NCBI RefSeq assembly: GCF_027568395.1
Contig: NZ_JANKZL010000001.1
Coordinates: 186,001-250,000, forward strand
DNA length: 64,000 nt
Origin: Aminobacter sp. HY435
GTDB lineage: Bacteria; Pseudomonadota; Alphaproteobacteria; Rhizobiales; Rhizobiaceae
Direction of reading: 5' to 3'
Positions within the stretch are counted from its first letter, which is position 1; each line of letters starts with the position of its first letter. Below, one piece after another: positions 1 to 64,000 of the stretch. The notes under the pieces were generated by a model. That model was not told the origin of the DNA and did not search any database. It saw only the letters and a list, made by a program, of their open reading frames with translations. A program made the translations under genes and the position numbers.

Positions 1-956
1 CAGACTTCGCCTGCCGGCACGTCGTGCATCAAACCGCTGCGCGCCGCAAGCTGGGCGCCCGAACCGATGGTCAGGTGGTCGGCCAGGCCGACGCCACCGC
101 CCATCATGACGTTGTCGCCGACAACCACGGAGCCCGAAATACCCGAAAGACCGGCAATCACGCAATTGCGGCCAATGCGCACGTTGTGGCCGATCTGGAC
201 GAGGTTATCGATCTTGGTATTTTCGCCGATGATGGTGTCGGCCATCGCACCGCGATCAACGGTGGAGTTGGCGCCGATCTCGACATTGTCCTGGATGATG
301 ACGCGCCCGATCTGCGGCACGCGCTCGGGACCGCGCGCACCGCCGGCAAAGCCGAAGCCGTCCTGTCCGATCCGCGCGCCGGCATGGATGATGACGCCGT
401 TGCCGACCAGCGCGTACTGGACCGAGCTATGCGGCCCGATGTAGCCGTCGCGGCCGATCTGGACGGAACGGCCGATGACAGCGTTTGCCGCGACAACCGT
501 TCCGCTGCCGACGGATGCATGCGGGCCGATGACCGCCCCCGCTTCGATGACGGCCCCAGCTTCAACGTGCGCAGTCGGGTCGATATGGCTGAATGGCGAA
601 ATGCCGTCTTCGCCAGTGACGCCGATTGGCCGTCCGGCTTCGGGATAAAGCAAGCGCCCGACGCGTGCGAACGCGTGCTGCGGACGTGGCGTGACCAACA
701 CGGCAATGCCCGCCGGCACCAGGCCGACGACATCGGGAGTGCACAGCACAGCGGCGGCTTTCAGCGTCGCCAATGGCCTGGCGTTGCGTTTGCCGTCGAC
801 AAACACCAGCGCGCCATCGCCGCCATCCTGGGCCGAGGCAATTGTCGTGATTTCTCTTGGGGAATGGCCCGCATCGGCGAGCACAGCGCCGGTCAACTCG
901 GCCACCTCGCCTGCCGTGAAGCGGCGCGACGGCACAAAAAATACCGGATCCGTCAT
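1..956 (-). CDS. lpxD: UDP-3-O-acylglucosamine N-acyltransferase LpxD (3' end cut by window)
   Basis: Third step of lipid A synthesis: transfers a 3-hydroxyacyl chain from acyl-ACP to the 2-amino group of UDP-3-O-acylglucosamine in the cytosol. Reading the minus strand from the ATG at 956 gives [20 protein letters not shown], then the LpxD N-terminal domain, then many left-handed beta-helix hexapeptides ([24 protein letters not shown]). The catalytic-type histidine lies in the [12 protein letters not shown] stretch. About 318 codons are present and the C-terminus lies left of base 1. It sits 70 bases downstream of bamA in the usual proteobacterial order. The family assignment is very secure; only the end is unseen. 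Confidence 0.95.
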
Positions 957-985
957 AAATAAATTCCAGCTAGGCCGGGTAACCG

Positions 986-1012
986 GCTTCCGGGCCGCAA
1001 CAGCCCGGAAGC
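986..1012 (-). other. bamA-lpxD intercistronic stem-loop
   Basis: A perfect 10-bp stem (GCTTCCGGGC with GCCCGGAAGC) and a 7-base loop lie 14 bases past the bamA stop. No T-run follows on the minus strand, so it looks like an mRNA-stabilising or processing hairpin rather than a full terminator, and lpxD begins 30 bases further on. Confidence 0.45.
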
Positions 1013-1026
1013 ATCGATCCACTTTG

Positions 1027-3396
1027 TTAGAAGCGGGTCGAAATACCGAAGTTGAATTCCTGCGTGTCGTCGGTGTCCTGCTTGGCAACCGGGACAGCAT
1101 AGTCGACGCGCAGCGGACCGAACGGCGACGCCCAGAGCAAGCCAACACCAACCGAAGCACGCCAGTTCATGCCGGTCGACACGATGTTGGTGCCCGGGAT
1201 GTCCAGCTTGCTGCCGTAGAGGCTGGCAGCGTCGGCGAAGACCGCGCCGCGCAGGCCGAAGCTCTCCGGAACGACAGGGATCGGGAACTGCGCCTCGGCC
1301 GATGCATTGAAATACGTCGTGCCGCCGAGGTGATCGCCACCGTTCAAGTCGTACGGGCCGATACCGTTGTACTCGAAACCGCGGATCATGCGGTCGTTGC
1401 TCTTGAACTGGTCGAACACGCGCAGACCGTCGTCGCCGAAGCCCTGAATGTGACCCGCACCGGCCGAAACGAGACCGACGATATCCAGTTCTTCCGACAG
1501 CGCCTGATAATAGGTGCTGCGGCCGGTGAACTTGATGAACTTCGCATCGCCGCCAAGGCCTGCCACTTCGGTCGTGAAGTTGGCGTAGATACCGTTACGC
1601 GGATTCTTCATGTCGTCGATGGTGTTGTAGACCAGCGTGCCGCTGACCGAAGACTTGATCCACGGGCTGTTGTCGATGCCGTTGATGATGGCCGGCGAGA
1701 TGCTGCAGGCATCGTTCTTGCCATCGCCATTGGTGTCGCAATCCTCGTCGAGCGTGTATTTTTCCTGAGACAGGTTGTAGGCGAGCTGCGTCGAGATGTT
1801 GTTGGTGATCGGCAGACCGAAACGGATCGTACCACCAGTCACGTCGCTATCGTACTTGTCGTCATACTTGCGCGTCTGGCGGAACACATCGAAACCGGCA
1901 GCGATACGACGGCCGAGGAAATACGGCTCGGTGAACGAGAAGCTGTAGTCGCGCGAGTTCTTGCCGCCGCCGGCGGAGAACTTGATGAACTGGCCGCGGC
2001 CGAGGAAGTTGCGCTCGGTGATCGAGCCTTCCACCGACGGGCCGGCATTGTCGCCACCGGTCGAGTAACCGGCGCCGATCGAGAATTCACCTGTCGACTT
2101 CTCGACCAGATCGACAACCAGCACCACCTGGTCCGGCTGCGAGCCGGGAGCCGTGGCAATCTCGACCTTCTCAAAGAAGTTCAGGGCTTCGAGGCGCTTC
2201 TTCGCGCGCTGGATGAGAACCTGATTGAAGGCATCGCCTTCGCTGACGTCGAACTCGCGACGAATGACGAAGTCACGCGTGCGCTCGTTGCCACGGATCT
2301 CGATGCGCTCGACATAAGCCTTGGCGCCCTGATCGACGGTGTACACGACGTTGATCGTGCGCGTTTCGAAATTGCGGTCGCCGCGCGGCGTCACCTTGGC
2401 GAAGGCATAACCCTTGCCGGCCACGTTCTCGGTGATCGCGATGATCGAATCTTCGACGTTCTTGGCGTTGTAGACATCGCCCTTGCGGGTCTCGACCAGC
2501 GACTGCAACGTCGCGCCATCGATCTCGGGAATGGTGCTTTCGACAGACACGTCGCCGAAGTCGTAACGCTGACCTTCATCGACGGTGATCGTGATAGTGT
2601 ACTGGTTGGTTCCCTCGTCGAGTTCGCCGAACGCGGAAACGACCTGGAAGTCGGCATAGCCGTGATTGAAGTAGAATCGGCGCAGCGCCTCTTCGTCAGC
2701 GCGCAGGCGGTCTTCGTCATAGATGTCGTCGCGCAGCATGAACGACAGGATCGACGAGCGCTTGGTCGAGATGATGTCGGCCAGACGACGGTCGCCATAA
2801 GCGTTGTTGCCAACGAAATTGATCGCGGCAATCTTCGTGCGGCCACCTTCGTTGACCTCGTAGACCACGTTCACGCGGTTCTCGCCGAGATCCATGATCT
2901 GCGTCGTGACGGTCACGTCGTCGCGACCGACGCGCTTGTAGGCTTCCTTGATCGCCTGCACGTCGGATTCGAGCGTCGCCTGCGAGAATGCGCCGCGCGG
3001 CTTGAGCTGAACGGCACCACCCAACTGGGCATCCTTCAGCTTCTTGTTGCCCTGGAACAGGACGTTGTTGACGACCTGGTACTCGGAAACCTGAACAACC
3101 AGCGTCGAGCCGACCTGGTTGATCTGGACGTCGGAGAACAGGCCACTGCCAAACAGCGACTTCACGGCTTCGTCGATATCGACTGAAGTGAACGACTTGC
3201 CGGGCTTGATGGTGATGTAGTTGCGGACCGTATCAGCATCGACTCGCTGATTTCCGCGCACTTCGACGCGATTGACGACTGCGGCCTCTGCCGCGGACAC
3301 GGCAACAAACTGAGCAACCACAGCGCCAGGTACGGCCAGTGCGGCGGACAGAGCTACCGCGGACGCGGCGCTCGCAAACTTAAGTGCTGCCTTCAT
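1027..3396 (-). CDS. bamA: Outer membrane protein assembly factor BamA
   Basis: Central subunit of the BAM complex that folds beta-barrel proteins into the outer membrane. The 789-residue product begins with a Sec signal peptide (about residues 1-38, cleavage likely after AEA). Periplasmic POTRA repeats follow to about residue 370 ([37 protein letters not shown]). The rest is a C-terminal 16-strand barrel that ends in phenylalanine (FNFGISTRF), as BAM substrates do. An insert with a [11 protein letters not shown] stretch near residue 555 looks like an acidic surface loop. It lies between rseP and lpxD, with 220 bases upstream that may hold its own promoter. Confidence 0.98.
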
Positions 3397-3467
3397 TGGC
3401 CTTTACAACCTTTTCTCGAAGTCCCCACGGCGAGAAAACCGGACGTCGCGGTAAATTTTCCCATACC

Positions 3468-3495
3468 GTAATAACCGGATTTTCCCTACACGCAA
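3468..3495 (-). promoter_or_regulatory. Candidate sigma70-type promoter for bamA
   Basis: On the minus strand TTGCGT (3490-3495) and TATTAC (3468-3473) are separated by 16 bases, about 70 bases before the bamA ATG. An AAAGG ribosome-binding site stands just before that ATG. The match is moderate, and the gene could equally be read from rseP. Confidence 0.3.
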
Positions 3496-3616
3496 GGCTT
3501 CTGGTTAATTTGTACTTACTTCCCCGCCGAGCGTGACTTTCGCGTCACTCATACCGTTGCGGATGGTAAATGCTCCCTCAACGAGCCCCCTGCTCGCGTT
3601 AAATTTCTTCATGATT

Positions 3617-4756
3617 TCAGCATCCAAACAGGTCGTTCCAGAAAACGAACCCCATGAACGCAAGGACGAGAATCATCCCGACCCGATATACCGCTTCCAT
3701 CGCCCGTTCCGATACGGGACGTCCGATCACGGCCTCCACCGCATAGAACGCGAGATGGCCGCCGTCCAGCGGCGGAATCGGCAACAGGTTGAGAAAACCG
3801 ATGCCGACCGACAAAAGCGCCACCAATTGCACCAGCCAGACGAAGCCGAGCTGCGCCGCCTTGCCTGCCATGTCGGCAATCTTCACCGGACCGCCCAGCT
3901 GGCACTTGTCTTCGCGGCCGACGGCGAATCGCTTGAGGAACTGCCCCGTGCGTTCGATGATGTGCCCGGTTTCGGAAACCGCCTGAACGAAAGCGCCGCC
4001 GACGCTGTAGCTGATCAGACGCGGCTGCCCCATTTCCTCGTTGTTGACAACGCCGATGACCGCGACCTTGACCGAGTTGCCCAGGGCGTCCTTCTGCTCC
4101 ATCAGTTCGGGAGTGGCCGTAAGCGTCACTTCCTTGCCGTCGCGCATCATCACAAAGGTGATCGGATCGCCGCCGCGGCCGGAAACCATGCGCTGCACGT
4201 CCGAGAAGGTCGTGACAGGCGAGCCGTCGACACTGACGAATCGGTCGCCGGGATGAACGCCGGCGACAGCGGCGGGGCTCCCCGCACGGACTTCGGCGAC
4301 GGTCGGCTCCATGACATAGCGGCCATAGGCCGAGAACATCACGGTGAAGACCGCGATGGTCAGCAGGAAATTGAACATCGGACCGGCGACCACCGTCGCC
4401 GCGCGCTTCCACACAGGCTGCGTGTGGAAGGCGACCTTGCGCTCCTCCGGGCTTAGGTTGTCGGCCTCGCCGCCTTCCGGCGCGCTGGTGACATTCATGT
4501 CGCCGACGAACTTGACGTAGCCGCCGAGCGGGACGGCGCAAAGCTTCCAGCGCGTGCCGCGCCGATCGTTGAAGCCGAAGATCTCAGGGCCGAAGCCGAT
4601 GGAAAAGGCCTTTACGCCGATGCCGCACCAGCGGCCGACCAGATAATGCCCCATCTCGTGAACGAACACGACGACGGTGAGCACGAACAGGAACGGCACG
4701 ATCGTGCCGATCAGCAGGCCGTCGGTGCTCAGGAAGCCGGGAAGGTATTCGTTCAA
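3617..4756 (-). CDS. rseP: Site-2 zinc metalloprotease RseP
   Basis: Intramembrane protease (M50 family) that cleaves anti-sigma factors and leftover signal peptides in the inner membrane. The 379-residue product has the zinc motif HEMGH at residues 33-37 in the first membrane segment. A periplasmic PDZ domain follows in the middle (VAGVHPGDRFVSVDGSPV), and the third metal ligand is in the C-terminal NLLPIPPLDGGHLAF motif. It lies 64 bases after cdsA and 220 bases before bamA. As in other alphaproteobacteria, dxr and skp, present in the E. coli version of this cluster, are absent here. Confidence 0.97.
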   Translation of the reverse strand: MNEYLPGFLSTDGLLIGTIVPFLFVLTVVVFVHEMGHYLVGRWCGIGVKAFSIGFGPEIFGFNDRRGTRWKLCAVPLGGYVKFVGDMNVTSAPEGGEADNLSPEERKVAFHTQPVWKRAATVVAGPMFNFLLTIAVFTVMFSAYGRYVMEPTVAEVRAGSPAAVAGVHPGDRFVSVDGSPVTTFSDVQRMVSGRGGDPITFVMMRDGKEVTLTATPELMEQKDALGNSVKVAVIGVVNNEEMGQPRLISYSVGGAFVQAVSETGHIIERTGQFLKRFAVGREDKCQLGGPVKIADMAGKAAQLGFVWLVQLVALLSVGIGFLNLLPIPPLDGGHLAFYAVEAVIGRPVSERAMEAVYRVGMILVLAFMGFVFWNDLFGC

Positions 4757-4820
4757 ATCGAGTCCTCAACCAGATCTGGCCCCAACTGAGGCGACTTGCC
4801 TTGCGCGACGCTTGCGCCGT

Positions 4821-5651
4821 TCAAACCGGAAACAAACCATGCGCCGGCTGATCCGCGCTGCCGCAGAGCCAGCCGATGACGTATAGGGCAAATGCCGCCG
4901 CGACAAGCCCGTCGACCCGATCCATCACCCCGCCATGGCCAGGGATTATCGCGCCCGAATCCTTGTAGCCGTGCCGGCGCTTGACCCAAGACTCGAAAAG
5001 GTCTCCCGCCTGCGAGACGGCCGAGAGCAGCAAGGCCACGGCTCCCAGCGCAGCCAGGTTGCCAGCGCCTGCCCAAACAGCCAGCAACAGGCCGGCAAGT
5101 ACACCGCCTACCGCCCCCCCCAGAGCGCCGCTGCGCGTCTTGCCGGGTGAGATGGAGGGCGCGAGTTTCGGCCCGCCGATCTTGCGGCCGACAAAATAGG
5201 CAAAGATGTCTGTCGCCCACACCACCGCGAACAGGAACAGGATAGCGACAAGCCCCGATGCATCGTCGCCACGCAGCAGCGCCAGCGCCAGTCCTGACAG
5301 CGAGGCATAGGCAAAGCCGGCAGATTCCCACGGGGTCAGGCCCCGCAGGCGCTCGGCGACCCACAACAGAAGCGTAAACGCCACCACCAGGCCAAGCAGG
5401 ATCGGCGCAGGCAGGCCGACCACCAGCGCACCCGCAAAGACCAGCGTCGGAATCTCCGGCAGCATGCCGAGCACGCCCGGGCCCCATATGGCATCGGTCT
5501 TCGGCCGCGACATGCGCGACCATTCGTAAAAGACGCCAAGCACGATGACGGCCGACAAGACACGAAACGGCAGCCCGCCCAGCCAGGTGAGCGCCAGGAC
5601 CGCGATGGCCAGCACGATGGCCGAAAGTGTCCGCAACTGAAGATTGCTCAT
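4821..5651 (-). CDS. cdsA: Phosphatidate cytidylyltransferase CdsA
   Basis: Makes CDP-diacylglycerol from phosphatidate and CTP at the inner membrane, the branch point of phospholipid synthesis. The product is about 276 residues and strongly hydrophobic. It carries the family signature near the C-terminus (SWVKRRHGYKDSGAIIPGHG followed by GVMDRVDG). I chose the ATG at 5651 (MSNLQLRTLSAIVLAI) because the reading frame upstream overlaps uppS and has no membrane character. The start is 11 bases after the uppS stop, which indicates a shared transcript. Confidence 0.96.
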   Translation of the reverse strand: MSNLQLRTLSAIVLAIAVLALTWLGGLPFRVLSAVIVLGVFYEWSRMSRPKTDAIWGPGVLGMLPEIPTLVFAGALVVGLPAPILLGLVVAFTLLLWVAERLRGLTPWESAGFAYASLSGLALALLRGDDASGLVAILFLFAVVWATDIFAYFVGRKIGGPKLAPSISPGKTRSGALGGAVGGVLAGLLLAVWAGAGNLAALGAVALLLSAVSQAGDLFESWVKRRHGYKDSGAIIPGHGGVMDRVDGLVAAAFALYVIGWLCGSADQPAHGLFPV

Positions 5652-5662
5652 GCGTTCCGCCG

Positions 5663-6382
5663 TCACAATGCGACGTCGCGCGCGGCAAGGCCGCCAAAGC
5701 GCCGTTCGCGGCCGGTATATTCGCGCAAGGCCTCGGCGAGATGCTCGCGAGTGAAGTCCGGCCAGTAGCACGGCTGGAACACCAGTTCGCTGTAGGCCGA
5801 TTGCCAGGGCAAGAAATTGGAGAGGCGAATTTCGCCGCTTGTCCGTATCACCAGGTCGGGATCCGGTATTCCAGCGGTGTCGAGCTTCTCGGAGAACAGT
5901 TCCGGCGTGATGTCGGCGCTCGCCAATTCGCCGCGACTGACCGCTTCGGCCAGTTGGCGCGCAGCCCGCGCGATTTCATCGCGTCCGCCGTAATTGAAAG
6001 CGATGACCAGCGTCAGCGCCTCGTTCGCCGCCGTCAGCACCTCGGCCTCCTCGAGAAGGCTGCGGATGTCCGGCTGCAAGGTGGCGCGGTCGCCGATGAT
6101 GCGGACGCGCACGCCCGAATTGTGCAGTTCGGCCAGATCGCGCCGAATGAAGATCTTCAGCAGCCCCATCAGGTCGGTAACTTCCGACTGCGGCCGCGAC
6201 CAGTTCTCGGACGAAAACGCGTAGACCGTCAGCCAGGAAATCCCAAGGTCTGCAGCATCGCGCACCGTCCGGCGCAGCGCCTCGACACCAGCCTTGTGGC
6301 CCGCGACGCGCGGCAGGCCCCGGGCTTTCGCCCAGCGGCCATTACCGTCCATGATGATCGCGACATGCGCGGGCGTAGTCAT
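5663..6382 (-). CDS. uppS: Undecaprenyl diphosphate synthase UppS
   Basis: Cis-prenyltransferase that builds the C55 lipid carrier for peptidoglycan and other envelope polymers, using farnesyl and isopentenyl diphosphates. The 239-residue product opens with [20 protein letters not shown], which contains the catalytic Asp12 and the diphosphate-binding MDGNGRW motif. It also has the FSSENW motif and the late [15 protein letters not shown] motif. Length is normal for the family. It lies 30 bases after frr and 11 bases before cdsA. Confidence 0.97.
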
Positions 6383-6412
6383 CCGTTCACTTTCGGGCCG
6401 CCGATGGCTGGC

Positions 6413-6967
6413 CTAGACCTGCATGATCTCGGCTTCTTTGCCTGCCAGCAGGCTGTCGATCTGGTTGATCGTATCATCGGTCAGCTTCTGCACCTTGTCG
6501 GACTGGACACGCTGATCGTCCTGGCTGATGTCACCGTCCTTTTCCGCCTTCTTCAAGGCGTCCATGCCGTCACGGCGAACGTGGCGCGTCGCCACCTTGG
6601 CGTTCTCGGCGTAGGTGTGTGCGATCTTGACCAACTCCTTGCGGCGCTGCTCGTTGAGCTCAGGCAGGGGGATACGCAGGTTGGTACCATCGACGATCGG
6701 GTTGAAGCCGAGATTGGATTCGCGGATCGCGCGATCGACCGCACCGACCATCGACTTGTCCCACACTGAAACCGAAATCATGCGGGGCTCCGGCACCGAC
6801 ACCGTCGCTACCTGGTTCAGCGGCATCGACGAGCCGTAGGCCTGCACCTGGATCGGGTCGAGAAGGTTGCTCGAGGCGCGGCCGGTGCGGAGCGAGGCAA
6901 GGTCGCTCTTGAACGCGCTGATGGCGCCTTCCATGCGCCGCTGAAGATCGTTGTAGTCCGAGCTCAT
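6413..6967 (-). CDS. frr: Ribosome recycling factor
   Basis: Works with EF-G to split the post-termination ribosome. The 184-residue product is nearly canonical in length (about 185). It has the family's LRTGRAS motif in the first helix of the three-helix bundle, a small beta domain in the middle ([20 protein letters not shown]), and the C-terminal [21 protein letters not shown] segment. It lies 47 bases downstream of pyrH, the conserved pyrH-frr order. Confidence 0.98.
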
Positions 6968-7014
6968 CTAAGCCTCCTTGACCCCGAAAGCCTTCAGGAT
7001 CGTCGTTCCAAATC

Positions 7015-7737
7015 TCAGGCGTCCGCTACAACCGTGCAGCGTCCGCCACCTTTCAATATTTCGCCGAACCCGCCTTCTTCATGGATCGAGTAGACGATTA
7101 TCGGGATGTTGTTTTCGCGCGCAAGAGCAATTGCCGCGGTATCCATGATCGACAAGCCCCTGGCGATGACTTCCTTGTGCGTGATGCGCTCGTAGCGCGT
7201 CGCGGACGGGTCCTTCTTCGGATCGGCCGAATAGACGCCGTCAACCTGGGTACCCTTGAACAAGGCGTCCGCGCCGATCTCTGCAGCGCGCAGCGCGGCA
7301 GCCGAATCGGTCGTGAAGAACGGATTGCCGGTGCCGCCGGCAAAGATCACCACCTTGCCCGCATCCATGTAGGCGGTCGCCTGGCGCTGCGAGAAGCTCT
7401 CGCAGAGTTCCGGCATGGCGATCGCCGAAAGCACCACGGCGTCGACGCCGAGCTTGACCAGCGACGTGCGCAGGGCAAGCGAATTGATGACAGTGGCGAG
7501 CATGCCCATGTGATCGCCGGTGACGCGGTCGCCGCCCTTGGACGCCACGGCCACGCCGCGGAAGATATTGCCGCCGCCGATGACCACGCCGACTTCGACG
7601 CCCATCGCCCTCGCCTCGGCGATGTCGGAAGCGATGCGGTCGACCACCGACACATCGATGCCGAAATGCTGCTCGCCCATCAGGGCTTCGCCCGACGCCT
7701 TGAGCAGAACGCGCCGATACAGCGGCTTGTCGGTCAT
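7015..7737 (-). CDS. pyrH: Uridylate kinase PyrH
   Basis: Hexameric UMP kinase of the amino-acid-kinase fold, forming UDP from UMP and ATP. The 240-residue product has the N-terminal KASGEAL motif, the glycine-rich VGVVIGGGNIFRG loop, and FAGGTGNPFFTTDSAAALRAAE, the signature of bacterial PyrH. An ATG at 7737 gives the usual MTDKPLYRRVLLK opening. It is preceded by the tsf gene and a strong hairpin. Confidence 0.98.
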   Translation of the reverse strand: MTDKPLYRRVLLKASGEALMGEQHFGIDVSVVDRIASDIAEARAMGVEVGVVIGGGNIFRGVAVASKGGDRVTGDHMGMLATVINSLALRTSLVKLGVDAVVLSAIAMPELCESFSQRQATAYMDAGKVVIFAGGTGNPFFTTDSAAALRAAEIGADALFKGTQVDGVYSADPKKDPSATRYERITHKEVIARGLSIMDTAAIALARENNIPIIVYSIHEEGGFGEILKGGGRCTVVADA

Positions 7738-7777
7738 GTGTTCCTCGCGGCAGTTGAAAGATCGGGGTTCCGATACA

Positions 7778-7811
7778 CGAAGGGCGCCGCGATGTCACGC
7801 GGCGCCCTTCG
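7778..7811. other. Perfect 14-bp stem-loop between tsf and pyrH
   Basis: CGAAGGGCGCCGCG (part of a 14-bp arm) pairs with its complement across the 6-base loop ATGTCA. It lies between the tsf stop (7848) and the pyrH start (7737). There is no T-tract on either side, so it probably protects or processes the tsf mRNA end or gives partial termination before pyrH. Confidence 0.6.
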
Positions 7812-7847
7812 GCTATCCTCAGGAAGCGCTTGATGCAGCGCGGCTTT

Positions 7848-8768
7848 TTAGCCCTTGACGGCTGCGGCGACTTCGGCTGCGAAGTCGCTCTCTTCCTTCT
7901 CGATGCCCTCGCCGAGCGCGAAACGGATGTAGCCGGTGATCTTGGCCGGAGCGCCGATCTGCTTTTCCGCGTCCTTGAGCGCAGCCTCGACGGTCAGATC
8001 GGGGTTGAGCACGAAGGCCTGCTTGAGCAGCACGACCTCCTCGAAGAATTTGCGCATGCGGCCTTCGACCATCTTTTCGATGATGTTCTCCGGCTTGCCC
8101 GACTGGCGCGCCTGGTCGGCGAAGATGGCCTTTTCGCGCTCGACAGCCGATGCGTCGACTTCGTCGGGCGTCAGGGCCAGCGGGTTGGTCGCAGCGACAT
8201 GCATCGCAACCTGGCGCGCGAAAGCGCGGGCTGCGTCGTGGTTGCCGGCGGTCTCGATCGCGACCAGCACGCCGAGCTTGCCGAGGTTGTCGGCAACCGC
8301 ATTGTGCACGTAGGTCGCGACGACACCTTCGGAAACCGACAGCTTGGCCGAACGGCGGAAGCTCATGTTTTCGCCGATGGTGCCGACGGCGTCCTTGATG
8401 GTGTCGGTGACCGACTTGTCCGAACCCGGATACTTGGCGGCGGCAACTGCCTCGGTGTCACCGTAAGCGAGCGCGACCTTGGCGACGTTGTTGACGATTT
8501 CCTGGAAGGCTGCGTTGCGGCCAACGAAGTCGGTCTCGGAATTGACTTCCACGACAACAGCTTCGCGAACGCCGGCGTCGACGCCGATCAGGCCTTCGGC
8601 TGCCGTGCGGCTCGCCTTCTTGTCGGCCTTCGAGATGCCCTTCTTGCGCAGCCAGTCGACCGCAGCTTCCATGTCGCCGCCGGTCTCGTTCAGAGCCGCC
8701 TTGCAATCCATCATGCCCGCGCCCGAAAGCTCGCGGAGTTCCTTAACCTGTGCTGCCGAAATGCTCAT
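7848..8768 (-). CDS. tsf: Elongation factor Ts
   Basis: Guanine nucleotide exchange factor for EF-Tu. The 306-residue product has the N-terminal UBA-like helix ([19 protein letters not shown]), the TDFV-bearing segment that contacts EF-Tu ([12 protein letters not shown]), and the dimerisation core with its coiled-coil. Length is typical of alphaproteobacteria. It is 117 bases from rpsB, the usual rpsB-tsf operon. Confidence 0.98.
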
Positions 8769-8861
8769 TGTGGCCTCTTTGCTTCAAATGCGCCAGCGCA
8801 CCACCGAGGGCTCGATGATGCGCCGAACGCCGACGCTGTGCGCGTCCAATCCTGAAATGGA

Positions 8862-8879
8862 AGGCCGGTAGCCCGGCCT
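8862..8879 (-). other. Short stem-loop just after rpsB
   Basis: A 7-bp stem (AGGCCGG with CCGGCCT) with a 4-base loop lies 6 bases beyond the rpsB stop on the minus strand. There is no T-run. It may stabilise the rpsB 3' end or reduce read-through into tsf. Confidence 0.35.
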
Positions 8880-8885
8880 CCACGA

Positions 8886-9668
8886 TTACGCCTCGGAAGC
8901 TTCGCCCGATGCGGAGCTGTCGAGAGCCGGCTCGACCGGAGCTTCAGCCGCTGCGCCGATGTCGACGCCGAGAGCGCCCTGCTGGCGGGCGATGCCGTCA
9001 ATCGCAGCCTTGGCGATCAGGTCGCAGTACAGCTGGATCGCGCGGGCGGCGTCGTCGTTGCCGGGGATCGGGAAGTCGATGTTGTCCGGATCGCAGTTCG
9101 AATCGATGATCGCAACGACCGGGATGCCGAGACGCTTGGCTTCCTGGATGGCGATGGCTTCCTTGTTGGTGTCGATGACGAACATCAGGTCCGGCGTCGA
9201 GCCCATGTCCTTGATGCCGCCGAGAGCCTTGTTCAGCTTCTCGCGCTCGCGATCGAGGTTCAGGCGCTCCTTCTTGGTGAAGCCGTGGGCTTCGCCAGCG
9301 AGCATCTCGTCAAGCTTGCGCAGACGCTGGATCGAGTTCGAGATCGTCTTCCAGTTGGTCAGCATGCCGCCGAGCCAACGCGAGTTGACATAGTACTGAG
9401 CCGAACGCTGGGCTGCATCGGCGACGATGTCCGAAGCCTGGCGCTTGGTGCCGACGAACAGCACGCGGCCGCCGCGCGAAACGACGTCCGAAACCTGCTT
9501 GAGAGCCTGGTGCAGCAGCGGAACCGTCTGCGACAGGTCGATGATGTGGATGTTGTTGCGGGCGCCATAGATGTAGGGCGCCATCTTCGGGTTCCAGCGG
9601 TGGGTCTGGTGGCCGAAGTGAGAACCAGCTTCGAGAAGCTGGCGCATGCTGAAATCAGGCAATGCCAT
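8886..9668 (-). CDS. rpsB: 30S ribosomal protein S2
   Basis: Small-subunit protein that binds at the head-body junction with S1. The 260-residue product begins [20 protein letters not shown], with the S2 signature [14 protein letters not shown], and continues with the conserved [12 protein letters not shown] and [12 protein letters not shown] segments. The last 25 residues are an acidic, alanine-rich tail ([19 protein letters not shown]) common in alphaproteobacterial S2. A leader of about 190 bases precedes it and holds no recognisable gene. Confidence 0.98.
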
Positions 9669-9859
9669 CTGTCATTTTCCTTTCCGGTTAGCCTCCACGG
9701 ACATTTGACATCGCGGGTTTATTCCCTTGAATGCCACCGGCGGTCTCAGCCGGATTTCTCCCGGTCGGAAACCTAAGTCCGTGTGTGGAATGCGGCGGCA
9801 TATAGACGTGTTGCGCTGCGAAAGCAACCCTGCGGGAGGCAACTGCGCCCGATCCGGCC

Positions 9860-10198
9860 CTAGCTGCCCGCCGCCCAGCGCGACATCGCCGGTTCGAGCG
9901 GCTTCTTTTCGTCCTGCTTGGGCACGCGCCGCTTGAAGTTGCGGACGCGCACGCGCCGGAAAACAGCGACGATCTCCTCGCGGCTGCATTCGACAGCCCC
10001 CAGGCGGACGGCGCGATCGCGCTCGAATCCGGTGATGTCGTAATGCGGGGCCGATGTCTTCGGCGGCCCCTGATAGGACGACCGCTTCAGCCCGAGTTGC
10101 GCCGCGAAGCGATGCAGTTCGTAGGTGTCGTCGGCCAAGAGGTGGCACCAGCGGTGCCCCACCCACTTCCAGATCGCGGCATCGACATAGACCGCCAC
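9860..10198 (-). CDS. DUF4031 domain-containing protein
   Basis: A 112-residue protein matching the DUF4031 pattern: an AVYVDAAIWKW opening, a CHLLADDTYELHRFAAQLGL segment, and an HYDITGFERDRAVRLGAVE segment. Function is not established. The most likely start is the GTG at 10198, because the preceding EipB-like gene stops at 10207 in the same direction and leaves no room for a longer form. The C-terminus is basic (RNFKRRVPKQDEKK). It is probably cotranscribed with the EipB gene. The frame also stays open upstream in the EipB region, but that part has no family match. Confidence 0.75.
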   Translation of the reverse strand: MAVYVDAAIWKWVGHRWCHLLADDTYELHRFAAQLGLKRSSYQGPPKTSAPHYDITGFERDRAVRLGAVECSREEIVAVFRRVRVRNFKRRVPKQDEKKPLEPAMSRWAAGS

Positions 10199-10206
10199 GG
10201 CGCCGA

Positions 10207-11034
10207 CTACTTCTTGCAGTCGCCCTGCGGCACGGGAAACAGCGAAAGATTGACCAGCTTGCCGGTCATCGAGAAATCGCCATAGTCCATGACCAGGTCG
10301 CGGGTCAGACCGTTTTCGTGCAGCTTGAAGCTGATGCGGTATTCCGGAACCTCTTCGCCGTCGCCCTTGCTTTCGTCGAAATAGGCGATATCGACCGGCC
10401 AATATTTGTCCTTGCCCAGGCCGGCGAGCGCCGCGATTTCCGGATCGCCCTGCGGCGCCACGGCCTTCTTGCCGACGATGACGGTTGTGGTCATCACCTT
10501 GTCGGCGTCTTCGGAGCCATCGAACAGGCTGGTTTCATAGAAGGTCTCGCCCTTTTCGGCCTTGCCGATCAGTTCGACGAGATGCTGCGTCGGAAACTGC
10601 GTCAGGGCGAGATCGACGGTGTTCGCCTCGGGTTTTTCCAAAGCCACCTTGAGGCCGTCGGCCTCGCGGGTGGCGGTGCCCTTGACCTCGCTCTCGAGAT
10701 TCTGGTCGACGAACGACTTGGTCACGAATGAGAAGGTCTTGCCCTCGCCGTCCTCGAACGTCGTGGTCTGCTGGTCGGTCAGCCGGGAGTTCTCCCGCGT
10801 CGCGATCTGTGTCACGAAACGGAACTTCACCGTGTAGCCTTCGCAGGCGGAGCCGTTGAACTCGTAGACCATGCGCCCGCTGAGCCCGGTGATTCCCGAC
10901 CGGTCGGAGGCTTGGTCGAGCACCAGGTCATAGACGGCGCGATGCGGCGCCAGTACGGGCGCGGCCAATGCCGGCGTCAGGGCCGATGCCATGGTTGAAA
11001 GGGAGGCAAGAACGACAAGGCGCGTTGCGCGCAT
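10207..11034 (-). CDS. eipB: Cell envelope integrity protein EipB (DUF1849)
   Basis: Periplasmic beta-spiral protein; in Brucella the homologue is needed for envelope integrity. I used the ATG at 11034, which gives a clean signal peptide (MRATRLVVLASLSTMASALT, then ALAAPV). The mature part opens with LAPHRAVYDLVL. Two cysteines, in FNGSACEGYTV and in the C-terminal PQGDCKK, fit the family's conserved disulfide. The product is about 275 residues, matching the family. It is transcribed away from the ridA-like gene, and DUF4031 follows after 8 bases. Confidence 0.88.
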   Translation of the reverse strand: MRATRLVVLASLSTMASALTPALAAPVLAPHRAVYDLVLDQASDRSGITGLSGRMVYEFNGSACEGYTVKFRFVTQIATRENSRLTDQQTTTFEDGEGKTFSFVTKSFVDQNLESEVKGTATREADGLKVALEKPEANTVDLALTQFPTQHLVELIGKAEKGETFYETSLFDGSEDADKVMTTTVIVGKKAVAPQGDPEIAALAGLGKDKYWPVDIAYFDESKGDGEEVPEYRISFKLHENGLTRDLVMDYGDFSMTGKLVNLSLFPVPQGDCKK

Positions 11035-11176
11035 ACACTGGCTCCGATCGCGCGGCCGATGCAGGCCGCCTTGAATGATGGTCCACCATAAAAAAAGTCG
11101 TGGCGGAAGCGAGGCAAACATAGCACTTTCGGCGCCAACTCACTTGCCACCCGTGACTCAGAGATAAGGAAAGACG

Positions 11177-11641
11177 ATGGGCGAAACAATCGAAAAGCGG
11201 CTGAGCGATCTCGGCGTCACGCTGCCGGCCGCCGCCGCCCCCGCCGCCAACTACGTGCCGTTCATGAGCACCGGCAGCTACGTGTTCACCGCCGGCCAGC
11301 TGCCGCTCAAGGATGGCAAGCTCGTCGCCTCTGGCCTCGTCGGACGTGACGTCGACACTGCAGGCGCCAGGGAAGCCGCCAAGCAGTGCGCGGTCAACAT
11401 CCTGGCTCAGGCCAAGGCCGCCCTCGGCGACATCGAGAAGATCGGTCGCATCGTCAAGATCACCGTTTTCGTCGCATCGACGCCTGACTTCACCGAGCAG
11501 CACCTCGTCGCCAACGGCGCTTCCGATTTCCTGGTCGCGGCCCTCGGCGAACGCGGCAAGCACGCGCGCTCGGCCGTAGGCGTCGCCTGCCTGCCGCTGA
11601 ACGCGGCGGTCGAGATCGAAGCCATCATCGAGACCGCGTGA
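11177..11641 (+). CDS. RidA (YjgF/YER057c) family protein
   Basis: Small trimeric protein of the Rid superfamily, whose archetype hydrolyses reactive enamine/imine intermediates. The 154-residue product shows the family core: VFTAGQLPLKDGK, AVNILAQAKAALGDIEKI, KITVFVASTPDF, and ARSAVGVACLPLNAAVEIEAI. At the position of the archetype's catalytic arginine (E. coli VARLP) this protein has VACLP. It therefore belongs to a Rid subgroup lacking that residue and may not be a deaminase. Its TGA overlaps the start of the phosphodiesterase gene, so the two are coupled. Confidence 0.85.
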   Translation: MGETIEKRLSDLGVTLPAAAAPAANYVPFMSTGSYVFTAGQLPLKDGKLVASGLVGRDVDTAGAREAAKQCAVNILAQAKAALGDIEKIGRIVKITVFVASTPDFTEQHLVANGASDFLVAALGERGKHARSAVGVACLPLNAAVEIEAIIETA

Positions 11642-12381
11642 GCATCCGCACCATGACCGACCTCTCCTGGCTGACCGCCCGCCCCGTCGCTCATCGCGGC
11701 CTGCATGACCTCAACAAGAAATGCTGGGAAAACACGCTCTCCGCTTTCGAACGGGCGGCCGCGCGCGGCTTCGCCATCGAATGCGACGTGCACCTCAGCG
11801 CCGATGGCGACGTTGTCGTCTTTCACGACAACACGCTGGACCGGCTGACAGGGACCAACGGCTTCATCTGGCAGCGCACCGTGGCGGAACTGGCCGCGCT
11901 GCGCGTCGGCGGAACCGAAGACCACGTGCCGACGCTGCATGAATTGCTCAGGCTGGTCGATGGCCGCGTGCCGCTGGTGATCGAACTGAAGGGCATTCCC
12001 GGTCACGACGCGGGCCTTGTCGCCAAAGTTGGCGAAATCCTGCGCGGCTACGCTGGCAAGGTGGCGATCATGTCGTTCGACCACTGGCTGATCCGCGACT
12101 TCGCCAAATATGCGCCTGGCGTTCCGGCAGGCCTGACCGCCTGGGGCGATCAGGATCATGAGCTCGAAGCGCATTTTTCAATGCTGGCGCATGGCATGTC
12201 CTTCCTGTCCTACTCGGTCACGCATCTGCCCAACCGTTTCGTCAGCTTCGCGCGCGAAAAACTCGGCATGCCCGTCATCACCTGGACGGTGCGAGATCTG
12301 GAAGCGGTCAGGACGACGTTCGCGCACGCCGACCAGATGACGTTCGAAGGCTTCGATCCCGACGCGACGCCGGTCGCCTGA
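11638..12381 (+). CDS. Glycerophosphodiester phosphodiesterase (GDPD/UgpQ type)
   Basis: Probably hydrolyses glycerophosphodiesters to glycerol-3-phosphate and an alcohol. The 247-residue TIM-barrel protein has the GDPD signature: AHRGLHDLNKKCWENTLSAF, then ECDVHLSADGDVVVFHDNTLDRLT with the metal-binding Glu/Asp pair and second histidine, and later VPLVIELKG. There is no signal peptide, so it acts in the cytosol. The GTG at 11638 overlaps the preceding stop; an ATG at 11653 is an alternative. Confidence 0.9.
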   Translation: MSIRTMTDLSWLTARPVAHRGLHDLNKKCWENTLSAFERAAARGFAIECDVHLSADGDVVVFHDNTLDRLTGTNGFIWQRTVAELAALRVGGTEDHVPTLHELLRLVDGRVPLVIELKGIPGHDAGLVAKVGEILRGYAGKVAIMSFDHWLIRDFAKYAPGVPAGLTAWGDQDHELEAHFSMLAHGMSFLSYSVTHLPNRFVSFAREKLGMPVITWTVRDLEAVRTTFAHADQMTFEGFDPDATPVA

Positions 12382-12420
12382 GCCCTTGCAACGGCCGAGT
12401 TCGAACGTAAGTAACGGCTT

Positions 12421-13626
12421 ATGACCAACGACAGCGGTGCCACGGCTGATGTTGCGGATGGCGGATACGCCGTCCGCGTACTCTCCGGCATCGGCGAGTT
12501 CGGTCGAGACGCATGGGAACAGCTCGACGGCGCCTCAAAGAAAACATCAAATACGCCGTATAACCCATTTGTTTCGTTCGACTTCCTGAACATCCTCGAG
12601 GAATCCGGCTGCGCTGTCCGCAAGACTGGATGGCACGGACATCACCTGCGCCTCGAAAGCGCGGATGGCGCCTTCCTGGGAGCGCTGCCGTGTTACGCGA
12701 AGTCGCACAGCCAGGGCGAATACGTCTTCGATCATGGCTGGGGCGATGCCTTCGAGCGCGCCGGCGGCCGCTACTACCCCAAGCTTCAGGCTTCCGTGCC
12801 GTTCACCCCGGCGACCGGGCCTCGTCTGCTGACCAGCGTCAACGCCGACCCTGCGCGCACCAGGGCTGCGCTGGCCACCGCGCTTCGAAGCGTCGCCGAA
12901 CGCGTTGGCGTCTCGTCGGCCCATGTCACCTTCGCACCGCCTGACGAAGTCGATTGCCTGGAACAGACGGGCTTCCTGCGCCGCATCGACCAGCAGTTCC
13001 ACTTTTTCAACGAAGGCTTTGAAAGCTATGACGATTTTCTCGCCACGCTGGCCTCGCGCAAGCGCAAGGCGTTGAAGAGGGAGCGTCGCGAGGCGCTGGG
13101 CGACGACATCTCCATCGAGCGCCTGACCGGCCGCGACATCACCGAGGCGCATTGGGATGACTTTTTCGCCTTCTACATGGACACCGGCGGCCGCAAATGG
13201 GGCCGGCCGTATCTCAACAGGCAGTTCTTCTCGCTGATCGGGGAACGCATGGCCGACGACGTGCTGCTGGTGATGGCCAGGCGCGGTCGCCGCTACATCG
13301 CCGGCGCCATCAACTTCATCGGCTCCGACACCTTGTTCGGACGCAACTGGGGCTGCATCGAAGACCACCCGTTCCTGCATTTCGAAGTCTGCTACCATCA
13401 GGCCATCGACTTCGCCATCGAACGCAAGCTGAAGATCGTGGAGGCAGGGGCCCAGGGCGAACACAAGCTGGCGCGCGGCTACAGGCCCGTCACCACGCAA
13501 TCCGCCCACTACATCGTCCATCCCGGCCTGCGCCGCGCGATCGCAGACTATTTGCAGCGCGAGCGGCAGGAGGTCGCCGAAATCGGCGGATACCTCGACG
13601 AGCACACGCCCTTCCGTCGCGGATAG
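12421..13626 (+). CDS. FemAB/GNAT-fold acyltransferase of COG3146 (DUF482)
   Basis: A 401-residue soluble protein of the family annotated as a GNAT N-acetyltransferase or 'peptidogalycan biosynthesis' protein. Recognisable segments are NPFVSFDFLNILEESGC, LGALPCYAKSHSQGEYVFDH, YYPKLQASVPFTPATGPRLL, and the C-terminal GAQGEHKLARGYRP. The real substrate is unknown; the fold implies aminoacyl or acyl transfer. It starts 39 bases after the phosphodiesterase and is probably in the same transcript. Confidence 0.82.
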   Translation: MTNDSGATADVADGGYAVRVLSGIGEFGRDAWEQLDGASKKTSNTPYNPFVSFDFLNILEESGCAVRKTGWHGHHLRLESADGAFLGALPCYAKSHSQGEYVFDHGWGDAFERAGGRYYPKLQASVPFTPATGPRLLTSVNADPARTRAALATALRSVAERVGVSSAHVTFAPPDEVDCLEQTGFLRRIDQQFHFFNEGFESYDDFLATLASRKRKALKRERREALGDDISIERLTGRDITEAHWDDFFAFYMDTGGRKWGRPYLNRQFFSLIGERMADDVLLVMARRGRRYIAGAINFIGSDTLFGRNWGCIEDHPFLHFEVCYHQAIDFAIERKLKIVEAGAQGEHKLARGYRPVTTQSAHYIVHPGLRRAIADYLQRERQEVAEIGGYLDEHTPFRRG

Positions 13627-13647
13627 GCCAATTCAGCTGCAGGCTGG

Positions 13648-13983
13648 CTAGTGCGCGACCGACTTGGAAAACAGGTTGATGACCATGACGCCGGCCATGA
13701 TCAGGCTGATGCCGATCACCGCAGGAAAATCAAGCGCCTGTCGGAACCAGATCCATGCAATCAGGGTGATCAGCACGATGCCCGCGCCGCACCACATCGC
13801 ATAGACGATGCCGACCGGTACATTGCGCAGGACCAGCGACAGGAAATAGAACGCGCATGCATAGCCCGCCAGCGATATCACCGAAGGCACGAGCTGGGTG
13901 AAGCCATTGGTTTCCTTCAGCGCCGTGGTCGCCACCACTTCGAACGCCACCGCCACGATCAGGTAAATGTAATTCAACTTCAC
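13648..13983 (-). CDS. Small multidrug resistance (SMR/EmrE-type) transporter subunit
   Basis: Four-helix proton-coupled drug or quaternary-cation exporter that works as a dimer in the inner membrane. I chose the GTG at 13983, giving the usual SMR opening (VKLNYIYLIVAVAFEVVATT) with the essential membrane glutamate at residue 15 and a length of 111. The family's AYAMWCG-like motif is present as VYAMWCGAGIV. The frame extends further upstream, but that part overlaps the divergent HIT gene and is not hydrophobic in the SMR manner. It converges with the COG3146 gene. Confidence 0.88.
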   Translation of the reverse strand: MKLNYIYLIVAVAFEVVATTALKETNGFTQLVPSVISLAGYACAFYFLSLVLRNVPVGIVYAMWCGAGIVLITLIAWIWFRQALDFPAVIGISLIMAGVMVINLFSKSVAH

Positions 13984-14065
13984 GTCCTCTGTGCCTGTTG
14001 CGGCTTGACGCATCAGTCGCCAGCGCCGAAACATCCACCACGAAATCGCAGCAAACGGATGGGCC

Positions 14066-14503
14066 ATGTCGAGCGCCACTTACGATCCAAGCAATATCTT
14101 CGCCAAGATCCTGCGCGGCGAGATTCCATCGCACCGGGTCTATGAAGATGACGCCGTCGTAGCCTTCATGGATGTCATGCCGCAAAGCACCGGGCATACG
14201 CTTGTGGTGCCGAAGACACCGTCGCGCAACCTGCTCGACGCCGACGCCGTGAGCTTCGGCAAGCTTTTTTCTGTGGTTCAGAAAGTGGCGCGCGCGGCCA
14301 AGCAGGCCTTCGAAGCCGACGGCGTGGTCATCTCGCAGTTCAATGAGGTGGCTGCCGGCCAGACGGTTTTCCACCTGCACATCCACGTCGTTCCACGCTT
14401 CGAAGGTGTCGCGCCAAAGGGCCACGCCGCTGTGATGGAGAAACCCGAGGTGCTTGCCGCGAATGCCGAAAAGCTGAAGGCGGCGCTCGAGGCGCAAGTC
14501 TGA
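14066..14503 (+). CDS. HIT family nucleotide-binding hydrolase
   Basis: Histidine-triad protein of the Hint/PKCI group, typically a purine nucleoside phosphoramidase. The 145-residue product starts with the family's NIFAKILRGEIPSHRVYEDD and contains GHTLVVPKTPSRNLLDAD. The catalytic triad is in FHLHIHVVPRF (H-x-H-x-H). It is cytosolic. Its stop is 9 bases from the end of the convergent PAP2 gene, and it diverges from the SMR gene. Confidence 0.93.
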   Translation: MSSATYDPSNIFAKILRGEIPSHRVYEDDAVVAFMDVMPQSTGHTLVVPKTPSRNLLDADAVSFGKLFSVVQKVARAAKQAFEADGVVISQFNEVAAGQTVFHLHIHVVPRFEGVAPKGHAAVMEKPEVLAANAEKLKAALEAQV

Positions 14504-14512
14504 CCTGTAAAC

Positions 14513-15628
14513 TCAGGCGAGCGCAGGCGCGGCGTCCAATTTCTTCGCCTTCCGCCTTGCAGCCTCGCCGGTAAGATGGCCGGCGAGTTTCCACAACAAG
14601 ACCACGCCCACCGCCGAAACATAGGCATCGATGGCATAGTGCCACCCCAGGTGCACCGATCCGACGAAGATGGTCAGGGCGAACGCTGCCGCGCCAACCG
14701 CGAGCCAACGATTGATATGGCGGGCAACGAGAAACAGCAGCACGCACATGGCATTGTGGATCGATGGCATCGCCGAAATTCCGGAGATGACCGTGTCCAT
14801 GTCATTGACGTAGGCGTCCCACAGCACCTCGCGCACTTGCATTGTCGTCAATTCCCACGATGCGTTCACGGCTTCAAGGTTGACGACGAGTTCGGTGAAG
14901 GCGGACGTGCCGCCATGGAGCCGGTCATAGAAGATGGGACCGACTGAGGACAGCATGGTTGCGCAAACGATGCCGAGCACCGCCCAGACGAGAACGAAAG
15001 TCAACATGAACTGGTGTCGAACACCAAACCGGTCCGGCATGCCAATCAACCCGCCCATCGGCACGTAGAAGACCAGGAACCAGACGTAGTAGGCCTTGTC
15101 TATGACGACGGTAGCCATTCCATAGCCGAAGGCCTTCTCGGTAATTCGCCACGGGTCGACCCCGAAGTGCAGATACCTGTCGACCTGCTGGAACAAGTCA
15201 TCCAGTTCGTAGGGGTTGAAGCTCGGTATGGACGACTTGAAGTGGCTGAAAGAATTCATCAAGAGAGCGGCAGCGAGGGCCGCGGGTATGGCGACCACGG
15301 CATTGCGCCATGTGAAGACGTCCGACCACAAGTAGCGGAAGCTCTCGGAAACCGACTTCGTCTGCAGCGTCTTCCAGGCCAGGTAGCAGCAGATCGCGAG
15401 AGCCCACGCGCCAATGAATGGCCACAGGCTTTGCACGAATGTCCAGGCGGCCATTTCGAATGCGCCCGGCAAGATAACCAGGCGCGCGGCAAACACCGAT
15501 AGCGCTGCCGCAAGGAACAGCCCTTGCTCACGCCAGTTTCTCCGGATCGCAGCCAACAGCGGCTGGACTCTTCGATCAGAGGCGTGCGGCGAAGTCACCA
15601 ACCCGCCGGTGGCTTGAACTTCGCTCAT
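14513..15628 (-). CDS. PAP2 superfamily membrane phosphatase
   Basis: A 371-residue multi-pass inner-membrane protein with the second and third PAP2 motifs near the C-terminus: SAMPSIHNAMC, and GSVHLGWHYAIDAY with the catalytic histidine and aspartate. The classical first motif (K-x6-RP) is not visible, as in the PAP2_3 / inositol-phosphorylceramide-synthase-like branch. It probably acts on a lipid phosphate or transfers a phospho-head group. The start (ATG 15628) overlaps the stop of the next PAP2 gene by 4 bases, so the two are translationally coupled. Confidence 0.85.
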   Translation of the reverse strand: MSEVQATGGLVTSPHASDRRVQPLLAAIRRNWREQGLFLAAALSVFAARLVILPGAFEMAAWTFVQSLWPFIGAWALAICCYLAWKTLQTKSVSESFRYLWSDVFTWRNAVVAIPAALAAALLMNSFSHFKSSIPSFNPYELDDLFQQVDRYLHFGVDPWRITEKAFGYGMATVVIDKAYYVWFLVFYVPMGGLIGMPDRFGVRHQFMLTFVLVWAVLGIVCATMLSSVGPIFYDRLHGGTSAFTELVVNLEAVNASWELTTMQVREVLWDAYVNDMDTVISGISAMPSIHNAMCVLLFLVARHINRWLAVGAAAFALTIFVGSVHLGWHYAIDAYVSAVGVVLLWKLAGHLTGEAARRKAKKLDAAPALA

Positions 15629-16596
15629 CGGCCGGTGTCTCCGCCTCTTGCAAACGCGACGCGCCGGGCTACCAGGAATTTCTGCGCCAGCCCCCATGCT
15701 ACGAAGGCGACGACAATGCCGCCGAGCGCGTCGACCAGATGATGGCCGCCATCTATCGGCGTCGCGAGCACAACCGCGAAATTGAGGGCGAACAGCGGCC
15801 AGAACCACCCACGCACCCTGAAGAAGGCCAACACGATCAACGCAGAGAGCGTGGCGTGATAGGACGGAAACGCGATGACGCCGCGAGGCTCATCGAGTGA
15901 GATGAAACGCGCCGCGCCGCTCCGCAGGTCGAAGAACGCTTGCTTGTAGTCCAGATCCACGATCGGCTGGTTCTTGGTCACGAATTCAACGGGAGGCCGG
16001 ATGGTTGCAAGCGCACCGGCGGCTGGCAGCACCGCCGAGATTGCAATACAGATCAGCGCTCCCAGCATGACAGCCAGAACGAAACGTTGAACCCGCTCGC
16101 TCCTGCCCATCAGCCCCAGCACGACAACGGTCAGGGCAACTTGCGAAAGCGATGTCACGTAGACGGCGGATGATAGCGCCCCGAGCCAGGGCCGTTCATT
16201 GACGAAGCCCACATAAGCCAGCCAGTCAAAACCAAGCGCGGCGTCAGCAGCGATCAACTTGTCGTCGATCAACGGCATGTCGAGAGAAGTCATCAGCAGG
16301 CTCAGGACTGCCGCGGCCGCCGAAAAGGCGAGCAGAATGGCCGTCTCCGAGCACAAGACCTCGAAGCGTTCCATCGGCCTCTTCGTGCGATAAAACCAGG
16401 CCACCGCTGCGAGCACGACGGTGATCCCAATGACGGTCAACATGCTCTGCATGTGAAACTGGAAATCGCTTCCCAGTATCCAGATGGTGTCGACGGCGAA
16501 AATCGCGGCAACAACTGCCGCCTTCGCCATGAGTTGGTGATTTTCGCCGATTGCCGATGGCAACACCAGCTTGGTTGTTGCCGGGATTTCCACCAT
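15625..16596 (-). CDS. PAP2 superfamily membrane phosphatase (second copy)
   Basis: A 323-residue membrane protein upstream of and overlapping the other PAP2 gene. It has FPSYHATLSALIVLAFF (PSxH motif) and PIDGGHHLVDALGG, with the final histidine and aspartate of the active site. About six hydrophobic segments lie before and between these motifs. The usual GS.H motif is replaced by TPIDGGHH. It may be a lipid phosphatase or head-group transferase; the substrate cannot be read from the sequence. A later ATG (MAKAAVVAA) is possible. Confidence 0.82.
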   Translation of the reverse strand: MVEIPATTKLVLPSAIGENHQLMAKAAVVAAIFAVDTIWILGSDFQFHMQSMLTVIGITVVLAAVAWFYRTKRPMERFEVLCSETAILLAFSAAAAVLSLLMTSLDMPLIDDKLIAADAALGFDWLAYVGFVNERPWLGALSSAVYVTSLSQVALTVVVLGLMGRSERVQRFVLAVMLGALICIAISAVLPAAGALATIRPPVEFVTKNQPIVDLDYKQAFFDLRSGAARFISLDEPRGVIAFPSYHATLSALIVLAFFRVRGWFWPLFALNFAVVLATPIDGGHHLVDALGGIVVAFVAWGLAQKFLVARRVAFARGGDTGR

Positions 16597-16643
16597 TGCC
16601 GCTTACCCTCAACCTGCCCCTGGCAGATGTTAGGCATCGGCGG

Positions 16644-17039
16644 TTAAGCCGACGTGAATATGCCGTGCAGGGCGGCCATATCGGCGTGCGAGCTCCCCAT
16701 CCACAGCCCTGCCAGCAACACCGCCTCCGCGGCAACGATGCCGACCAGAACCTTACGCCCGAGGAAAAGGTACGCGACGAACCCAGCCACCACAGCCCCA
16801 ATGCGCAGAGCAAGCGCGGTGTCGGCGAGGGCGCCAGACGGAAAGACAATCAGGTTGCCGATGACCGCGGCGACCAGCGCTGTGGCGAGGGCGCGGACCA
16901 GCACCAGAAGGTCGGAGTCTTCGGTGATGCGATCGCCGAGGTACACGCCAAGGAAGCGCCATGCGTCAGTCACCAGCCAACCACCGACAAGGATGAAGAC
17001 GAACGGCCACCACCAGGCGTCGATTGCGTCGAACGTCAT
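16644..17039 (-). CDS. azlD: AzlD family branched-chain amino acid exporter small subunit
   Basis: A 131-residue protein with four hydrophobic segments that matches AzlD, the small partner of AzlC in an amino acid efflux pair. Visible are the RFLGVYLGDRITEDSDLL loop and the ALATALVAAVIGNLIVFPSG helix. The ATG at 17039 overlaps the azlC stop by 4 bases. The family exports branched-chain amino acids in Bacillus and E. coli (YgaZH); the substrate here is inferred. Confidence 0.85.
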   Translation of the reverse strand: MTFDAIDAWWWPFVFILVGGWLVTDAWRFLGVYLGDRITEDSDLLVLVRALATALVAAVIGNLIVFPSGALADTALALRIGAVVAGFVAYLFLGRKVLVGIVAAEAVLLAGLWMGSSHADMAALHGIFTSA

Positions 17040-17782
17040 GCCGCAGCCCTCCGTCGCGCGGCGACATGCAGGCCGAACGCCACGCCACCGCCGATCAGGC
17101 CGGCGCCGAGAAGATCAAAGCCCGGAACCACCAGATGCAGCAGAGGTCCGAGCACGATGCCGAGAACCATTGCCACATGCCCTGCCCGCTCGCGCGCCGA
17201 GCCCCATAGAGACGTCAGGAAATACATCGGCGTCAGCATGAAAAGCGCGGCCGATACCATCGGCGGCAGGTTTTCGGCGACGACATAGGTGACCGCGACG
17301 ACCAGCATGTTGAACAGCACCAGCGTCGAGCCAAGGCCAGCGTAGTAGCTGGTGCGCATCGCCGGAGGGATGCCGCGCAGCCGCTCCATCGCCAGCACCC
17401 AGGAGGTGACGGCAACGAAATGCGCCAGGAAGTAAAGCACCCAGCGCGGCGTGTTCGGCCCGCGCAATTCAGGCACCAGCGCCACCACCATCGGCGCCAG
17501 CCGGATCGACGACAGCGCAACCGCGAAGGCGGCTGCCGGCAGCGACGCGCCGGTCATGATCGCGCCGACCAGCACGACCTTTGCCGGCAGCGCCCAGACC
17601 ATGCCGACCATGAACACGGTCTGCACCAGCGTCAGCCCAGCCTCCTTGGCGAGGCCAGCGAAGCCGATGAAGGCACTGGCGAGAATCAACCCGGGAACGG
17701 AAACGGCAGCCGCCACCCCGCGCAGATACCATCTGCCGCGGCGAGTCGCTTCAGGCGCGGATCGGGAGCTATGCAAGTCCAT
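17036..17782 (-). CDS. azlC: AzlC family amino acid exporter large subunit
   Basis: A multi-pass protein of about 248 residues with the AzlC pattern: a long N-terminal amphipathic part, then LILASAFIGFAGLAKEAGLTL and FAVALSSIRLAPMVVALVPELRG. It pairs with AzlD to export amino acids. I prefer the ATG at 17782 (MDLHSSRSAPEATRRGRWYL); a GTG at 17800 in the same frame would add six residues. It diverges from the diguanylate cyclase gene with about 180 bases between them. Confidence 0.85.
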   Translation of the reverse strand: MDLHSSRSAPEATRRGRWYLRGVAAAVSVPGLILASAFIGFAGLAKEAGLTLVQTVFMVGMVWALPAKVVLVGAIMTGASLPAAAFAVALSSIRLAPMVVALVPELRGPNTPRWVLYFLAHFVAVTSWVLAMERLRGIPPAMRTSYYAGLGSTLVLFNMLVVAVTYVVAENLPPMVSAALFMLTPMYFLTSLWGSARERAGHVAMVLGIVLGPLLHLVVPGFDLLGAGLIGGGVAFGLHVAARRRAAA

Positions 17783-17959
17783 GGCATCGGCGCGTAGCAC
17801 AGCTTCCCTGCCAAGTCAGCGTGGTTGCCACCTTGGCGCTGCGTCTGCTGCCCCGGCGCGCCGTGATTTTTGCTGCGCTGCGATGCCTATTGGCCGCTGC
17901 GTTAACCCTTTGACCAGCGACAGTGGATAGACAGGAAGGGATCAGGGAGTGAGGACATC

Positions 17960-19210
17960 ATGATCGGCACATTTTTGCTCGTGGTGCAGGCGCTGATCTA
18001 CTTCGTCACCATGGCCGCCGTGTTTCACGCCCGACGCAGATTCGGCATCGGCATTTTCGTCTGCGTGCTCGGCGTGATGCACTTCCTGGAAACCTATCTC
18101 GCCGCGGTGTTCTTCGTGCCCCTTCCCTTCGGCATCGTCTCGCCCGGCTCCACCGTGATGTTTTCCGGCAAGCTGGTGATGTTCCTGCTCCTCTACATCA
18201 AGGAGGATGCAGAGACGGTGCGCCAGCCGATCTACGGCCTGCTGATCGGCAATGTGCTGATGGTCGCGCTTGCGCTGGTCCTGCGCTTCTACGGCACGAT
18301 CGTCGATCTGCCGGGATACCGGCCGGACCTCGCCTTCCTGGACGAGATGGGCATTCTGATGGTGTGGGGGACGGCACTGCTGTTTGTCGACAGCATCGCC
18401 CTGATCCTGCTCTACGAGAAGCTCGGCCAGAGGATCGCCAACACCCTGTTCAAGCGTATCTTCCTGAGCGCGGCGATCGTTCTGACTTTCGACCAGCTGA
18501 TGTTTTTCATCGGCCTGCATCTGGTGTCGGGCATTCCCGTCAACGCCCTCTATGGCGGCTGGATCGCCAAGATGGGGGCTGCCCTGCTCTACAGCGCCCT
18601 GCTCGTCGGCTATCTGCGCTATGTCGAGGCAAGACCAGCCCTGGCCGGCCCGGAGCCGCTGCTCAAGGTATTCGACCGTCTGACCTTCCGGCACCGCTAC
18701 GAGGACCTCTTGCAGCGAACCGGCATCGACACGCTGACCGGTGTCAGCGACAGGGGGCAGTTCGAGGCCGTCGCACAGCCGCTGATCGACCGTTCGCTGA
18801 CCGAGCGCAGGCCGGTCAGCCTGCTGATGATCGACATCGACCACTTCAAGAACATCAATGACGAGCACGGCCACATCGTCGGCGACAAGGTGCTCAAGAA
18901 CGTCGCCCGCGCTCTTGCAGGCTCGCTGCGCAGCGGCGATCGCCTGTTTCGCTATGGCGGCGAGGAATTCGTCGCCATCTGCCATGACCTGAGCGCCGGC
19001 GACGCCGTCGTGCTCGCCGAGCGCCTTCGCACCGCCGTCGAAAACACCGATCTCGCGGAATCGGGCGTACGCGCCACTGTCAGCATAGGCGTGACGACGG
19101 CCGAACATGCCCCCATGCACGCAGAACAGATGCTGAGCGATGCGGATGTCTGGCTCTACAGGGCCAAGAAGCTTGGCCGAAACCGCGTCGAGAGCGAAAT
19201 CATCAACTGA
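17960..19210 (+). CDS. Membrane-anchored diguanylate cyclase
   Basis: Synthesises cyclic di-GMP from two GTP. The 416-residue product has about seven hydrophobic segments in residues 1-220, a novel-looking sensor region I cannot assign to a named domain. A complete GGDEF domain follows: DTLTGVSDRGQFE, MIDIDHFKNINDEHGH, and RYGGEEF with GGEEF at residues 333-337. An RSGD inhibitory site lies five residues before that motif, so product inhibition is expected. It ends just before a strong bidirectional terminator. Confidence 0.92.
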   Translation: MIGTFLLVVQALIYFVTMAAVFHARRRFGIGIFVCVLGVMHFLETYLAAVFFVPLPFGIVSPGSTVMFSGKLVMFLLLYIKEDAETVRQPIYGLLIGNVLMVALALVLRFYGTIVDLPGYRPDLAFLDEMGILMVWGTALLFVDSIALILLYEKLGQRIANTLFKRIFLSAAIVLTFDQLMFFIGLHLVSGIPVNALYGGWIAKMGAALLYSALLVGYLRYVEARPALAGPEPLLKVFDRLTFRHRYEDLLQRTGIDTLTGVSDRGQFEAVAQPLIDRSLTERRPVSLLMIDIDHFKNINDEHGHIVGDKVLKNVARALAGSLRSGDRLFRYGGEEFVAICHDLSAGDAVVLAERLRTAVENTDLAESGVRATVSIGVTTAEHAPMHAEQMLSDADVWLYRAKKLGRNRVESEIIN

Positions 19211-19237
19211 CGTACCGTAGGCAGGCCTTCCAGCAAA

Positions 19238-19266
19238 AAGAAGCCCCCGGAAACCGGGGGCTTCTT
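19238..19266. terminator. Bidirectional intrinsic terminator between GGDEF gene and clpA
   Basis: A perfect 13-bp stem (AAGAAGCCCCCGG) with an AAA loop. On the minus strand it is followed by TTCTTTTTG, making it a strong terminator for clpA, whose stop is 10 bases upstream. It can also serve the convergent cyclase gene. Confidence 0.9.
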
Positions 19267-19275
19267 GGTCTTTGA

Positions 19276-21750
19276 TCAGCCCTTCCTGGGCAATTGCGGA
19301 ACCAGGCTGCGCTTGCCGCCATCCTTGCCCTTGGGCTCGTTCTTCGGCTTTTGCGCCACGGCCTTCTTGGCGACCGGCTTCTTGGTCGCCGGCTTCTTCG
19401 CCTTCGGCCGGTCTTCCGGCTCTTCCTTCTTCGGCTTCACCGGCAGCTCGTCGGCCAGGCTTTCGAGCTTCAGGCCGGTCTCGCCGGTTTCCTTCTTCTC
19501 GACAGTGACACGAACCGTGCCGCCCTTCCTCAGCTTTCCGAATAGCACCTCGTCGGCCAGCGGCTTCTTGATGTGTTCCTGGATGACGCGACCGAGCGGA
19601 CGCGCGCCCATGCGCTCGTCATAGCCCTTCTCGGCCAGCCAGGCGATTGCCTCGGACGACAGGTCGAAGGTAACGCCACGCTCGGAGAGCTGTGTCTCCA
19701 GCTGCATGACGAACTTCTGCACGACCTGATGCACGACGGGCACTGGCAGCGAGCCGAACGGGATGATGGCATCGAGACGGTTGCGGAACTCCGGCGAGAA
19801 CAGCCGGTTGATCGCCTCCATGTCGTCGCCCTCGCGCTTGGACGAACCAAAGCCGATTGCCGCCCTGGCCATGTCGGAGGCGCCCGCATTCGTGGTCATG
19901 ATCAGGATCACGTTGCGGAAGTCGATCTGCTTGCCGTTGTGGTCGGTCAGCTTGCCGTGGTCCATGACCTGCAACAGGATGTTGAACAGGTCCGGATGGG
20001 CCTTTTCGACCTCGTCGAGCAGCAGCACGCAGTGCGGATGCTGGTCGACGCCGTCCGTCAGCAAGCCCCCCTGGTCGAAGCCGACATAGCCTGGAGGCGC
20101 GCCGATCAGGCGACTGACCGTGTGCCGCTCCATGTACTCGGACATGTCGAAGCGGATCAGCTCGACGCCGAGCGACAACGCCAGTTGCTTCGCCACTTCG
20201 GTCTTGCCGACGCCCGTCGGACCCGAGAACAGGTAGGAGCCGATCGGCTTTTCCGGTTCGCGCAGGCCGGCACGCGCCAGCTTGATCGCCGAAGCCAAGG
20301 CGGTGATCGCCGTGTCCTGGCCGTAGACGACGCGCTTGAGCTCGATCTCCAGACCGGCCAGCACCTTCTCGTCGTCGGCCGAGACCGTCTTCGGCGGAAT
20401 GCGCGCCATGGTGGCGATCGTCGCTTCGATCTCCTTGATGCCGATGGTCTTCTTGCGCTTGCCTTCCGGCAGCAGCATCTGCGACGCACCGGTCTCGTCG
20501 ATCACGTCGATCGCCTTGTCGGGCAGCTTGCGGTCGTTGATGTAACGCGCCGAAAGCTCCACCGCAGCCTTGATCGCCTCATTGGTGAACTTCACCTTGT
20601 GGAAGTCCTCATAATAGGGCTTGAGGCCCTTCATGATCTCGATGGCGTCGTCGATCGTCGGCTCGTTGACGTCGATCTTCTGGAAGCGCCGGACAAGCGC
20701 CCTGTCCTTCTCGAAGAACTGGCGGAACTCCTTGTAGGTGGTCGAACCGATACAACGGATCGCGCCCGACGAGAGCGCCGGCTTGAGCAGGTTGGAGGCA
20801 TCCATAGCGCCGCCCGACGTGGCGCCCGCACCGATGACGGTGTGGATCTCGTCGATAAACAGCACCGCGCCCGGATACTCCTCGAGCTCCTTGACGACCT
20901 GCTTCAAGCGCTCCTCGAAGTCGCCGCGATAACGCGTTCCGGCCAGCAGCGTGCCCATGTCGAGCGCGAAGATGGTGGCATCCTCGAGCACTTCAGGCAC
21001 GTCACCCTCAACGATGCGCTTGGCGAGACCCTCGGCGATCGCCGTTTTGCCGACGCCGGGATCGCCGACATAGAGCGGGTTGTTCTTCGAACGGCGGCAC
21101 AACACCTGGATGGTGCGGTTGATCTCGGACTCCCGGCCGATCAGTGGATCGATCTTGCCGGCGCGCGCCTTGACGTTGAGATTGACGCAGTAGGCCGTCA
21201 GCGCGTCCTGCTGCTTCTTGCCCTTGCCGGTCTCTTCGCCGGATTCCGCGCCGCCGCCGCCATGCTGCTCTTCGTCAGCGCCGCGTGGCGCGCGGCTCTC
21301 GGAAGAGCCCGGGCGCTTGGCGATGCCGTGCGAGATGTAGTTGACCGCGTCGTAGCGGGTCATCTGCTGTTCCTGCAGGAAGTATGCAGCGTGGCTCTCG
21401 CGCTCGGCGAAGATCGCAACGAGCACGTTGGCGCCGGACACTTCCTCGCGTCCGGAGGACTGCACATGGATCACCGCGCGCTGGATGACGCGCTGGAAGC
21501 CTGCCGTCGGCTTGGAGTCCTCGTCGTATCCGGTGACGAGGTTGTCGAGTTCGGTATCGATATAGGTAAGCACCGTCTGCTTGAGTTCGTCGAGATCGAC
21601 GTTGCAGGCGCGCATGACCGCCGCCGCCTCCGAGTCGTCGATGAGGGCGAGCAGCAGATGTTCGAGGGTTGCATATTCATGGTGGCGCTCATTTGCGAGC
21701 GTCAGCGCCTGGTGAAGCGCCTTTTCGAGGCCTTGGGAGAAAGCCGGCAT
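19276..21750 (-). CDS. clpA: ATP-dependent Clp protease ATP-binding subunit ClpA
   Basis: AAA+ unfoldase that feeds proteins, including N-degron substrates brought by ClpS, into ClpP. The 824-residue product has the Clp N-domain, then two AAA modules with Walker A motifs GDPGVGKTA and GPTGVGKTE and Walker [13 protein letters not shown]. The ClpP-docking loop is in the second module. It is longer than E. coli ClpA (758) because of a roughly 50-residue Lys/Ala/Pro-rich tail ([20 protein letters not shown]). It starts 8 bases after clpS. Confidence 0.97.
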
Positions 21751-21758
21751 TCAATACC

Positions 21759-22091
21759 TCACTTCTTCTCCATCACGCATTGCAGCGGATGCTGGTTCTG
21801 TCTGGCAAAATCCATGACCTGAGACACTTTCGTCTCGGCCACTTCGAAGGTGTAGATCCCGCACTCGCCGACGCCGTGGTTATGGACGTGCAGCATGATG
21901 CGGGTCGCAGCCTCTCTGTCCTTCTGGAAGAAGCGTTCGAGCACATGCACGACGAATTCCATCGGGGTGTAGTCGTCATTGAGGATGAGCACGCGATAGA
22001 GGCTCGGGCGCTTGGTCTTGGTTTTGGTACGGGTAATGACGGTCGTGCCACGGTTCGGACCGTCGCCGCCTCCTTCGTCACCATTCTGCAT
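21759..22091 (-). CDS. clpS: ATP-dependent Clp protease adaptor ClpS
   Basis: Adaptor that recognises N-terminal destabilising residues and delivers them to ClpA. The 110-residue product has [20 protein letters not shown] (binding-pocket Asn-Asp), [23 protein letters not shown], and the C-terminal [14 protein letters not shown] chose the ATG at 22091 because rhizobial ClpS proteins start near this point. The frame stays open to a GTG at 22163, and neither start has a clear ribosome-binding site. Confidence 0.93.
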
Positions 22092-22191
22092 TCGCGCCAC
22101 GTCTAGCCGCGTAGCTTCCCAGCCGATCGTCAATCTGGTCCTACCCTTCGTCAATTCCGACACACCCAGTCATGTAGGTGTCATGGCAGGG

Positions 22192-22219
22192 ATTTTAAGC
22201 CCTTCTAACGGACTGACAA
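22192..22219 (-). promoter_or_regulatory. Candidate sigma70 promoter for clpS-clpA
   Basis: On the minus strand TTGTCA (22214-22219) and TAAAAT (22192-22197) are 16 bases apart, upstream of clpS and downstream of the phasin terminator. Transcription would start near 22185. Confidence 0.5.
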
Positions 22220-22284
22220 TACGGCCACGCGCGAACGCGACGCGATTTGCTCGAAACGTGAAGGCGTTGAGCACAAACACAACG

Positions 22285-22315
22285 AAAAAACCCGGTCGCG
22301 CGGACGCAACCGGGT
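22285..22315 (-). terminator. Intrinsic terminator of the phasin gene
   Basis: On the minus strand ACCCGGT pairs with ACCGGGT, with partial pairing inside the loop, followed directly by TTTTTT. It lies about 50 bases past the phasin stop and separates it from clpS. Confidence 0.85.
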
Positions 22316-22367
22316 CAAGTTGGGCGGACCTTTCGGCCCGCACCCCCAAAATCTGGCTAGAAGCCTG

Positions 22368-22697
22368 TCACTTCGCCTTGGCGACGAGCGACTCAAACGG
22401 CTTGTAAGCCTCGCGAGCGAGTTCCGAATACAGATCGCCGAGCTTGGTGGCTTCGGCCACGAAGCCTTCATAGGCCTGCTTGGCGAAGTCGGTCTGGATC
22501 TCGACGGCCTTTTCGAACGACTTCACGCCGAGCAGCTTCTCGAAATTGGCGGCACCGGCTTCGAAGCTCTTCTTGGTGTAGTCGGTGGTCTCGGTGGCGA
22601 TCGCCTGAGCGCCCTTGGAGAGCGAGGCAAAACTCTTCAGGCCGGTGTCGACGAAGTCCTTGCCGTATTTGCTGAAATCTTCATAGGTCTGGGTCAT
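22368..22697 (-). CDS. Phasin family protein
   Basis: Small amphipathic protein that coats polyhydroxyalkanoate granules. The 109-residue product begins MTQTYEDFSKYGKDFVDTGL and is almost entirely helical, with the Phasin_2 pattern (KSFEAGAANFEKLLGVKSFE, QTDFAKQAYEGFVAEATKLG). An AAAGGA ribosome-binding site stands before the ATG at 22697. It is a single-gene transcript with a strong promoter, a palindromic operator and its own terminator, which suits a highly expressed, PHA-regulated granule protein. Confidence 0.9.
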   Translation of the reverse strand: MTQTYEDFSKYGKDFVDTGLKSFASLSKGAQAIATETTDYTKKSFEAGAANFEKLLGVKSFEKAVEIQTDFAKQAYEGFVAEATKLGDLYSELAREAYKPFESLVAKAK

Positions 22698-22736
22698 CGC
22701 TGCATCCTTTCGGGTTGGGAGCGCTGCTCTATGCGA

Positions 22737-22772
22737 TTGTGCGATGCAGCCTAAGTATTGTGCAGCGCACAA
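22737..22772. promoter_or_regulatory. Two tandem palindromic operators on the phasin promoter (PhaR-like candidate)
   Basis: A perfect 6-3-6 palindrome, TTGTGCAGCGCACAA (22758-22772), fills the spacer next to the -10 hexamer of the phasin promoter. A second, imperfect copy, TTGTGCGATGCAGCC (22737-22751), lies near the expected start point. Their centres are 21 bases apart, two helical turns. Position and TGC/GCA content fit a PhaR-type repressor, but the regulator is inferred. Confidence 0.6.
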
Positions 22773-22780
22773 TCTGTCAA
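22752..22780 (-). promoter_or_regulatory. Strong sigma70-type promoter of the phasin gene
   Basis: On the minus strand a consensus TTGACA (22775-22780), a 17-base spacer and TACTTA (22752-22757), about 55 bases before the phasin ATG. The spacer is almost wholly occupied by the palindromic operator. Confidence 0.75.
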
Positions 22781-22856
22781 CTGACCCAGCGGAATTTCAC
22801 CGGCGAGCCAATCGCTAAACTTCGACTAAAGCCCGACCGAAAGTGTGAACAAGCCG

Positions 22857-22879
22857 GTTACCATAAACGGATTGGTAAC
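22857..22879. promoter_or_regulatory. Inverted repeat upstream of the carboxypeptidase gene
   Basis: GTTACCA and TGGTAAC, 7-base arms separated by 9 bases, lie about 80 bases before the carboxypeptidase start in the divergent region. This is operator-like; the regulator is unknown. Confidence 0.35.
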
Positions 22880-22957
22880 GCTGTCGCCCTAGTGTGCCTC
22901 GATACGGGGCCGGAACCTTTGCCGCCCCTGATGCAACTATAAATCAAGGGTGTAACA

Positions 22958-24442
22958 GTGCGTCAAACGTTGCCGGGCAAGGCCTTGAAGAAGGCCATCT
23001 CCATCAAATCCTTAGTGGTTTTCACCCTCGCCACGGCACTTGGCCTGACGTCGGTGGCACCTGCTCTCGCTGCAAAAGACAGCAAATATGCCGCCATCGT
23101 CATCGATGCGAACACCGGCAAGACGCTCCATTCGTCGAACGCCGACTCGCGCCGGTATCCGGCGTCGCTGACCAAGATGATGACGCTGTACATGACCTTC
23201 GAGGCCATGGCGCAGGGCAAGATCAACAAGAACACCCCGGTCGTCTTCTCGAAAAACGCCGCGGCCGAACCGCCCACCAAGATCGGCGTGAAGGCTGGCG
23301 GCTCGATATCCGTCGAGGCCGCGATTCTGTCGCTCGTGACGCGCTCGGCCAATGACGCGGCGACCGCGCTTGGCGAGATGATCGGCGGCTCGGAAGAAAA
23401 CTTCACCCGCATGATGACCGCACGGGCACGCAGCCTCGGCATGAAGGGCACCGTGTTCCGCAACGCCCATGGCTTGCCCAATACCGGCCAGTTCACCACC
23501 GCGCGCGACATGGCCACTCTCGGCATCGCGCTGCGCGAGCATTTTCCGCAGTACTACAGCTATTTCTCGACGCGCTCGTTTGCCTTTGGCCGCCAGCGCA
23601 TCGCCAACCACAACCGCCTGCTCGGCCGCATCAAGGGCGTCGACGGCATCAAGACCGGCTACACCCGCGCCTCCGGCTTCAACCTCGTTTCCTCGGTACA
23701 GGACGGCAACCGCAACCTGGTCGCAGTCGTCATGGGCGGAACGTCCGGTGCCAGCCGCGACAACCAGATGGCCAGCTTGATCAAAACCTACCTGCCCCAG
23801 GCCTCGCGCCGTGGCGGCGGTGGCGACCTGATCGCCAAGGTCGAGAGCAACCTGCCGGAAATCACCACGGCCAAGGTCCAGTTGCCCAAGCGCGATGTCC
23901 CCACCCCGGCCATGCGTCCGCAAGCCGACGTGATCGAGGTCGCAGAAGTCGCGACTCAGGACGATATAGCGGCGGTCGTTGCATCCGCAGCGCCCTCACC
24001 CAAGCCGGTCATTTCAGCCAAGCCGCAGCCCAAGATCGCGATGGCATCGGCAGAGCGTTTCGGCGGCCCGATCCCCTTCAGGATCCGCAAGCCCAAGGAA
24101 GCCATCCCGGCGACGGCGGCCGAGGCTGTCGAGCAGGCCTACGCCGCTCCTGAAGAGTCGCCTGCCATCGACGCCATCAAGACCGCATCCATTCCGTCCG
24201 GCTGGGCTGTCCAGGTTGCGTCCTCGCCGAGCGACGGCGAAGCCCGCGCCATCCTCGACAAGACCGCAAAGCAGGCACCGCAGGTTCTCGCCTCGGCATC
24301 GGCCTACACCGTTCCCTTCGAGAAGGGCGGCGTGACCTACTACCGCGCACGCTTCGCCGGCTTCGACAGCAAGGATGCCGCCTGGAGCGCCTGCAACTCG
24401 CTGAAGAAGAAGAAGATTTCCTGCTACGCGATCGCGCAGTAG
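22958..24442 (+). CDS. D-alanyl-D-alanine carboxypeptidase (S11) with C-terminal SPOR domain
   Basis: Penicillin-binding protein that trims the terminal D-Ala from peptidoglycan in the periplasm. The 494-residue product has a signal peptide (to about residue 38) and the catalytic SLTK at residues 70-73. SAN is at 130-132 and KTG at 232-234. A Pro/Ala-rich linker leads to a SPOR domain (about 413-494, SGWAVQVASSPSDGEARAIL), which binds denuded septal glycan. The GTG start at 22958 follows an AAGGG site with 7-base spacing. The domain pairing suggests division-site activity. Confidence 0.93.
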   Translation: MRQTLPGKALKKAISIKSLVVFTLATALGLTSVAPALAAKDSKYAAIVIDANTGKTLHSSNADSRRYPASLTKMMTLYMTFEAMAQGKINKNTPVVFSKNAAAEPPTKIGVKAGGSISVEAAILSLVTRSANDAATALGEMIGGSEENFTRMMTARARSLGMKGTVFRNAHGLPNTGQFTTARDMATLGIALREHFPQYYSYFSTRSFAFGRQRIANHNRLLGRIKGVDGIKTGYTRASGFNLVSSVQDGNRNLVAVVMGGTSGASRDNQMASLIKTYLPQASRRGGGGDLIAKVESNLPEITTAKVQLPKRDVPTPAMRPQADVIEVAEVATQDDIAAVVASAAPSPKPVISAKPQPKIAMASAERFGGPIPFRIRKPKEAIPATAAEAVEQAYAAPEESPAIDAIKTASIPSGWAVQVASSPSDGEARAILDKTAKQAPQVLASASAYTVPFEKGGVTYYRARFAGFDSKDAAWSACNSLKKKKISCYAIAQ

Positions 24443-24481
24443 GACCCGCCAACCTCCTGGTTTTGTATTGAGTCGAAGGAG

Positions 24482-25177
24482 TTAGTGATGATCGGAGAGA
24501 AGGACGTCCTTGGCTTCGTTGATCCGCGCCGCGAGGAACGACGAGCCACCCAGGTCGGGATGCAGGCGCTGAATCAGTCGACGATGCGCCTTGCGGACAT
24601 CCGCCGCGGCAGCCCCCGCTTCAAGACCAAGGACCTTGTAGGCCTCCTCCTTAGTCATGGCGCCAGAACCTGGCGCAACACGCTGCCCGTCGTGACCGTC
24701 AGGCTTCGCGTCTTCGCGCCAGACGGGAAAACGGCCGTCAAGATAGGTCTCAAGTAACTGCCGGCTTTCCGGGTCTCCTGAAAGCTCCAGCAACAGCGCC
24801 TTGAGTTCGGCAAGACCGAGCAAGGCGAGCGACTTGCCCTCCTGGCGGCCAGCCAGGACGATTCCGGACAGCGCCCCGCTGTCGTGATCAAGCTCCATCT
24901 CCAGTGCTGCGGTGCGCACCGTCGATTGCCGCCCCGGAGACTTGGTCGCCGATCGCTTCCTCTTTGCAGCCGCATACCAGGCGAGCGCCGCCGAGATCAG
25001 CCCGCCGCCCACGGCTGCCTTCCCGAGCAGCAAGAAAACCACGCCGGCGAAGCCAATCGCCAGCGGCCCGGCCAGCCTGAGCGCATTGGCCAACTGCGCT
25101 GCATTGGCGCGTTGAAAACCTGCCACAAGCACGGCGCAAACCAGCAGGACCGCTGCAATAATGGCGAATATGCTCAT
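24482..25177 (-). CDS. Membrane-anchored J-domain protein (Tim14/DNAJC19-like arrangement)
   Basis: A 231-residue protein with an N-terminal membrane helix (MSIFAIIAAVLLVCAVLVAG), a second hydrophobic hairpin near residues 35-70, a middle domain and a C-terminal J domain. The middle domain reads LDHDSGALSGIVLAG and ETYLDGRFPVWRED. The J domain is AYKVLGLEAGAAAADVRKAH, with the Hsp70-activating HPD in RLHPDLGG. A membrane helix followed by a C-terminal J domain is the layout of mitochondrial Pam18/Tim14. The start at 25177 overlaps the VWA gene stop by 4 bases. Confidence 0.85.
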   Translation of the reverse strand: MSIFAIIAAVLLVCAVLVAGFQRANAAQLANALRLAGPLAIGFAGVVFLLLGKAAVGGGLISAALAWYAAAKRKRSATKSPGRQSTVRTAALEMELDHDSGALSGIVLAGRQEGKSLALLGLAELKALLLELSGDPESRQLLETYLDGRFPVWREDAKPDGHDGQRVAPGSGAMTKEEAYKVLGLEAGAAAADVRKAHRRLIQRLHPDLGGSSFLAARINEAKDVLLSDHH

Positions 25178-25908
25178 CTGGGCTTGCTGCTCTTCAGATG
25201 CTCGATCATCTGGATGTCTTCGGGCCGGCCCCTCGCCTCGAGCGCCTTGAGGCCGCCGGTGGCGAACACCGCGACCGCGGACAGCAGCCTGGCCAATGCG
25301 GCGGCAGCCTTGCGGTCGAAGCGGAACCACGCGCCCTTCGAAAGCCGGGCAATTTCCCTGAAGGCGCGCTCGGCGACCGGATCATCGCCTTCCTGAAAGA
25401 CGAAGACAGGAACGCCGAGCAGGCCAAGTCGGCCGGCTTTCTCGGAAAGCTCGTCGATGTTCTCTTCCATCGCGTCGCCGATATAGACCAGCGCATCGAC
25501 CTTGGCCGACCCGGTTTCCTTGAGCGCGTGCGCCATGACCTTGCCAACCTGCGTCTCGCCGCTGCGGCACTGTATCGATGTCATCAGGTTCTTGAGCGTC
25601 GCGGTGTCGGCAACGAATTTGGATGCCCGGCATTCGCCGAGCCCGCGAAAATAGACCAGTTGCACGTTGAGCCGGCCGGTGCTGCCGACCGCATCGAACA
25701 TCTGTCCCTGCACCTCGCAGGCCAGGTCCCATGTCGGCTGCCGACTCATTGTGGCGTCCAGGGCCAGAATCAGCCGGCCATTGGCCTTTCCGGATGCAAG
25801 CGCGCGCGCCTGGCGCACAAACGCGGCGATTTGCGAGGCGTCGGAACGGGTTTCGACGGACGATCCGCTCTTGCGCGGCACTGGAGGCTTGTTGTCGCTG
25901 CTCATCAC
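25174..25908 (-). CDS. VWA-like domain protein
   Basis: A 244-residue cytosolic protein with a von Willebrand A-type fold. LILALDATMSRQPTW gives a MIDAS-like D-x-T-x-S, and RSGETQVGKVMAHALKE and VDALVYIGDAMEENIDELS supply later metal-site elements. No signal peptide or anchor is visible. A 4-base overlap couples it to the J-protein gene, suggesting a shared chaperone-linked function, which is inference. A C-terminal hydrophobic patch near residues 205-220 is weak. Confidence 0.7.
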   Translation of the reverse strand: MMSSDNKPPVPRKSGSSVETRSDASQIAAFVRQARALASGKANGRLILALDATMSRQPTWDLACEVQGQMFDAVGSTGRLNVQLVYFRGLGECRASKFVADTATLKNLMTSIQCRSGETQVGKVMAHALKETGSAKVDALVYIGDAMEENIDELSEKAGRLGLLGVPVFVFQEGDDPVAERAFREIARLSKGAWFRFDRKAAAALARLLSAVAVFATGGLKALEARGRPEDIQMIEHLKSSKPR

Positions 25909-26028
25909 AGCAAGAACATGTGGCGTCGCGACGACGCTTGCAAGCCCGACTGCTGACTGCCACGCCGGTGTCGGCGCGCGAAGTCCCAGGTCAGGTGCAA
26001 AGCGGGCCCGTCCAAGGCCGGCACACCG

Positions 26029-26466
26029 TCAAAGCAGACCAAGCTCGGCGAGTTCCAGGCGCAGCTTGGGCGGCATTTCGGCAAGCGCGGCGTTGCCCTG
26101 GCCGATATCGACCGGCGCGTCGGCCGGCTTGAGATAGCGCCAGCCTTGGAAAGCACGGCGCGGCTGCCACTCCGTACGCACGACTGTCGGCTCCAGGATC
26201 AGGTGGCAGCGGCCAATCCCCTCCGAATCGGTGAACGGCCGGATTTCCAGCAGGCGCTGCCGGCATTGCACGTTGCCCTTGATCACCCAATAGAGCGAGC
26301 CGCCTTCGACGAGTTCAGGCCCGCGTGTCGGCACCATGCGCGTGGTGTGGAATTGCTCGGCGGGCTCGCCGGCCCGACGCCGCTCGTCGAGGCGAAACGC
26401 GATCCATTCCTCGAGATCTTCGACGCTGTCGCAGCCGACGCAAAGCTTGATGAGATTAAGTGCCAT
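26029..26466 (-). CDS. DUF1489 family protein
   Basis: A 145-residue alphaproteobacterial protein of unknown function that matches DUF1489. Characteristic segments are MALNLIKLCVGCDSVEDLEE, TRMVPTRGPELVEGGSLYWVIKG, RQRLLEIRPF and RAFQGWRYL. Two cysteines sit close together in LCVGC. It is probably soluble. It stands alone, about 120 bases after the VWA gene start and 60 bases before the sdaA stop. Confidence 0.85.
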   Translation of the reverse strand: MALNLIKLCVGCDSVEDLEEWIAFRLDERRRAGEPAEQFHTTRMVPTRGPELVEGGSLYWVIKGNVQCRQRLLEIRPFTDSEGIGRCHLILEPTVVRTEWQPRRAFQGWRYLKPADAPVDIGQGNAALAEMPPKLRLELAELGLL

Positions 26467-26525
26467 GGCTGAAAACTAGTATCTGGTGCCGGCACGTTCA
26501 ACGGCGGCTGCGGTTTTGCACAGGC

Positions 26526-27929
26526 TCAGCACTCGACGACATTGACGGCCAGGCCGCCGAGGCTGGTTTCCTTGTATTTCTCGCTCATGTCCATGCCGGT
26601 CTGGCGCATGGTTTCGATCGCCGCATCAAGTGGCACGAAGTGCTTGCCATCGCCCTTGATGGCCAGCGAGGCCGCGGTCACCGCCTTCACCGCGCCCAGC
26701 GCATTGCGCTCGATGCACGGCACCTGCACGAGGCCGGCGACCGGATCGCAGGTCATGCCGAGATGGTGCTCCAGCGCGATCTCCGCGGCGTTTTCGACCT
26801 GCTCCGGGGAGCCGCCCATGACGGCGCACAGCCCGGCGGCGGCCATGGCGGAAGCCGAACCCACCTCGCCCTGGCAGCCGACCTCCGCCCCCGAGATCGA
26901 GGCGTTGGTCTTGATGATGCCGCCGACGGCCGCCGCCGTCAGCAGGAAGTCGCGGATGCTGTCCTTGTCGGCCTCGACGTGGAAGTGCAGCCAGTAGCGC
27001 AACACCGCCGGCAGCGTGCCGGCGGCACCGTTGGTCGGCGCGGTGACGACGCGGCCGCCGGCAGCGTTCTCCTCGTTGACCGCCATGGCGTAGATCGACA
27101 GCCAGTCATTGGCGAGCAGCGGGTTGGGCCGGTTCTGGCTCCACTGCTCCTGCAGCTTGTCATGCAACTGGCGCGCCCGGCGGCGAACCTTGAGGCCGCC
27201 CGGCATGATGCCGTCCTGAGACAGGCCGCGGTCGATGCAGCGGCTCATCGCCTCCCATATCGCGTCGAGCCCGGCGTCGAGATCGGCGCGAGACGTGTGC
27301 ACCTCCTCATTGGCCCGCTTCATCTCGGCGATGGAGAGGCCGCTACGCCCGGCCATGGCGAGCATTTCGACGGCGTTTGAAAAGGGATAAGGCACGCGCT
27401 TGCCCGGCGCCGGCGCTGCGGTCTTCGCCTTCATCCGCTGCAGCTCTTCCTCTGAAACCACGAAGCCGCCGCCGATCGAATAGTAGATGCGCTTGAGCAA
27501 AAGGCGGTCGCCGGCATCGTAGGCGTAGAAGGCCATGCCGTTGGCGTGGCCGAGCAGCGGCGTCTTCTTGTCCAGCACCATGTCTGCGTCCGGCTCGAAG
27601 CGATAAGAAGGATGTCCCGGAGGCGAGACACGCTTTTCGCGCATGATCAGATCGACGATGGCATCTGTCTGGTCCGGATCGACGGTGACCGGAGTAAGCC
27701 CGGCCAGCCCGAGGATCACGGCGCGATCCGAGCCATGGCCGATGCCGGTATAGGCGAGCGAGCCATGCAGACTTGCGCCCACCCGATCCACCTTCGCGCC
27801 GGCGGGCCGCGGCCAGTCGCCGTCGGCGATCTCGTCGAGGAAACGCGAAGCCGCGGTCATCGGCCCCATCGTGTGCGAGCTCGACGGGCCAATGCCGATC
27901 TTGAAAAGGTCGAATACCGAAAGAAACAA
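26526..27929 (-). CDS. sdaA: L-serine ammonia-lyase (iron-sulfur type)
   Basis: Oxygen-labile enzyme that converts L-serine to pyruvate and ammonia with a [4Fe-4S] cluster. The 467-residue single-chain form carries the N-terminal beta domain ([20 protein letters not shown]). The alpha domain has cluster cysteines in [33 protein letters not shown] and nearby. Length and fusion match the E. coli-type enzyme. A terminator and a small membrane-protein gene lie upstream. Confidence 0.97.
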
Positions 27930-28073
27930 GCGCCACTCCCTGCGACGGCTGGAACCTGCCGCACATGCAGGATCATTCCGCCCTTTCCGCCTCGGCCGCT
28001 AGGCGCGATCCGACGCAGTATGCTCAGCGCGCGACATTTGAAAAATGCGCACCATTACGCAAGACCATAAAGC

Positions 28074-28100
28074 AAAAAAGCGCGGACCATGCCGCGCTTT
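28074..28100 (-). terminator. Intrinsic terminator of the 43-residue protein gene
   Basis: On the minus strand AAAGCGCGG pairs with CCGCGCTTT across a 6-base loop, and the T-run continues to give TTTTTT. The stem ends 23 bases past the stop of the small gene and insulates sdaA. Confidence 0.85.
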
Positions 28101-28123
28101 CGTGTCTGGGGCTGGCGCGTCGT

Positions 28124-28255
28124 TCAGCCGGCTGCAACGACCGCCGTGGTTTCGGCGCCGCCACTTACAAGCCATGCGAGAACAAGAAAAGCCGCAAAAC
28201 CGGCAACTGCCTTGGCCGTCAGGCCCCAGCAGGATTTCTGAACGTCGTCGTCCAT
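28124..28255 (-). CDS. Small single-span membrane protein (43 residues)
   Basis: Reading the minus strand from the ATG at 28255 gives MDDDVQKSCWGLTAKAVAGF, then AAFLVLAWLVSGGAETT, then VVAAG. This is an acidic N-terminus followed by one clear membrane helix (about residues 14-31) and a short alanine/valine tail. An AAAGGG element lies 14 bases before the start, which is long spacing. The coding claim rests on the helix, the lack of any competing gene and the tight intrinsic terminator 24 bases after the stop. No family is recognised. Confidence 0.6.
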   Translation of the reverse strand: MDDDVQKSCWGLTAKAVAGFAAFLVLAWLVSGGAETTAVVAAG

Positions 28256-28527
28256 GATGTGATGCAAGACCCTTTCGTTCGGCGAACAGCGGATTTCCGG
28301 CTCGTCGCGAATGTTTGCTGGATACGCTTTCGCGGGCGCCTTCGCAACGGCAAAAAATGGCGAAAGAATGGCGATCGGCCCACAACAGCAACAGGAAGAC
28401 CGTTATATATCACGCGAAATCAAAGGCTTACACTGTCGTTGCGGTTAACTGTCGCTCAACGCCTATGTCGAAATCGCGGCACTGTCTGCCACTCCATTCC
28501 GCGCCACGACATGCTAGCTTTCGTTCG
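28256..28527. other. Intergenic region between the small membrane protein and DUF599 genes
   Basis: This 272-base divergent region must contain promoters for both sides. I see AT-richer stretches (around 28400-28440) but no hexamer pair good enough to call, no RNA gene and no repeat. Confidence 0.5.
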
Positions 28528-29289
28528 ATGATTGGCGATTCCTCGACTCCCCTGTTCGGCCCGATGAGCAACCTCGACGTTGCCGCGCTGACGTTTTTTC
28601 TCGCCGGCTGGGTGCTGCATGCGCTGGGTGCCGAAGGCCACATCGTCAAGCGGCTGTCGCTGACCCGCGCCATGAACGCCCAGCGCGCCGCCTGGTTGGC
28701 GACGATGGCCCGCCGTGAAGTCCGCATCGTCGACACCTCGATCATGAACGGCCTGCAGCAGGGTACCGCGTTCTTCGCTTCCAGTTCGCTGATTGCAATC
28801 GGCGGCTGCTTTGCGCTGCTCGGCGCCTCCGACCGCGTGCTGGCCGTCCTGAGCGACGTACCGCTGGCCGGGGCGACCGCCCGGCCGCTATTTGAGATCA
28901 AGGTTTTCGGCCTGATCGTCATCCTCTCCTACTCGTTCTTCAAGTTCGGCTGGGCCTACCGGCTGTTCAACTACTGCTCGATCCTGATCGGCGCCGTGCC
29001 GCAGTTGCGCACCGGCTCGGAGCCGGACGAGGAGATCCACATCGCGGTGGCTCGGGCCACGCGCATGAACATGCTCGGCGGCAAGCATTTCAACGCTGGC
29101 TTGCGCGGCGTGTTCTTCTCGATCGGCTATCTCGGCTGGTTCATCGACGCGCGCGTCTTCTTCATCACCACCATCATCCTGCTGGCAGTGCTGGTCAGGC
29201 GCCAGTTCTTTTCGGAAGCGCGCGAAGCGGTGCTGGTTCAGGAGCTCGGTCCGGGAAAAGGCCCGTCGATGCGCCCGGACAGCCAATAG
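28528..29289 (+). CDS. DUF599 family membrane protein
   Basis: A 253-residue inner-membrane protein of the DUF599 family with about four or five helices. Family segments are DVAALTFFLAGWVLHALGAEG, RAMNAQRAAWLATMARRE with the invariant R-x-x-W, VDTSIMNGLQQGTAFFASSSL, and KVFGLIVILSYSFFKFGWAYRLFNY. The function is unknown. The ATG at 28528 is used; MSNLDVAAL at 28564 is an equally good start. The 3' end overlaps the convergent ydcF-like gene by 52 bases. Confidence 0.82.
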   Translation: MIGDSSTPLFGPMSNLDVAALTFFLAGWVLHALGAEGHIVKRLSLTRAMNAQRAAWLATMARREVRIVDTSIMNGLQQGTAFFASSSLIAIGGCFALLGASDRVLAVLSDVPLAGATARPLFEIKVFGLIVILSYSFFKFGWAYRLFNYCSILIGAVPQLRTGSEPDEEIHIAVARATRMNMLGGKHFNAGLRGVFFSIGYLGWFIDARVFFITTIILLAVLVRRQFFSEAREAVLVQELGPGKGPSMRPDSQ

Positions 29290-30035
29290 GCGACCAGTCC
29301 GATCCATTCGCGCATGGCCATTGTCGTGTTCTGCAGCGAATCGGCGGGATTGTCGGTGAACAGGCCGACGCCCTCCTGCCCAGAAGTCCGGTAGTCCACC
29401 GGCCAGGCAACGACTGGGAAACCAGCCTTGGCAAACAGCGCCATCGAGCGCGGCATGTGGAAGGCGGACGTCACCAGCAGCCAGGTCTCGCCCGGCCTTG
29501 GCGTCACCAGTTCCCTGGAGAACAGGGCATTCTCATAGGTGTTTCGAGAGCGGTTTTCGAGGGTCAGCCGGTCGCGCGCCACACCGAGCGCTTCAAGCAG
29601 CCGCGGCGCCGTGTCGGCATCGCCCTCACCGTCCAGCATGAGCGCGCCGGTGCCGCCGGAAATGACGACCTTCGCATCGGGATAGCGACGCGCCAGGATC
29701 GCCGTTTCGACGAAGCGATCGCCGCCGCTGTTCAGTTCGTATCCGCCTCTGGCGAGATTGATCGCGCCTTCGAAACCGCCGCCCAAAACAACGATACCGG
29801 CAACGGCCGGAGGTTGCGGTGGACGCTGGTAGCGCTCCTCGAGCGGGTTGAGCATCAGCGAACCGAGCGATGTCCACGTCGACAGCGCCAGGATCAGCAG
29901 CGACGTCAGCACCGCCACTCGAAACAGCCGTCGCCGCCCGAAGAGACTGGCAACGAGGCCCGCTGCGAGCAGGAAGATTGCAAAATTGAGCGGTTGGGCG
30001 AAGAACCAGAAAATCTTGGACAGATAGAAAAACAA
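29238..30035 (-). CDS. YdcF family membrane protein (DUF218)
   Basis: A 265-residue protein with two N-terminal membrane helices (IFWFFAQPLNFAIFLLAAGL and VAVLTSLLILALSTW) and a periplasmic or cytosolic DUF218 domain. The domain shows GIVVLGGGFEGAINL, VVISGGTGAL, RNTYENALFSRELV and WLLVTSAFHMPRSMALF. The family includes ElyC/SanA, which affect envelope polymer metabolism; the exact reaction is unknown. Its last 17 codons overlap the end of the DUF599 gene on the opposite strand. Confidence 0.88.
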   Translation of the reverse strand: MFFYLSKIFWFFAQPLNFAIFLLAAGLVASLFGRRRLFRVAVLTSLLILALSTWTSLGSLMLNPLEERYQRPPQPPAVAGIVVLGGGFEGAINLARGGYELNSGGDRFVETAILARRYPDAKVVISGGTGALMLDGEGDADTAPRLLEALGVARDRLTLENRSRNTYENALFSRELVTPRPGETWLLVTSAFHMPRSMALFAKAGFPVVAWPVDYRTSGQEGVGLFTDNPADSLQNTTMAMREWIGLVAYWLSGRIDGPFPGPSS

Positions 30036-30080
30036 TGCGTTGTGCCGTGCCTGCTGGAATGGAGCCCCTCCAGTCCAATA

Positions 30081-30764
30081 CTATGCCAGTTCGTAAAGCA
30101 CGACCCCGGTCCTGGCCGACTGCATGGCCGAGACGTGTCCGGCCTCGATCAGATGGGCCAGGATCTCGCGAACCTCGTTCTTGCCGAGATGGGTTTCCTT
30201 CGCAATTCCGCTTACCGACCGACGTCGGAAACCGGCATTGTTAAGGGCCGCCAAAACGCGTTTCTCGTCGGATCCGACATTCGGCAATTCGGCCGGCTGC
30301 TTGACGGCCTGCGGCGCGGCGCCCGGTTTGGACCGGTCCGACGCCTCGATCTGTTCGGTGACGAGGTCGAGGTTTTCGTCCGCCTTCTCGTTCAGCACCT
30401 CGATCTTCCCGGCATTCTTGTGGGCAAGGCTCAGCGCCTTCTGGGCGAGGCTGTCGATGAAGGTCGGCGCGGTCGCACCCGCGAGCACGCAGAAACCGAC
30501 AACGATCAGCATCTCGTCGGCGACGCTGCCCGTCGTCTGCGGCCCCAGGATGTCTTCAATAATGCTGTTGTTGCCGATGGACAGAAACAGCGGCACCACC
30601 AGGGCCGCCGCCGCACCCAGCACAAAGACGGACCACAATGCCCGCCAGTCCAACGGCTTGGCCACGGACTCCGTGTTCTTCACCGTCTCGGCGTCAACCG
30701 CATAGCGGGCAAAGCAACCGAGCCAGCCCGACACAAACATCGCAACGAGCAACCAGACAAGCAT
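30081..30764 (-). CDS. Membrane protein with a YEATS-associated-helix-like region and C-terminal winged helix
   Basis: A 227-residue protein with a membrane helix at the start (MLVWLLVAMFVSGWLGCFAR) and a helical-hairpin region (FVLGAAAALVVPLFLSIGNN, then VVGFCVLAGATAPTFIDSLA). I recognise the hairpin as like the YEATS-associated helix family. A charged linker follows, then a winged helix-turn-helix (LAALNNAGFRRRSVSGIAKE, LGKNEVREILAHLIEAGHVS). GGAGGG just before the ATG at 30764 is a strong ribosome-binding site and decides the start. The layout suggests a membrane-tethered sensor or regulator. The family name is moderately sure, the function unknown. Confidence 0.65.
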   Translation of the reverse strand: MLVWLLVAMFVSGWLGCFARYAVDAETVKNTESVAKPLDWRALWSVFVLGAAAALVVPLFLSIGNNSIIEDILGPQTTGSVADEMLIVVGFCVLAGATAPTFIDSLAQKALSLAHKNAGKIEVLNEKADENLDLVTEQIEASDRSKPGAAPQAVKQPAELPNVGSDEKRVLAALNNAGFRRRSVSGIAKETHLGKNEVREILAHLIEAGHVSAMQSARTGVVLYELA

Positions 30765-30876
30765 ACCACCCTCCCATGTATGTCGCCACGAACATACTAC
30801 TGAAGGTTGCAATGAATGCAACACTTCAATCTTAGCGTGAGGGAAATGCTTGACGCAGGTAGCAGGCGCTATGCGC

Positions 30877-32382
30877 CTACCACCACTTTTCCGGTTCGAA
30901 ACGTCCGGCGGCCTGTTCGATGACGTGACCCGTCTGGAACAACGTCTCTTCGTCGAACGGACGGCCGATCAATTGCAGGCCGAGCGGCAGGCCGTGGCCG
31001 TCGAGGCCGGCAGGCACCGCGATGCCCGGCAGGCCGGCCATGTTCACGGTCACCGTGAAGATGTCGTTGAGGTACATCTTGACCGGGTCGGCAGCCATGT
31101 CCTCGTCGGCGACGCCGAAGGCGGCCGACGGTGTCGCCGGCGTCAGGATGACGTCGACGCCGGCTGCGAAGGCGAGTTCGAAGTCGCGCTTGATCAGCGT
31201 GCGAACCTTCTGTGCCTGCAGGTAGTAAGCGTCGTAATAGCCGGCCGACAGCACATAGGTGCCGATCATGATGCGGCGCTTGACCTCGCGGCCGAAGCCG
31301 GCGGCGCGCGTGTTCTCATACATCTCTACAATGTCCTTGCCCGGCACGCGCAGGCCGTAGCGGACGCCGTCATAACGCGCGAGGTTCGACGAAGCTTCGG
31401 CCGGTGCCACAATATAGTAGGCCGGCAGCGCGTATTTGGTGTGCGGCAGAGAGATATCGACGATCTCGGCACCGGCGTCCTTCAGCCAGGCAATGCCCTT
31501 CTGCCACAGCGCCTCGATGTCGTCGGGCATGCCGTCAACGCGGTATTCCCTGGGAATGCCGATCTTCATGCCCTTCAGCGACTTGCCGATGGCCGCCTCG
31601 TAGTCCGGCACGGGCAGATCGACCGAGGTCGTGTCCTTGGCGTCGACGGATGCCATCGACTTGAGCAGGATCGCGGCGTCGCGGACGTCGCGGGCGATCG
31701 GGCCGGCCTGGTCGAGCGACGAGGCAAAGGCAACCGTGCCCCAGCGTGAGACGCGGCCGTAGGTCGGCTTGATGCCGACCGTGCCAGTGAAGGCCGCCGG
31801 CTGGCGGATCGAGCCGCCGGTGTCGGTCGCGGTGGCGCCGGCGCACAGGAAGGCCGAAACCGCGGCAGCCGAGCCGCCGGACGAGCCGCCCGGCACCAGC
31901 TGCGCGTTGTCGAGCGAACGGCTGGCGCCTTCGCCGCGCGAACGCCGCCACGGGTTGATCACCGGACCGTAGTAGGATGTCTCGTTGGACGAGCCCATGG
32001 CGAACTCGTCCATGTTGAGCTTGCCGAGCATGACCGCGCCGTCGGCCCACAGATTGGCGGTGACGGTCGATTCGTAGCGTGGCTTGAAGCCGTCGAGCAC
32101 ATGGCTGCACGCCTGGGTGTGCACGCCGTCGGTGGCGAACAGGTCCTTGATGCCGAGCGGGATACCCTCGAGCGCACCGCCCTCGCCCTTGGCCAGCCTG
32201 GCGTCGGAGGCCTTGGCCATCTCGCGCGCCTTGTCCGGCGTGGTCGCGACATAGGCGTTGAACACCGGATTGGCCTGTTCGATCGCCTGAACGTAGGCGT
32301 CCGTCAGTTCCGTGGCGGTGATTTCCTTGCCACGCAGCTTCTCGCGCGCTTCGGCAATCGTCAGTCTGGTCAGATTGGTCAT
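30877..32382 (-). CDS. gatA: Glutamyl-tRNA(Gln)/aspartyl-tRNA(Asn) amidotransferase subunit A
   Basis: Amidase subunit of GatCAB, which releases ammonia from glutamine to amidate mischarged tRNAs. The product is about 501 residues and has the Ser-cisSer-Lys triad: the lysine in [16 protein letters not shown], a serine in [14 protein letters not shown], and the nucleophile in [17 protein letters not shown] use the ATG at 32382 ([18 protein letters not shown]); the frame upstream overlaps the GNAT gene. It follows that gene by 4 bases. gatB is not in this window. Confidence 0.97.
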
Positions 32383-32386
32383 GTGC

Positions 32387-32848
32387 TCAGCTCGAAAGAT
32401 TCTTTTCGTAGAAAACCGACCACTGCGAGTCGGGATAGTCGAGAACCGGGCCGCAGCGGCTAAAACCGGCGCTCTCGTAGACAGCCCAGGCAGCAGGATG
32501 GCGATCGCCGGTCTCCAGCACCAGACGGCCCAGGCCCTCGTGGCGCGCCAGAGCCTCAATGAGATCGACCATGGCGCTGCCGATCTTTTTGCCGCGATGG
32601 GTCGGGCGCGTGTACATGCGCTTGACTTCACCCACGCCGCCATCGTGACGCTTCAACGCCCCGCAGGCAATCGCTTCACCATTGTCGCGGGCGATGAAGA
32701 CCGTCGTATCGGCCTCCGCCATCTGTTCGGCGCTCATGTGGAAGCAGAATTCCAGCGGCGTCAGTTCGAGCAAGGTTGCGTTGAGCTCGGCGATCAGGCC
32801 GCGCACCTCGTCCTGCAAGGGGCTTTCCACCGCGATGTCGATCGCCAC
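32387..32848 (-). CDS. GNAT family N-acetyltransferase
   Basis: A 153-residue acetyl-CoA-dependent acetyltransferase. The GNAT core is clear: [39 protein letters not shown] with the acetyl-CoA pyrophosphate loop, and [21 protein letters not shown]. The substrate is unknown. It is embedded between gatC and gatA with gaps of 6 and 4 bases, so it is cotranscribed with tRNA amidotransferase genes. Confidence 0.9.
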
Positions 32849-32854
32849 GGCGGC

Positions 32855-33142
32855 TTACTCCACCACCTTCGGCACCAGGAAGAAATTCTCGTCTGTTGCG
32901 GGCGCGTTGGCGACGATGTCGGCGGCCTTGTTGCCGTCGGTGACGACGTCCTGGCGCTTCTTCATCTCCATCGGCGTCACAGAAGTCATCGGCTCGACGC
33001 CTGAAACGTCGACTTCGTTCAACTGCTCGACAAAGCCGAGGATTGCATTCAGCTCGCCAGTCATGCGCTGGGCATCGTCCTCGCTCACCGCAATACGGGC
33101 GAGATGCGCGACGCGCTTAACTGTCTTGAGATCAACGGACAT
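32855..33142 (-). CDS. gatC: Glutamyl-tRNA(Gln)/aspartyl-tRNA(Asn) amidotransferase subunit C
   Basis: Small subunit that wraps around GatA and stabilises the GatCAB complex. The 95-residue product has the family pattern [36 protein letters not shown] and the C-terminal [12 protein letters not shown]. It is the first gene of the gatC-GNAT-gatA unit. Confidence 0.96.
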
Positions 33143-33270
33143 CGAAAAACTCCGGCAGACCGGGGGAAAAAATCAATTTGGGCTATAGCGGCGAGGCGCG
33201 CCGGGCGCAACACGGTTGATCGCCATTCTGGCATCGCCACCCCGTGTCGCGCGTCGCCGCGTAGCTATTA

Positions 33271-33978
33271 TCAAATGTCGATGGCCGCGCCGACCTTTGG
33301 CAAAAGCACCTCGACGCCGGAGCCTTCAAGTCCGTCGACGAACTTTTCCGCCGACTGGTCGATGATCGGGAAGCTGGCGTAGTGACATGGCACGACCTTT
33401 TCGAACTTGAAGAAGCGCCGGCAGGCAAGTGCTGCCACCGCGCCGCCCATGGTGAAGCGGTCGCCGATCGGCACCAGCCCGATCGACGGCTGATGCAGTT
33501 CGTTGATCAGCGCCATGTCGGAAAAGATGTCGGTGTCGCCCATGTGGTAGAGCGTCGGCTCGTCGGCGAAGTGCAGCACCAGACCGCCCGGATTGCCGAG
33601 ATAGGTGTTGGTTCCGCCCGGACCGCCAGCCGAAGACGAATGCAGGGCTGTGACAAAGGTCGTGGTGAAGCCGCCGCAATCGACCGTACCGCCGATATTG
33701 CCCGGGTTGATCTGCTTGTCGGACACGCCCTTGCCGACGAGATACATGCAGATCTCGAAATTGGCGACCAGCATGGCCCCGGTCTTTTTCAGGATTTCGG
33801 CGGCATCGCCGATGTGATCGTCGTGCCCATGCGTCAACAGCACATGCGTCGCGCCCTCGGCCGCCTCTTGCCACGGCTTGCCCCAGGATGGGTTGCCACT
33901 CAGGAACGGGTCGATCAGGATCGTCGCGCCTGCAGCCTCGATGCGGAATGCCGAATGTCCATACCAGGTGAGTTTCAT
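33271..33978 (-). CDS. Metal-dependent hydrolase of the UPF0173 (metallo-beta-lactamase) family
   Basis: A 235-residue cytosolic beta-lactamase-fold hydrolase. It begins [20 protein letters not shown] and has the zinc motif [18 protein letters not shown], a second ligand region at [13 protein letters not shown], and PCHYASFP near the end. Members are annotated UPF0173 (YtkL-like) and the substrate is unknown. The ATG at 33978 is preferred to one further upstream because the family begins exactly here. Confidence 0.92.
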
Positions 33979-34112
33979 CGTTCGGGCACTCCTCGCAATT
34001 TCTTTGATCAAAGGATAGAACGCGGCAAGCTCCTGCAAAAGGGGCAAGTCGCGAGGACCAGCAGGCAGAATCGCTTCCCGATCGCCGCGCTTCAGATCAA
34101 AAGGAACGCCGT

Positions 34113-34598
34113 TTGGCCACTGTTACCATCGAAGAATTGCCCGCGCTGCTTGCCGGCGGCAAAACGCTCGCCGGCCTCGACCTTGGCGACAAGACGATCG
34201 GCGTCGCGGTGTCCGATCGCGGATTGTCGTTCTCGCACCCGCGCCAGGTCATCATTCGCAAGAAGTTCACGCTCGATGTCGCAGCGCTGCTCGCCATGCT
34301 CGACAAGGAAAACACCGGCGCCATCGTCATCGGCCTGCCGATCAATATGGATGGGTCGGAAGGGCCGCGCGCGCAAAAGTCCCGCGCCTTCGTCCGCAAC
34401 GCCGCCAACCTGACCGCGTTGCCGTTCCTGTTCTGGGACGAGCGCCTGTCGACGGTGGCCGCCGAACGCGCGCTGATCGAAATGGACGTGTCGCGCAAGA
34501 AGCGCGACGGGCGCATCGATTCAGCCGCAGCCGCCTTCATTCTGCAGGGCGTGCTGGACAGGCTTCAGACGCTGGGCGCGGATTCCGCCGAACGGTAG
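34113..34598 (+). CDS. ruvX: Putative Holliday junction resolvase / pre-16S rRNA nuclease RuvX (YqgF)
   Basis: RNase H-fold nuclease needed for 5' maturation of 16S rRNA in E. coli and also called a Holliday junction resolvase. The 161-residue product has the catalytic Asp in [19 protein letters not shown], the second acidic site in [18 protein letters not shown], and [17 protein letters not shown] near the end. The start is TTG at 34113, supported by an AAAAGGAA site 6 bases upstream. It overlaps the convergent DUF6105-like gene by 34 bases. Confidence 0.93.
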
Positions 34599-34876
34599 CG
34601 CTGGCGCAGTCCCCTGACCTTCTCGGCAATGAGCTTGCGGCGGCGGAACGCCCAGATCGCAAGCAGGATCGCCGTATCCAGCGCAAACGCCTTGGCCATC
34701 ATCCATGGAATGGTCGCCGGATCGATGCCGAGAACTTCGCCATAGATTTCGAAGATCGCCAGATTGAACTGGCGCGTCATGATCACGTAGCCGAAATTCA
34801 TGTCGTTGATGGACAGGAAGAACCATCCCCAGAACAACACGAGCGGCGCCAGCCACAGGGCGAGAACGTAACGCAT
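34565..34876 (-). CDS. Small conserved membrane protein (DUF6105-like)
   Basis: A 103-residue protein with a membrane helix at the start ([20 protein letters not shown]) and a second at about residues 60-78 ([20 protein letters not shown]), followed by a basic tail. The central loop [20 protein letters not shown] is distinctive. It resembles a rhizobial family I recall as DUF6105; that name is from memory and only moderately sure. The function is unknown. Its 3' end overlaps ruvX on the other strand. Confidence 0.7.
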
Positions 34877-35022
34877 CAGGACATGTCCTCCGCGCTCTCG
34901 ACGTCTGGGCCTGAAAAAGTGTCCATCGGGAATCCCGCTCCTTGCCGGAAGACAGTGATCCCTGGCGCCGCAACGCGCAACGTAAACCCTTTGTTAAGGT
35001 TAACGGGCGCGAGGCGCGCAAC

Positions 35023-35056
35023 CCGGTTGCAGCCTGCTGTGCCTGGCTGCAACCGG
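35023..35056 (-). other. Perfect 12-bp stem-loop after the AidB-like gene
   Basis: CCGGTTGCAGCC and GGCTGCAACCGG with a 10-base loop lie 4 bases past the AidB-like stop on the minus strand. There is no T-run, so it is probably a factor-assisted terminator or a 3' protecting structure. Confidence 0.55.
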
Positions 35057-35060
35057 AAGG

Positions 35061-36689
35061 CTAGCCGACTTGTGGATACAGCGTGTCGATGATGAGGCGT
35101 GAATCATGGCGCGCGTCGAGCATGCCGTAGGTTCCGCGCCACTGCCCGGCCAGCCGCGTTTCGATGAAGGCGTCGGCGATCCGCCCTGCCCCCATGCGGC
35201 GCAATTCCGCCGCAGCGGCCGAAATCGCCAGTTGCTCCGTCAGGATGCGCGCCGAGCCCTCGTCCGAACTTGCGACCTGCATCGCAGCCTTGAGCACGCC
35301 AAGGATGCTGCGGCCGCTCGGCCCGAGATCGCGCTCGATGCTGGCGAGCACGTCGTCGAACAGCCCTGGCGCGCGGCCGAGCACGCGCAGCACGTCGAGT
35401 GCCATGACGTTGCCCGAGCCTTCCCAGATCGCATTGACCGGCGCTTCGCGATAGTAGCGCGCCAGCGGCGCTTCCTCGACATAGCCGTTGCCGCCCAGGC
35501 ACTCCATCGCTTCGAACAGCAGCGCCGGCGCGATCTTGCAGACCCAGTATTTGACGACCGGCGTCATCGCCCGTGCGAACGCCGCCTCGCCGCGGTCGGA
35601 TGCCGCCTCGTCGAACGAGCGCGCCAGGCGGAACGCAAGCGCGGTCGCGCCGGCGACATCGAGCGCCATGTCGGCAAGCACGCGCTGCATCAGCGGCTGG
35701 TCGACGAGATTGGCGCCGAAGACCTGGCGATGTCGGGTGTGATGAACGGCTTCGGCAAGTCCGGCCCGCATCAGCGCGGATGAGGCCACCGCGCAGTCGA
35801 GGCGCGTCAGCGTCACCATGTCCATGATCGTCTTGACGCCGCCGCCGGGCTCTCCGACCAGATCGCCGATGGCGCCCTGGATCTCAACCTCCGACGATGC
35901 GTTGGAGCGGTTGCCGAGCTTGTCCTTGAGGCGCTGGAACTGCAGGCCATTGGAGGTGCCGTCGCTGAGGATGCGCGGGACCAGGAAACACGACAATCCC
36001 TCAGGCGCCTGCGCCAGCATCAGGAAGGCGTCCGACATCGGCGCCGACATGAACCATTTGTGGCCGTTGAGGCGGTAGAAGCTGCCGCCGGCGCGCTCGG
36101 CGCGGGTGGTGTTGGACCGCACGTCGGTGCCGCCCTGCTTCTCGGTCATGCCCATGCCGAGCGTCAGGCCGGCCTTGTCGACCGGCGGCTTCTGCGCCTG
36201 GTCGTATTTGCGCGTCGTGACGCGCGGCGCCCATTCGCGGAACAGCTTCGGGCTGGCCATCAAGGCGGCCAGCGACGCGCTGGTCATCGTCAGGGGGCAC
36301 AGATGCCCGCATTCCAGCTGCGCGGTCAGATAGAAGCGCGCCGCACGAACCTGATGCCTGCGGCCGGTCTCGGTCTCGCCGTTTTCCCAGACAGACGAGT
36401 GCAGTCCGCTGGCAATCGAACGGCGCATCAGCGCATGGTAGGCGGGGTGGAACTCGACCTGGTCGATACGGCGGCCTTGCCGGTCGTAGCTCTTGAGCTT
36501 CGGCACTTCGCTGTTGGCGAGGCGCGCCAGATCCTGCGCCTCGTGCGTCAGCACAAAGCGGCCAAGCCCGTCGAGATCGCGGCGAACCGGCTCGGAAAAG
36601 CCTTCGGCGATCTGGATCAGCAATGGATCGCCGCGCCAGGCATTGCTGCCCGTCAGCGGAGGGGGCTGGTTCGGCACGTCCTGCGTCAC
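35061..36689 (-). CDS. AidB-like acyl-CoA dehydrogenase
   Basis: Flavoprotein of the AidB branch of the acyl-CoA dehydrogenase family. The 542-residue product is the AidB length and has LTLGMGMTEKQGGTDVRSNT, GHKWFMSAPMSDAFLMLAQA, FGANLVDQPLMQRVLADMAL, and ECLGGNGYVEEAPLARYYRE. In E. coli AidB is induced by alkylation stress and binds DNA weakly; activity on acyl-CoA is poor. Whether this one is protective or catabolic cannot be told. It diverges from pyrB. Confidence 0.92.
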   Translation of the reverse strand: MTQDVPNQPPPLTGSNAWRGDPLLIQIAEGFSEPVRRDLDGLGRFVLTHEAQDLARLANSEVPKLKSYDRQGRRIDQVEFHPAYHALMRRSIASGLHSSVWENGETETGRRHQVRAARFYLTAQLECGHLCPLTMTSASLAALMASPKLFREWAPRVTTRKYDQAQKPPVDKAGLTLGMGMTEKQGGTDVRSNTTRAERAGGSFYRLNGHKWFMSAPMSDAFLMLAQAPEGLSCFLVPRILSDGTSNGLQFQRLKDKLGNRSNASSEVEIQGAIGDLVGEPGGGVKTIMDMVTLTRLDCAVASSALMRAGLAEAVHHTRHRQVFGANLVDQPLMQRVLADMALDVAGATALAFRLARSFDEAASDRGEAAFARAMTPVVKYWVCKIAPALLFEAMECLGGNGYVEEAPLARYYREAPVNAIWEGSGNVMALDVLRVLGRAPGLFDDVLASIERDLGPSGRSILGVLKAAMQVASSDEGSARILTEQLAISAAAAELRRMGAGRIADAFIETRLAGQWRGTYGMLDARHDSRLIIDTLYPQVG

Positions 36690-36872
36690 GCCTGGTCCTT
36701 CATGGTGTGGGCGACGGGCACGAATCCGCAGCCATGGCCGGCTTTATAGCCGAAATGCTTATCGATAGCTTATGGCCCAGCTTGCAAGCGACGAAAATCC
36801 CGTTGGAGAACTTTCCCGAATGAAATGCCGGCTTGCAGGCCAGTTAAGCACAGCCTATAGCAGCGCCTTGAG

Positions 36873-37838
36873 ATGACAGACCTATCGTCCCTGCCGCCAT
36901 ACCCGCACCGCCATCTTCTTGGCATCCGCGATCTTTCCCCGTCTGATATCGAAATCCTGCTAGACCGTGCCGACGCGGCAGTCTCGATTTCGCGCCAGTC
37001 GGAGAAGAAGACGTCGACCTTGCGCGGCAGAACCCAGATCAACCTCTTTTACGAAGCCTCGACGCGCACGCAGTCGTCGTTCGAGCTCGCCGGCAAACGC
37101 CTCGGCGCCGACGTCATGAACATGTCGGTGGCCAGCTCTTCGGTGAAGAAGGGCGAGACGCTGATCGACACGGCGATGACGCTGAACGCGATGCGGCCGG
37201 ACATCCTCATCATTCGCCACCAATCCGCCGGCGCGGCCGCGCTGCTTGCCCAGAAGGTCGGCTGCTCGGTCGTCAACGCCGGCGACGGCGCGCATGAACA
37301 CCCGACCCAGGCACTGCTCGACGCGCTAACTATCCGCCGCGCCAAGGGCGGCATCGCCCGCCTGACGGTGGCGATCTGCGGCGACATCCTGCATTCGCGC
37401 GTCGCCCGCTCCAACATCCTTCTGCTCAACGCGCTTGGCGCGCGGGTCCGCGTCGTGGCGCCGTCGACGCTGCTGCCTTCCGGCATCGCCCAGATGGGCG
37501 TCGAGGTGACGCAGTCGATGGCCGAGGGGCTCAAGGACGCCGATGTCGTCATGATGCTGCGGCTGCAGCGTGAGCGCATGGCCGGCGCCTTCGTGCCTTC
37601 GGTGCGCGAGTATTTCCGCTATTACGGACTCGATGCCGAAAAGCTGAAGGCGGCGAAGGAAGACGCGCTGGTGATGCATCCCGGCCCGATGAACCGCGGC
37701 GTCGAGATCGCCTCGGAAATCGCCGACGGCCCGCAGAGCGTCATCCAGGAACAGGTTGAAATGGGCGTCGCCGTGCGCATGGCGGTAATGGAAGCGCTGC
37801 TCGACCCGCGCCGCAACCGCGACGGAAAGAACGCATGA
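36873..37838 (+). CDS. pyrB: Aspartate carbamoyltransferase catalytic chain
   Basis: Second step of pyrimidine synthesis: joins carbamoyl phosphate and aspartate. The 321-residue product has the carbamoyl-phosphate loop [20 protein letters not shown], the [12 protein letters not shown] segment, and the C-terminal [18 protein letters not shown]. No pyrI regulatory gene follows. Instead the stop overlaps the inactive dihydroorotase-like gene by 4 bases, the arrangement in which the PyrC-like partner holds the ATCase trimers together. Confidence 0.96.
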
Positions 37839-39121
37839 GCACCACGGTTTTCCAGCGCGCCCGTATCGTCGACCCGTCGCGCGGCCTCGATGAAACCGGA
37901 ACCGTCATCGTCGAAGGCAAGAAGATCCTCGCAGCCGGTGCCGCCGCCCTCAACCAGGGCGCGCCCGAAGGCGCAGAGATCATCGATTGCGCCGGCAGGG
38001 CGATCATCCCCGGCCTGGTCGACGGCCGCGTCTTCGTCGGTGAACCAGGCGGCGAGCATCGTGAGACCATTGCATCGGCGAGCGTCGCGGCGGCCAGCGG
38101 CGGCGTGACCTCGATCGTCATGATGCCCGACACCGATCCTGTGATCGACAACGTCGCGCTCGTCGAATTCGTGCTGCGCACGGCCAAGGAAACCGCGTCG
38201 ATCAACGTCTTCCCGGCCGCGGCGATCACCAAGGGCCTCGACGGCCACGAGATGACCGAGTTCGGCCTGCTGCGCGAGGCCGGCGCGGTGGCCTTTACCG
38301 ACGGCCGCCACACCATCGCCAACTCGCTGATGATGCGCCGCGCCCTGACCTATGCGCGCGACTTCGGCGCGGTCATCGCTCACGAGACCCAGGATGCCGA
38401 CCTTGCCTCGTCCGGCGTCATGAATGAAGGACTCTACGCCAGCTGGCTCGGCCTCTCGGGCATCCCGCGCGAGGCTGAAACCATTCCGCTCGAGCGTGAC
38501 CTTGCCTTGGCACGGCTGACCCGCGGCAACTACCACGCCGCCAAGATTTCGACCGCAATGGCGGCAGGCGCCATCGCCCGCGCCAAGGCCGACGGCGCCA
38601 AGGTGACGTCCGGTGTGTCGATCCACAACTTGTCGCTGAACGAGAACGACGTAGGCGAGTACCGGACGTTCTTCCGCCTCGCCCCGCCGCTGCGCGCCGA
38701 GGACGACCGTCTTGCCATGATCGAGGCGCTGAAGGACGGCACCATCGACATCATCGTGTCGTCGCACGACCCGCAGGACGTCGACACCAAGCGCCTGCCC
38801 TTCGCCGACGCAGCTGTCGGCGCGATCGGGCTGGAGACGCTGCTTGCCGTCGCCTTGCGCCTGCATCACAACGACGACGTGCCGCTGCTGCGGCTGATCG
38901 AGGCGCTGTCGACCGCGCCGGCCAGGCTGTTCGGCCTTCCGGGCGGCACGCTCAAGCCGGGCGCCGCGGCCGACCTCGCGCTCGTCGACCTCGGCGAACC
39001 CTGGATCGTGCGCGAGGCGGACATCCGCTCGCGCTCCAAGAACACCTGCTTTGAGGGCGCGCGCCTGCAAGGCAAGGTCTTGAAAACAATGGTCGCTGGC
39101 CGCACAGTGTTCTCGGCCTGA
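37835..39121 (+). CDS. pyrC': Dihydroorotase-like protein lacking catalytic residues (PyrC')
   Basis: A 428-residue amidohydrolase-fold protein clearly homologous to class I dihydroorotase. At the position of the metal-binding D-x-H-x-H the sequence reads [14 protein letters not shown], so both histidines are gone. The usual TPHHL is SIHNL, and the catalytic aspartate motif TDHAPH is replaced by SSHDPQD. The protein is therefore predicted to be inactive. Such PyrC' proteins in Pseudomonas assemble with ATCase as structural partners. It overlaps pyrB by 4 bases. A functional pyrC should lie elsewhere in the genome. Confidence 0.92.
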
Positions 39122-39154
39122 CCTGTCGGGCCACGGGGGAGACAAAGTATCTTG

Positions 39155-39766
39155 ATGCCGGATGACATCTTTCCGACGGCGCTGCACGTCCTGATCGCTG
39201 CTGCCGTGTTCGGCTACCTGCTCGGCTCGATTCCGTTCGGCCTTCTATTGACGCGCGCCGCCGGCCTTGGCGATGTCCGCAAGATCGGCTCCGGCAATAT
39301 CGGCGCCACCAACGTGCTGCGCACCGGCAACAAGAAGCTCGCCGCCGCCACTCTGCTGCTCGATGCGCTCAAGGGCACCGTCGCTGTCATGGTCGCCGCG
39401 AATTGGAGCCATGATGCTGCGATCGCCGCCGGCTTCGGCGCCTTCATCGGCCATCTCTATCCCATTTGGCTCGGCTTCAAGGGCGGCAAGGGCGTCGCCA
39501 CCTATCTCGGCGTGCTGTTCGGCCTGTCGGGACTTGGCGCGCTGGTCTTCGCCGTGACCTGGCTGCTCGTCGCCTTTGTCAGCCGCTACTCGTCGCTTGC
39601 AGCGCTTGTCGCGGCGGTAGTGGTGCCGGTCGCCCTCTACATGACCGAGCAGCCGAAGGCTGCCGGATTGCTTGCCTTGATGAGCGCCATCGTCTTCATC
39701 AGGCACCGCGCCAACATCTCGCGGCTGCTCGACGGCACCGAATCGCGGATCGGATCCAAGGGATGA
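39155..39766 (+). CDS. plsY: Glycerol-3-phosphate acyltransferase PlsY
   Basis: Inner-membrane enzyme that transfers an acyl group from acyl phosphate to glycerol-3-phosphate, starting phospholipid synthesis. The product is about 203 residues and has the three PlsY loops: [34 protein letters not shown], and [19 protein letters not shown] use the ATG at 39155; a TTG at 39152 in the same frame would add one residue. Its stop overlaps the dprA start (ATGA). Confidence 0.95.
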
Positions 39767-40896
39767 CCCTGCCCGCCGCCGGACCGCAACTCAGCGACCG
39801 GCAGCGGCTCCACTGGCTGCGCCTGATCCGCACGCCCAATGTCGGACCGGCCAGCTTTCGCGACCTGGTCAATCGCTTCGGCTCCGCCGAAACAGCCATC
39901 GCAATGCTGCCTGAAGTCATGCGTGCGGGTGGCGCAAGCAGGCAGGCGCATGTCCCCTCCCTTGCCGAGGCCGAAGCCGAGATGGCGGCGGCCCACAAGG
40001 TGGGTGCGCGTTTCGTCGCCATCGGCGAGCCGGACTACCCGGCCATCCTCAAGCGCATGGACCATCCCCCGCCCCTGCTGGCGATCAAAGGCACAGGCGC
40101 CGTGTTCCAGTTGCCACCGGTCGCCGTCGTCGGCGCTCGCAACGCTTCATTGGCGGGCATGAAGATGGCGCGATCCCTGGCATCGGAGCTGGGTCGCAGC
40201 GGCTTCGCCATCGTTTCCGGGCTGGCACGCGGGATCGACACCGCAGCGCATCGCGGCAGCCTCGATACAGGAACCGTCGGAGTCCTGGCCGGAGGACTGG
40301 ACCGTCCCTACCCTCCCGAGAACTCCGGGCTCTGCGACGAGATCGCCGAGCGCGGCGCAATCGTCTCGGAAATGCCGTTTGGCTGGGAGCCGCGCGCGCA
40401 GGATTTTCCACGCCGCAATCGCATCGTCGCCGGCATGGCGCTCGGCCTCGTCGTCGTCGAGGCGGCGCAACGCTCGGGCTCGCTCATCAGCGCCAGGCTC
40501 GCCGGAGAGATGGGCCGGCTGGTCTTCGCCGTGCCCGGCTCACCGCTTGATCCGCGCGCCGCCGGCGCCAACGGCCTGCTCAAGGAAGGCGCAACCCTGG
40601 TGACCGAGGCGAGCGACGTCGTCGAAGCCTTGTCGCCGCTGGCCGGGATCGCGATCCAGGCGCCGTCGAAGCTGGAAGAACCGCCGGATTTCAGCGCCAC
40701 GCCGCCGCCACAGGACGATGATCGCGCGCGGTTGGCTGAAGCGCTCGGCCCGACGCCCGTGGAGATCGACGAGCTCATCCGTCACACCGGGCTGCACCCG
40801 GCCCAGGTTTTCATGATCCTTCTGGAACTGGACCTCGCCGGCCGCCTCGAACGCCATTCAGGAGGACAGGTTTCGCTTCTTATGTCCGAGCGATGA
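39763..40896 (+). CDS. dprA: DNA-processing protein DprA
   Basis: Binds incoming single-stranded DNA and loads RecA during natural transformation; widespread also in bacteria not known to transform. The product is about 377 residues: an N-terminal SAM-like region, then the Rossmann domain with [39 protein letters not shown] and [22 protein letters not shown]-terminal winged helix follows ([20 protein letters not shown]). The start is the ATG overlapping the plsY stop; the frame is open further upstream but lies inside plsY. Confidence 0.94.
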
Positions 40897-41064
40897 AGGC
40901 AGGTCGCCGCCGATGATGTCGCTGGCTTCGATGCAGGCCATTTCGATCAGGTAGGCCAGCATGTAGCATTGCTCGGTCTCCGCCATCGCGCGCAGTTGTC
41001 CGAGCATGGACTGCATGTAGTCCAGCGTTTCGGTCCGCCTGCGCCGTGGCGCCGCTTGGTGCAT
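40858..41064 (-). CDS. Small conserved hypothetical protein (68 residues)
   Basis: A 68-residue, mostly helical protein containing LDYMQSMLGQLRAMAETEQC and YMLAYLIEMACIEASDIIGG. I recall a similar short protein next to dprA in other rhizobia, starting at the MQSMLG methionine, so residues 1-16 may not be translated. Its last 39 bases overlap the end of dprA on the opposite strand. No function is known. A promoter-like pair lies about 90 bases upstream. Confidence 0.6.
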   Translation of the reverse strand: MHQAAPRRRRTETLDYMQSMLGQLRAMAETEQCYMLAYLIEMACIEASDIIGGDLPSSLGHKKRNLSS

Positions 41065-41153
41065 AACAGTGACTTTCCTCGAATGGCCCTATGGAATCAG
41101 GCGGTCCGCCGCATGCTGACGCCGGCCAATTCTGCTCAACCTGCGCTGGCGAA

Positions 41154-41181
41154 AGCATATCAAAGCTACTTACGATTGCAA
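41154..41181 (-). promoter_or_regulatory. Candidate promoter for the 68-residue protein gene
   Basis: On the minus strand TTGCAA (41176-41181) and TATGCT (41154-41159) are separated by 16 bases in an AT-richer patch of the dprA-topA gap. The gap (41065-41348) holds no other gene I can support. Confidence 0.35.
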
Positions 41182-41348
41182 TACATTCAAATATACACGC
41201 CGACGTTGCATTCGGGCCAGGCAGGTCCGTTTTTGCCCCGCTCCCCTTGACCGAACCGAAAAGCGCGGCCATGTGACGAGCGAATTGATAAATCGTCGCC
41301 ACGCGCCTCAGCCGTTGTTTTGGCGCTTCACTGGAAAATCAGCCACAT

Positions 41349-44000
41349 ATGGACGTCGTTGTCGTCGAGTCACCGAACAAGGTGAAAAGCATCAACAAGT
41401 ACCTGGGCAAGAACTACAAGGTTCTGGCCTCGTTTGGCCACGTCCGCGACCTGCCGCCCAAGGACGGCTCGGTCAAGCCGGACGACGATTTTGCCATGTC
41501 CTGGGCAGTCGACACGGCCTCAGCCAAGCGGCTCAACGACATCGCCAAGGCGGTGAAGGACGCCGACGGCCTGATCCTCGCCACCGATCCGGATCGCGAA
41601 GGCGAAGCCATTGCCTGGCACGTGCTCGAGGTTCTCAAGCAGAAGCGCGTGCTCAAGGACAAGACGATCAAGCGCGTCGCCTTCAACTCGATCACCAAGC
41701 AGGCGGTTCTCGAAGCGATCGAAAACCCACGCGAGATCGACCCGCCGCTGGTCGACGCCTATCTGGCCCGCCGTGCGCTCGACTATCTCGTCGGCTTCAC
41801 GCTGTCGCCGGTGCTGTGGCGCAAGCTGCCGGGCGCTCGCTCGGCCGGCCGCGTCCAGTCGGTCGCCTTGCGCTTCGTTTGCGACCGCGAGGCAGAAATC
41901 GAGCGCTTCGTACGCGAGGAATATTGGCAGATTGCAGCCATCCTCGGCACCCCGCGTTCCGACACGTTCGAAGCCCGGCTCACCGTCTATGACGGCAAGA
42001 AGCTGCAAAAGCTCGACATCTCTTCCCAGGCGATGGCCGATGACATCAAGGCGATGCTCGACGGCGCGAGCTTCAAGACGCTGTCGGTCGAAGCCAAGCC
42101 GACGAGGCGCAATCCGGGCGCCCCGTTCACCACTTCGACGCTGCAGCAGGCGGCATCCTCGCGCCTGAGCTTTTCGGCGAGCCGCACCATGCAGGTGGCG
42201 CAGCGTCTGTATGAAGGCATGGAGATCGGCGGCGAAACGGCCGGCCTGATCACCTATATGCGTACCGATGGCGTGCAGATGGCGCCGGAGGCCATCGAGG
42301 CGGCGCGCGAGGCGATCGTCAAGGAGTTCGGTGCCAGGTATCTGCCCGAGAAGCCGCGCCAGTACACGACCAAGGCCAAGAACGCGCAGGAAGCGCACGA
42401 AGCCATCCGCCCGACCGATTTCAATCGCACGCCGGCCGAGATGCGCAAGTTCCTCGACCCCGACCAGGCGCGTCTTTACGAACTGATCTGGAAGCGCGCG
42501 ATCGCCTCCCAGATGCAGCCGGCCGAGATCGAGCGCACCACCGTCGAGATCGAGGCGCGCAACGGCGCCAGGACCGCGGGCCTGCGCGCCGTCGGCTCGG
42601 TCACCCGCTTTGACGGCTTCATCGCCGCCTACACCGAGCAGAAGGAAGAGGATGCCGACGACGAGGAAAACCGTCGCCTGCCGGAGATCCGCGCCGATGA
42701 GGTACTGAAGCGCGAACAGGTCACCGCCTCCCATCACACCACCGAGCCGCCTCCCCGCTATTCCGAAGCGAGCTTCATCAAGAAGATGGAAGAACTCGGC
42801 ATCGGCCGTCCGTCGACCTATGTGGCGACGCTGAAGACGCTCGAAGACCGCGAATATGTGAAGATCGACAACCGCAAGCTCGTCCCCGAACCCAAGGGCC
42901 GGCTCGTCACCGCCTTCATGGAGAGCTTCTTCGAACACTACGTCGAGTATGACTTCACGGCGTCGCTCGAAGAAAAGCTCGACGAGGTCTCCGACGGCAA
43001 GCTCGCCTGGCGCGACGTGCTGCGCGATTTCTGGAAGGATTTCTCCGGCGCAGTCGACGAAATCAAGGAACTGCGCGTCACCGACGTGCTCGATGCCTTG
43101 AACGAGGAACTGGCGCCGCTGGTCTTCCCCGAGCGCGAGGACGGCTCCAACCCGCGCATCTGCCCGAAATGCGGCACCGGCAACCTGTCGCTCAAGCTCG
43201 GCAAGTACGGCGCCTTCGTCGGCTGCTCGAACTATCCGGAGTGCGGCTTCACCCGCCAGCTCGACGGACCCGGCGGCAATGGCGAAAATGGCGGCCTCGA
43301 GGACGGCACCAAGGTGCTTGGCACCGACCCCTACACCAACGAGGAAATCACACTGCGCAGCGGCCGCTTCGGCCCCTACCTGCAGCGTGGCGACGGCAAG
43401 GAAGCCAAGCGCTCCAGCCTGCCCAAGGGCTGGACGCCGGCGTCGATCGATCACGAGAAGGCGCTTGCCCTGCTTGCGCTGCCACGCGACGTCGGCCAGC
43501 ACCCGGAATCGGGCAAGATGATTTCCGCCGGTCTCGGCCGCTACGGCCCGTTCATTCTGCATGACGGCACCTACGCCAATCTCGAAGGCATCGAGGACGT
43601 CTTCTCGATCGGCTTGAACCGTGCGGTCACCGTGCTTGCCGAAAAGCAGGCCAAGGGCAAGGGCGGACGCGGCGGCGCGGCCGCTGCAGCGCTCAAGGAA
43701 CTGGGCGAGCATCCGGGCGGCGGCGGGAACGTCACCGTGCGCGACGGCAAGTACGGCCCCTATGTCAATTTCGGCAAGGTCAATGCTACCCTGCCGAAGG
43801 GCAAGGATCCGGCGACCGTGACGATGGAAGACGCGCTTGCGCTGATTGCCGAGAAAGAGGCCAAGGGCGGCGGGGCGAAGAAGCCGGCGCGCGCTGCGGC
43901 GAAAAAGCCGGCTGCCGCCAAAAAACCGGCGGCGGCAAAGAAAACTGCCGGCGCTGCGGCGAAGAAGCCGGCCGCCAGCAAGGCCAAGAAGAAGGACTGA
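41349..44000 (+). CDS. topA: DNA topoisomerase I
   Basis: Type IA topoisomerase that relaxes negative supercoils. The 883-residue product starts MDVVVVESPNKVKSINKYLG (TOPRIM domain, acidic triad at ILATDPDREGEAIAW). The active-site tyrosine is Tyr303 in GLITYMRTDGVQ. A four-cysteine zinc finger (CPKCGTGNLSLKLGKYGAFV, then CSNYPEC) and additional C-terminal repeats lead to a tail of about 40 residues made almost only of Lys, Ala and Pro. That tail probably binds DNA or modulates processivity. It is followed by rnr. Confidence 0.97.
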   Translation: MDVVVVESPNKVKSINKYLGKNYKVLASFGHVRDLPPKDGSVKPDDDFAMSWAVDTASAKRLNDIAKAVKDADGLILATDPDREGEAIAWHVLEVLKQKRVLKDKTIKRVAFNSITKQAVLEAIENPREIDPPLVDAYLARRALDYLVGFTLSPVLWRKLPGARSAGRVQSVALRFVCDREAEIERFVREEYWQIAAILGTPRSDTFEARLTVYDGKKLQKLDISSQAMADDIKAMLDGASFKTLSVEAKPTRRNPGAPFTTSTLQQAASSRLSFSASRTMQVAQRLYEGMEIGGETAGLITYMRTDGVQMAPEAIEAAREAIVKEFGARYLPEKPRQYTTKAKNAQEAHEAIRPTDFNRTPAEMRKFLDPDQARLYELIWKRAIASQMQPAEIERTTVEIEARNGARTAGLRAVGSVTRFDGFIAAYTEQKEEDADDEENRRLPEIRADEVLKREQVTASHHTTEPPPRYSEASFIKKMEELGIGRPSTYVATLKTLEDREYVKIDNRKLVPEPKGRLVTAFMESFFEHYVEYDFTASLEEKLDEVSDGKLAWRDVLRDFWKDFSGAVDEIKELRVTDVLDALNEELAPLVFPEREDGSNPRICPKCGTGNLSLKLGKYGAFVGCSNYPECGFTRQLDGPGGNGENGGLEDGTKVLGTDPYTNEEITLRSGRFGPYLQRGDGKEAKRSSLPKGWTPASIDHEKALALLALPRDVGQHPESGKMISAGLGRYGPFILHDGTYANLEGIEDVFSIGLNRAVTVLAEKQAKGKGGRGGAAAAALKELGEHPGGGGNVTVRDGKYGPYVNFGKVNATLPKGKDPATVTMEDALALIAEKEAKGGGAKKPARAAAKKPAAAKKPAAAKKTAGAAAKKPAASKAKKKD

Positions 44001-44006
44001 CGCACC

Positions 44007-46322
44007 TTGGCGCGAAAGATTTCCGGACGGAACGCCGGCACCAGACGCGCCGCAAGCGACGAGATCCGTGGCAAGGACGTCTACAGGCCATCGCGCGACG
44101 AGATTCTCCGCTACATCGCGGAGAACCCGGATCGCAGCGGCAAGCGCGACATCGCCAAGGCCTTTGCGCTCAAGAACGAAGACCGCATCTGGCTCAAGGG
44201 CCTTTTGCGCGAGCTTCAGGATGAAGGCCTGCTGGAAAAGAGCCGCAAGCGCCTGAGCCGCGCTGGCGCTATCCCGCATGTCGCCGTGCTCGACATTTTC
44301 GGCCGCGATGCCGAAGGCACGCTTTTGGCGCGCGCGTCCGAGCAACCGGATGGGCCGATCATCGCCGTCAAGCTGTCGCGCGGCGCGAGCGGCCCGACGC
44401 CGGGCGTCGGCGACCGCGTCCTGGCCAAGACCTTCCCGATCGAGGATCACCTCGACGACAACGAGCCCGCCTACACGGCGCGCATCATGAAGGTGTTCGA
44501 AAAGCGCAGCGACACTGCGCTCGGCATCTTCCGCATCCTCAAGGACGGCACATTCCGCATCGAGCCGGTCGAGCGCCGCCAGCCTGAATTGGTCATCGAC
44601 AAGGACCAGCAGAACGGCGCCAAGGACGGCGACCTCGTCGAAGTGGTGCCCGAGCGGGCCAGCCGCTACGGCTTGCCGCGCGCCAAGGTGGTTTCGGTGC
44701 TCGGCTCGCTGACCAACGAGAAGGCGGTCTCGATGATCGCCATCCACGCGCACGACATCCCGCATATCTTCCCGACAGAGGTGATTGCCGAGGCCGATGC
44801 GGCCAAGCCGGCGACTCTCGACGGCAAGCGCGAAGACTGGCGTGAACTTCCGCTGGTCACCATCGACCCGGCCGACGCCAAGGACCATGACGACGCGGTC
44901 TACGCCGAGCCCGACACGGACGAGAAGAATCCTGGCGGCTTCGTCGCCACCGTCGCCATCGCCGACGTCGCGGCTTACGTGCGGCCAGGCACCGCGCTCG
45001 ACCGCGAAGCCCTGAAGCGCGGCAACTCGGTCTATTTCCCCGACCGCGTCGTGCCGATGCTGCCCGAGCGCATCTCAAACGACCTGTGCTCGTTGCGCGA
45101 AGGCGTCGACAGGCCGGCGCTCGCGGTGCGCATGACCTTTTCGGCCGAGGGCCGCAAGATAAGGCACAGCTTCCACCGCATCATGATGCGCTCTCACGCA
45201 CGCCTCGCCTATCCCCAGGCGCAGGCGGCGATCGACGGCGCGCCCGACGACAGGACCGGGCCGATCCTCGAGACGATTCTCAAGCCCCTGTGGGCCGCAT
45301 ACGAGGTCCTCAAGCGCGGCCGCGATGCGCGGCAGCCGCTCGAACTCGACCTGCCCGAGCGCAAGATCCTGCTCAAGCCCGACGGCACGGTCGACAGGGT
45401 CATCATTCCGGACCGCCTCGACGCGCACAAGCTGATCGAAGAGTTCATGATCCAGGCCAATGTCGCTGCGGCCGAAACGCTGGAGAACAAGAAGCAGAAG
45501 CTGGTCTACCGCATCCACGACGGCCCCTCGCTCGCCAAGCAGGAATCGCTGCGCGAGTTCCTCCAGACCATCGGCCTGTCGCTCGCCCGCGGCGCCGAGA
45601 TGCGCCCGAGCCAGTTCAACGGCATTCTCGCCAGGGTGCGCGGCAACGACAACGAACAGCTGGTCAACGAAGTGGTGCTGCGTTCTCAGAGCCAGGCCGA
45701 GTACAACCCTGACAACATTGGCCATTTCGGCCTGAACCTGCGCCGCTATGCGCATTTCACCTCACCGATCAGGCGCTATGCCGACCTGATCGTCCACCGG
45801 GCGCTGATCGGTTCGCTCGGGCTTGGCGCCGGCGGTCTGACGCCGTCGGAAGAAGCCCGCATGGAGGAGATCGCCGGTCTGATTTCGCAGACAGAACGCC
45901 GCGCCATGGCAGCCGAACGCGACACCGTCGACCGTCTGGTCGCGGGCTTCCTCGCCGAGCGCATCGACGAGACCTTCGAGGCGCGCATCTCCGGTGTGGT
46001 CAAGGCGGGACTATTTGTCCAATTGCCGCAATATGGCGCAGATGGTTTCATCCCCGTGTCATCGTTGGGTGACGACTACTACCACTTCGACGAAGCCGCA
46101 CGCTCCCTGTTTGGGGAACGCACCGGCAAGGGCTACCAGCTTGCCGACCGCGTCGAAGTGCGCCTCGTCGAGATTGCCCCCCTGGCCGGCGCCATGCGCT
46201 TCGAAATGCTGACCGAACCGAAGCCATTGCCCGGCTCCAAGCGGTCGTTCCACAAGGCGAAAGGGCAGCGATCGCGTGCCCGCGCTTCTCAGCCGAGACG
46301 TGGACCGCGCGACAGGAGATGA
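44007..46322 (+). CDS. rnr: Ribonuclease R
   Basis: Processive 3'-5' exoribonuclease able to degrade structured RNA. The 771-residue product has an N-terminal helix-turn-helix, cold-shock domains, and the RNB catalytic domain with its acidic cluster in TIDPADAKDHDDAVYAEPD. A C-terminal S1 domain (VVKAGLFVQLPQYGADGFIP) and a very basic tail (KGQRSRARASQPRRG) follow. The start is TTG at 44007, preceded by GAAGGA inside the topA end. The stop overlaps the DUF983 gene. Confidence 0.95.
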   Translation: MARKISGRNAGTRRAASDEIRGKDVYRPSRDEILRYIAENPDRSGKRDIAKAFALKNEDRIWLKGLLRELQDEGLLEKSRKRLSRAGAIPHVAVLDIFGRDAEGTLLARASEQPDGPIIAVKLSRGASGPTPGVGDRVLAKTFPIEDHLDDNEPAYTARIMKVFEKRSDTALGIFRILKDGTFRIEPVERRQPELVIDKDQQNGAKDGDLVEVVPERASRYGLPRAKVVSVLGSLTNEKAVSMIAIHAHDIPHIFPTEVIAEADAAKPATLDGKREDWRELPLVTIDPADAKDHDDAVYAEPDTDEKNPGGFVATVAIADVAAYVRPGTALDREALKRGNSVYFPDRVVPMLPERISNDLCSLREGVDRPALAVRMTFSAEGRKIRHSFHRIMMRSHARLAYPQAQAAIDGAPDDRTGPILETILKPLWAAYEVLKRGRDARQPLELDLPERKILLKPDGTVDRVIIPDRLDAHKLIEEFMIQANVAAAETLENKKQKLVYRIHDGPSLAKQESLREFLQTIGLSLARGAEMRPSQFNGILARVRGNDNEQLVNEVVLRSQSQAEYNPDNIGHFGLNLRRYAHFTSPIRRYADLIVHRALIGSLGLGAGGLTPSEEARMEEIAGLISQTERRAMAAERDTVDRLVAGFLAERIDETFEARISGVVKAGLFVQLPQYGADGFIPVSSLGDDYYHFDEAARSLFGERTGKGYQLADRVEVRLVEIAPLAGAMRFEMLTEPKPLPGSKRSFHKAKGQRSRARASQPRRGPRDRR

Positions 46323-46762
46323 CGATGGAAGAACAGGTTTTCGGCGGTGGTCAGCAAAAGGTCGCCCGACAGGCGCGCCCGCTTTGGCCGGCAATCAAGC
46401 GTAGCCTGTTCTGCAAATGCCCCAATTGTGGCCAGGGCAGGCTGTTTGCCTCGTTCATCAAGACGGTCGATCGCTGCGAAGTCTGCAATGAGGAGATATC
46501 CCACCATCGCGCCGACGACCTTCCGGCCTATCTGGTGGTGGTCATCGTCGGACACATCGTCGTTGGCGCCTTCATGGGCGTCGAAGCCACAAGCACGCTG
46601 TCGACCTGGCAGCATCTGGCCATCTGGGTGCCGCTGACCATCGTTTCGTCGCTCGCGCTATTGCGCCCGATCAAGGGGGCGGTCGTCGGCATGCAGTGGG
46701 CGCTGTACATGCACGGTTTCGGCGGCGAAGACGACGTGATCGAGACCCACCCCGAAGCCTGA
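46319..46762 (+). CDS. DUF983 family membrane protein
   Basis: A 147-residue protein with a zinc-ribbon-like N-terminal half (LFCKCPNCGQGRLF and DRCEVCNEEI) and two membrane helices (LPAYLVVVIVGHIVVGAFMG and LAIWVPLTIVSSLALL). This is the DUF983 layout. The function is unknown. The ATG at 46319 overlaps the rnr stop, with a second ATG two codons later, so translation is coupled to ribonuclease R. Confidence 0.88.
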   Translation: MTMEEQVFGGGQQKVARQARPLWPAIKRSLFCKCPNCGQGRLFASFIKTVDRCEVCNEEISHHRADDLPAYLVVVIVGHIVVGAFMGVEATSTLSTWQHLAIWVPLTIVSSLALLRPIKGAVVGMQWALYMHGFGGEDDVIETHPEA

Positions 46763-46835
46763 TCGGTGGCTGGCGCAATCGCAAGGCACAGCCAAGTGCT
46801 TCCTTCCGCTCCGACATTCCGTTAGGACAGCCGCG

Positions 46836-47573
46836 ATGGATGGCATAACCATGACCGAACTCGACAAGCTCGAACCAAGCGCATTGGCGCGCAACGGCCC
46901 CTTGAGGCCACGCGATGCCGCCACCCTCATTTTGCTCGACCGCAAGGACGGCGATGTCGTCGTCCTTATGGGACGCAGGCATATGAAGCATGCCTTCATG
47001 CCCGGGAAGTTCGTCTTCCCCGGCGGCCGCACCGACCCAGCCGACAGCCGCATCAAGGCGGCGGACGACCTCCATCCCGACGAAACGGCCAAGCTGCGTG
47101 CCGGCATCGGCCGAGTCAGCCTTGCACGCGCCAGGGCAATTGCCCTTTCGGCGATTCGCGAGACCTACGAGGAAGCAGGCCTGCTGATCGGCCGGCGCGG
47201 TGCGTTTTCGACCACCAAGGCCGACTGGCAGGGTTTCGCCGACCATGGCGTGGCGCCTGCTCTTGCTCCGCTGCGTTTCATTGCCCGCGCCGTGACGCCT
47301 CCCGGCCGCGTACGCCGTTTCGACACGCGCTTTCTCTCGGCGTGGCGCAGCGACGTGGCGGTGGAGTTGCCCGACGGCGGCCCGACCAATGAACTTGAGG
47401 AGCTGATGTGGCTGCCGCTCGACGAAGCGATGCGGTCCGACATCCCGGCCATCACGCAGTCGGTGCTCGGCGATCTCAAACAGCGGCTGGCCGTCGACCC
47501 AGGTCTCGAGCCGGGCGGCGACGTGCCGTTCTACCGCATGATCAACCAACGCTTCCGGCGCGACATCCTCTAG
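46836..47573 (+). CDS. NUDIX hydrolase
   Basis: A 245-residue hydrolase of nucleoside-diphosphate-linked substrates. The Nudix box is split: FVFPGGRTDPAD is followed by a roughly 35-residue insert before ALSAIRETYEEAGLLIG, which supplies the catalytic REXXEE glutamates. Such an insert is seen in CoA pyrophosphatase-like members, so the substrate may be CoA or a related compound. That is inference. It is followed after 7 bases by the MFS gene. Confidence 0.9.
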   Translation: MDGITMTELDKLEPSALARNGPLRPRDAATLILLDRKDGDVVVLMGRRHMKHAFMPGKFVFPGGRTDPADSRIKAADDLHPDETAKLRAGIGRVSLARARAIALSAIRETYEEAGLLIGRRGAFSTTKADWQGFADHGVAPALAPLRFIARAVTPPGRVRRFDTRFLSAWRSDVAVELPDGGPTNELEELMWLPLDEAMRSDIPAITQSVLGDLKQRLAVDPGLEPGGDVPFYRMINQRFRRDIL

Positions 47574-47580
47574 GCCCCAA

Positions 47581-48780
47581 ATGAACGACATACCCCAGGA
47601 GGCCGAAACCGTCGAAGGCGTGCACTGGCGCTCCATCTCGGCAGCCATTGCCTCGATCAGTGTCGTCGGGATCGCCATCGGGCTCGGCATCCCCCTGCTC
47701 AGCGCGATTCTCGAATCGCGCGGCTACTCCTCCTCGATGATCGGCCTGAACACGGCGATCGCCGGTGTGGCCTCCATCGCCGCGGCGCCGCTCGCAACGC
47801 CGATAGCCGTGCGCTTCGGCGTCGTGCCGACAATGCTGGCGATGATTCTGGTCGGGGCGCTGGCATTCATCGGCTTCTATTTCGCCCCCGCTTTCTGGAT
47901 GTGGTTTCCGCTGCGCGTGGCCTTGCACTTTGCCCTGACGGTGCTGTTCATCCTGTCCGAGTTCTGGATCAGCACCTGCGCCCCGCCGCACCGGCGCGGC
48001 CTAGTGCTGGGCGTCTACGCCACCGTCCTGTCGCTCGGCTTCGCTGCCGGGCCCTGGCTGTTTTCGATGATCGGCAGCGGCGGATTCCTGCCGTTCGGCC
48101 TGACTTTCGGCCTGGTCATGTTCGCATCGATCCCGGTGCTTCTGGCTTACGGCGAAAGCCCCAGGATCGTCTCCGATGGAAGCAAGGGCGGCGGTTTTTT
48201 CCGCTACATCTGGATCGTGCCCACCGCAACCGCGGCCGTTCTGGTCTTCGGCGCGGTTGAAACCGGCGGGTTCGCGCTGTTTCCCGTCTATGGCCAGCGC
48301 ATCGGCTACAGCGAAGCCGAGGCTGCGCTGCTACTGACCATGATCGGGCTTGGCAACGTCATCCTGCAGATCCCGATCGGCATGCTCAGCGACCGCATGC
48401 GCGACCGCCGCACGCTGCTGCTGATCTGCGCCGCAACCGGCCTTGCCGGCACGCTCGCCATGCCCTGGCTGGTCGGCAACTGGCATGTCATGGCCGGCAT
48501 GCTGTTCTTGTGGGGCGGCGTCGTGGCGGCACTCTACACCGTCGGCCTCGCCCATCTCGGTTCGCAGCTTTCCGGCCGCGATCTCGCCTCGGCCAACGCA
48601 GCCTTCATCTTCTGCTACGGTCTCGGCATGATCCTGGGGCCGCAGATGATCGGCATTTTCATGGATCTGTTCGGTCCCAACGGATTCGGCTGGGCTCTGG
48701 CCGTCTTTTTCGGCGGTTACATCGTCATCGGCCTTGGTCGAATTGCCGCGAGATCGGGCCTTTCACGCTCCGAGGCTTGA
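47581..48780 (+). CDS. Major facilitator superfamily transporter
   Basis: A 399-residue, 12-helix transporter. Loop signatures include SILESRGYSSSMIGLNTAIA between helices 1 and 2, ISTCAPPHRRGLVLGVYATV, and IPIGMLSDRMRDRRTLLLIC between helices 8 and 9. It is most like the YcaD-type sugar/drug MFS group. The substrate cannot be read. It is probably cotranscribed with the Nudix gene. Confidence 0.88.
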   Translation: MNDIPQEAETVEGVHWRSISAAIASISVVGIAIGLGIPLLSAILESRGYSSSMIGLNTAIAGVASIAAAPLATPIAVRFGVVPTMLAMILVGALAFIGFYFAPAFWMWFPLRVALHFALTVLFILSEFWISTCAPPHRRGLVLGVYATVLSLGFAAGPWLFSMIGSGGFLPFGLTFGLVMFASIPVLLAYGESPRIVSDGSKGGGFFRYIWIVPTATAAVLVFGAVETGGFALFPVYGQRIGYSEAEAALLLTMIGLGNVILQIPIGMLSDRMRDRRTLLLICAATGLAGTLAMPWLVGNWHVMAGMLFLWGGVVAALYTVGLAHLGSQLSGRDLASANAAFIFCYGLGMILGPQMIGIFMDLFGPNGFGWALAVFFGGYIVIGLGRIAARSGLSRSEA

Positions 48781-48804
48781 CTTTCCAGGCGCGATCTTTA
48801 TGTG
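48777..48804 (+). promoter_or_regulatory. Candidate promoter for rpmG
   Basis: TTGACT (48777-48782) and TATGTG (48799-48804) are separated by 16 bases, starting within the stop codon of the MFS gene and about 80 bases before rpmG. Confidence 0.4.
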
Positions 48805-48883
48805 TCCCGCAAGGTTTTCCGCGTCCGGGTTGTTTTCCCGTCCTGAAGCGGGTGCAACTCTAGACGAATAACGGACGAGAATC

Positions 48884-49051
48884 ATGGCCAAGGCTGCAAA
48901 CATCAAGATCAAGCTTCTGTCGACCGCCGACACCGGTTTCTTCTACGTGACGAGCAAGAACAGCCGCACGAAGACGGAAAAGATGTCGTTCCGCAAGTAC
49001 GACCCGGTTGCCAAGAAGCACGTTGAATTCAAGGAAACCAAGATCAAGTAA
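48884..49051 (+). CDS. rpmG: 50S ribosomal protein L33
   Basis: Large-subunit protein near the E site. Reading from the ATG at 48884 gives 55 residues: [20 protein letters not shown], then [20 protein letters not shown], ending in ETKIK. This is a complete L33 of the cysteine-free type common in proteobacteria. It is a single-gene unit with its own promoter candidate and a strong terminator 24 bases after the stop. Confidence 0.97.
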
Positions 49052-49074
49052 TCTCGGTTTTCCGCCGGAATACC

Positions 49075-49103
49075 AAAAACGCCGCCCTCTGGGCGGCGTT
49101 TTT
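49075..49103. terminator. Intrinsic terminator after rpmG (bidirectional)
   Basis: A perfect 13-bp stem AAAAACGCCGCCC with a 3-base loop, with a T-run on the plus strand for rpmG and a matching one on the minus strand for the convergent DUF900 gene. Confidence 0.92.
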
Positions 49104-49143
49104 CGTTTGAGCATCCCCCGCGCATAGGGTCGGCGACAGTCGG

Positions 49144-50430
49144 TCACTGAGTCGCCGGCGGCGTTGGCGCTTGCTGGCGCAGCCGCTCTATCACCTTGGC
49201 CAGCTGTGCGGGGTAGTCGGGCGTGAATGTCCAGTAGTGCGCGCCAGTTCCCGCCTTGCCGGCTGCCAGCCCGCGTTCTCCGGCCGGCAGATGGTGCAGG
49301 AGAGTTATCAGCACATCGCTGCTCACCCAGGGATCGTCGTACCAGAAGGTGTGCGAGCGATTGGAGAGGCCGGGAATGTTTTCCGGGCGCACCCTGAGAA
49401 GCTCGGTGCCATAGGTCTTGCTCGCCCCGAGCAGCCAGTTGGTCGCTTCCGGGTCGAGTTCACTCATGTCCGGACGCCCTGCCCGGGACGCGCGGTTGAT
49501 GACCTGGGAGAGCCGGAGCGCACTGTCGCTCATGTTGACCGCGACCGTCACCCGCTCGGCCTTGTCGGCATAGTCGCGCATGTCGTCGACGAAGCTGCGG
49601 AAATCGGCGTCGGGTGCTGCGTGGTAGACCTCGCCCAGCCGCGGCGCTGCTGCGCCCGGCCGCGCGGCGTCGCGACCGACCATGGCCATCGCGTCGCTGC
49701 CCACAGTCGCGCCGGCGCTATAGGTGAAGACATCGACCTTCGCGGCATCGGTGTTCTGCGACAGCAGCTCGACCAGCTTGGCAAGGTGCGGGGCAGCACC
49801 GAATGCCGTTACCATATCCCGGGAATAGCGCAGGAAGTTTTCCGCCGTGGGCCAGACGAACAGCACCACGACGGAGTTACGGCCAGTGAAGTGATGCAGC
49901 TGGGCTGCCTGGCCGGCGGCGCGCTCGACCGTCGTGTTGGCGCCATGCACGTAGACGATGATGTCCTTGTCGGCGCTGTTCCTGAGCGCTTCGTTGATCT
50001 CGGCGAACCAGGCCTTCGCCTCGCCCGAAAGATCGCCTTCGCTCTCGATCGTCGCCTGCTCGTTCATGCGCTGAAGGTGCAGGAATGGGCGGCGGTCGTC
50101 GCTCATGCCGGTCGACCAGGCATATATCTTGTCCCAGGTCGTGCCCTCCTCGCCGATCCGGACAGTCGCAACACCGGCCTGCATGTCGCGGCCTGGCACC
50201 ACCGCATAGAGCCGGTTGTCGCGGGGACCGACCGGAAGACGATTGGTGGCGAAAAACAGCGATATCTCCGGATCGGCGGCTTTTTCGGGGTTGTCCGAAA
50301 AGGCGCTGCTCTGTTGGTCGACGAAGACGAACGGCGCCGGCATCAGACGCATCGGCGGTTGGTAGAACGACATGGCGATGGTGCCGACAGCGACCACAAG
50401 GGCAAAGATTCCAACGTAGCGAAGCATCAT
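49144..50430 (-). CDS. Alpha/beta hydrolase of the DUF900 family
   Basis: A 428-residue protein anchored by an N-terminal helix (MMLRYVGIFALVVAVGTIAM) with a periplasmic DUF900 domain. It has VYVHGANTTVERAAGQAAQL for the oxyanion region, VFTYSAGATVGSDAMAMVG with the nucleophile serine (the usual first glycine replaced by tyrosine), and a C-terminal HTFWYDDPWVSSDVLI. It is possibly an esterase; no substrate is known. Another alpha/beta hydrolase gene lies upstream on the same strand. Confidence 0.82.
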   Translation of the reverse strand: MMLRYVGIFALVVAVGTIAMSFYQPPMRLMPAPFVFVDQQSSAFSDNPEKAADPEISLFFATNRLPVGPRDNRLYAVVPGRDMQAGVATVRIGEEGTTWDKIYAWSTGMSDDRRPFLHLQRMNEQATIESEGDLSGEAKAWFAEINEALRNSADKDIIVYVHGANTTVERAAGQAAQLHHFTGRNSVVVLFVWPTAENFLRYSRDMVTAFGAAPHLAKLVELLSQNTDAAKVDVFTYSAGATVGSDAMAMVGRDAARPGAAAPRLGEVYHAAPDADFRSFVDDMRDYADKAERVTVAVNMSDSALRLSQVINRASRAGRPDMSELDPEATNWLLGASKTYGTELLRVRPENIPGLSNRSHTFWYDDPWVSSDVLITLLHHLPAGERGLAAGKAGTGAHYWTFTPDYPAQLAKVIERLRQQAPTPPATQ

Positions 50431-50516
50431 TTCTTCCCTGCCCCTCAGGGCGTATGTCTAGCTGAACGGGATGGCACCAACAGCCTTCCCAACCTCGATG
50501 CGACCGGCCAGGTGGC

Positions 50517-51245
50517 TCAGTTCCCCAAGCCGCGGCGCAAAAGCTCACGCCAGGTCAACTTGTGATCGAACTGTCCGGTGCGCAGGAAACTCAGCGTCTG
50601 GGCGATGACAAGCGGGTTGTTCATCATGAAGGTGTGTGTGGTCGGCAGCACGATATGGTCCTTCATGCCTTCCAGCTTGGTGCTTTCGACCGAGACCTTG
50701 CCGTCATTCGGCCCCTTGAACATGCCCGACAGCAGCGGGTTGATCGACCGGTCGCCTGCGATGATGCCCAATTCGAAATCTGCTGCGCCGAGCTGGCTGG
50801 GGACGCTGTTCGGGCCAGTTCCGAGCTGCACCCCGGCAGGTCCGTTCACCATCTCGAAGATCGCCAGGTCACCGAACACGTCCACCACTTCCGAGCCATG
50901 GTTCGGCGGCCCCAGCATGACGACCCGGCCCATGTTCTTCGGCCTGTTGTCCATCAACCATGCCCGCACCAGGATGCCGCCCATGGAGTGGGTGACGAAA
51001 TGCAGCTTGCTGGCCTCACCGCATTTGGCGACGGACCCGTCGACATAAGCCATGAGCTTTTCGATCGGCGCGTCGGTTGACGGATAGGACTCGTTGACGA
51101 CCTTGAAGTCGAACACCCTCAACGTCTCTTCCATCAGCATCAGCGACGCATCGGTACGCGACAATCCGTGGAGCATGACGACGCATTCCTGCGCCAGGGC
51201 AACGGGGGACAAAAGCAGAAAAATCAAAAATGAAAAAATACGCAT
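50517..51245 (-). CDS. Secreted alpha/beta hydrolase (lipase/acyltransferase-like)
   Basis: A roughly 242-residue exported hydrolase. I use the ATG at 51245, which gives a clean signal peptide ([20 protein letters not shown]); a TTG at 51251 is less likely. The body has [33 protein letters not shown] with the nucleophile serine, and [12 protein letters not shown] for the catalytic histidine. This resembles PGAP1/EstA-type lipases. Two cysteines (QECVV and VAKCGE) could form a disulfide. It lies 86 bases before the DUF900 gene. Confidence 0.82.
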
Positions 51246-51594
51246 GACCAAGACTAATCCGAAAATTCGGCAAGTCTCAAGGTGTCGGCAACCAGCGGTT
51301 TAAGAAAGAAAATTGGGGGCCGGTCGGCGCTGGCAGCGGTACGAGGAGGCCACTAATTGCCAGAGCCGGCCGGCCGACCCCACGGACCCAGGAGATGCGG
51401 CGGACCTGAGCATCATGGGGTATCAAACAGGGCTACCCGGCCAATGCTCCTCGCGCCGATGCCCGTCCTTTTGCTCGACCTCACAGTCGCGCAAGATCAC
51501 TTGAAAATCAACACTTTCTTAACCACGGCTGGCCGTTGGCCATAGTTAAGGTAAACAATCAAGGTTAGCGCGAGAGACCGATTGAATTCAGGTC
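51246..51594. other. Longest gene-free stretch, between the lipase and pleD genes
   Basis: These 349 bases separate two minus-strand genes. They hold a long imperfect hairpin at 51318-51375 and, nearer pleD, AT-rich sequence with repeated GTTAAGG/GGTTAGC-like motifs. I see no coding region, tRNA or clear terminator for pleD. Confidence 0.5.
51318..51375. other. Long imperfect hairpin in the lipase-pleD gap
   Basis: GGCCGGTCGGC (51318-51328) pairs with GCCGGCCGGCC (51365-51375) including one G-T pair. After one mismatch CTGGCA (51330-51335) pairs with TGCCAG (51358-51363), with a 22-base loop. There are 17 pairs in all. It could be a leader element for the lipase gene or a small structured RNA. 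Confidence 0.5.
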
Positions 51595-52968
51595 TCAAGC
51601 CGCACGCGCGACCACCCGGTTGCGGCCACGCGTCTTGGCATCGTAAAGCGCAAGGTCGGCGCGCTTGAGCAGCGCCGCCACCGAGTCTTCCTGTGGCCAG
51701 ACAGACGACACCCCCACACTGACGGTGACAGCGACACTCTTTGCTCCGCCACCTATGGCAAACGGCGCCCTGGCGACCTCCGCCCGGACCCGCTCTGCCA
51801 CCATCTCGGCCAGCGCCGCATCGGTATCCGGCATCACAATGATGAATTCCTCGCCGCCAAAACGGCAAGCAAGATCAATGCCTCGAACACTTTTCCTCAA
51901 TCTTCGCGCAAATTCGCGCAGAACCTCGTCGCCGCCATCGTGACCGTAGGTGTCGTTGACGCTCTTGAAGCGGTCGAGATCAGTAATCATCAAGGACAGT
52001 GGACGTTTCCGCGCCATCGCCCGATCGAACAGGCGGGGCAGATGCCCGTCGAGGTAGCGCCTGTTGTGCAGCCCTGTCAGCCCGTCGGTGACGGCCATTT
52101 CGATGGACTGGCTGACGCTCTGCCGCAATTCGTCATTGTAGCGCTTGCGGCGCACCTGGGTGCGCAGCCGGGCAATCAGTTCCTGTCGGTCGAGCGGCCG
52201 TACGAGATAGTCATTAATGCCGAGCTCGAGCCCACGAATGATACGGTTGTCTTCCTCCTTGCCAACCAAAAGGATGATCGGAAGCGATCGGGTACGGTCG
52301 AGCGAGCGCAGCTGCGAGCAAAGCCTGAGCGGGTCGAAATCGGCGAAGCCGTTCGACACGATCACGCATTCGAACCCGCCCTCGGCGGCATGGAACAGGC
52401 CTGACTGCGGGTCGGCGGCGACTTGAACATCGGCCGCGCCGTCGAGCAATGCGCAGATGTGAGCAACCGAGGAAGAGCGTTCGTCGATCAGCAGAACCCT
52501 TGGCATTGTGCCTTCCGGCAGGTCGCCTTGCGCCAGCGGTTCCTCGATCCCGATGTTCTGGGTCGTCAGGGCGCGCAGGCGCAACTCGTCCGTCAGGACC
52601 TTGAGCCGGACCAGGCTTTTGACCCGCGTCACCAGTTGCAGGTCGTTCACCGGCTTGGTCAGGAAATCGTCGGCGCCGACGTCAAGGCCGCGGACACGGT
52701 CGGCGACATGATCGAGCGCTGTCACCATCACGACGGGAATATGGGCGGTCGCCGGATCGGCCTTCAGGCGGCGGCAGACCTCGAATCCGTCCATGCCGGG
52801 CATCATCACGTCGAGCAGCACGACATCGACCTGGCCCGCAGCGCAGGCCTCCAGCGCATCGGGACCGTTGAAAGCGGAAAGCACTTCGAAATATTCGGCC
52901 AGAAGCCGGACTTCGAGCAGTCTTACGTTCGCCGGGATGTCGTCCACGACGAGGATGCGAGCTGTCAT
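51595..52968 (-). CDS. pleD: Response regulator / diguanylate cyclase PleD
   Basis: Cell-cycle regulator that makes cyclic di-GMP at the differentiating pole. The 457-residue product has a first receiver with phospho-acceptor Asp53 (VVLLDVMMPGMDGFE) and a second receiver that lacks an aspartate at that site (VIVSNGFAD), matching PleD's adaptor receiver. A GGDEF domain follows with GGEEF at 371-375 and an RGID inhibitory site five residues before it. It lies 31 bases after divK, the Caulobacter order. Confidence 0.95.
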   Translation of the reverse strand: MTARILVVDDIPANVRLLEVRLLAEYFEVLSAFNGPDALEACAAGQVDVVLLDVMMPGMDGFEVCRRLKADPATAHIPVVMVTALDHVADRVRGLDVGADDFLTKPVNDLQLVTRVKSLVRLKVLTDELRLRALTTQNIGIEEPLAQGDLPEGTMPRVLLIDERSSSVAHICALLDGAADVQVAADPQSGLFHAAEGGFECVIVSNGFADFDPLRLCSQLRSLDRTRSLPIILLVGKEEDNRIIRGLELGINDYLVRPLDRQELIARLRTQVRRKRYNDELRQSVSQSIEMAVTDGLTGLHNRRYLDGHLPRLFDRAMARKRPLSLMITDLDRFKSVNDTYGHDGGDEVLREFARRLRKSVRGIDLACRFGGEEFIIVMPDTDAALAEMVAERVRAEVARAPFAIGGGAKSVAVTVSVGVSSVWPQEDSVAALLKRADLALYDAKTRGRNRVVARAA

Positions 52969-52999
52969 GCCAGTACCTCGTGAGGGGCCGGCGAGCGCA

Positions 53000-53371
53000 T
53001 CAGGCGTCGCCGAGATAGGATTTGATTGTCTCGATGAAGCGCGGCACCGAGATCGGCTTGGAAATGTAGGCTTCGCAGCCTCCCTGCCGGATCCGCTCCT
53101 CGTCGCCCTTCATGGCGAATGCGGTGACGGCAATGACCGGGATGGTGTGGAGATCGTCGTCCTCCTTCAGCCACTTGGTCACTTCCAGACCCGAAACCTC
53201 GGGCAGTTGGATATCCATCAAGATAAGGTCAGGCCGGTGCTGGCGCGCGAGATCAAGCGCTTCCAGGCCGTTGCGTGTGCGCACGGTCTCGTAGCCGCTT
53301 GCTTCGATGAGGTCGCGAAAGAGCTTCATGTTGAGCTCGTTGTCCTCGACGATCATCACTTTCTTAGCCAT
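53000..53371 (-). CDS. divK: Single-domain response regulator DivK
   Basis: Essential polar regulator that, when phosphorylated, acts through DivL and CckA to lower CtrA activity and stimulates PleC/DivJ and PleD. The 123-residue product is a stand-alone receiver: acidic pocket at [14 protein letters not shown], phospho-acceptor Asp53 in [13 protein letters not shown], and the lysine in AYISKPISV. The order divK-pleD supports this identity over other single receivers. Confidence 0.95.
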
Positions 53372-53586
53372 CGAATTTCCGTCCCGGATTGTGCGTCACG
53401 ATTCGGCAACGCCAATCATGTGCGCCGAACGCGCACACCAAGCCCGAATCCAACGTTAACTCAAGAACATTACGAAACGTAAAACACGGCAACCAATCAC
53501 GGATGGGTGCTTTTCATGGATTTCAGATTGCCCCGTAACGTGCTTGGGGCTACTTCGGCTGGGGCGTACACGGAGCGGGATCAACG

Positions 53587-53886
53587 ATGCAAAAGAACCA
53601 GAAACTGCAGGAAAACGCTGAATCGCTTGCTATTCAGGCCCTGGGATTCGTCGCTTCCGATCCGGAACTTTTGCCTCGTTTTCTGGCGATCACCGGCATC
53701 GAGGCGCAGCAGATCCGCCGGGCAGCCCTGGAGCCGGGTTTTCTCGCCGGCGTCATGCAGTTTGTTCTGGCCCATGAGCCGACCCTGCTGCGCTTTGCAG
53801 AGGTTGCAGGCATCGCCCCCGATGAGATCGCCCGCGCCGCCCGCGCCCTGCCGCTCGGCGATACCAACCACGAGCGGTCGATATGA
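53587..53886 (+). CDS. DUF3572 family protein
   Basis: A 99-residue helical alphaproteobacterial protein of unknown function. DUF3572 segments are AESLAIQALGFVASDPELLP, RFLAITGIEAQQIRRAA, FLAGVMQFVLAHEPTLLRFA and [14 protein letters not shown]. Its last four bases overlap the HAD hydrolase start, so they form a two-gene unit divergent from divK-pleD. Confidence 0.88.
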   Translation: MQKNQKLQENAESLAIQALGFVASDPELLPRFLAITGIEAQQIRRAALEPGFLAGVMQFVLAHEPTLLRFAEVAGIAPDEIARAARALPLGDTNHERSI

Positions 53887-54536
53887 GCGAGGACCCCGAA
53901 ACCGCCCGCCAGATCGCCGAGCTTGCGCGCGATACGCGCCCTTTGCTGGTGCTCGACGTCGATGAGGTGCTGCTCGAATTCATGAGCCCGTTCATGCGCT
54001 TCCTTGGCACTCAGGGGTTCGAGTTCCTGGCCCGCTCGTTCCGGCTGACCGGCAACATCGTCGACATCAAGACCGGAACACCGGTGACGCAGGAGGCAGT
54101 CACGGCGCTGCTGGACGGCTTCTTCCATGCCCAGCGCGACTGGCAGACAGTGGCACAGGGTGCGGCCGAGGCAGTGGCGGCAATAGCCGCGAGTGCCGAG
54201 GTGGTGATGCTGACGGCGATGCCGCACCGTCATCGCGCCATCCGGCGCCAGCATCTCGACGCGCTCGGTTTCCCCTATCCGTTGCTCACCACCGAAACGG
54301 CGAAAGGTCCGGCCCTTCGGCAACTCAGGGGACAGCACGCCCGACCGGTCGCCTTCGTCGACGACATTCCGCACAATCTCGTGTCGGTGCGCGAGGCGGT
54401 TGCCGACGCCCACCTGTTCAATCTCATGGCTTATCGCGAAATGCGCCCCCTGCTGCCGCCGATGCCTGATGGCATCATCGTCGCCGACGACTGGACCGAG
54501 GCAGCACCGAAGATCGCCAAGGCGCTCGGGATCTAG
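53883..54536 (+). CDS. HAD superfamily hydrolase
   Basis: A 217-residue phosphatase-like protein. The nucleophile motif is PLLVLDVDEVLLEF (D-V-D-E, as in HAD phosphatases), the second motif is MLTAMPHRH, and the C-terminal acidic pair is in VAFVDDIPHNLVSV. The substrate is unknown. It starts inside the DUF3572 stop codon and converges with folK. Confidence 0.85.
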   Translation: MSEDPETARQIAELARDTRPLLVLDVDEVLLEFMSPFMRFLGTQGFEFLARSFRLTGNIVDIKTGTPVTQEAVTALLDGFFHAQRDWQTVAQGAAEAVAAIAASAEVVMLTAMPHRHRAIRRQHLDALGFPYPLLTTETAKGPALRQLRGQHARPVAFVDDIPHNLVSVREAVADAHLFNLMAYREMRPLLPPMPDGIIVADDWTEAAPKIAKALGI

Positions 54537-54575
54537 CGTCGCGCGCCCAATGGGCGGCGCGATGCAACGCAGCTT

Positions 54576-55100
54576 CTACTCGCCGATGTTGCGCCACCAG
54601 TCCTGGCCGGACTCCAGCCTCTCGATGCCGGCGCGGTCGAGGCTTGACGCCCATTCGGCTGCCGTCTTGCCGGCGAGCATCAGCTCGGGCGCGATTTCGG
54701 CAAGCGGCACCATGACGAATGCCCGGTCGAGCATGCGCGGATGAGGGATGTCCAGCCCGACGTCGCTGACATTGGTATTGCCGAGCAGAAGCACGTCGAT
54801 ATCGATCAGGCGCGGTCCCCAGCGCTCGATGCGCACGCGCTTGAGCCGCCGCTCAAGCTCCAGGCAAAGCTCCAGCAATTCGAGCGGCGCCAGCGTGGTT
54901 GCAACCTCGGCGGTGACGTTCAGAAAATCGGGCTGGTCGACCTTGCCCCACGGCGGCGTGCGATGCAGCGACGACACCGCGACCACCCGCGTGCTGCCGC
55001 TGGCGTCCAGCATGTGCAGCGCTGCAGCCATCGATTTGGTCGGATCGCCGAGATTGCCGCCGAGGCTGAGAAAGCCGCGCTCCTCAGCCTGGCCAGACAA
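54576..55100 (-). CDS. folK: 2-amino-4-hydroxy-6-hydroxymethyldihydropteridine pyrophosphokinase
   Basis: Transfers diphosphate from ATP to the pterin in folate synthesis. The 174-residue product has LSLGGNLGDP for the N-terminal loop, SSLHRTPPWGKVDQPDFLN, and the signature RWGPRLIDIDVLLLG with the metal-binding aspartates. It overlaps the folB stop by 17 bases and is last in the folP-folB-folK unit. Confidence 0.96.
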   Translation of the reverse strand: MSGQAEERGFLSLGGNLGDPTKSMAAALHMLDASGSTRVVAVSSLHRTPPWGKVDQPDFLNVTAEVATTLAPLELLELCLELERRLKRVRIERWGPRLIDIDVLLLGNTNVSDVGLDIPHPRMLDRAFVMVPLAEIAPELMLAGKTAAEWASSLDRAGIERLESGQDWWRNIGE

Positions 55101-55443
55101 CGGTCACCTCTACGTAGTCGAGAACGCCGGGTACCGGGGCATTCGGCTTGCGCACCGTGATCTCGGCGCGCCTGATCTGCGGGAAACGGGCTGCAAGCGC
55201 CCTGCCGACCTCTTGCGCGAGAGCCTCGATCAGGAACCGGCGCTGGCCGGTGATGATCTTTTCGATGACCTGGTACGCAACACCGTAATCGACAGTACTC
55301 TGCATCGAATCGTCATCGAGCGGGCGATCCGGCTCGACTGTCAGTTCGGCATCGACGTAGAATCGCTGGCCCAGCCGCTCTTCTTCGTCGAGCACGCCGT
55401 GCCGGGCAAAGAAGGCGCAGTTTTTCATCCGGATAAGGTACAT
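55084..55443 (-). CDS. folB: Dihydroneopterin aldolase
   Basis: Cleaves dihydroneopterin to the hydroxymethyl pterin used by FolK. The 119-residue product starts MYLIRMKNCAFFARHGVLDE, with the family's F-x-x-HG element. It continues with GQRFYVDAELTVE and the catalytic lysine and substrate region near VEKIITGQRRFLIEALAQEV, and ends RKPNAPVPGVLDYVEVTV. It follows folP by 6 bases and overlaps folK. Confidence 0.95.
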   Translation of the reverse strand: MYLIRMKNCAFFARHGVLDEEERLGQRFYVDAELTVEPDRPLDDDSMQSTVDYGVAYQVIEKIITGQRRFLIEALAQEVGRALAARFPQIRRAEITVRKPNAPVPGVLDYVEVTVVWPG

Positions 55444-55449
55444 TTTCGG

Positions 55450-56298
<849 letters not shown>

Positions 56299-56451
56299 GC
56301 CGTCGCCACAAAAGAACTCCAGAGCACTCACCGCGTCACGAAATATCAACGCTTGCAGCATCAACTCGCCGTGCGGCCACGTCTTGCGCACGACCCGATT
56401 TCCATTGCGCCGCCAACGCCCCTAACGCAAGGTAGGCCAAGAGGCAACATA

Positions 56452-58115
<1,664 letters not shown>

Positions 58116-58176
58116 TCAGCCGAACTGTGCACGACATGGTCAGGCATGCCAAGCGTCGCGGCGAGCGTCGAAACGG

Positions 58177-58497
58177 CTAGCCCTGTCGCTCTGGAACCGT
58201 AACGACCAGCCCGTCGAGCTCGTCCCTGACCTTGATCTGGCACGACAGCCGCGAATTCGGCCGCACATCATAGGCGAAGTCGAGCATGTCTTCTTCCATC
58301 GCCTCGGGTTCGCCGACCAGCGCGGTCCATGCTTCATCGACATAGACATGGCAGGTCGCGCAAGCGCAGGCGCCGCCGCACTCCGCCTCGATGCCGGGCA
58401 CTGCATTGCGAATGGCATTTTCCATCACGGTCGAACCGTTTTCGGCCTCGACGTCAAAACGTGTCCCATCGTGGGAAATATAGCTCAGCTTGGTCAT
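58177..58497 (-). CDS. Adrenodoxin-type 2Fe-2S ferredoxin
   Basis: Small electron carrier. The 106-residue product has cluster cysteines Cys40, Cys46, Cys49 and Cys86 in the C-x5-C-x2-C ... C arrangement ([16 protein letters not shown] and RLSCQIK). The acidic helix [17 protein letters not shown] is the partner-docking surface of this group. It is transcribed with the ferredoxin reductase gene just downstream and probably feeds monooxygenase or Fe-S assembly partners encoded elsewhere. Confidence 0.94.
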
Positions 58498-58595
58498 GCT
58501 CGTTCCTGAAAGAGATCACCCGGCAGATAATCACTCCACCGGTCAAGTCAACTGCAGCGCAAAAGCGCCCGACGATGTCGGTGGCAGGCCTGGCC

Positions 58596-58970
58596 CTATC
58601 GATTGATGGCGGAAACGAAGTCCCTGACCTCGTCGATGAGCATGGTGAGGCGCTTGATGAGCGTCTCGTCGTCCGGCTGCAATTCGATCCTGGCGACGCA
58701 ATCGGCGACATGGAAAGCGCCGACACCGCGCGCCGACCCCTTCAGGGCATGTGCCAGTCTCAGGCGCTCCTGGATGTCGGCAACGGCAATTTCGTCGCGA
58801 ACCGCGAGAGCCTGGTGGACGAACATATCGAGCACCTCGCGTTCGACGTCGCGATCGTCCATAGTCTGTCTGGCGAGGTGTTCGAGGTCGATCGGGCGCC
58901 CGTGGGTAAGCCCTGCGGATTCGCCTCCCGGCATGCCAAAGGCCACGGAATCCGTTTCGCGCGCCACCAT
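58596..58970 (-). CDS. Hpt (histidine phosphotransfer) domain protein
   Basis: A 124-residue single-domain phosphotransfer protein. The phosphorylated histidine is His74 in RLAHALKGSARGVGAFHVAD, the Hpt H-x-x-K-G motif, in a four-helix bundle. There is no kinase or receiver attached, so it must shuttle phosphate between separate proteins, as phosphorelay parts do in alphaproteobacterial cell-cycle control. The partner is unknown. It diverges from the giant coiled-coil gene. Confidence 0.85.
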   Translation of the reverse strand: MVARETDSVAFGMPGGESAGLTHGRPIDLEHLARQTMDDRDVEREVLDMFVHQALAVRDEIAVADIQERLRLAHALKGSARGVGAFHVADCVARIELQPDDETLIKRLTMLIDEVRDFVSAINR

Positions 58971-58991
58971 AGAAGCCCTACCCTGCCACTC

Positions 58992-59015
58992 GCCCTAGGG
59001 TTGGTAAGCTAGGGC
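58992..59015. promoter_or_regulatory. Inverted repeat upstream of the Hpt gene
   Basis: GCCCTAG and CTAGGGC, 7-base arms with 10 bases between, lie 22 bases before the Hpt start. It could be an operator or a leader hairpin. Confidence 0.3.
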
Positions 59016-59088
59016 TTTCATGTGGATAACCCGTTAACCCGACAACCCCAGCAATCGCATGGCCTCGCGGCCAATAATCACTCCAATG

Positions 59089-59104
59089 TTAACCTTATAT
59101 TTAA
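59089..59104. promoter_or_regulatory. CtrA-like TTAA pair upstream of the giant coiled-coil gene
   Basis: TTAACC (59089-59094) and TTAA (59101-59104) are separated by 8 bases between the TTAA units; the CtrA consensus has 7. Another TTAACCC lies near 59034. The match is imperfect and is noted because both flanking genes look cell-cycle related. Confidence 0.25.
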
Positions 59105-59249
59105 ACTTTTACGTATCGCGGCGAATGCATGTTTTCTTTACCCGATTGTGTCATTACGATACGGGCGGTCCATATTGAGCCTCGGACGCGGTCAAAAATA
59201 GGACAAAAAGTCCAGCAATTCCGCGTCGTTAGTACAGGGTAGCGAAGGC

Positions 59250-62200
59250 ATGGCGAAGAAATCCACTCCGAGCAAGAACCTCGATCTCGACGTAGCCAAG
59301 GAGCTCGAGGATGCACTCGACCTCGACTTGAGCGGCGGCGACGGCGGCCTCGACATGGCGGCCTCGATGGACGATCTGGAATTGCAGATTTCCCAGGCCG
59401 CCGAAGAGCTGGCGCGCGAAAGCAACAAACAGAAGCCGCAGACTCAAAAGCCGGCGCCTGCTCCTGTTGCCGCGAAGCCTGCCCGCGCTCCGGAGCCCCC
59501 GGCCGAGCTTCGCCCGGTCGAAACACGGCCCCCGCTGCAGCCTGCCGGCTTCACCCCTGCCAACGACGACCGGCAGAAGGATTACAAGTCGCTGCTGCAC
59601 GGTCTGAACCGGCGTGCGTCGAGCACCATCTACTGGATGGTCGGCCTCGTTTCCGTGGCCTGGGTCGCCGGCGCCGTGGCGCTGGCCGACCGCATCGTCA
59701 CGCCCAGTATCTGGACCATCCGGTCGCTTGACGACGCCCTCGCCCGCCCCGGCCTGCTGATGCTGCTGGTCGCGACCATCGTTCCGATCGCCTTGTTCTG
59801 GGCCTTTGCTGCGATGATCCGTCGCGCCCAGGAAATGCGCATTGCCGCCCAGTCGATGACTGAAGTGGCCTTCCGCCTCGCCGAACCGGAAAACATGGCG
59901 CAGGATCGCGTCATGATGGTCGGCCAGGCCGTTCGCCGTGAAGTCGCCGCAATGGGCGAAGGCATCGAGCGCACCTTGGCCCGCGCGGTCGAGCTCGAAA
60001 CGCTGGTACACACCGAAGTCAACCAGATCGAACGTTCCTACTCCGAAAACGCCGCCCGCATCCGTTCGCTCGTCGACGGTCTCGGCAGCGAGCGCGAAGC
60101 CGTCGTCTCGCACGCCGAACGCGTCCGCGCCTCGATTGCCGGCGCACACGAGACGCTGCGCGACGAGCTCGGCTCGGCCAGCGACATCATCCGCGACAGC
60201 ATCCTGAATGCCTCGACTAAGCTGTCGATGACGATCACCAACTCCGGCGACACGCTCATCGACCGCATAAACGAAGGCGGCATGGGCCTGTTCGAGGCCA
60301 TCGACAACCGCATGGACTCGATCAGCGACCGCCTGTCGACTTCGGGCGAGGCCTTCGCCAGCCTGCTCGATACCCGCATCGCCAAGCTGACGCAGAGCAC
60401 CGACGAGGTGACGCGCTCGCTCACCGACATGCTTGACGACCGCACTTCGGGCATGGTCTCGCTGCTCGGCGGCGCCGCCAAGACGATCAACTCCGAATTC
60501 GAAACCAGCCTGCACGGCATCGAACGCACCTTGGCCGAACGCGGCCAGGCGCTGATCAGTGAGTTCCAGACCCGCGCCGAGGCGCTGGACACCGGCACCG
60601 CCAAGCTCAACGCCGCTCTCGAAGCGCGCGCCCGCCAGATCAACGAAACGCTCGTCGAGCGCGCTCGCGAGATCGCCACGACCTTCGTCCAGGGCCGCGA
60701 TTCGCTGTCTGCGATGATCGACCAGGGCAAGACCCAGATCGGCACCGACCTCGCCGACATCATCACCTCGACCTCGACGATGCTCGAAGCACGCGCCAGC
60801 GATTTCGCCGGCCGCATGGAAGCCGCCCGTCATCAGGTTTCAAACGCCTTCGACGGCGACATCCAGCGCCTCTCGGACGCCCGCCAGGGCATCGAGCAGG
60901 CTGTCGACGAGCACACCCGCAAACTCTCCGAGGCGCGCGACCGCATGGCCGCCGCCCTCAAGGACGATCTCAGCAAGTTTGCCGAAGGCCGTGCCAGCAT
61001 CGAAGCCGCCGTCGGCTTCCAGGTTCAGAAGCTGGCCGAAGGCCGCAGCCTCATCACGCGCGCTCTCGACGACGACATGCGCAAGCTGGAGCAGTCGCGC
61101 CAGTCGATCGACGACACGCTGTCGAGCCAGTTCCGCCAGCTGGCCCAGGGTCGCGAACAGCTTGCCCAGGCGCTCGTCGAAGACTCCGAGAAACTCGTCC
61201 AGGCCCGTACCAACATTGACGAAATGGTCGCTGGTCACGTCGGCAAGCTGGCCGAGGGCCGCTCGATCCTGACGCGTGCTCTGGAGGCGGATCTCAACAA
61301 GCTCGCCGACAGCCGCGGCAGCATCGACGGCCTCGTCGCCGGCCAGGTCGAAAAGATCGCGGAAGGCCGCGCCATCCTCGCCAAGGCGCTGGAAACCGAC
61401 CTCGACGGCATCAAGGCGCTGGTCGATGGTCACTCCTCGAAGATCGCTGCCGACCGCGCCGGCCTGTCCCAGGCGCTCGAAACCGATCTGGGCGGCATCC
61501 AGGCCCTGATTGAGGGCCATTCGTCGAAGATCGCGACCGATCGCACCAACCTGTCCAACAATCTGCAGACCGACATCGCCGCCGTTCACGGCCTCATCGA
61601 GGACCACGCAGGCAAGCTCGCCGATGAGCGCGTCCTGCTGTCGAGGACCCTGGAATCCGACCTTGCCAAGCTGGCCGAGAGCCGCGCCGGCATCGACGGC
61701 CTCGTCGCCGGTCAGGTCGAGAAGCTGGCCGAAGGCCGCGACATCCTCAAGCGTGCGCTCGAAGCCGACCTGAATGCGATCCAGAGCACGATCTCGTCGC
61801 AGTCGGACAAACTCGCAGCCGACCGCGCGACCCTGTCGCAGGCGCTCGCTGCCGACGTCGACAATGTCAGCGGCATGGTCGCCTCGCATGCCGAGCGCCT
61901 CGCCGCCGAACGCGGAGCGCTCTCCAAGGCCCTTGAGGACGACATTGCCAAGCTGGCCGAAAGCCGCTCCGGCATCGACGGCCTCGTTGCCGGCCAGGTC
62001 GAGAAGCTGGCCGAAGGCCGTGATATCCTCAAGCGCGCGCTGGAAGCCGACCTCAACGCCATCCACGGCACGATCGCGTCGCAGTCGGAGAAGCTCGCCG
62101 AAGACCGCGCGTCGCTTACCCGCTCGCTCGAAGCCGACCTCGAGAACGTCCGCGGTTTGGTGTCGAGCCATGCCGACCGGCTCGTCGCCGAACGCAGCAC

Positions 62201-64000
62201 GCTGTCGCGGGCCCTCGAAGACGATCTCGCCAAGCTGGCCGAAAGCCGCTCCGGCATCGACGGCCTCGTCGCCGGCCAGGTCGAGAAGCTGGCCGAGGGC
62301 CGCGATATCCTGCGCCGCGCGCTCGAAGCTGACCTCGCCAAGATCGACGGCATGATGCTCGGCCAGGTCGACAAGCTGGCCGCTGGCCGCGACGCCCTGA
62401 CCAGGGCGCTCGAAGACGATCTGGCCCTGCTCAACAGCAGCCGCTCCAGCATCGACGACCTCGTCGCCGGTCATGTCGGCAAGCTCGCCGAGGGCCGCAA
62501 CATTCTGTCCCAGGCACTTGACACGGACCTCGCCAAGCTCGGCGACACCCGCCGCGAGATCGACCTGGCCATCTCCGGCCATATCGACCAGATCGCCGCC
62601 CGCCGCGTCGACATCTCCGACGCGATCGCCGGTGACATCGAAAAGATCGAGGAAAGCTTCCGTCGCCAGACCGGCGTCATCGAAGAGCGCACTGGAACCA
62701 TGGAGCGTGCGCTTTCGCTGGGCGTCGACAATGTCCGTGGCGTCCTCGAAAAGAGCGCGGTGTTCGTCGCCGGCGCCCTGCGCGAAAAGGTCATGGAAGT
62801 GACCGCCGCGCTCAACGAGGAAGCCGGCCGCGCCTTCACCGACGCCGACCGCGTCATCGCCGAGCGCGCCGAGCAGACCTCCAACGCCCTGCTCGCCCGT
62901 GCCGAAGACATCAGCCGTGCCTTTGAAGAGGCAGACCGCCGTCTTGCCGTCCGTGCCGAGGAAACCTCCAGTTCGCTGCTCGCACGCGCTGAAGAGACCG
63001 CCGAAACGCTTTCGGCCAAGGCAGGCGAAATCTCCCGTACCTTCGACGCGGCCGACCGCACGCTCATCTCCCGCGCCATCGAGACGGCGGAATCGCTGTC
63101 GGCCCGTGCCGGCGACATCCTGCGCAACTTCGACAATGCCGACGAACGACTCGGCCTGCGCATCGGCGAATCCGCCGACGCGCTTGCCGCCCGCGCTGCC
63201 GAACTCGGCCGCATCTTCGACACCGCCGACGAGAAGCTGGCTACCCGCATCTCCGAAGGCGCGGATTCGCTCGGCAATCGCGCCGGCGAACTGAGCCGCA
63301 TCTTCGATGCCGCGGACGAGCGCATCGCCGCCCGCGTCGCAGACAGCTCGGCAACGCTCGGCAGCCGTGCCGGCGAAATCGTCCGCAACTTCGAGGAAGC
63401 CGACGAACGGCTCGCCGCACGCGCCACCCAGACCGCCGACAGCCTCGCAGGCCGCGCCGCCGAACTCGGGCGTGTCTTCGAAGAAGCCGACGGCAGGATC
63501 GCTGCACGCGTCGACCAGACATCGCAGTCGTTGCTTGGCCAGGCTTCCGAAATCGGCCAGGCATTCGACGAGGCCGGCCGCCAGCTCGCCGCGCGCATTG
63601 CCGACAGCACGTCGGGTATCGGCGAACACGCCGCCCAGATCGCCAACGCGTTCACCGAGACCGAACAGCGCGTGGTCGCTCGCGCCCACCGCACCTCTGC
63701 CGATCTCGAGGCCCGCGCCAAGTCGATCGAGGAAACGCTGGCCAATGTCGACGAGCGCCTCGCTGCCGGCGCAGAGGGCGTCGCAGCACGCATCGGTGAG
63801 CACCTGTCGAGCGCCGAGAACCGCCTCGCCTACGGTGCGGAATCGATGGGCCAGAAGCTCCACGAGCAGGTCGCCCAGGCGGAATCCCAGCTCGTCGCCC
63901 GCGCCAACGTGATCGCCGAAACCTTTACCGCTGTTGGCCAGCACATCGGCCAGAGCACCAACGAGGCGGCCCGCGCCATTGGCGCCAACACGCGTGAACT
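59250..64000 (+). CDS. Giant coiled-coil membrane protein, growth-pole-ring (GPR)-like (3' end beyond window)
   Basis: An open frame of at least 1583 codons running off the right edge. The N-terminus is acidic (LDLDVAKELEDALDLDLSGG) with a Pro-rich linker. Two membrane helices follow (about 127-147 IYWMVGLVSVAWVAGAVALA and 168-189), and then an almost wholly helical, charged region. Residues 539-1094 are 17 repeats of 36 or 29 residues; 1259-1519 are nine 29-residue repeats. This layout matches the Agrobacterium GPR protein, an apolipoprotein-like ring at the growing pole. That identity is from memory and moderately sure. It begins 280 bases from the divergent Hpt gene. Confidence 0.9.
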   Translation, partial: MAKKSTPSKNLDLDVAKELEDALDLDLSGGDGGLDMAASMDDLELQISQAAEELARESNKQKPQTQKPAPAPVAAKPARAPEPPAELRPVETRPPLQPAGFTPANDDRQKDYKSLLHGLNRRASSTIYWMVGLVSVAWVAGAVALADRIVTPSIWTIRSLDDALARPGLLMLLVATIVPIALFWAFAAMIRRAQEMRIAAQSMTEVAFRLAEPENMAQDRVMMVGQAVRREVAAMGEGIERTLARAVELETLVHTEVNQIERSYSENAARIRSLVDGLGSEREAVVSHAERVRASIAGAHETLRDELGSASDIIRDSILNASTKLSMTITNSGDTLIDRINEGGMGLFEAIDNRMDSISDRLSTSGEAFASLLDTRIAKLTQSTDEVTRSLTDMLDDRTSGMVSLLGGAAKTINSEFETSLHGIERTLAERGQALISEFQTRAEALDTGTAKLNAALEARARQINETLVERAREIATTFVQGRDSLSAMIDQGKTQIGTDLADIITSTSTMLEARASDFAGRMEAARHQVSNAFDGDIQRLSDARQGIEQAVDEHTRKLSEARDRMAAALKDDLSKFAEGRASIEAAVGFQVQKLAEGRSLITRALDDDMRKLEQSRQSIDDTLSSQFRQLAQGREQLAQALVEDSEKLVQARTNIDEMVAGHVGKLAEGRSILTRALEADLNKLADSRGSIDGLVAGQVEKIAEGRAILAKALETDLDGIKALVDGHSSKIAADRAGLSQALETDLGGIQALIEGHSSKIATDRTNLSNNLQTDIAAVHGLIEDHAGKLADERVLLSRTLESDLAKLAESRAGIDGLVAGQVEKLAEGRDILKRALEADLNAIQSTISSQSDKLAADRATLSQALAADVDNVSGMVASHAERLAAERGALSKALEDDIAKLAESRSGIDGLVAGQVEKLAEGRDILKRALEADLNAIHGTIASQSEKLAEDRASLTRSLEADLENVRGLVSSHADRLVAERSTLSRALEDDLAKLAESRSGIDGLVAGQVEKLAEGRDILRRALEADLAKIDGMMLGQVDKLAAGRDALTRALEDDLALLNSSRSSIDDLVAGHVGKLAEGRNILSQALDTDLAKLGDTRREIDLAISGHIDQIAARRVDISDAIAGDIEKIEESFRRQTGVIEERTGTMERALSLGVDNVRGVLEKSAVFVAGALREKVMEVTAALNEEAGRAFTDADRVIAERAEQTSNALLARAEDISRAFEEADRRLAVRAEETSSSLLARAEETAETLSAKAGEISRTFDAADRTLISRAIETAESLSARAGDILRNFDNADERLGLRIGESADALAARAAELGRIFDTADEKLATRISEGADSLGNRAGELSRIFDAADERIAARVADSSATLGSRAGEIVRNFEEADERLAARATQTADSLAGRAAELGRVFEEADGRIAARVDQTSQSLLGQASEIGQAFDEAGRQLAARIADSTSGIGEHAAQIANAFTETEQRVVARAHRTSADLEARAKSIEETLANVDERLAAGAEGVAARIGEHLSSAENRLAYGAESMGQKLHEQVAQAESQLVARANVIAETFTAVGQHIGQSTNEAARAIGANTRE
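60864..62531 (+). repeat. First repeat array of the giant protein: 17 units of 36 or 29 residues
   Basis: Reading in frame, 17 consecutive units end in a motif like RALEADL. Nine are 36 residues and eight are 29; the longer ones carry a 7-residue insert such as AKLAESR. The order is 36x5, 29x3, 36, 29x2, 36, 29x2, 36, 29, 36. Three near-identical copies recur exactly 282 bases apart (36+29+29 residues) from 61665, 61947 and 62229, showing recent tandem duplication. Confidence 0.9.
63024..63806 (+). repeat. Second repeat array: nine 29-residue units
   Basis: Nine uninterrupted 87-base units begin at 63024, 63111, 63198 and so on. Each follows the plan G-E-I-x-R-x-F-x-x-A-D-E-R-L-x-x-R followed by about 12 residues ending in A-x-R-A. 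A related unit stands alone at 62904-62990. The last unit (63720) is the most diverged. Confidence 0.88.

Follow-up and report, generated by a model that had tools for sequence, protein, structure and literature searches.

The locus

The window, which is the whole stretch of 64,000 nucleotides of Aminobacter sp. HY435 DNA that was analysed (G000:C11:186001-250000), ends within a very long open reading frame on the forward strand (Table 1). The frame is open for 1583 codons (59250..63998) and continues past the window edge. An earlier note on this DNA had described a frame of more than 1583 codons, and this is borne out in the same contig, where the complete gene comprises 2119 codons (G000:C11:245250-251609, stop at 251609), 1609 bases of which fall beyond the window. 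The translated sequence displays an acidic N-terminus, a membrane hairpin, an arm of amphipathic repeats and, after a Pro-rich linker, a conserved domain of ∼110 residues at the C-terminus. Both the acidic start and the pair of membrane helices proposed in that note were found: residues 11-60 contain 15 D/E versus 3 K/R, and hydropathy peaks at residues 127 and ∼169. The arm has no further membrane segment, as the maximal 19-residue Kyte-Doolittle mean across residues 261-1980 is 1.14. Two N-terminal membrane helices are thus predicted, with the bulk of the protein in the cytoplasm, a topology that we infer from hydropathy.

A divergently oriented gene for an Hpt-domain protein adjoins the long gene, as had been claimed (Pfam PF01627, 38.4 bits; cut-off, 24.6), followed by a ferredoxin and an oxidoreductase gene. 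Four open reading frames scanned downstream of the long gene (L004 7725-12071) have no Pfam match; these are mechanical frames and perhaps not all are genes. Elsewhere in the window, at 49144-51251, two adjacent minus-strand genes display alpha/beta hydrolase matches (DUF900, 92 bits, and a weaker lipase-like match).

Table 1. Features of the window around the long open reading frame
Feature	Position	Strand	Evidence
Pyridine-nucleotide oxidoreductase (ferredoxin-reductase type), syntenic	57063..58091	-	Pfam Pyr_redox_2; in 17/20 order regions
2Fe-2S ferredoxin, syntenic	58177..58497	-	Pfam Fer2; in 18/20 order regions
Hpt-domain protein, divergent neighbour; motif AHALKG intact	58596..58970	-	PF01627
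Predicted phosphoacceptor His codon (residue 74, H74, of the Hpt protein)	58749..58751	-	alignment
Divergent Hpt-GPR intergenic region	58971..59249	.	sequence scan
TTAACC half-site	59034..59039	+	motif scan
TTAACC half-site	59089..59094	+	motif scan
Probable GPR/RgsE ortholog, codons 1-1583 of 2119	59250..64000	+	ORF and full-length comparison
Acidic N-terminal segment, residues 11-60	59280..59429	+	residue composition
Predicted membrane helix 1, ∼residues 126-151	59625..59702	+	hydropathy; residues 110-420 44% identical to Agrobacterium GPR
Predicted membrane helix 2, ∼residues 162-191	59733..59822	+	hydropathy
87-bp (29-codon) tandem array within the helical arm	61353..61552	+	DNA repeat analysis (L004:3354-3553)
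282-bp (94-codon) tandem array, 2.8 copies, within the helical arm	61637..62419	+	DNA repeat analysis (L004:3638-4420)
Second 87-bp array region	63159..63394	+	DNA repeat analysis (L004:5160-5395)

Similarity to GPR and RgsE

The resemblance to the growth-pole ring protein GPR of Agrobacterium, proposed from the layout of the protein, was examined by full-length comparison. As the strain C58 gene Atu1348 is absent from the compared loci, the GPR of A. arsenijevicii (L131) served as its stand-in, and SMc00190 (L035) represented RgsE of Sinorhizobium meliloti. The window protein has a collinear blastp match to GPR of 663 bits (residues 62-2119) and one to RgsE of 674 bits (residues 1-2118), with an overall identity of ∼30% in each case. 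Of 101 decoys, 99 gave any match, the best of 100 block-shuffled GPR sequences reaching 37.7 bits and the reversed GPR 31.6 bits; the similarity therefore exceeds that of coiled-coil composition.

Identity is unevenly distributed along the protein. It is highest in the last 125 residues (72% to GPR, 75% to RgsE), intermediate in the membrane region, residues 110-420 (44% and 43%), and lowest in the arm (25% to both). GPR of L131 and RgsE are 43% identical to each other (published value, 42%; PMC8262873), which is above the 30% of the window protein and counts against reading the latter as their ortholog.

Read from the common start MANNKIS, three Agrobacterium loci (L130, L131 and L132) encode 2120, 2115 and 2121 aa, and the S. 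meliloti locus reads 2089 aa; the published sizes are 2115 aa for GPR (PMC8262873) and 2089 aa for RgsE (PMC7327166). Two database labels are worth checking. The S. meliloti RgsE gene (CP090106.1 6151-12420) carries the annotation 'kinesin', and CP090106.1 itself, with 3.7 Mb chromosome-sized, is labelled plasmid pSymB. G669, a genome of genus g356 in the family of the host, has a GPR C-terminus that matches a Rhizobium rhizogenes record at 100% identity; identity to Agrobacterium records is 99% (A. tumefaciens and A. arsenijevicii), 98% (A. pusense) and 94% (A. rubi). A search for 16S within the host genome yielded none.

The helical arm

A long repetitive helical region had been described, with a likeness to coiled coils. 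The repeats are there, as arrays in the DNA (87 and 282 bp) and as a 29-residue periodicity in the protein, but a canonical heptad coiled coil is not. Windowed spectra of large hydrophobic residues, with 20 periods tested, peak at 3.63 for the window protein, compared with 3.667 for both GPR and RgsE; power at the heptad period of 3.5 is 1.55, 0.74 and 0.68, respectively. Because the peaks lie at 3.63-3.667 and not at 3.5, the hydrophobic seam appears to be of the hendecad or apolipoprotein type, and 'coiled coil' is a loose term for it. Self-identity is maximal at a lag of 29 residues in the window protein and of 22 in GPR and RgsE; by this sequence measure, the dominant repeat unit of the arm differs between genera.

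The apolipoprotein model PF01442 matches nine stretches of the window protein (E 3.7e-24) with 85.9 bits, just under the curated cut-off of 90. GPR and RgsE score 172.8 and 257.8 bits, a gap that also counts against orthology.

The C-terminal domain as a family marker

The C-terminal domain provides a marker of the family that avoids the repeats. With the last 133 residues of the window protein as query, an even sample of 150 genomes from the order Rhizobiales yielded the domain in 142, mostly at the end of open reading frames of 850-2940 codons; shorter frames exist. A profile (A1) was built from 24 C-termini, 23 from the order and one from Sphingomonas. Within the class, it matches 127 of 337 genomes; four of these belong to the order, and the other 123 (of 333 outside it) are spread over 60 families. 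Among 18,714 open reading frames, reversed decoys gave no match at E≤0.01.

One region was taken for each of 58 outside families. All 58 contain the domain, which in 57 lies at most 21 residues from the end of the reading frame. By hydropathy, two N-terminal hydrophobic segments are present in 48, one in 8 and none in 2; these last two (L091 and L115) are both at contig edges. A profile built from 54 outside rows alone recovers the C-termini of the window protein, RgsE and GPR at E 5e-40 to 6e-38, and the same profile finds nothing significant in the arms of the three proteins. This comparison of relatives suggests that the family extends well past the bacteria that grow from their ends.

The domain has no name in Pfam, and neither Pfam nor NCBIfam gives a match to it above cut-off; Pfam searches with the 24 C-termini yield no consistent family (the best, DUF3067, in 3/24 at E 0.001), and the domain profile, run against PDB sequences, returned nothing credible, with a best E of 0.13.

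One outside homolog, from Sphingomonas parapaucimobilis (L037, NZ_CP155749.1 8036-10360), is 774 aa long; it has two hydrophobic stretches in its N-terminal part and a helical arm, and its C-terminal domain is of the GPR type. The homolog adjoins an Hpt gene lacking the phosphoacceptor His, on an 880-kb replicon that also has nuo genes.

MreB and the length of the protein

No MreB match (PF06723 at E≤1e-20) was detected in the host genome, which is 99.99% complete, and this is as expected of a polar grower. According to a published suggestion, Rgs proteins and MreB exclude each other (PMC7327166). Judged by the domain marker, this exclusion does not hold for the RgsE family, because MreB is present in 18 of 142 domain-bearing genomes of the order and in 116 of 123 outside it. 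The latter figure comes from genome handles compared by eye, with seven unlisted genomes deduced from gaps in the numbering. The seven outside genomes that lack MreB are G192, G222, G247, G314, G319, G336 and G363; four of these are <90% complete. Within the order, 19/150 genomes have MreB, and 18 of the 19 carry the GPR domain. The remaining one, G128, is 88% complete.

MreB appears to be related to the length of the protein in the order. When the longest GPR frame per family is compared, broken frames included, all 10 families with MreB stay below 1500 codons, and 26 of 40 families without it reach at least 1500. The medians are 1105.5 and 1840 codons (Mann-Whitney p 0.004, uncorrected for phylogeny). 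The link is not strict, since 12 of the 78 rows used from outside the order exceed 1500 codons.

Gene neighbourhood and the Hpt protein

Gene order around the window gene, compared as had been proposed, agrees with that of S. meliloti in the sequence fol genes, DUF922, ferredoxin, Hpt and GPR. The S. meliloti locus runs folK-folB-folP, DUF922 on the opposite strand, ferredoxin and Hpt, then rgsE divergently. FolP and FolB near the window gene were identified by tblastn (to L035 and others).

A nearby divK-pleD pair had also been reported. A single-receiver gene (53000-53371) and a REC-REC-GGDEF gene (51595-52968), which by their architecture we take to be DivK-like and PleD-like, do lie ∼6-8 kb upstream of the GPR gene, but this neighbourhood is not general among GPR loci. 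In a set of nine loci, a divK match is found in the two of the same genus (L126 and L127) and in none of the stretches examined of L035, L036, L123-L125, L128 and L129.

The Hpt gene was found in 122 of 150 genomes of the order by a single-sequence search. Where both matches are on one contig (104 genomes), it lies beside the GPR gene in 102: in 98 it is divergent and within 3 kb, and in four, all of family f34, it is on the same strand, upstream within ∼3.1 kb. The other two have a truncated GPR frame with the Hpt gene 3-7 kb away. The two genes are on different contigs in 12 genomes, one of which (G131) has a weak match on another large contig. Twenty-six genomes of the order have GPR without a detected Hpt gene, and six the reverse. 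Among 80 named Rhizobiaceae loci, the gene is divergently upstream in 78, the remaining two being cut by contig ends.

Adjacency of the Hpt gene as a special signal is weakened by its neighbours. In 20 regions of the order picked for diversity, one of which (L044) has little upstream sequence, ferredoxin is kept in 18 and the oxidoreductase in 17, and Hpt in 12 (tblastn) or 13 (HMM). The whole block of neighbours is conserved, with losses in these 20 regions more frequent for Hpt than for ferredoxin. Of the 80 Rhizobiaceae loci, tblastn detected ferredoxin in 78 and Hpt in 75; by the same method FolP was present in 73 and the oxidoreductase in a single locus. Of the 58 regions outside the order, six of which have <500 bases upstream, seven have Hpt beside the GPR homolog (HMM; five by tblastn) and two have ferredoxin.

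The phosphoacceptor His is intact in the window but missing, by alignment, in 15 of 78 Rhizobiaceae Hpt proteins, where nine different residues replace it. A minimum of two changes accounts for the losses, one in a Ciceribacter/Peteryoungia group of 14 and one in Pseudorhizobium tarimense, on a quick tree of GPR ends with 31 of 75 inner branches open. Median dN/dS is 0.263 for His-less Hpt genes (53 pairs) and 0.27 for His-bearing ones (441 pairs among the first 40 of the 63 rows), with only pairs of dS 0.1-1.5 used; by these ratios the gene is under purifying selection despite the loss of the His. A wider Hpt alignment has the His kept in 16/17, and the proteins of Sphingomonas L037 and L061 are without it.

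Two small genomes of the same family, L129 (G488, 1.1 Mb) and L128 (G487, 2.0 Mb), have GPR frames of 1718 and 1925 codons, and no Hpt gene was found in the stretches examined of either. Genus g356 of this family, to which G669 belongs, was chosen for comparison on account of a telomere-resolvase family found in three of its genomes; over the cut-off, g345 and g354 have one genome each with it.

Among the papers listed in a literature search, none dealt with the Hpt neighbour of GPR or with the widely distributed C-terminal domain. One paper that covers both GPR and Hpt discusses Hpt, in the portion available, for another kinase (PMC9022086).

Putative CtrA-type sites between Hpt and GPR

CtrA sites have the form TTAA-N7-TTAA, and TTAACCAT is an ungapped variant (PMC6180460). 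CtrA-like sites had been noted at this locus. Two TTAACC half-sites are indeed present, but the window's Hpt-GPR intergenic region has neither TTAACCAT nor a full TTAA-N7-TTAA box.

In 79 Hpt-GPR intergenic regions, i.e., the window and 78 from Rhizobiaceae, whose relatedness inflates all site counts, TTAACC occurs in 79 (mean 15.3 and maximum 25 in 50 mononucleotide shuffles), TTAACCAT in 76, and the full TTAA-N7-TTAAC in 18 (shuffle mean 0.1, maximum 1). TTAACC density is 2.66 per kb in the intergenic regions versus 0.05 elsewhere in the loci. All of the 25 relatives listed have a site on the Hpt coding strand, 18 of them at 100-155 bases from the Hpt start, the start codons being approximate. 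In Rhizobiaceae, the promoter region shared by Hpt and GPR carries putative CtrA-type TTAACCAT sites.

Beyond this set, TTAACC is found in 10 of 16 Hpt-bearing regions (shuffle mean 3.5, maximum 8), comprising three from Rhizobiaceae (L035, L036 and L057) and 7 of 12 from other families of the order; the Hpt region of Sphingomonas L037 has none. Outside the order there is no enrichment, with TTAACC in 6 of 53 upstream segments versus a shuffle mean of 8.9. The main text of a study of CtrA in S. meliloti contains no 'Hpt', 'kinesin' or TTAA (PMC4433202).

GANTC is a CcrM-type site. It is scarce in the same 79 intergenic regions, where 24 contain it against a shuffle mean of 66.7.

Interpretation

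The growth-pole ring protein is known as GPR in Agrobacterium and as RgsE in Sinorhizobium, and the window gene very probably encodes its ortholog in the host. Taken by itself, the gene is an unremarkable ortholog within a known family. It allows a firm annotation in the host genome, namely of a polar-growth organiser in a relative of rhizobia that has no detectable MreB.

A protein of this family might instead do another job in the host, e.g., as a general scaffold of the envelope or of polarity. The same architecture coexists with MreB in the 116 outside genomes and in 18 of the order, and relatives with the same ends in MreB-bearing genomes mean that architecture alone is no proof of a role at the growth pole; a different role for distant homologs has also been suggested (Krol et al., 2020, PMC7327166). 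This is nevertheless improbable for a host that shares its family with Agrobacterium, lacks an MreB match and encodes the long form of the protein. Far less credible still is a general coiled-coil or SMC/kinesin-like protein that is GPR-like by helical composition only, a reading to which the low identity of the arm (25%) and the 'kinesin' label of the S. meliloti gene would lend themselves; shuffled and reversed GPR sequences do not exceed 37.7 bits against 663, and the non-repetitive ends, 44% and 72% identical, together with the conserved gene order, rule it out. A long-tailed membrane protein like ZorA of an anti-phage system can be dismissed as next to impossible, as the weak NCBIfam matches (16.4 bits for the window protein, 49.7 for GPR of L131 and 69.8 for RgsE, with cut-offs of 250 and 190) have their best stretches within the arm repeats, and the GPR-type ends settle the identity.

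For the GPR/RgsE ortholog, published GPR and RgsE mutants suggest how the protein might act. The two-helix hairpin would anchor it in the inner membrane at the new pole, where RgsE of Brucella abortus has been reported (PMC9938171), and the arms would assemble as a cytoplasmic ring. The C-terminal region, functionally required in Agrobacterium GPR (PMC8262873), would be needed to direct peptidoglycan and membrane synthesis at the pole. We propose further that a hydrophobic seam with a period of 3.63-3.67 may produce a nearly straight or right-handed, hendecad-type rod. The Hpt-fold neighbour is a candidate partner, whose role in at least some lineages may not need phosphorylation.

What we infer anew from the comparison of sequences is a family marker, the occurrence of the family alongside MreB, a conserved Hpt neighbour that has lost its His more than once and, in Rhizobiaceae, a putative CtrA-type site in the promoter region. 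Two handles on a possible connection between growth pole and cell cycle are the Hpt gene in divergent orientation and the conserved TTAACCAT site. A broader scenario can be put forward tentatively, as one that falls somewhat short of being likely. GPR might not be a novelty of bacteria with polar growth but the Rhizobiales version, increased in size, of an ancient scaffold family of Alphaproteobacteria with a membrane hairpin, a helical arm that varies in length and a conserved C-terminal domain. That family would normally occur with MreB and would have been adapted as a growth-pole organiser in those lineages from which MreB was lost. In Rhizobiales GPR would have a divergent Hpt-fold partner, under CtrA-type control in Rhizobiaceae, and in several lineages this partner would be a pseudo-Hpt that binds without phosphotransfer.

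Comparison with known systems

The window protein shares with GPR of Agrobacterium tumefaciens (Atu1348; PMC8262873) its size (2119 versus 2115 aa), the two N-terminal membrane helices and the repetitive helical arm. Compared through L131, it also has in common a Pro-rich stretch, the C-terminal domain with 72% identity and the divergent Hpt neighbour. It differs in the arm, which is only 25% identical and has a repeat of 29 residues (period 3.63) as opposed to 22 (period 3.667) in GPR.

With RgsE (SMc00190; PMC7327166), compared through L035, there is a full-length match at 30% identity, rising to 75% in the C-terminal domain. The RgsE seam differs in having a period of 3.667 and its strongest lag at 22, with lag 29 nearly equal. 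The loci differ between DUF922 and ferredoxin, where the window has the oxidoreductase and S. meliloti only a short hypothetical open reading frame.

The apolipoprotein A1/A4/E family (PF01442) has in common with the window protein amphipathic helices with a periodicity of the 11/22-residue type. The window protein differs in scoring below the cut-off, in being membrane-anchored as judged by its sequence, and in its C-terminal domain, which has no PF01442 match and is the part most conserved with GPR and RgsE.
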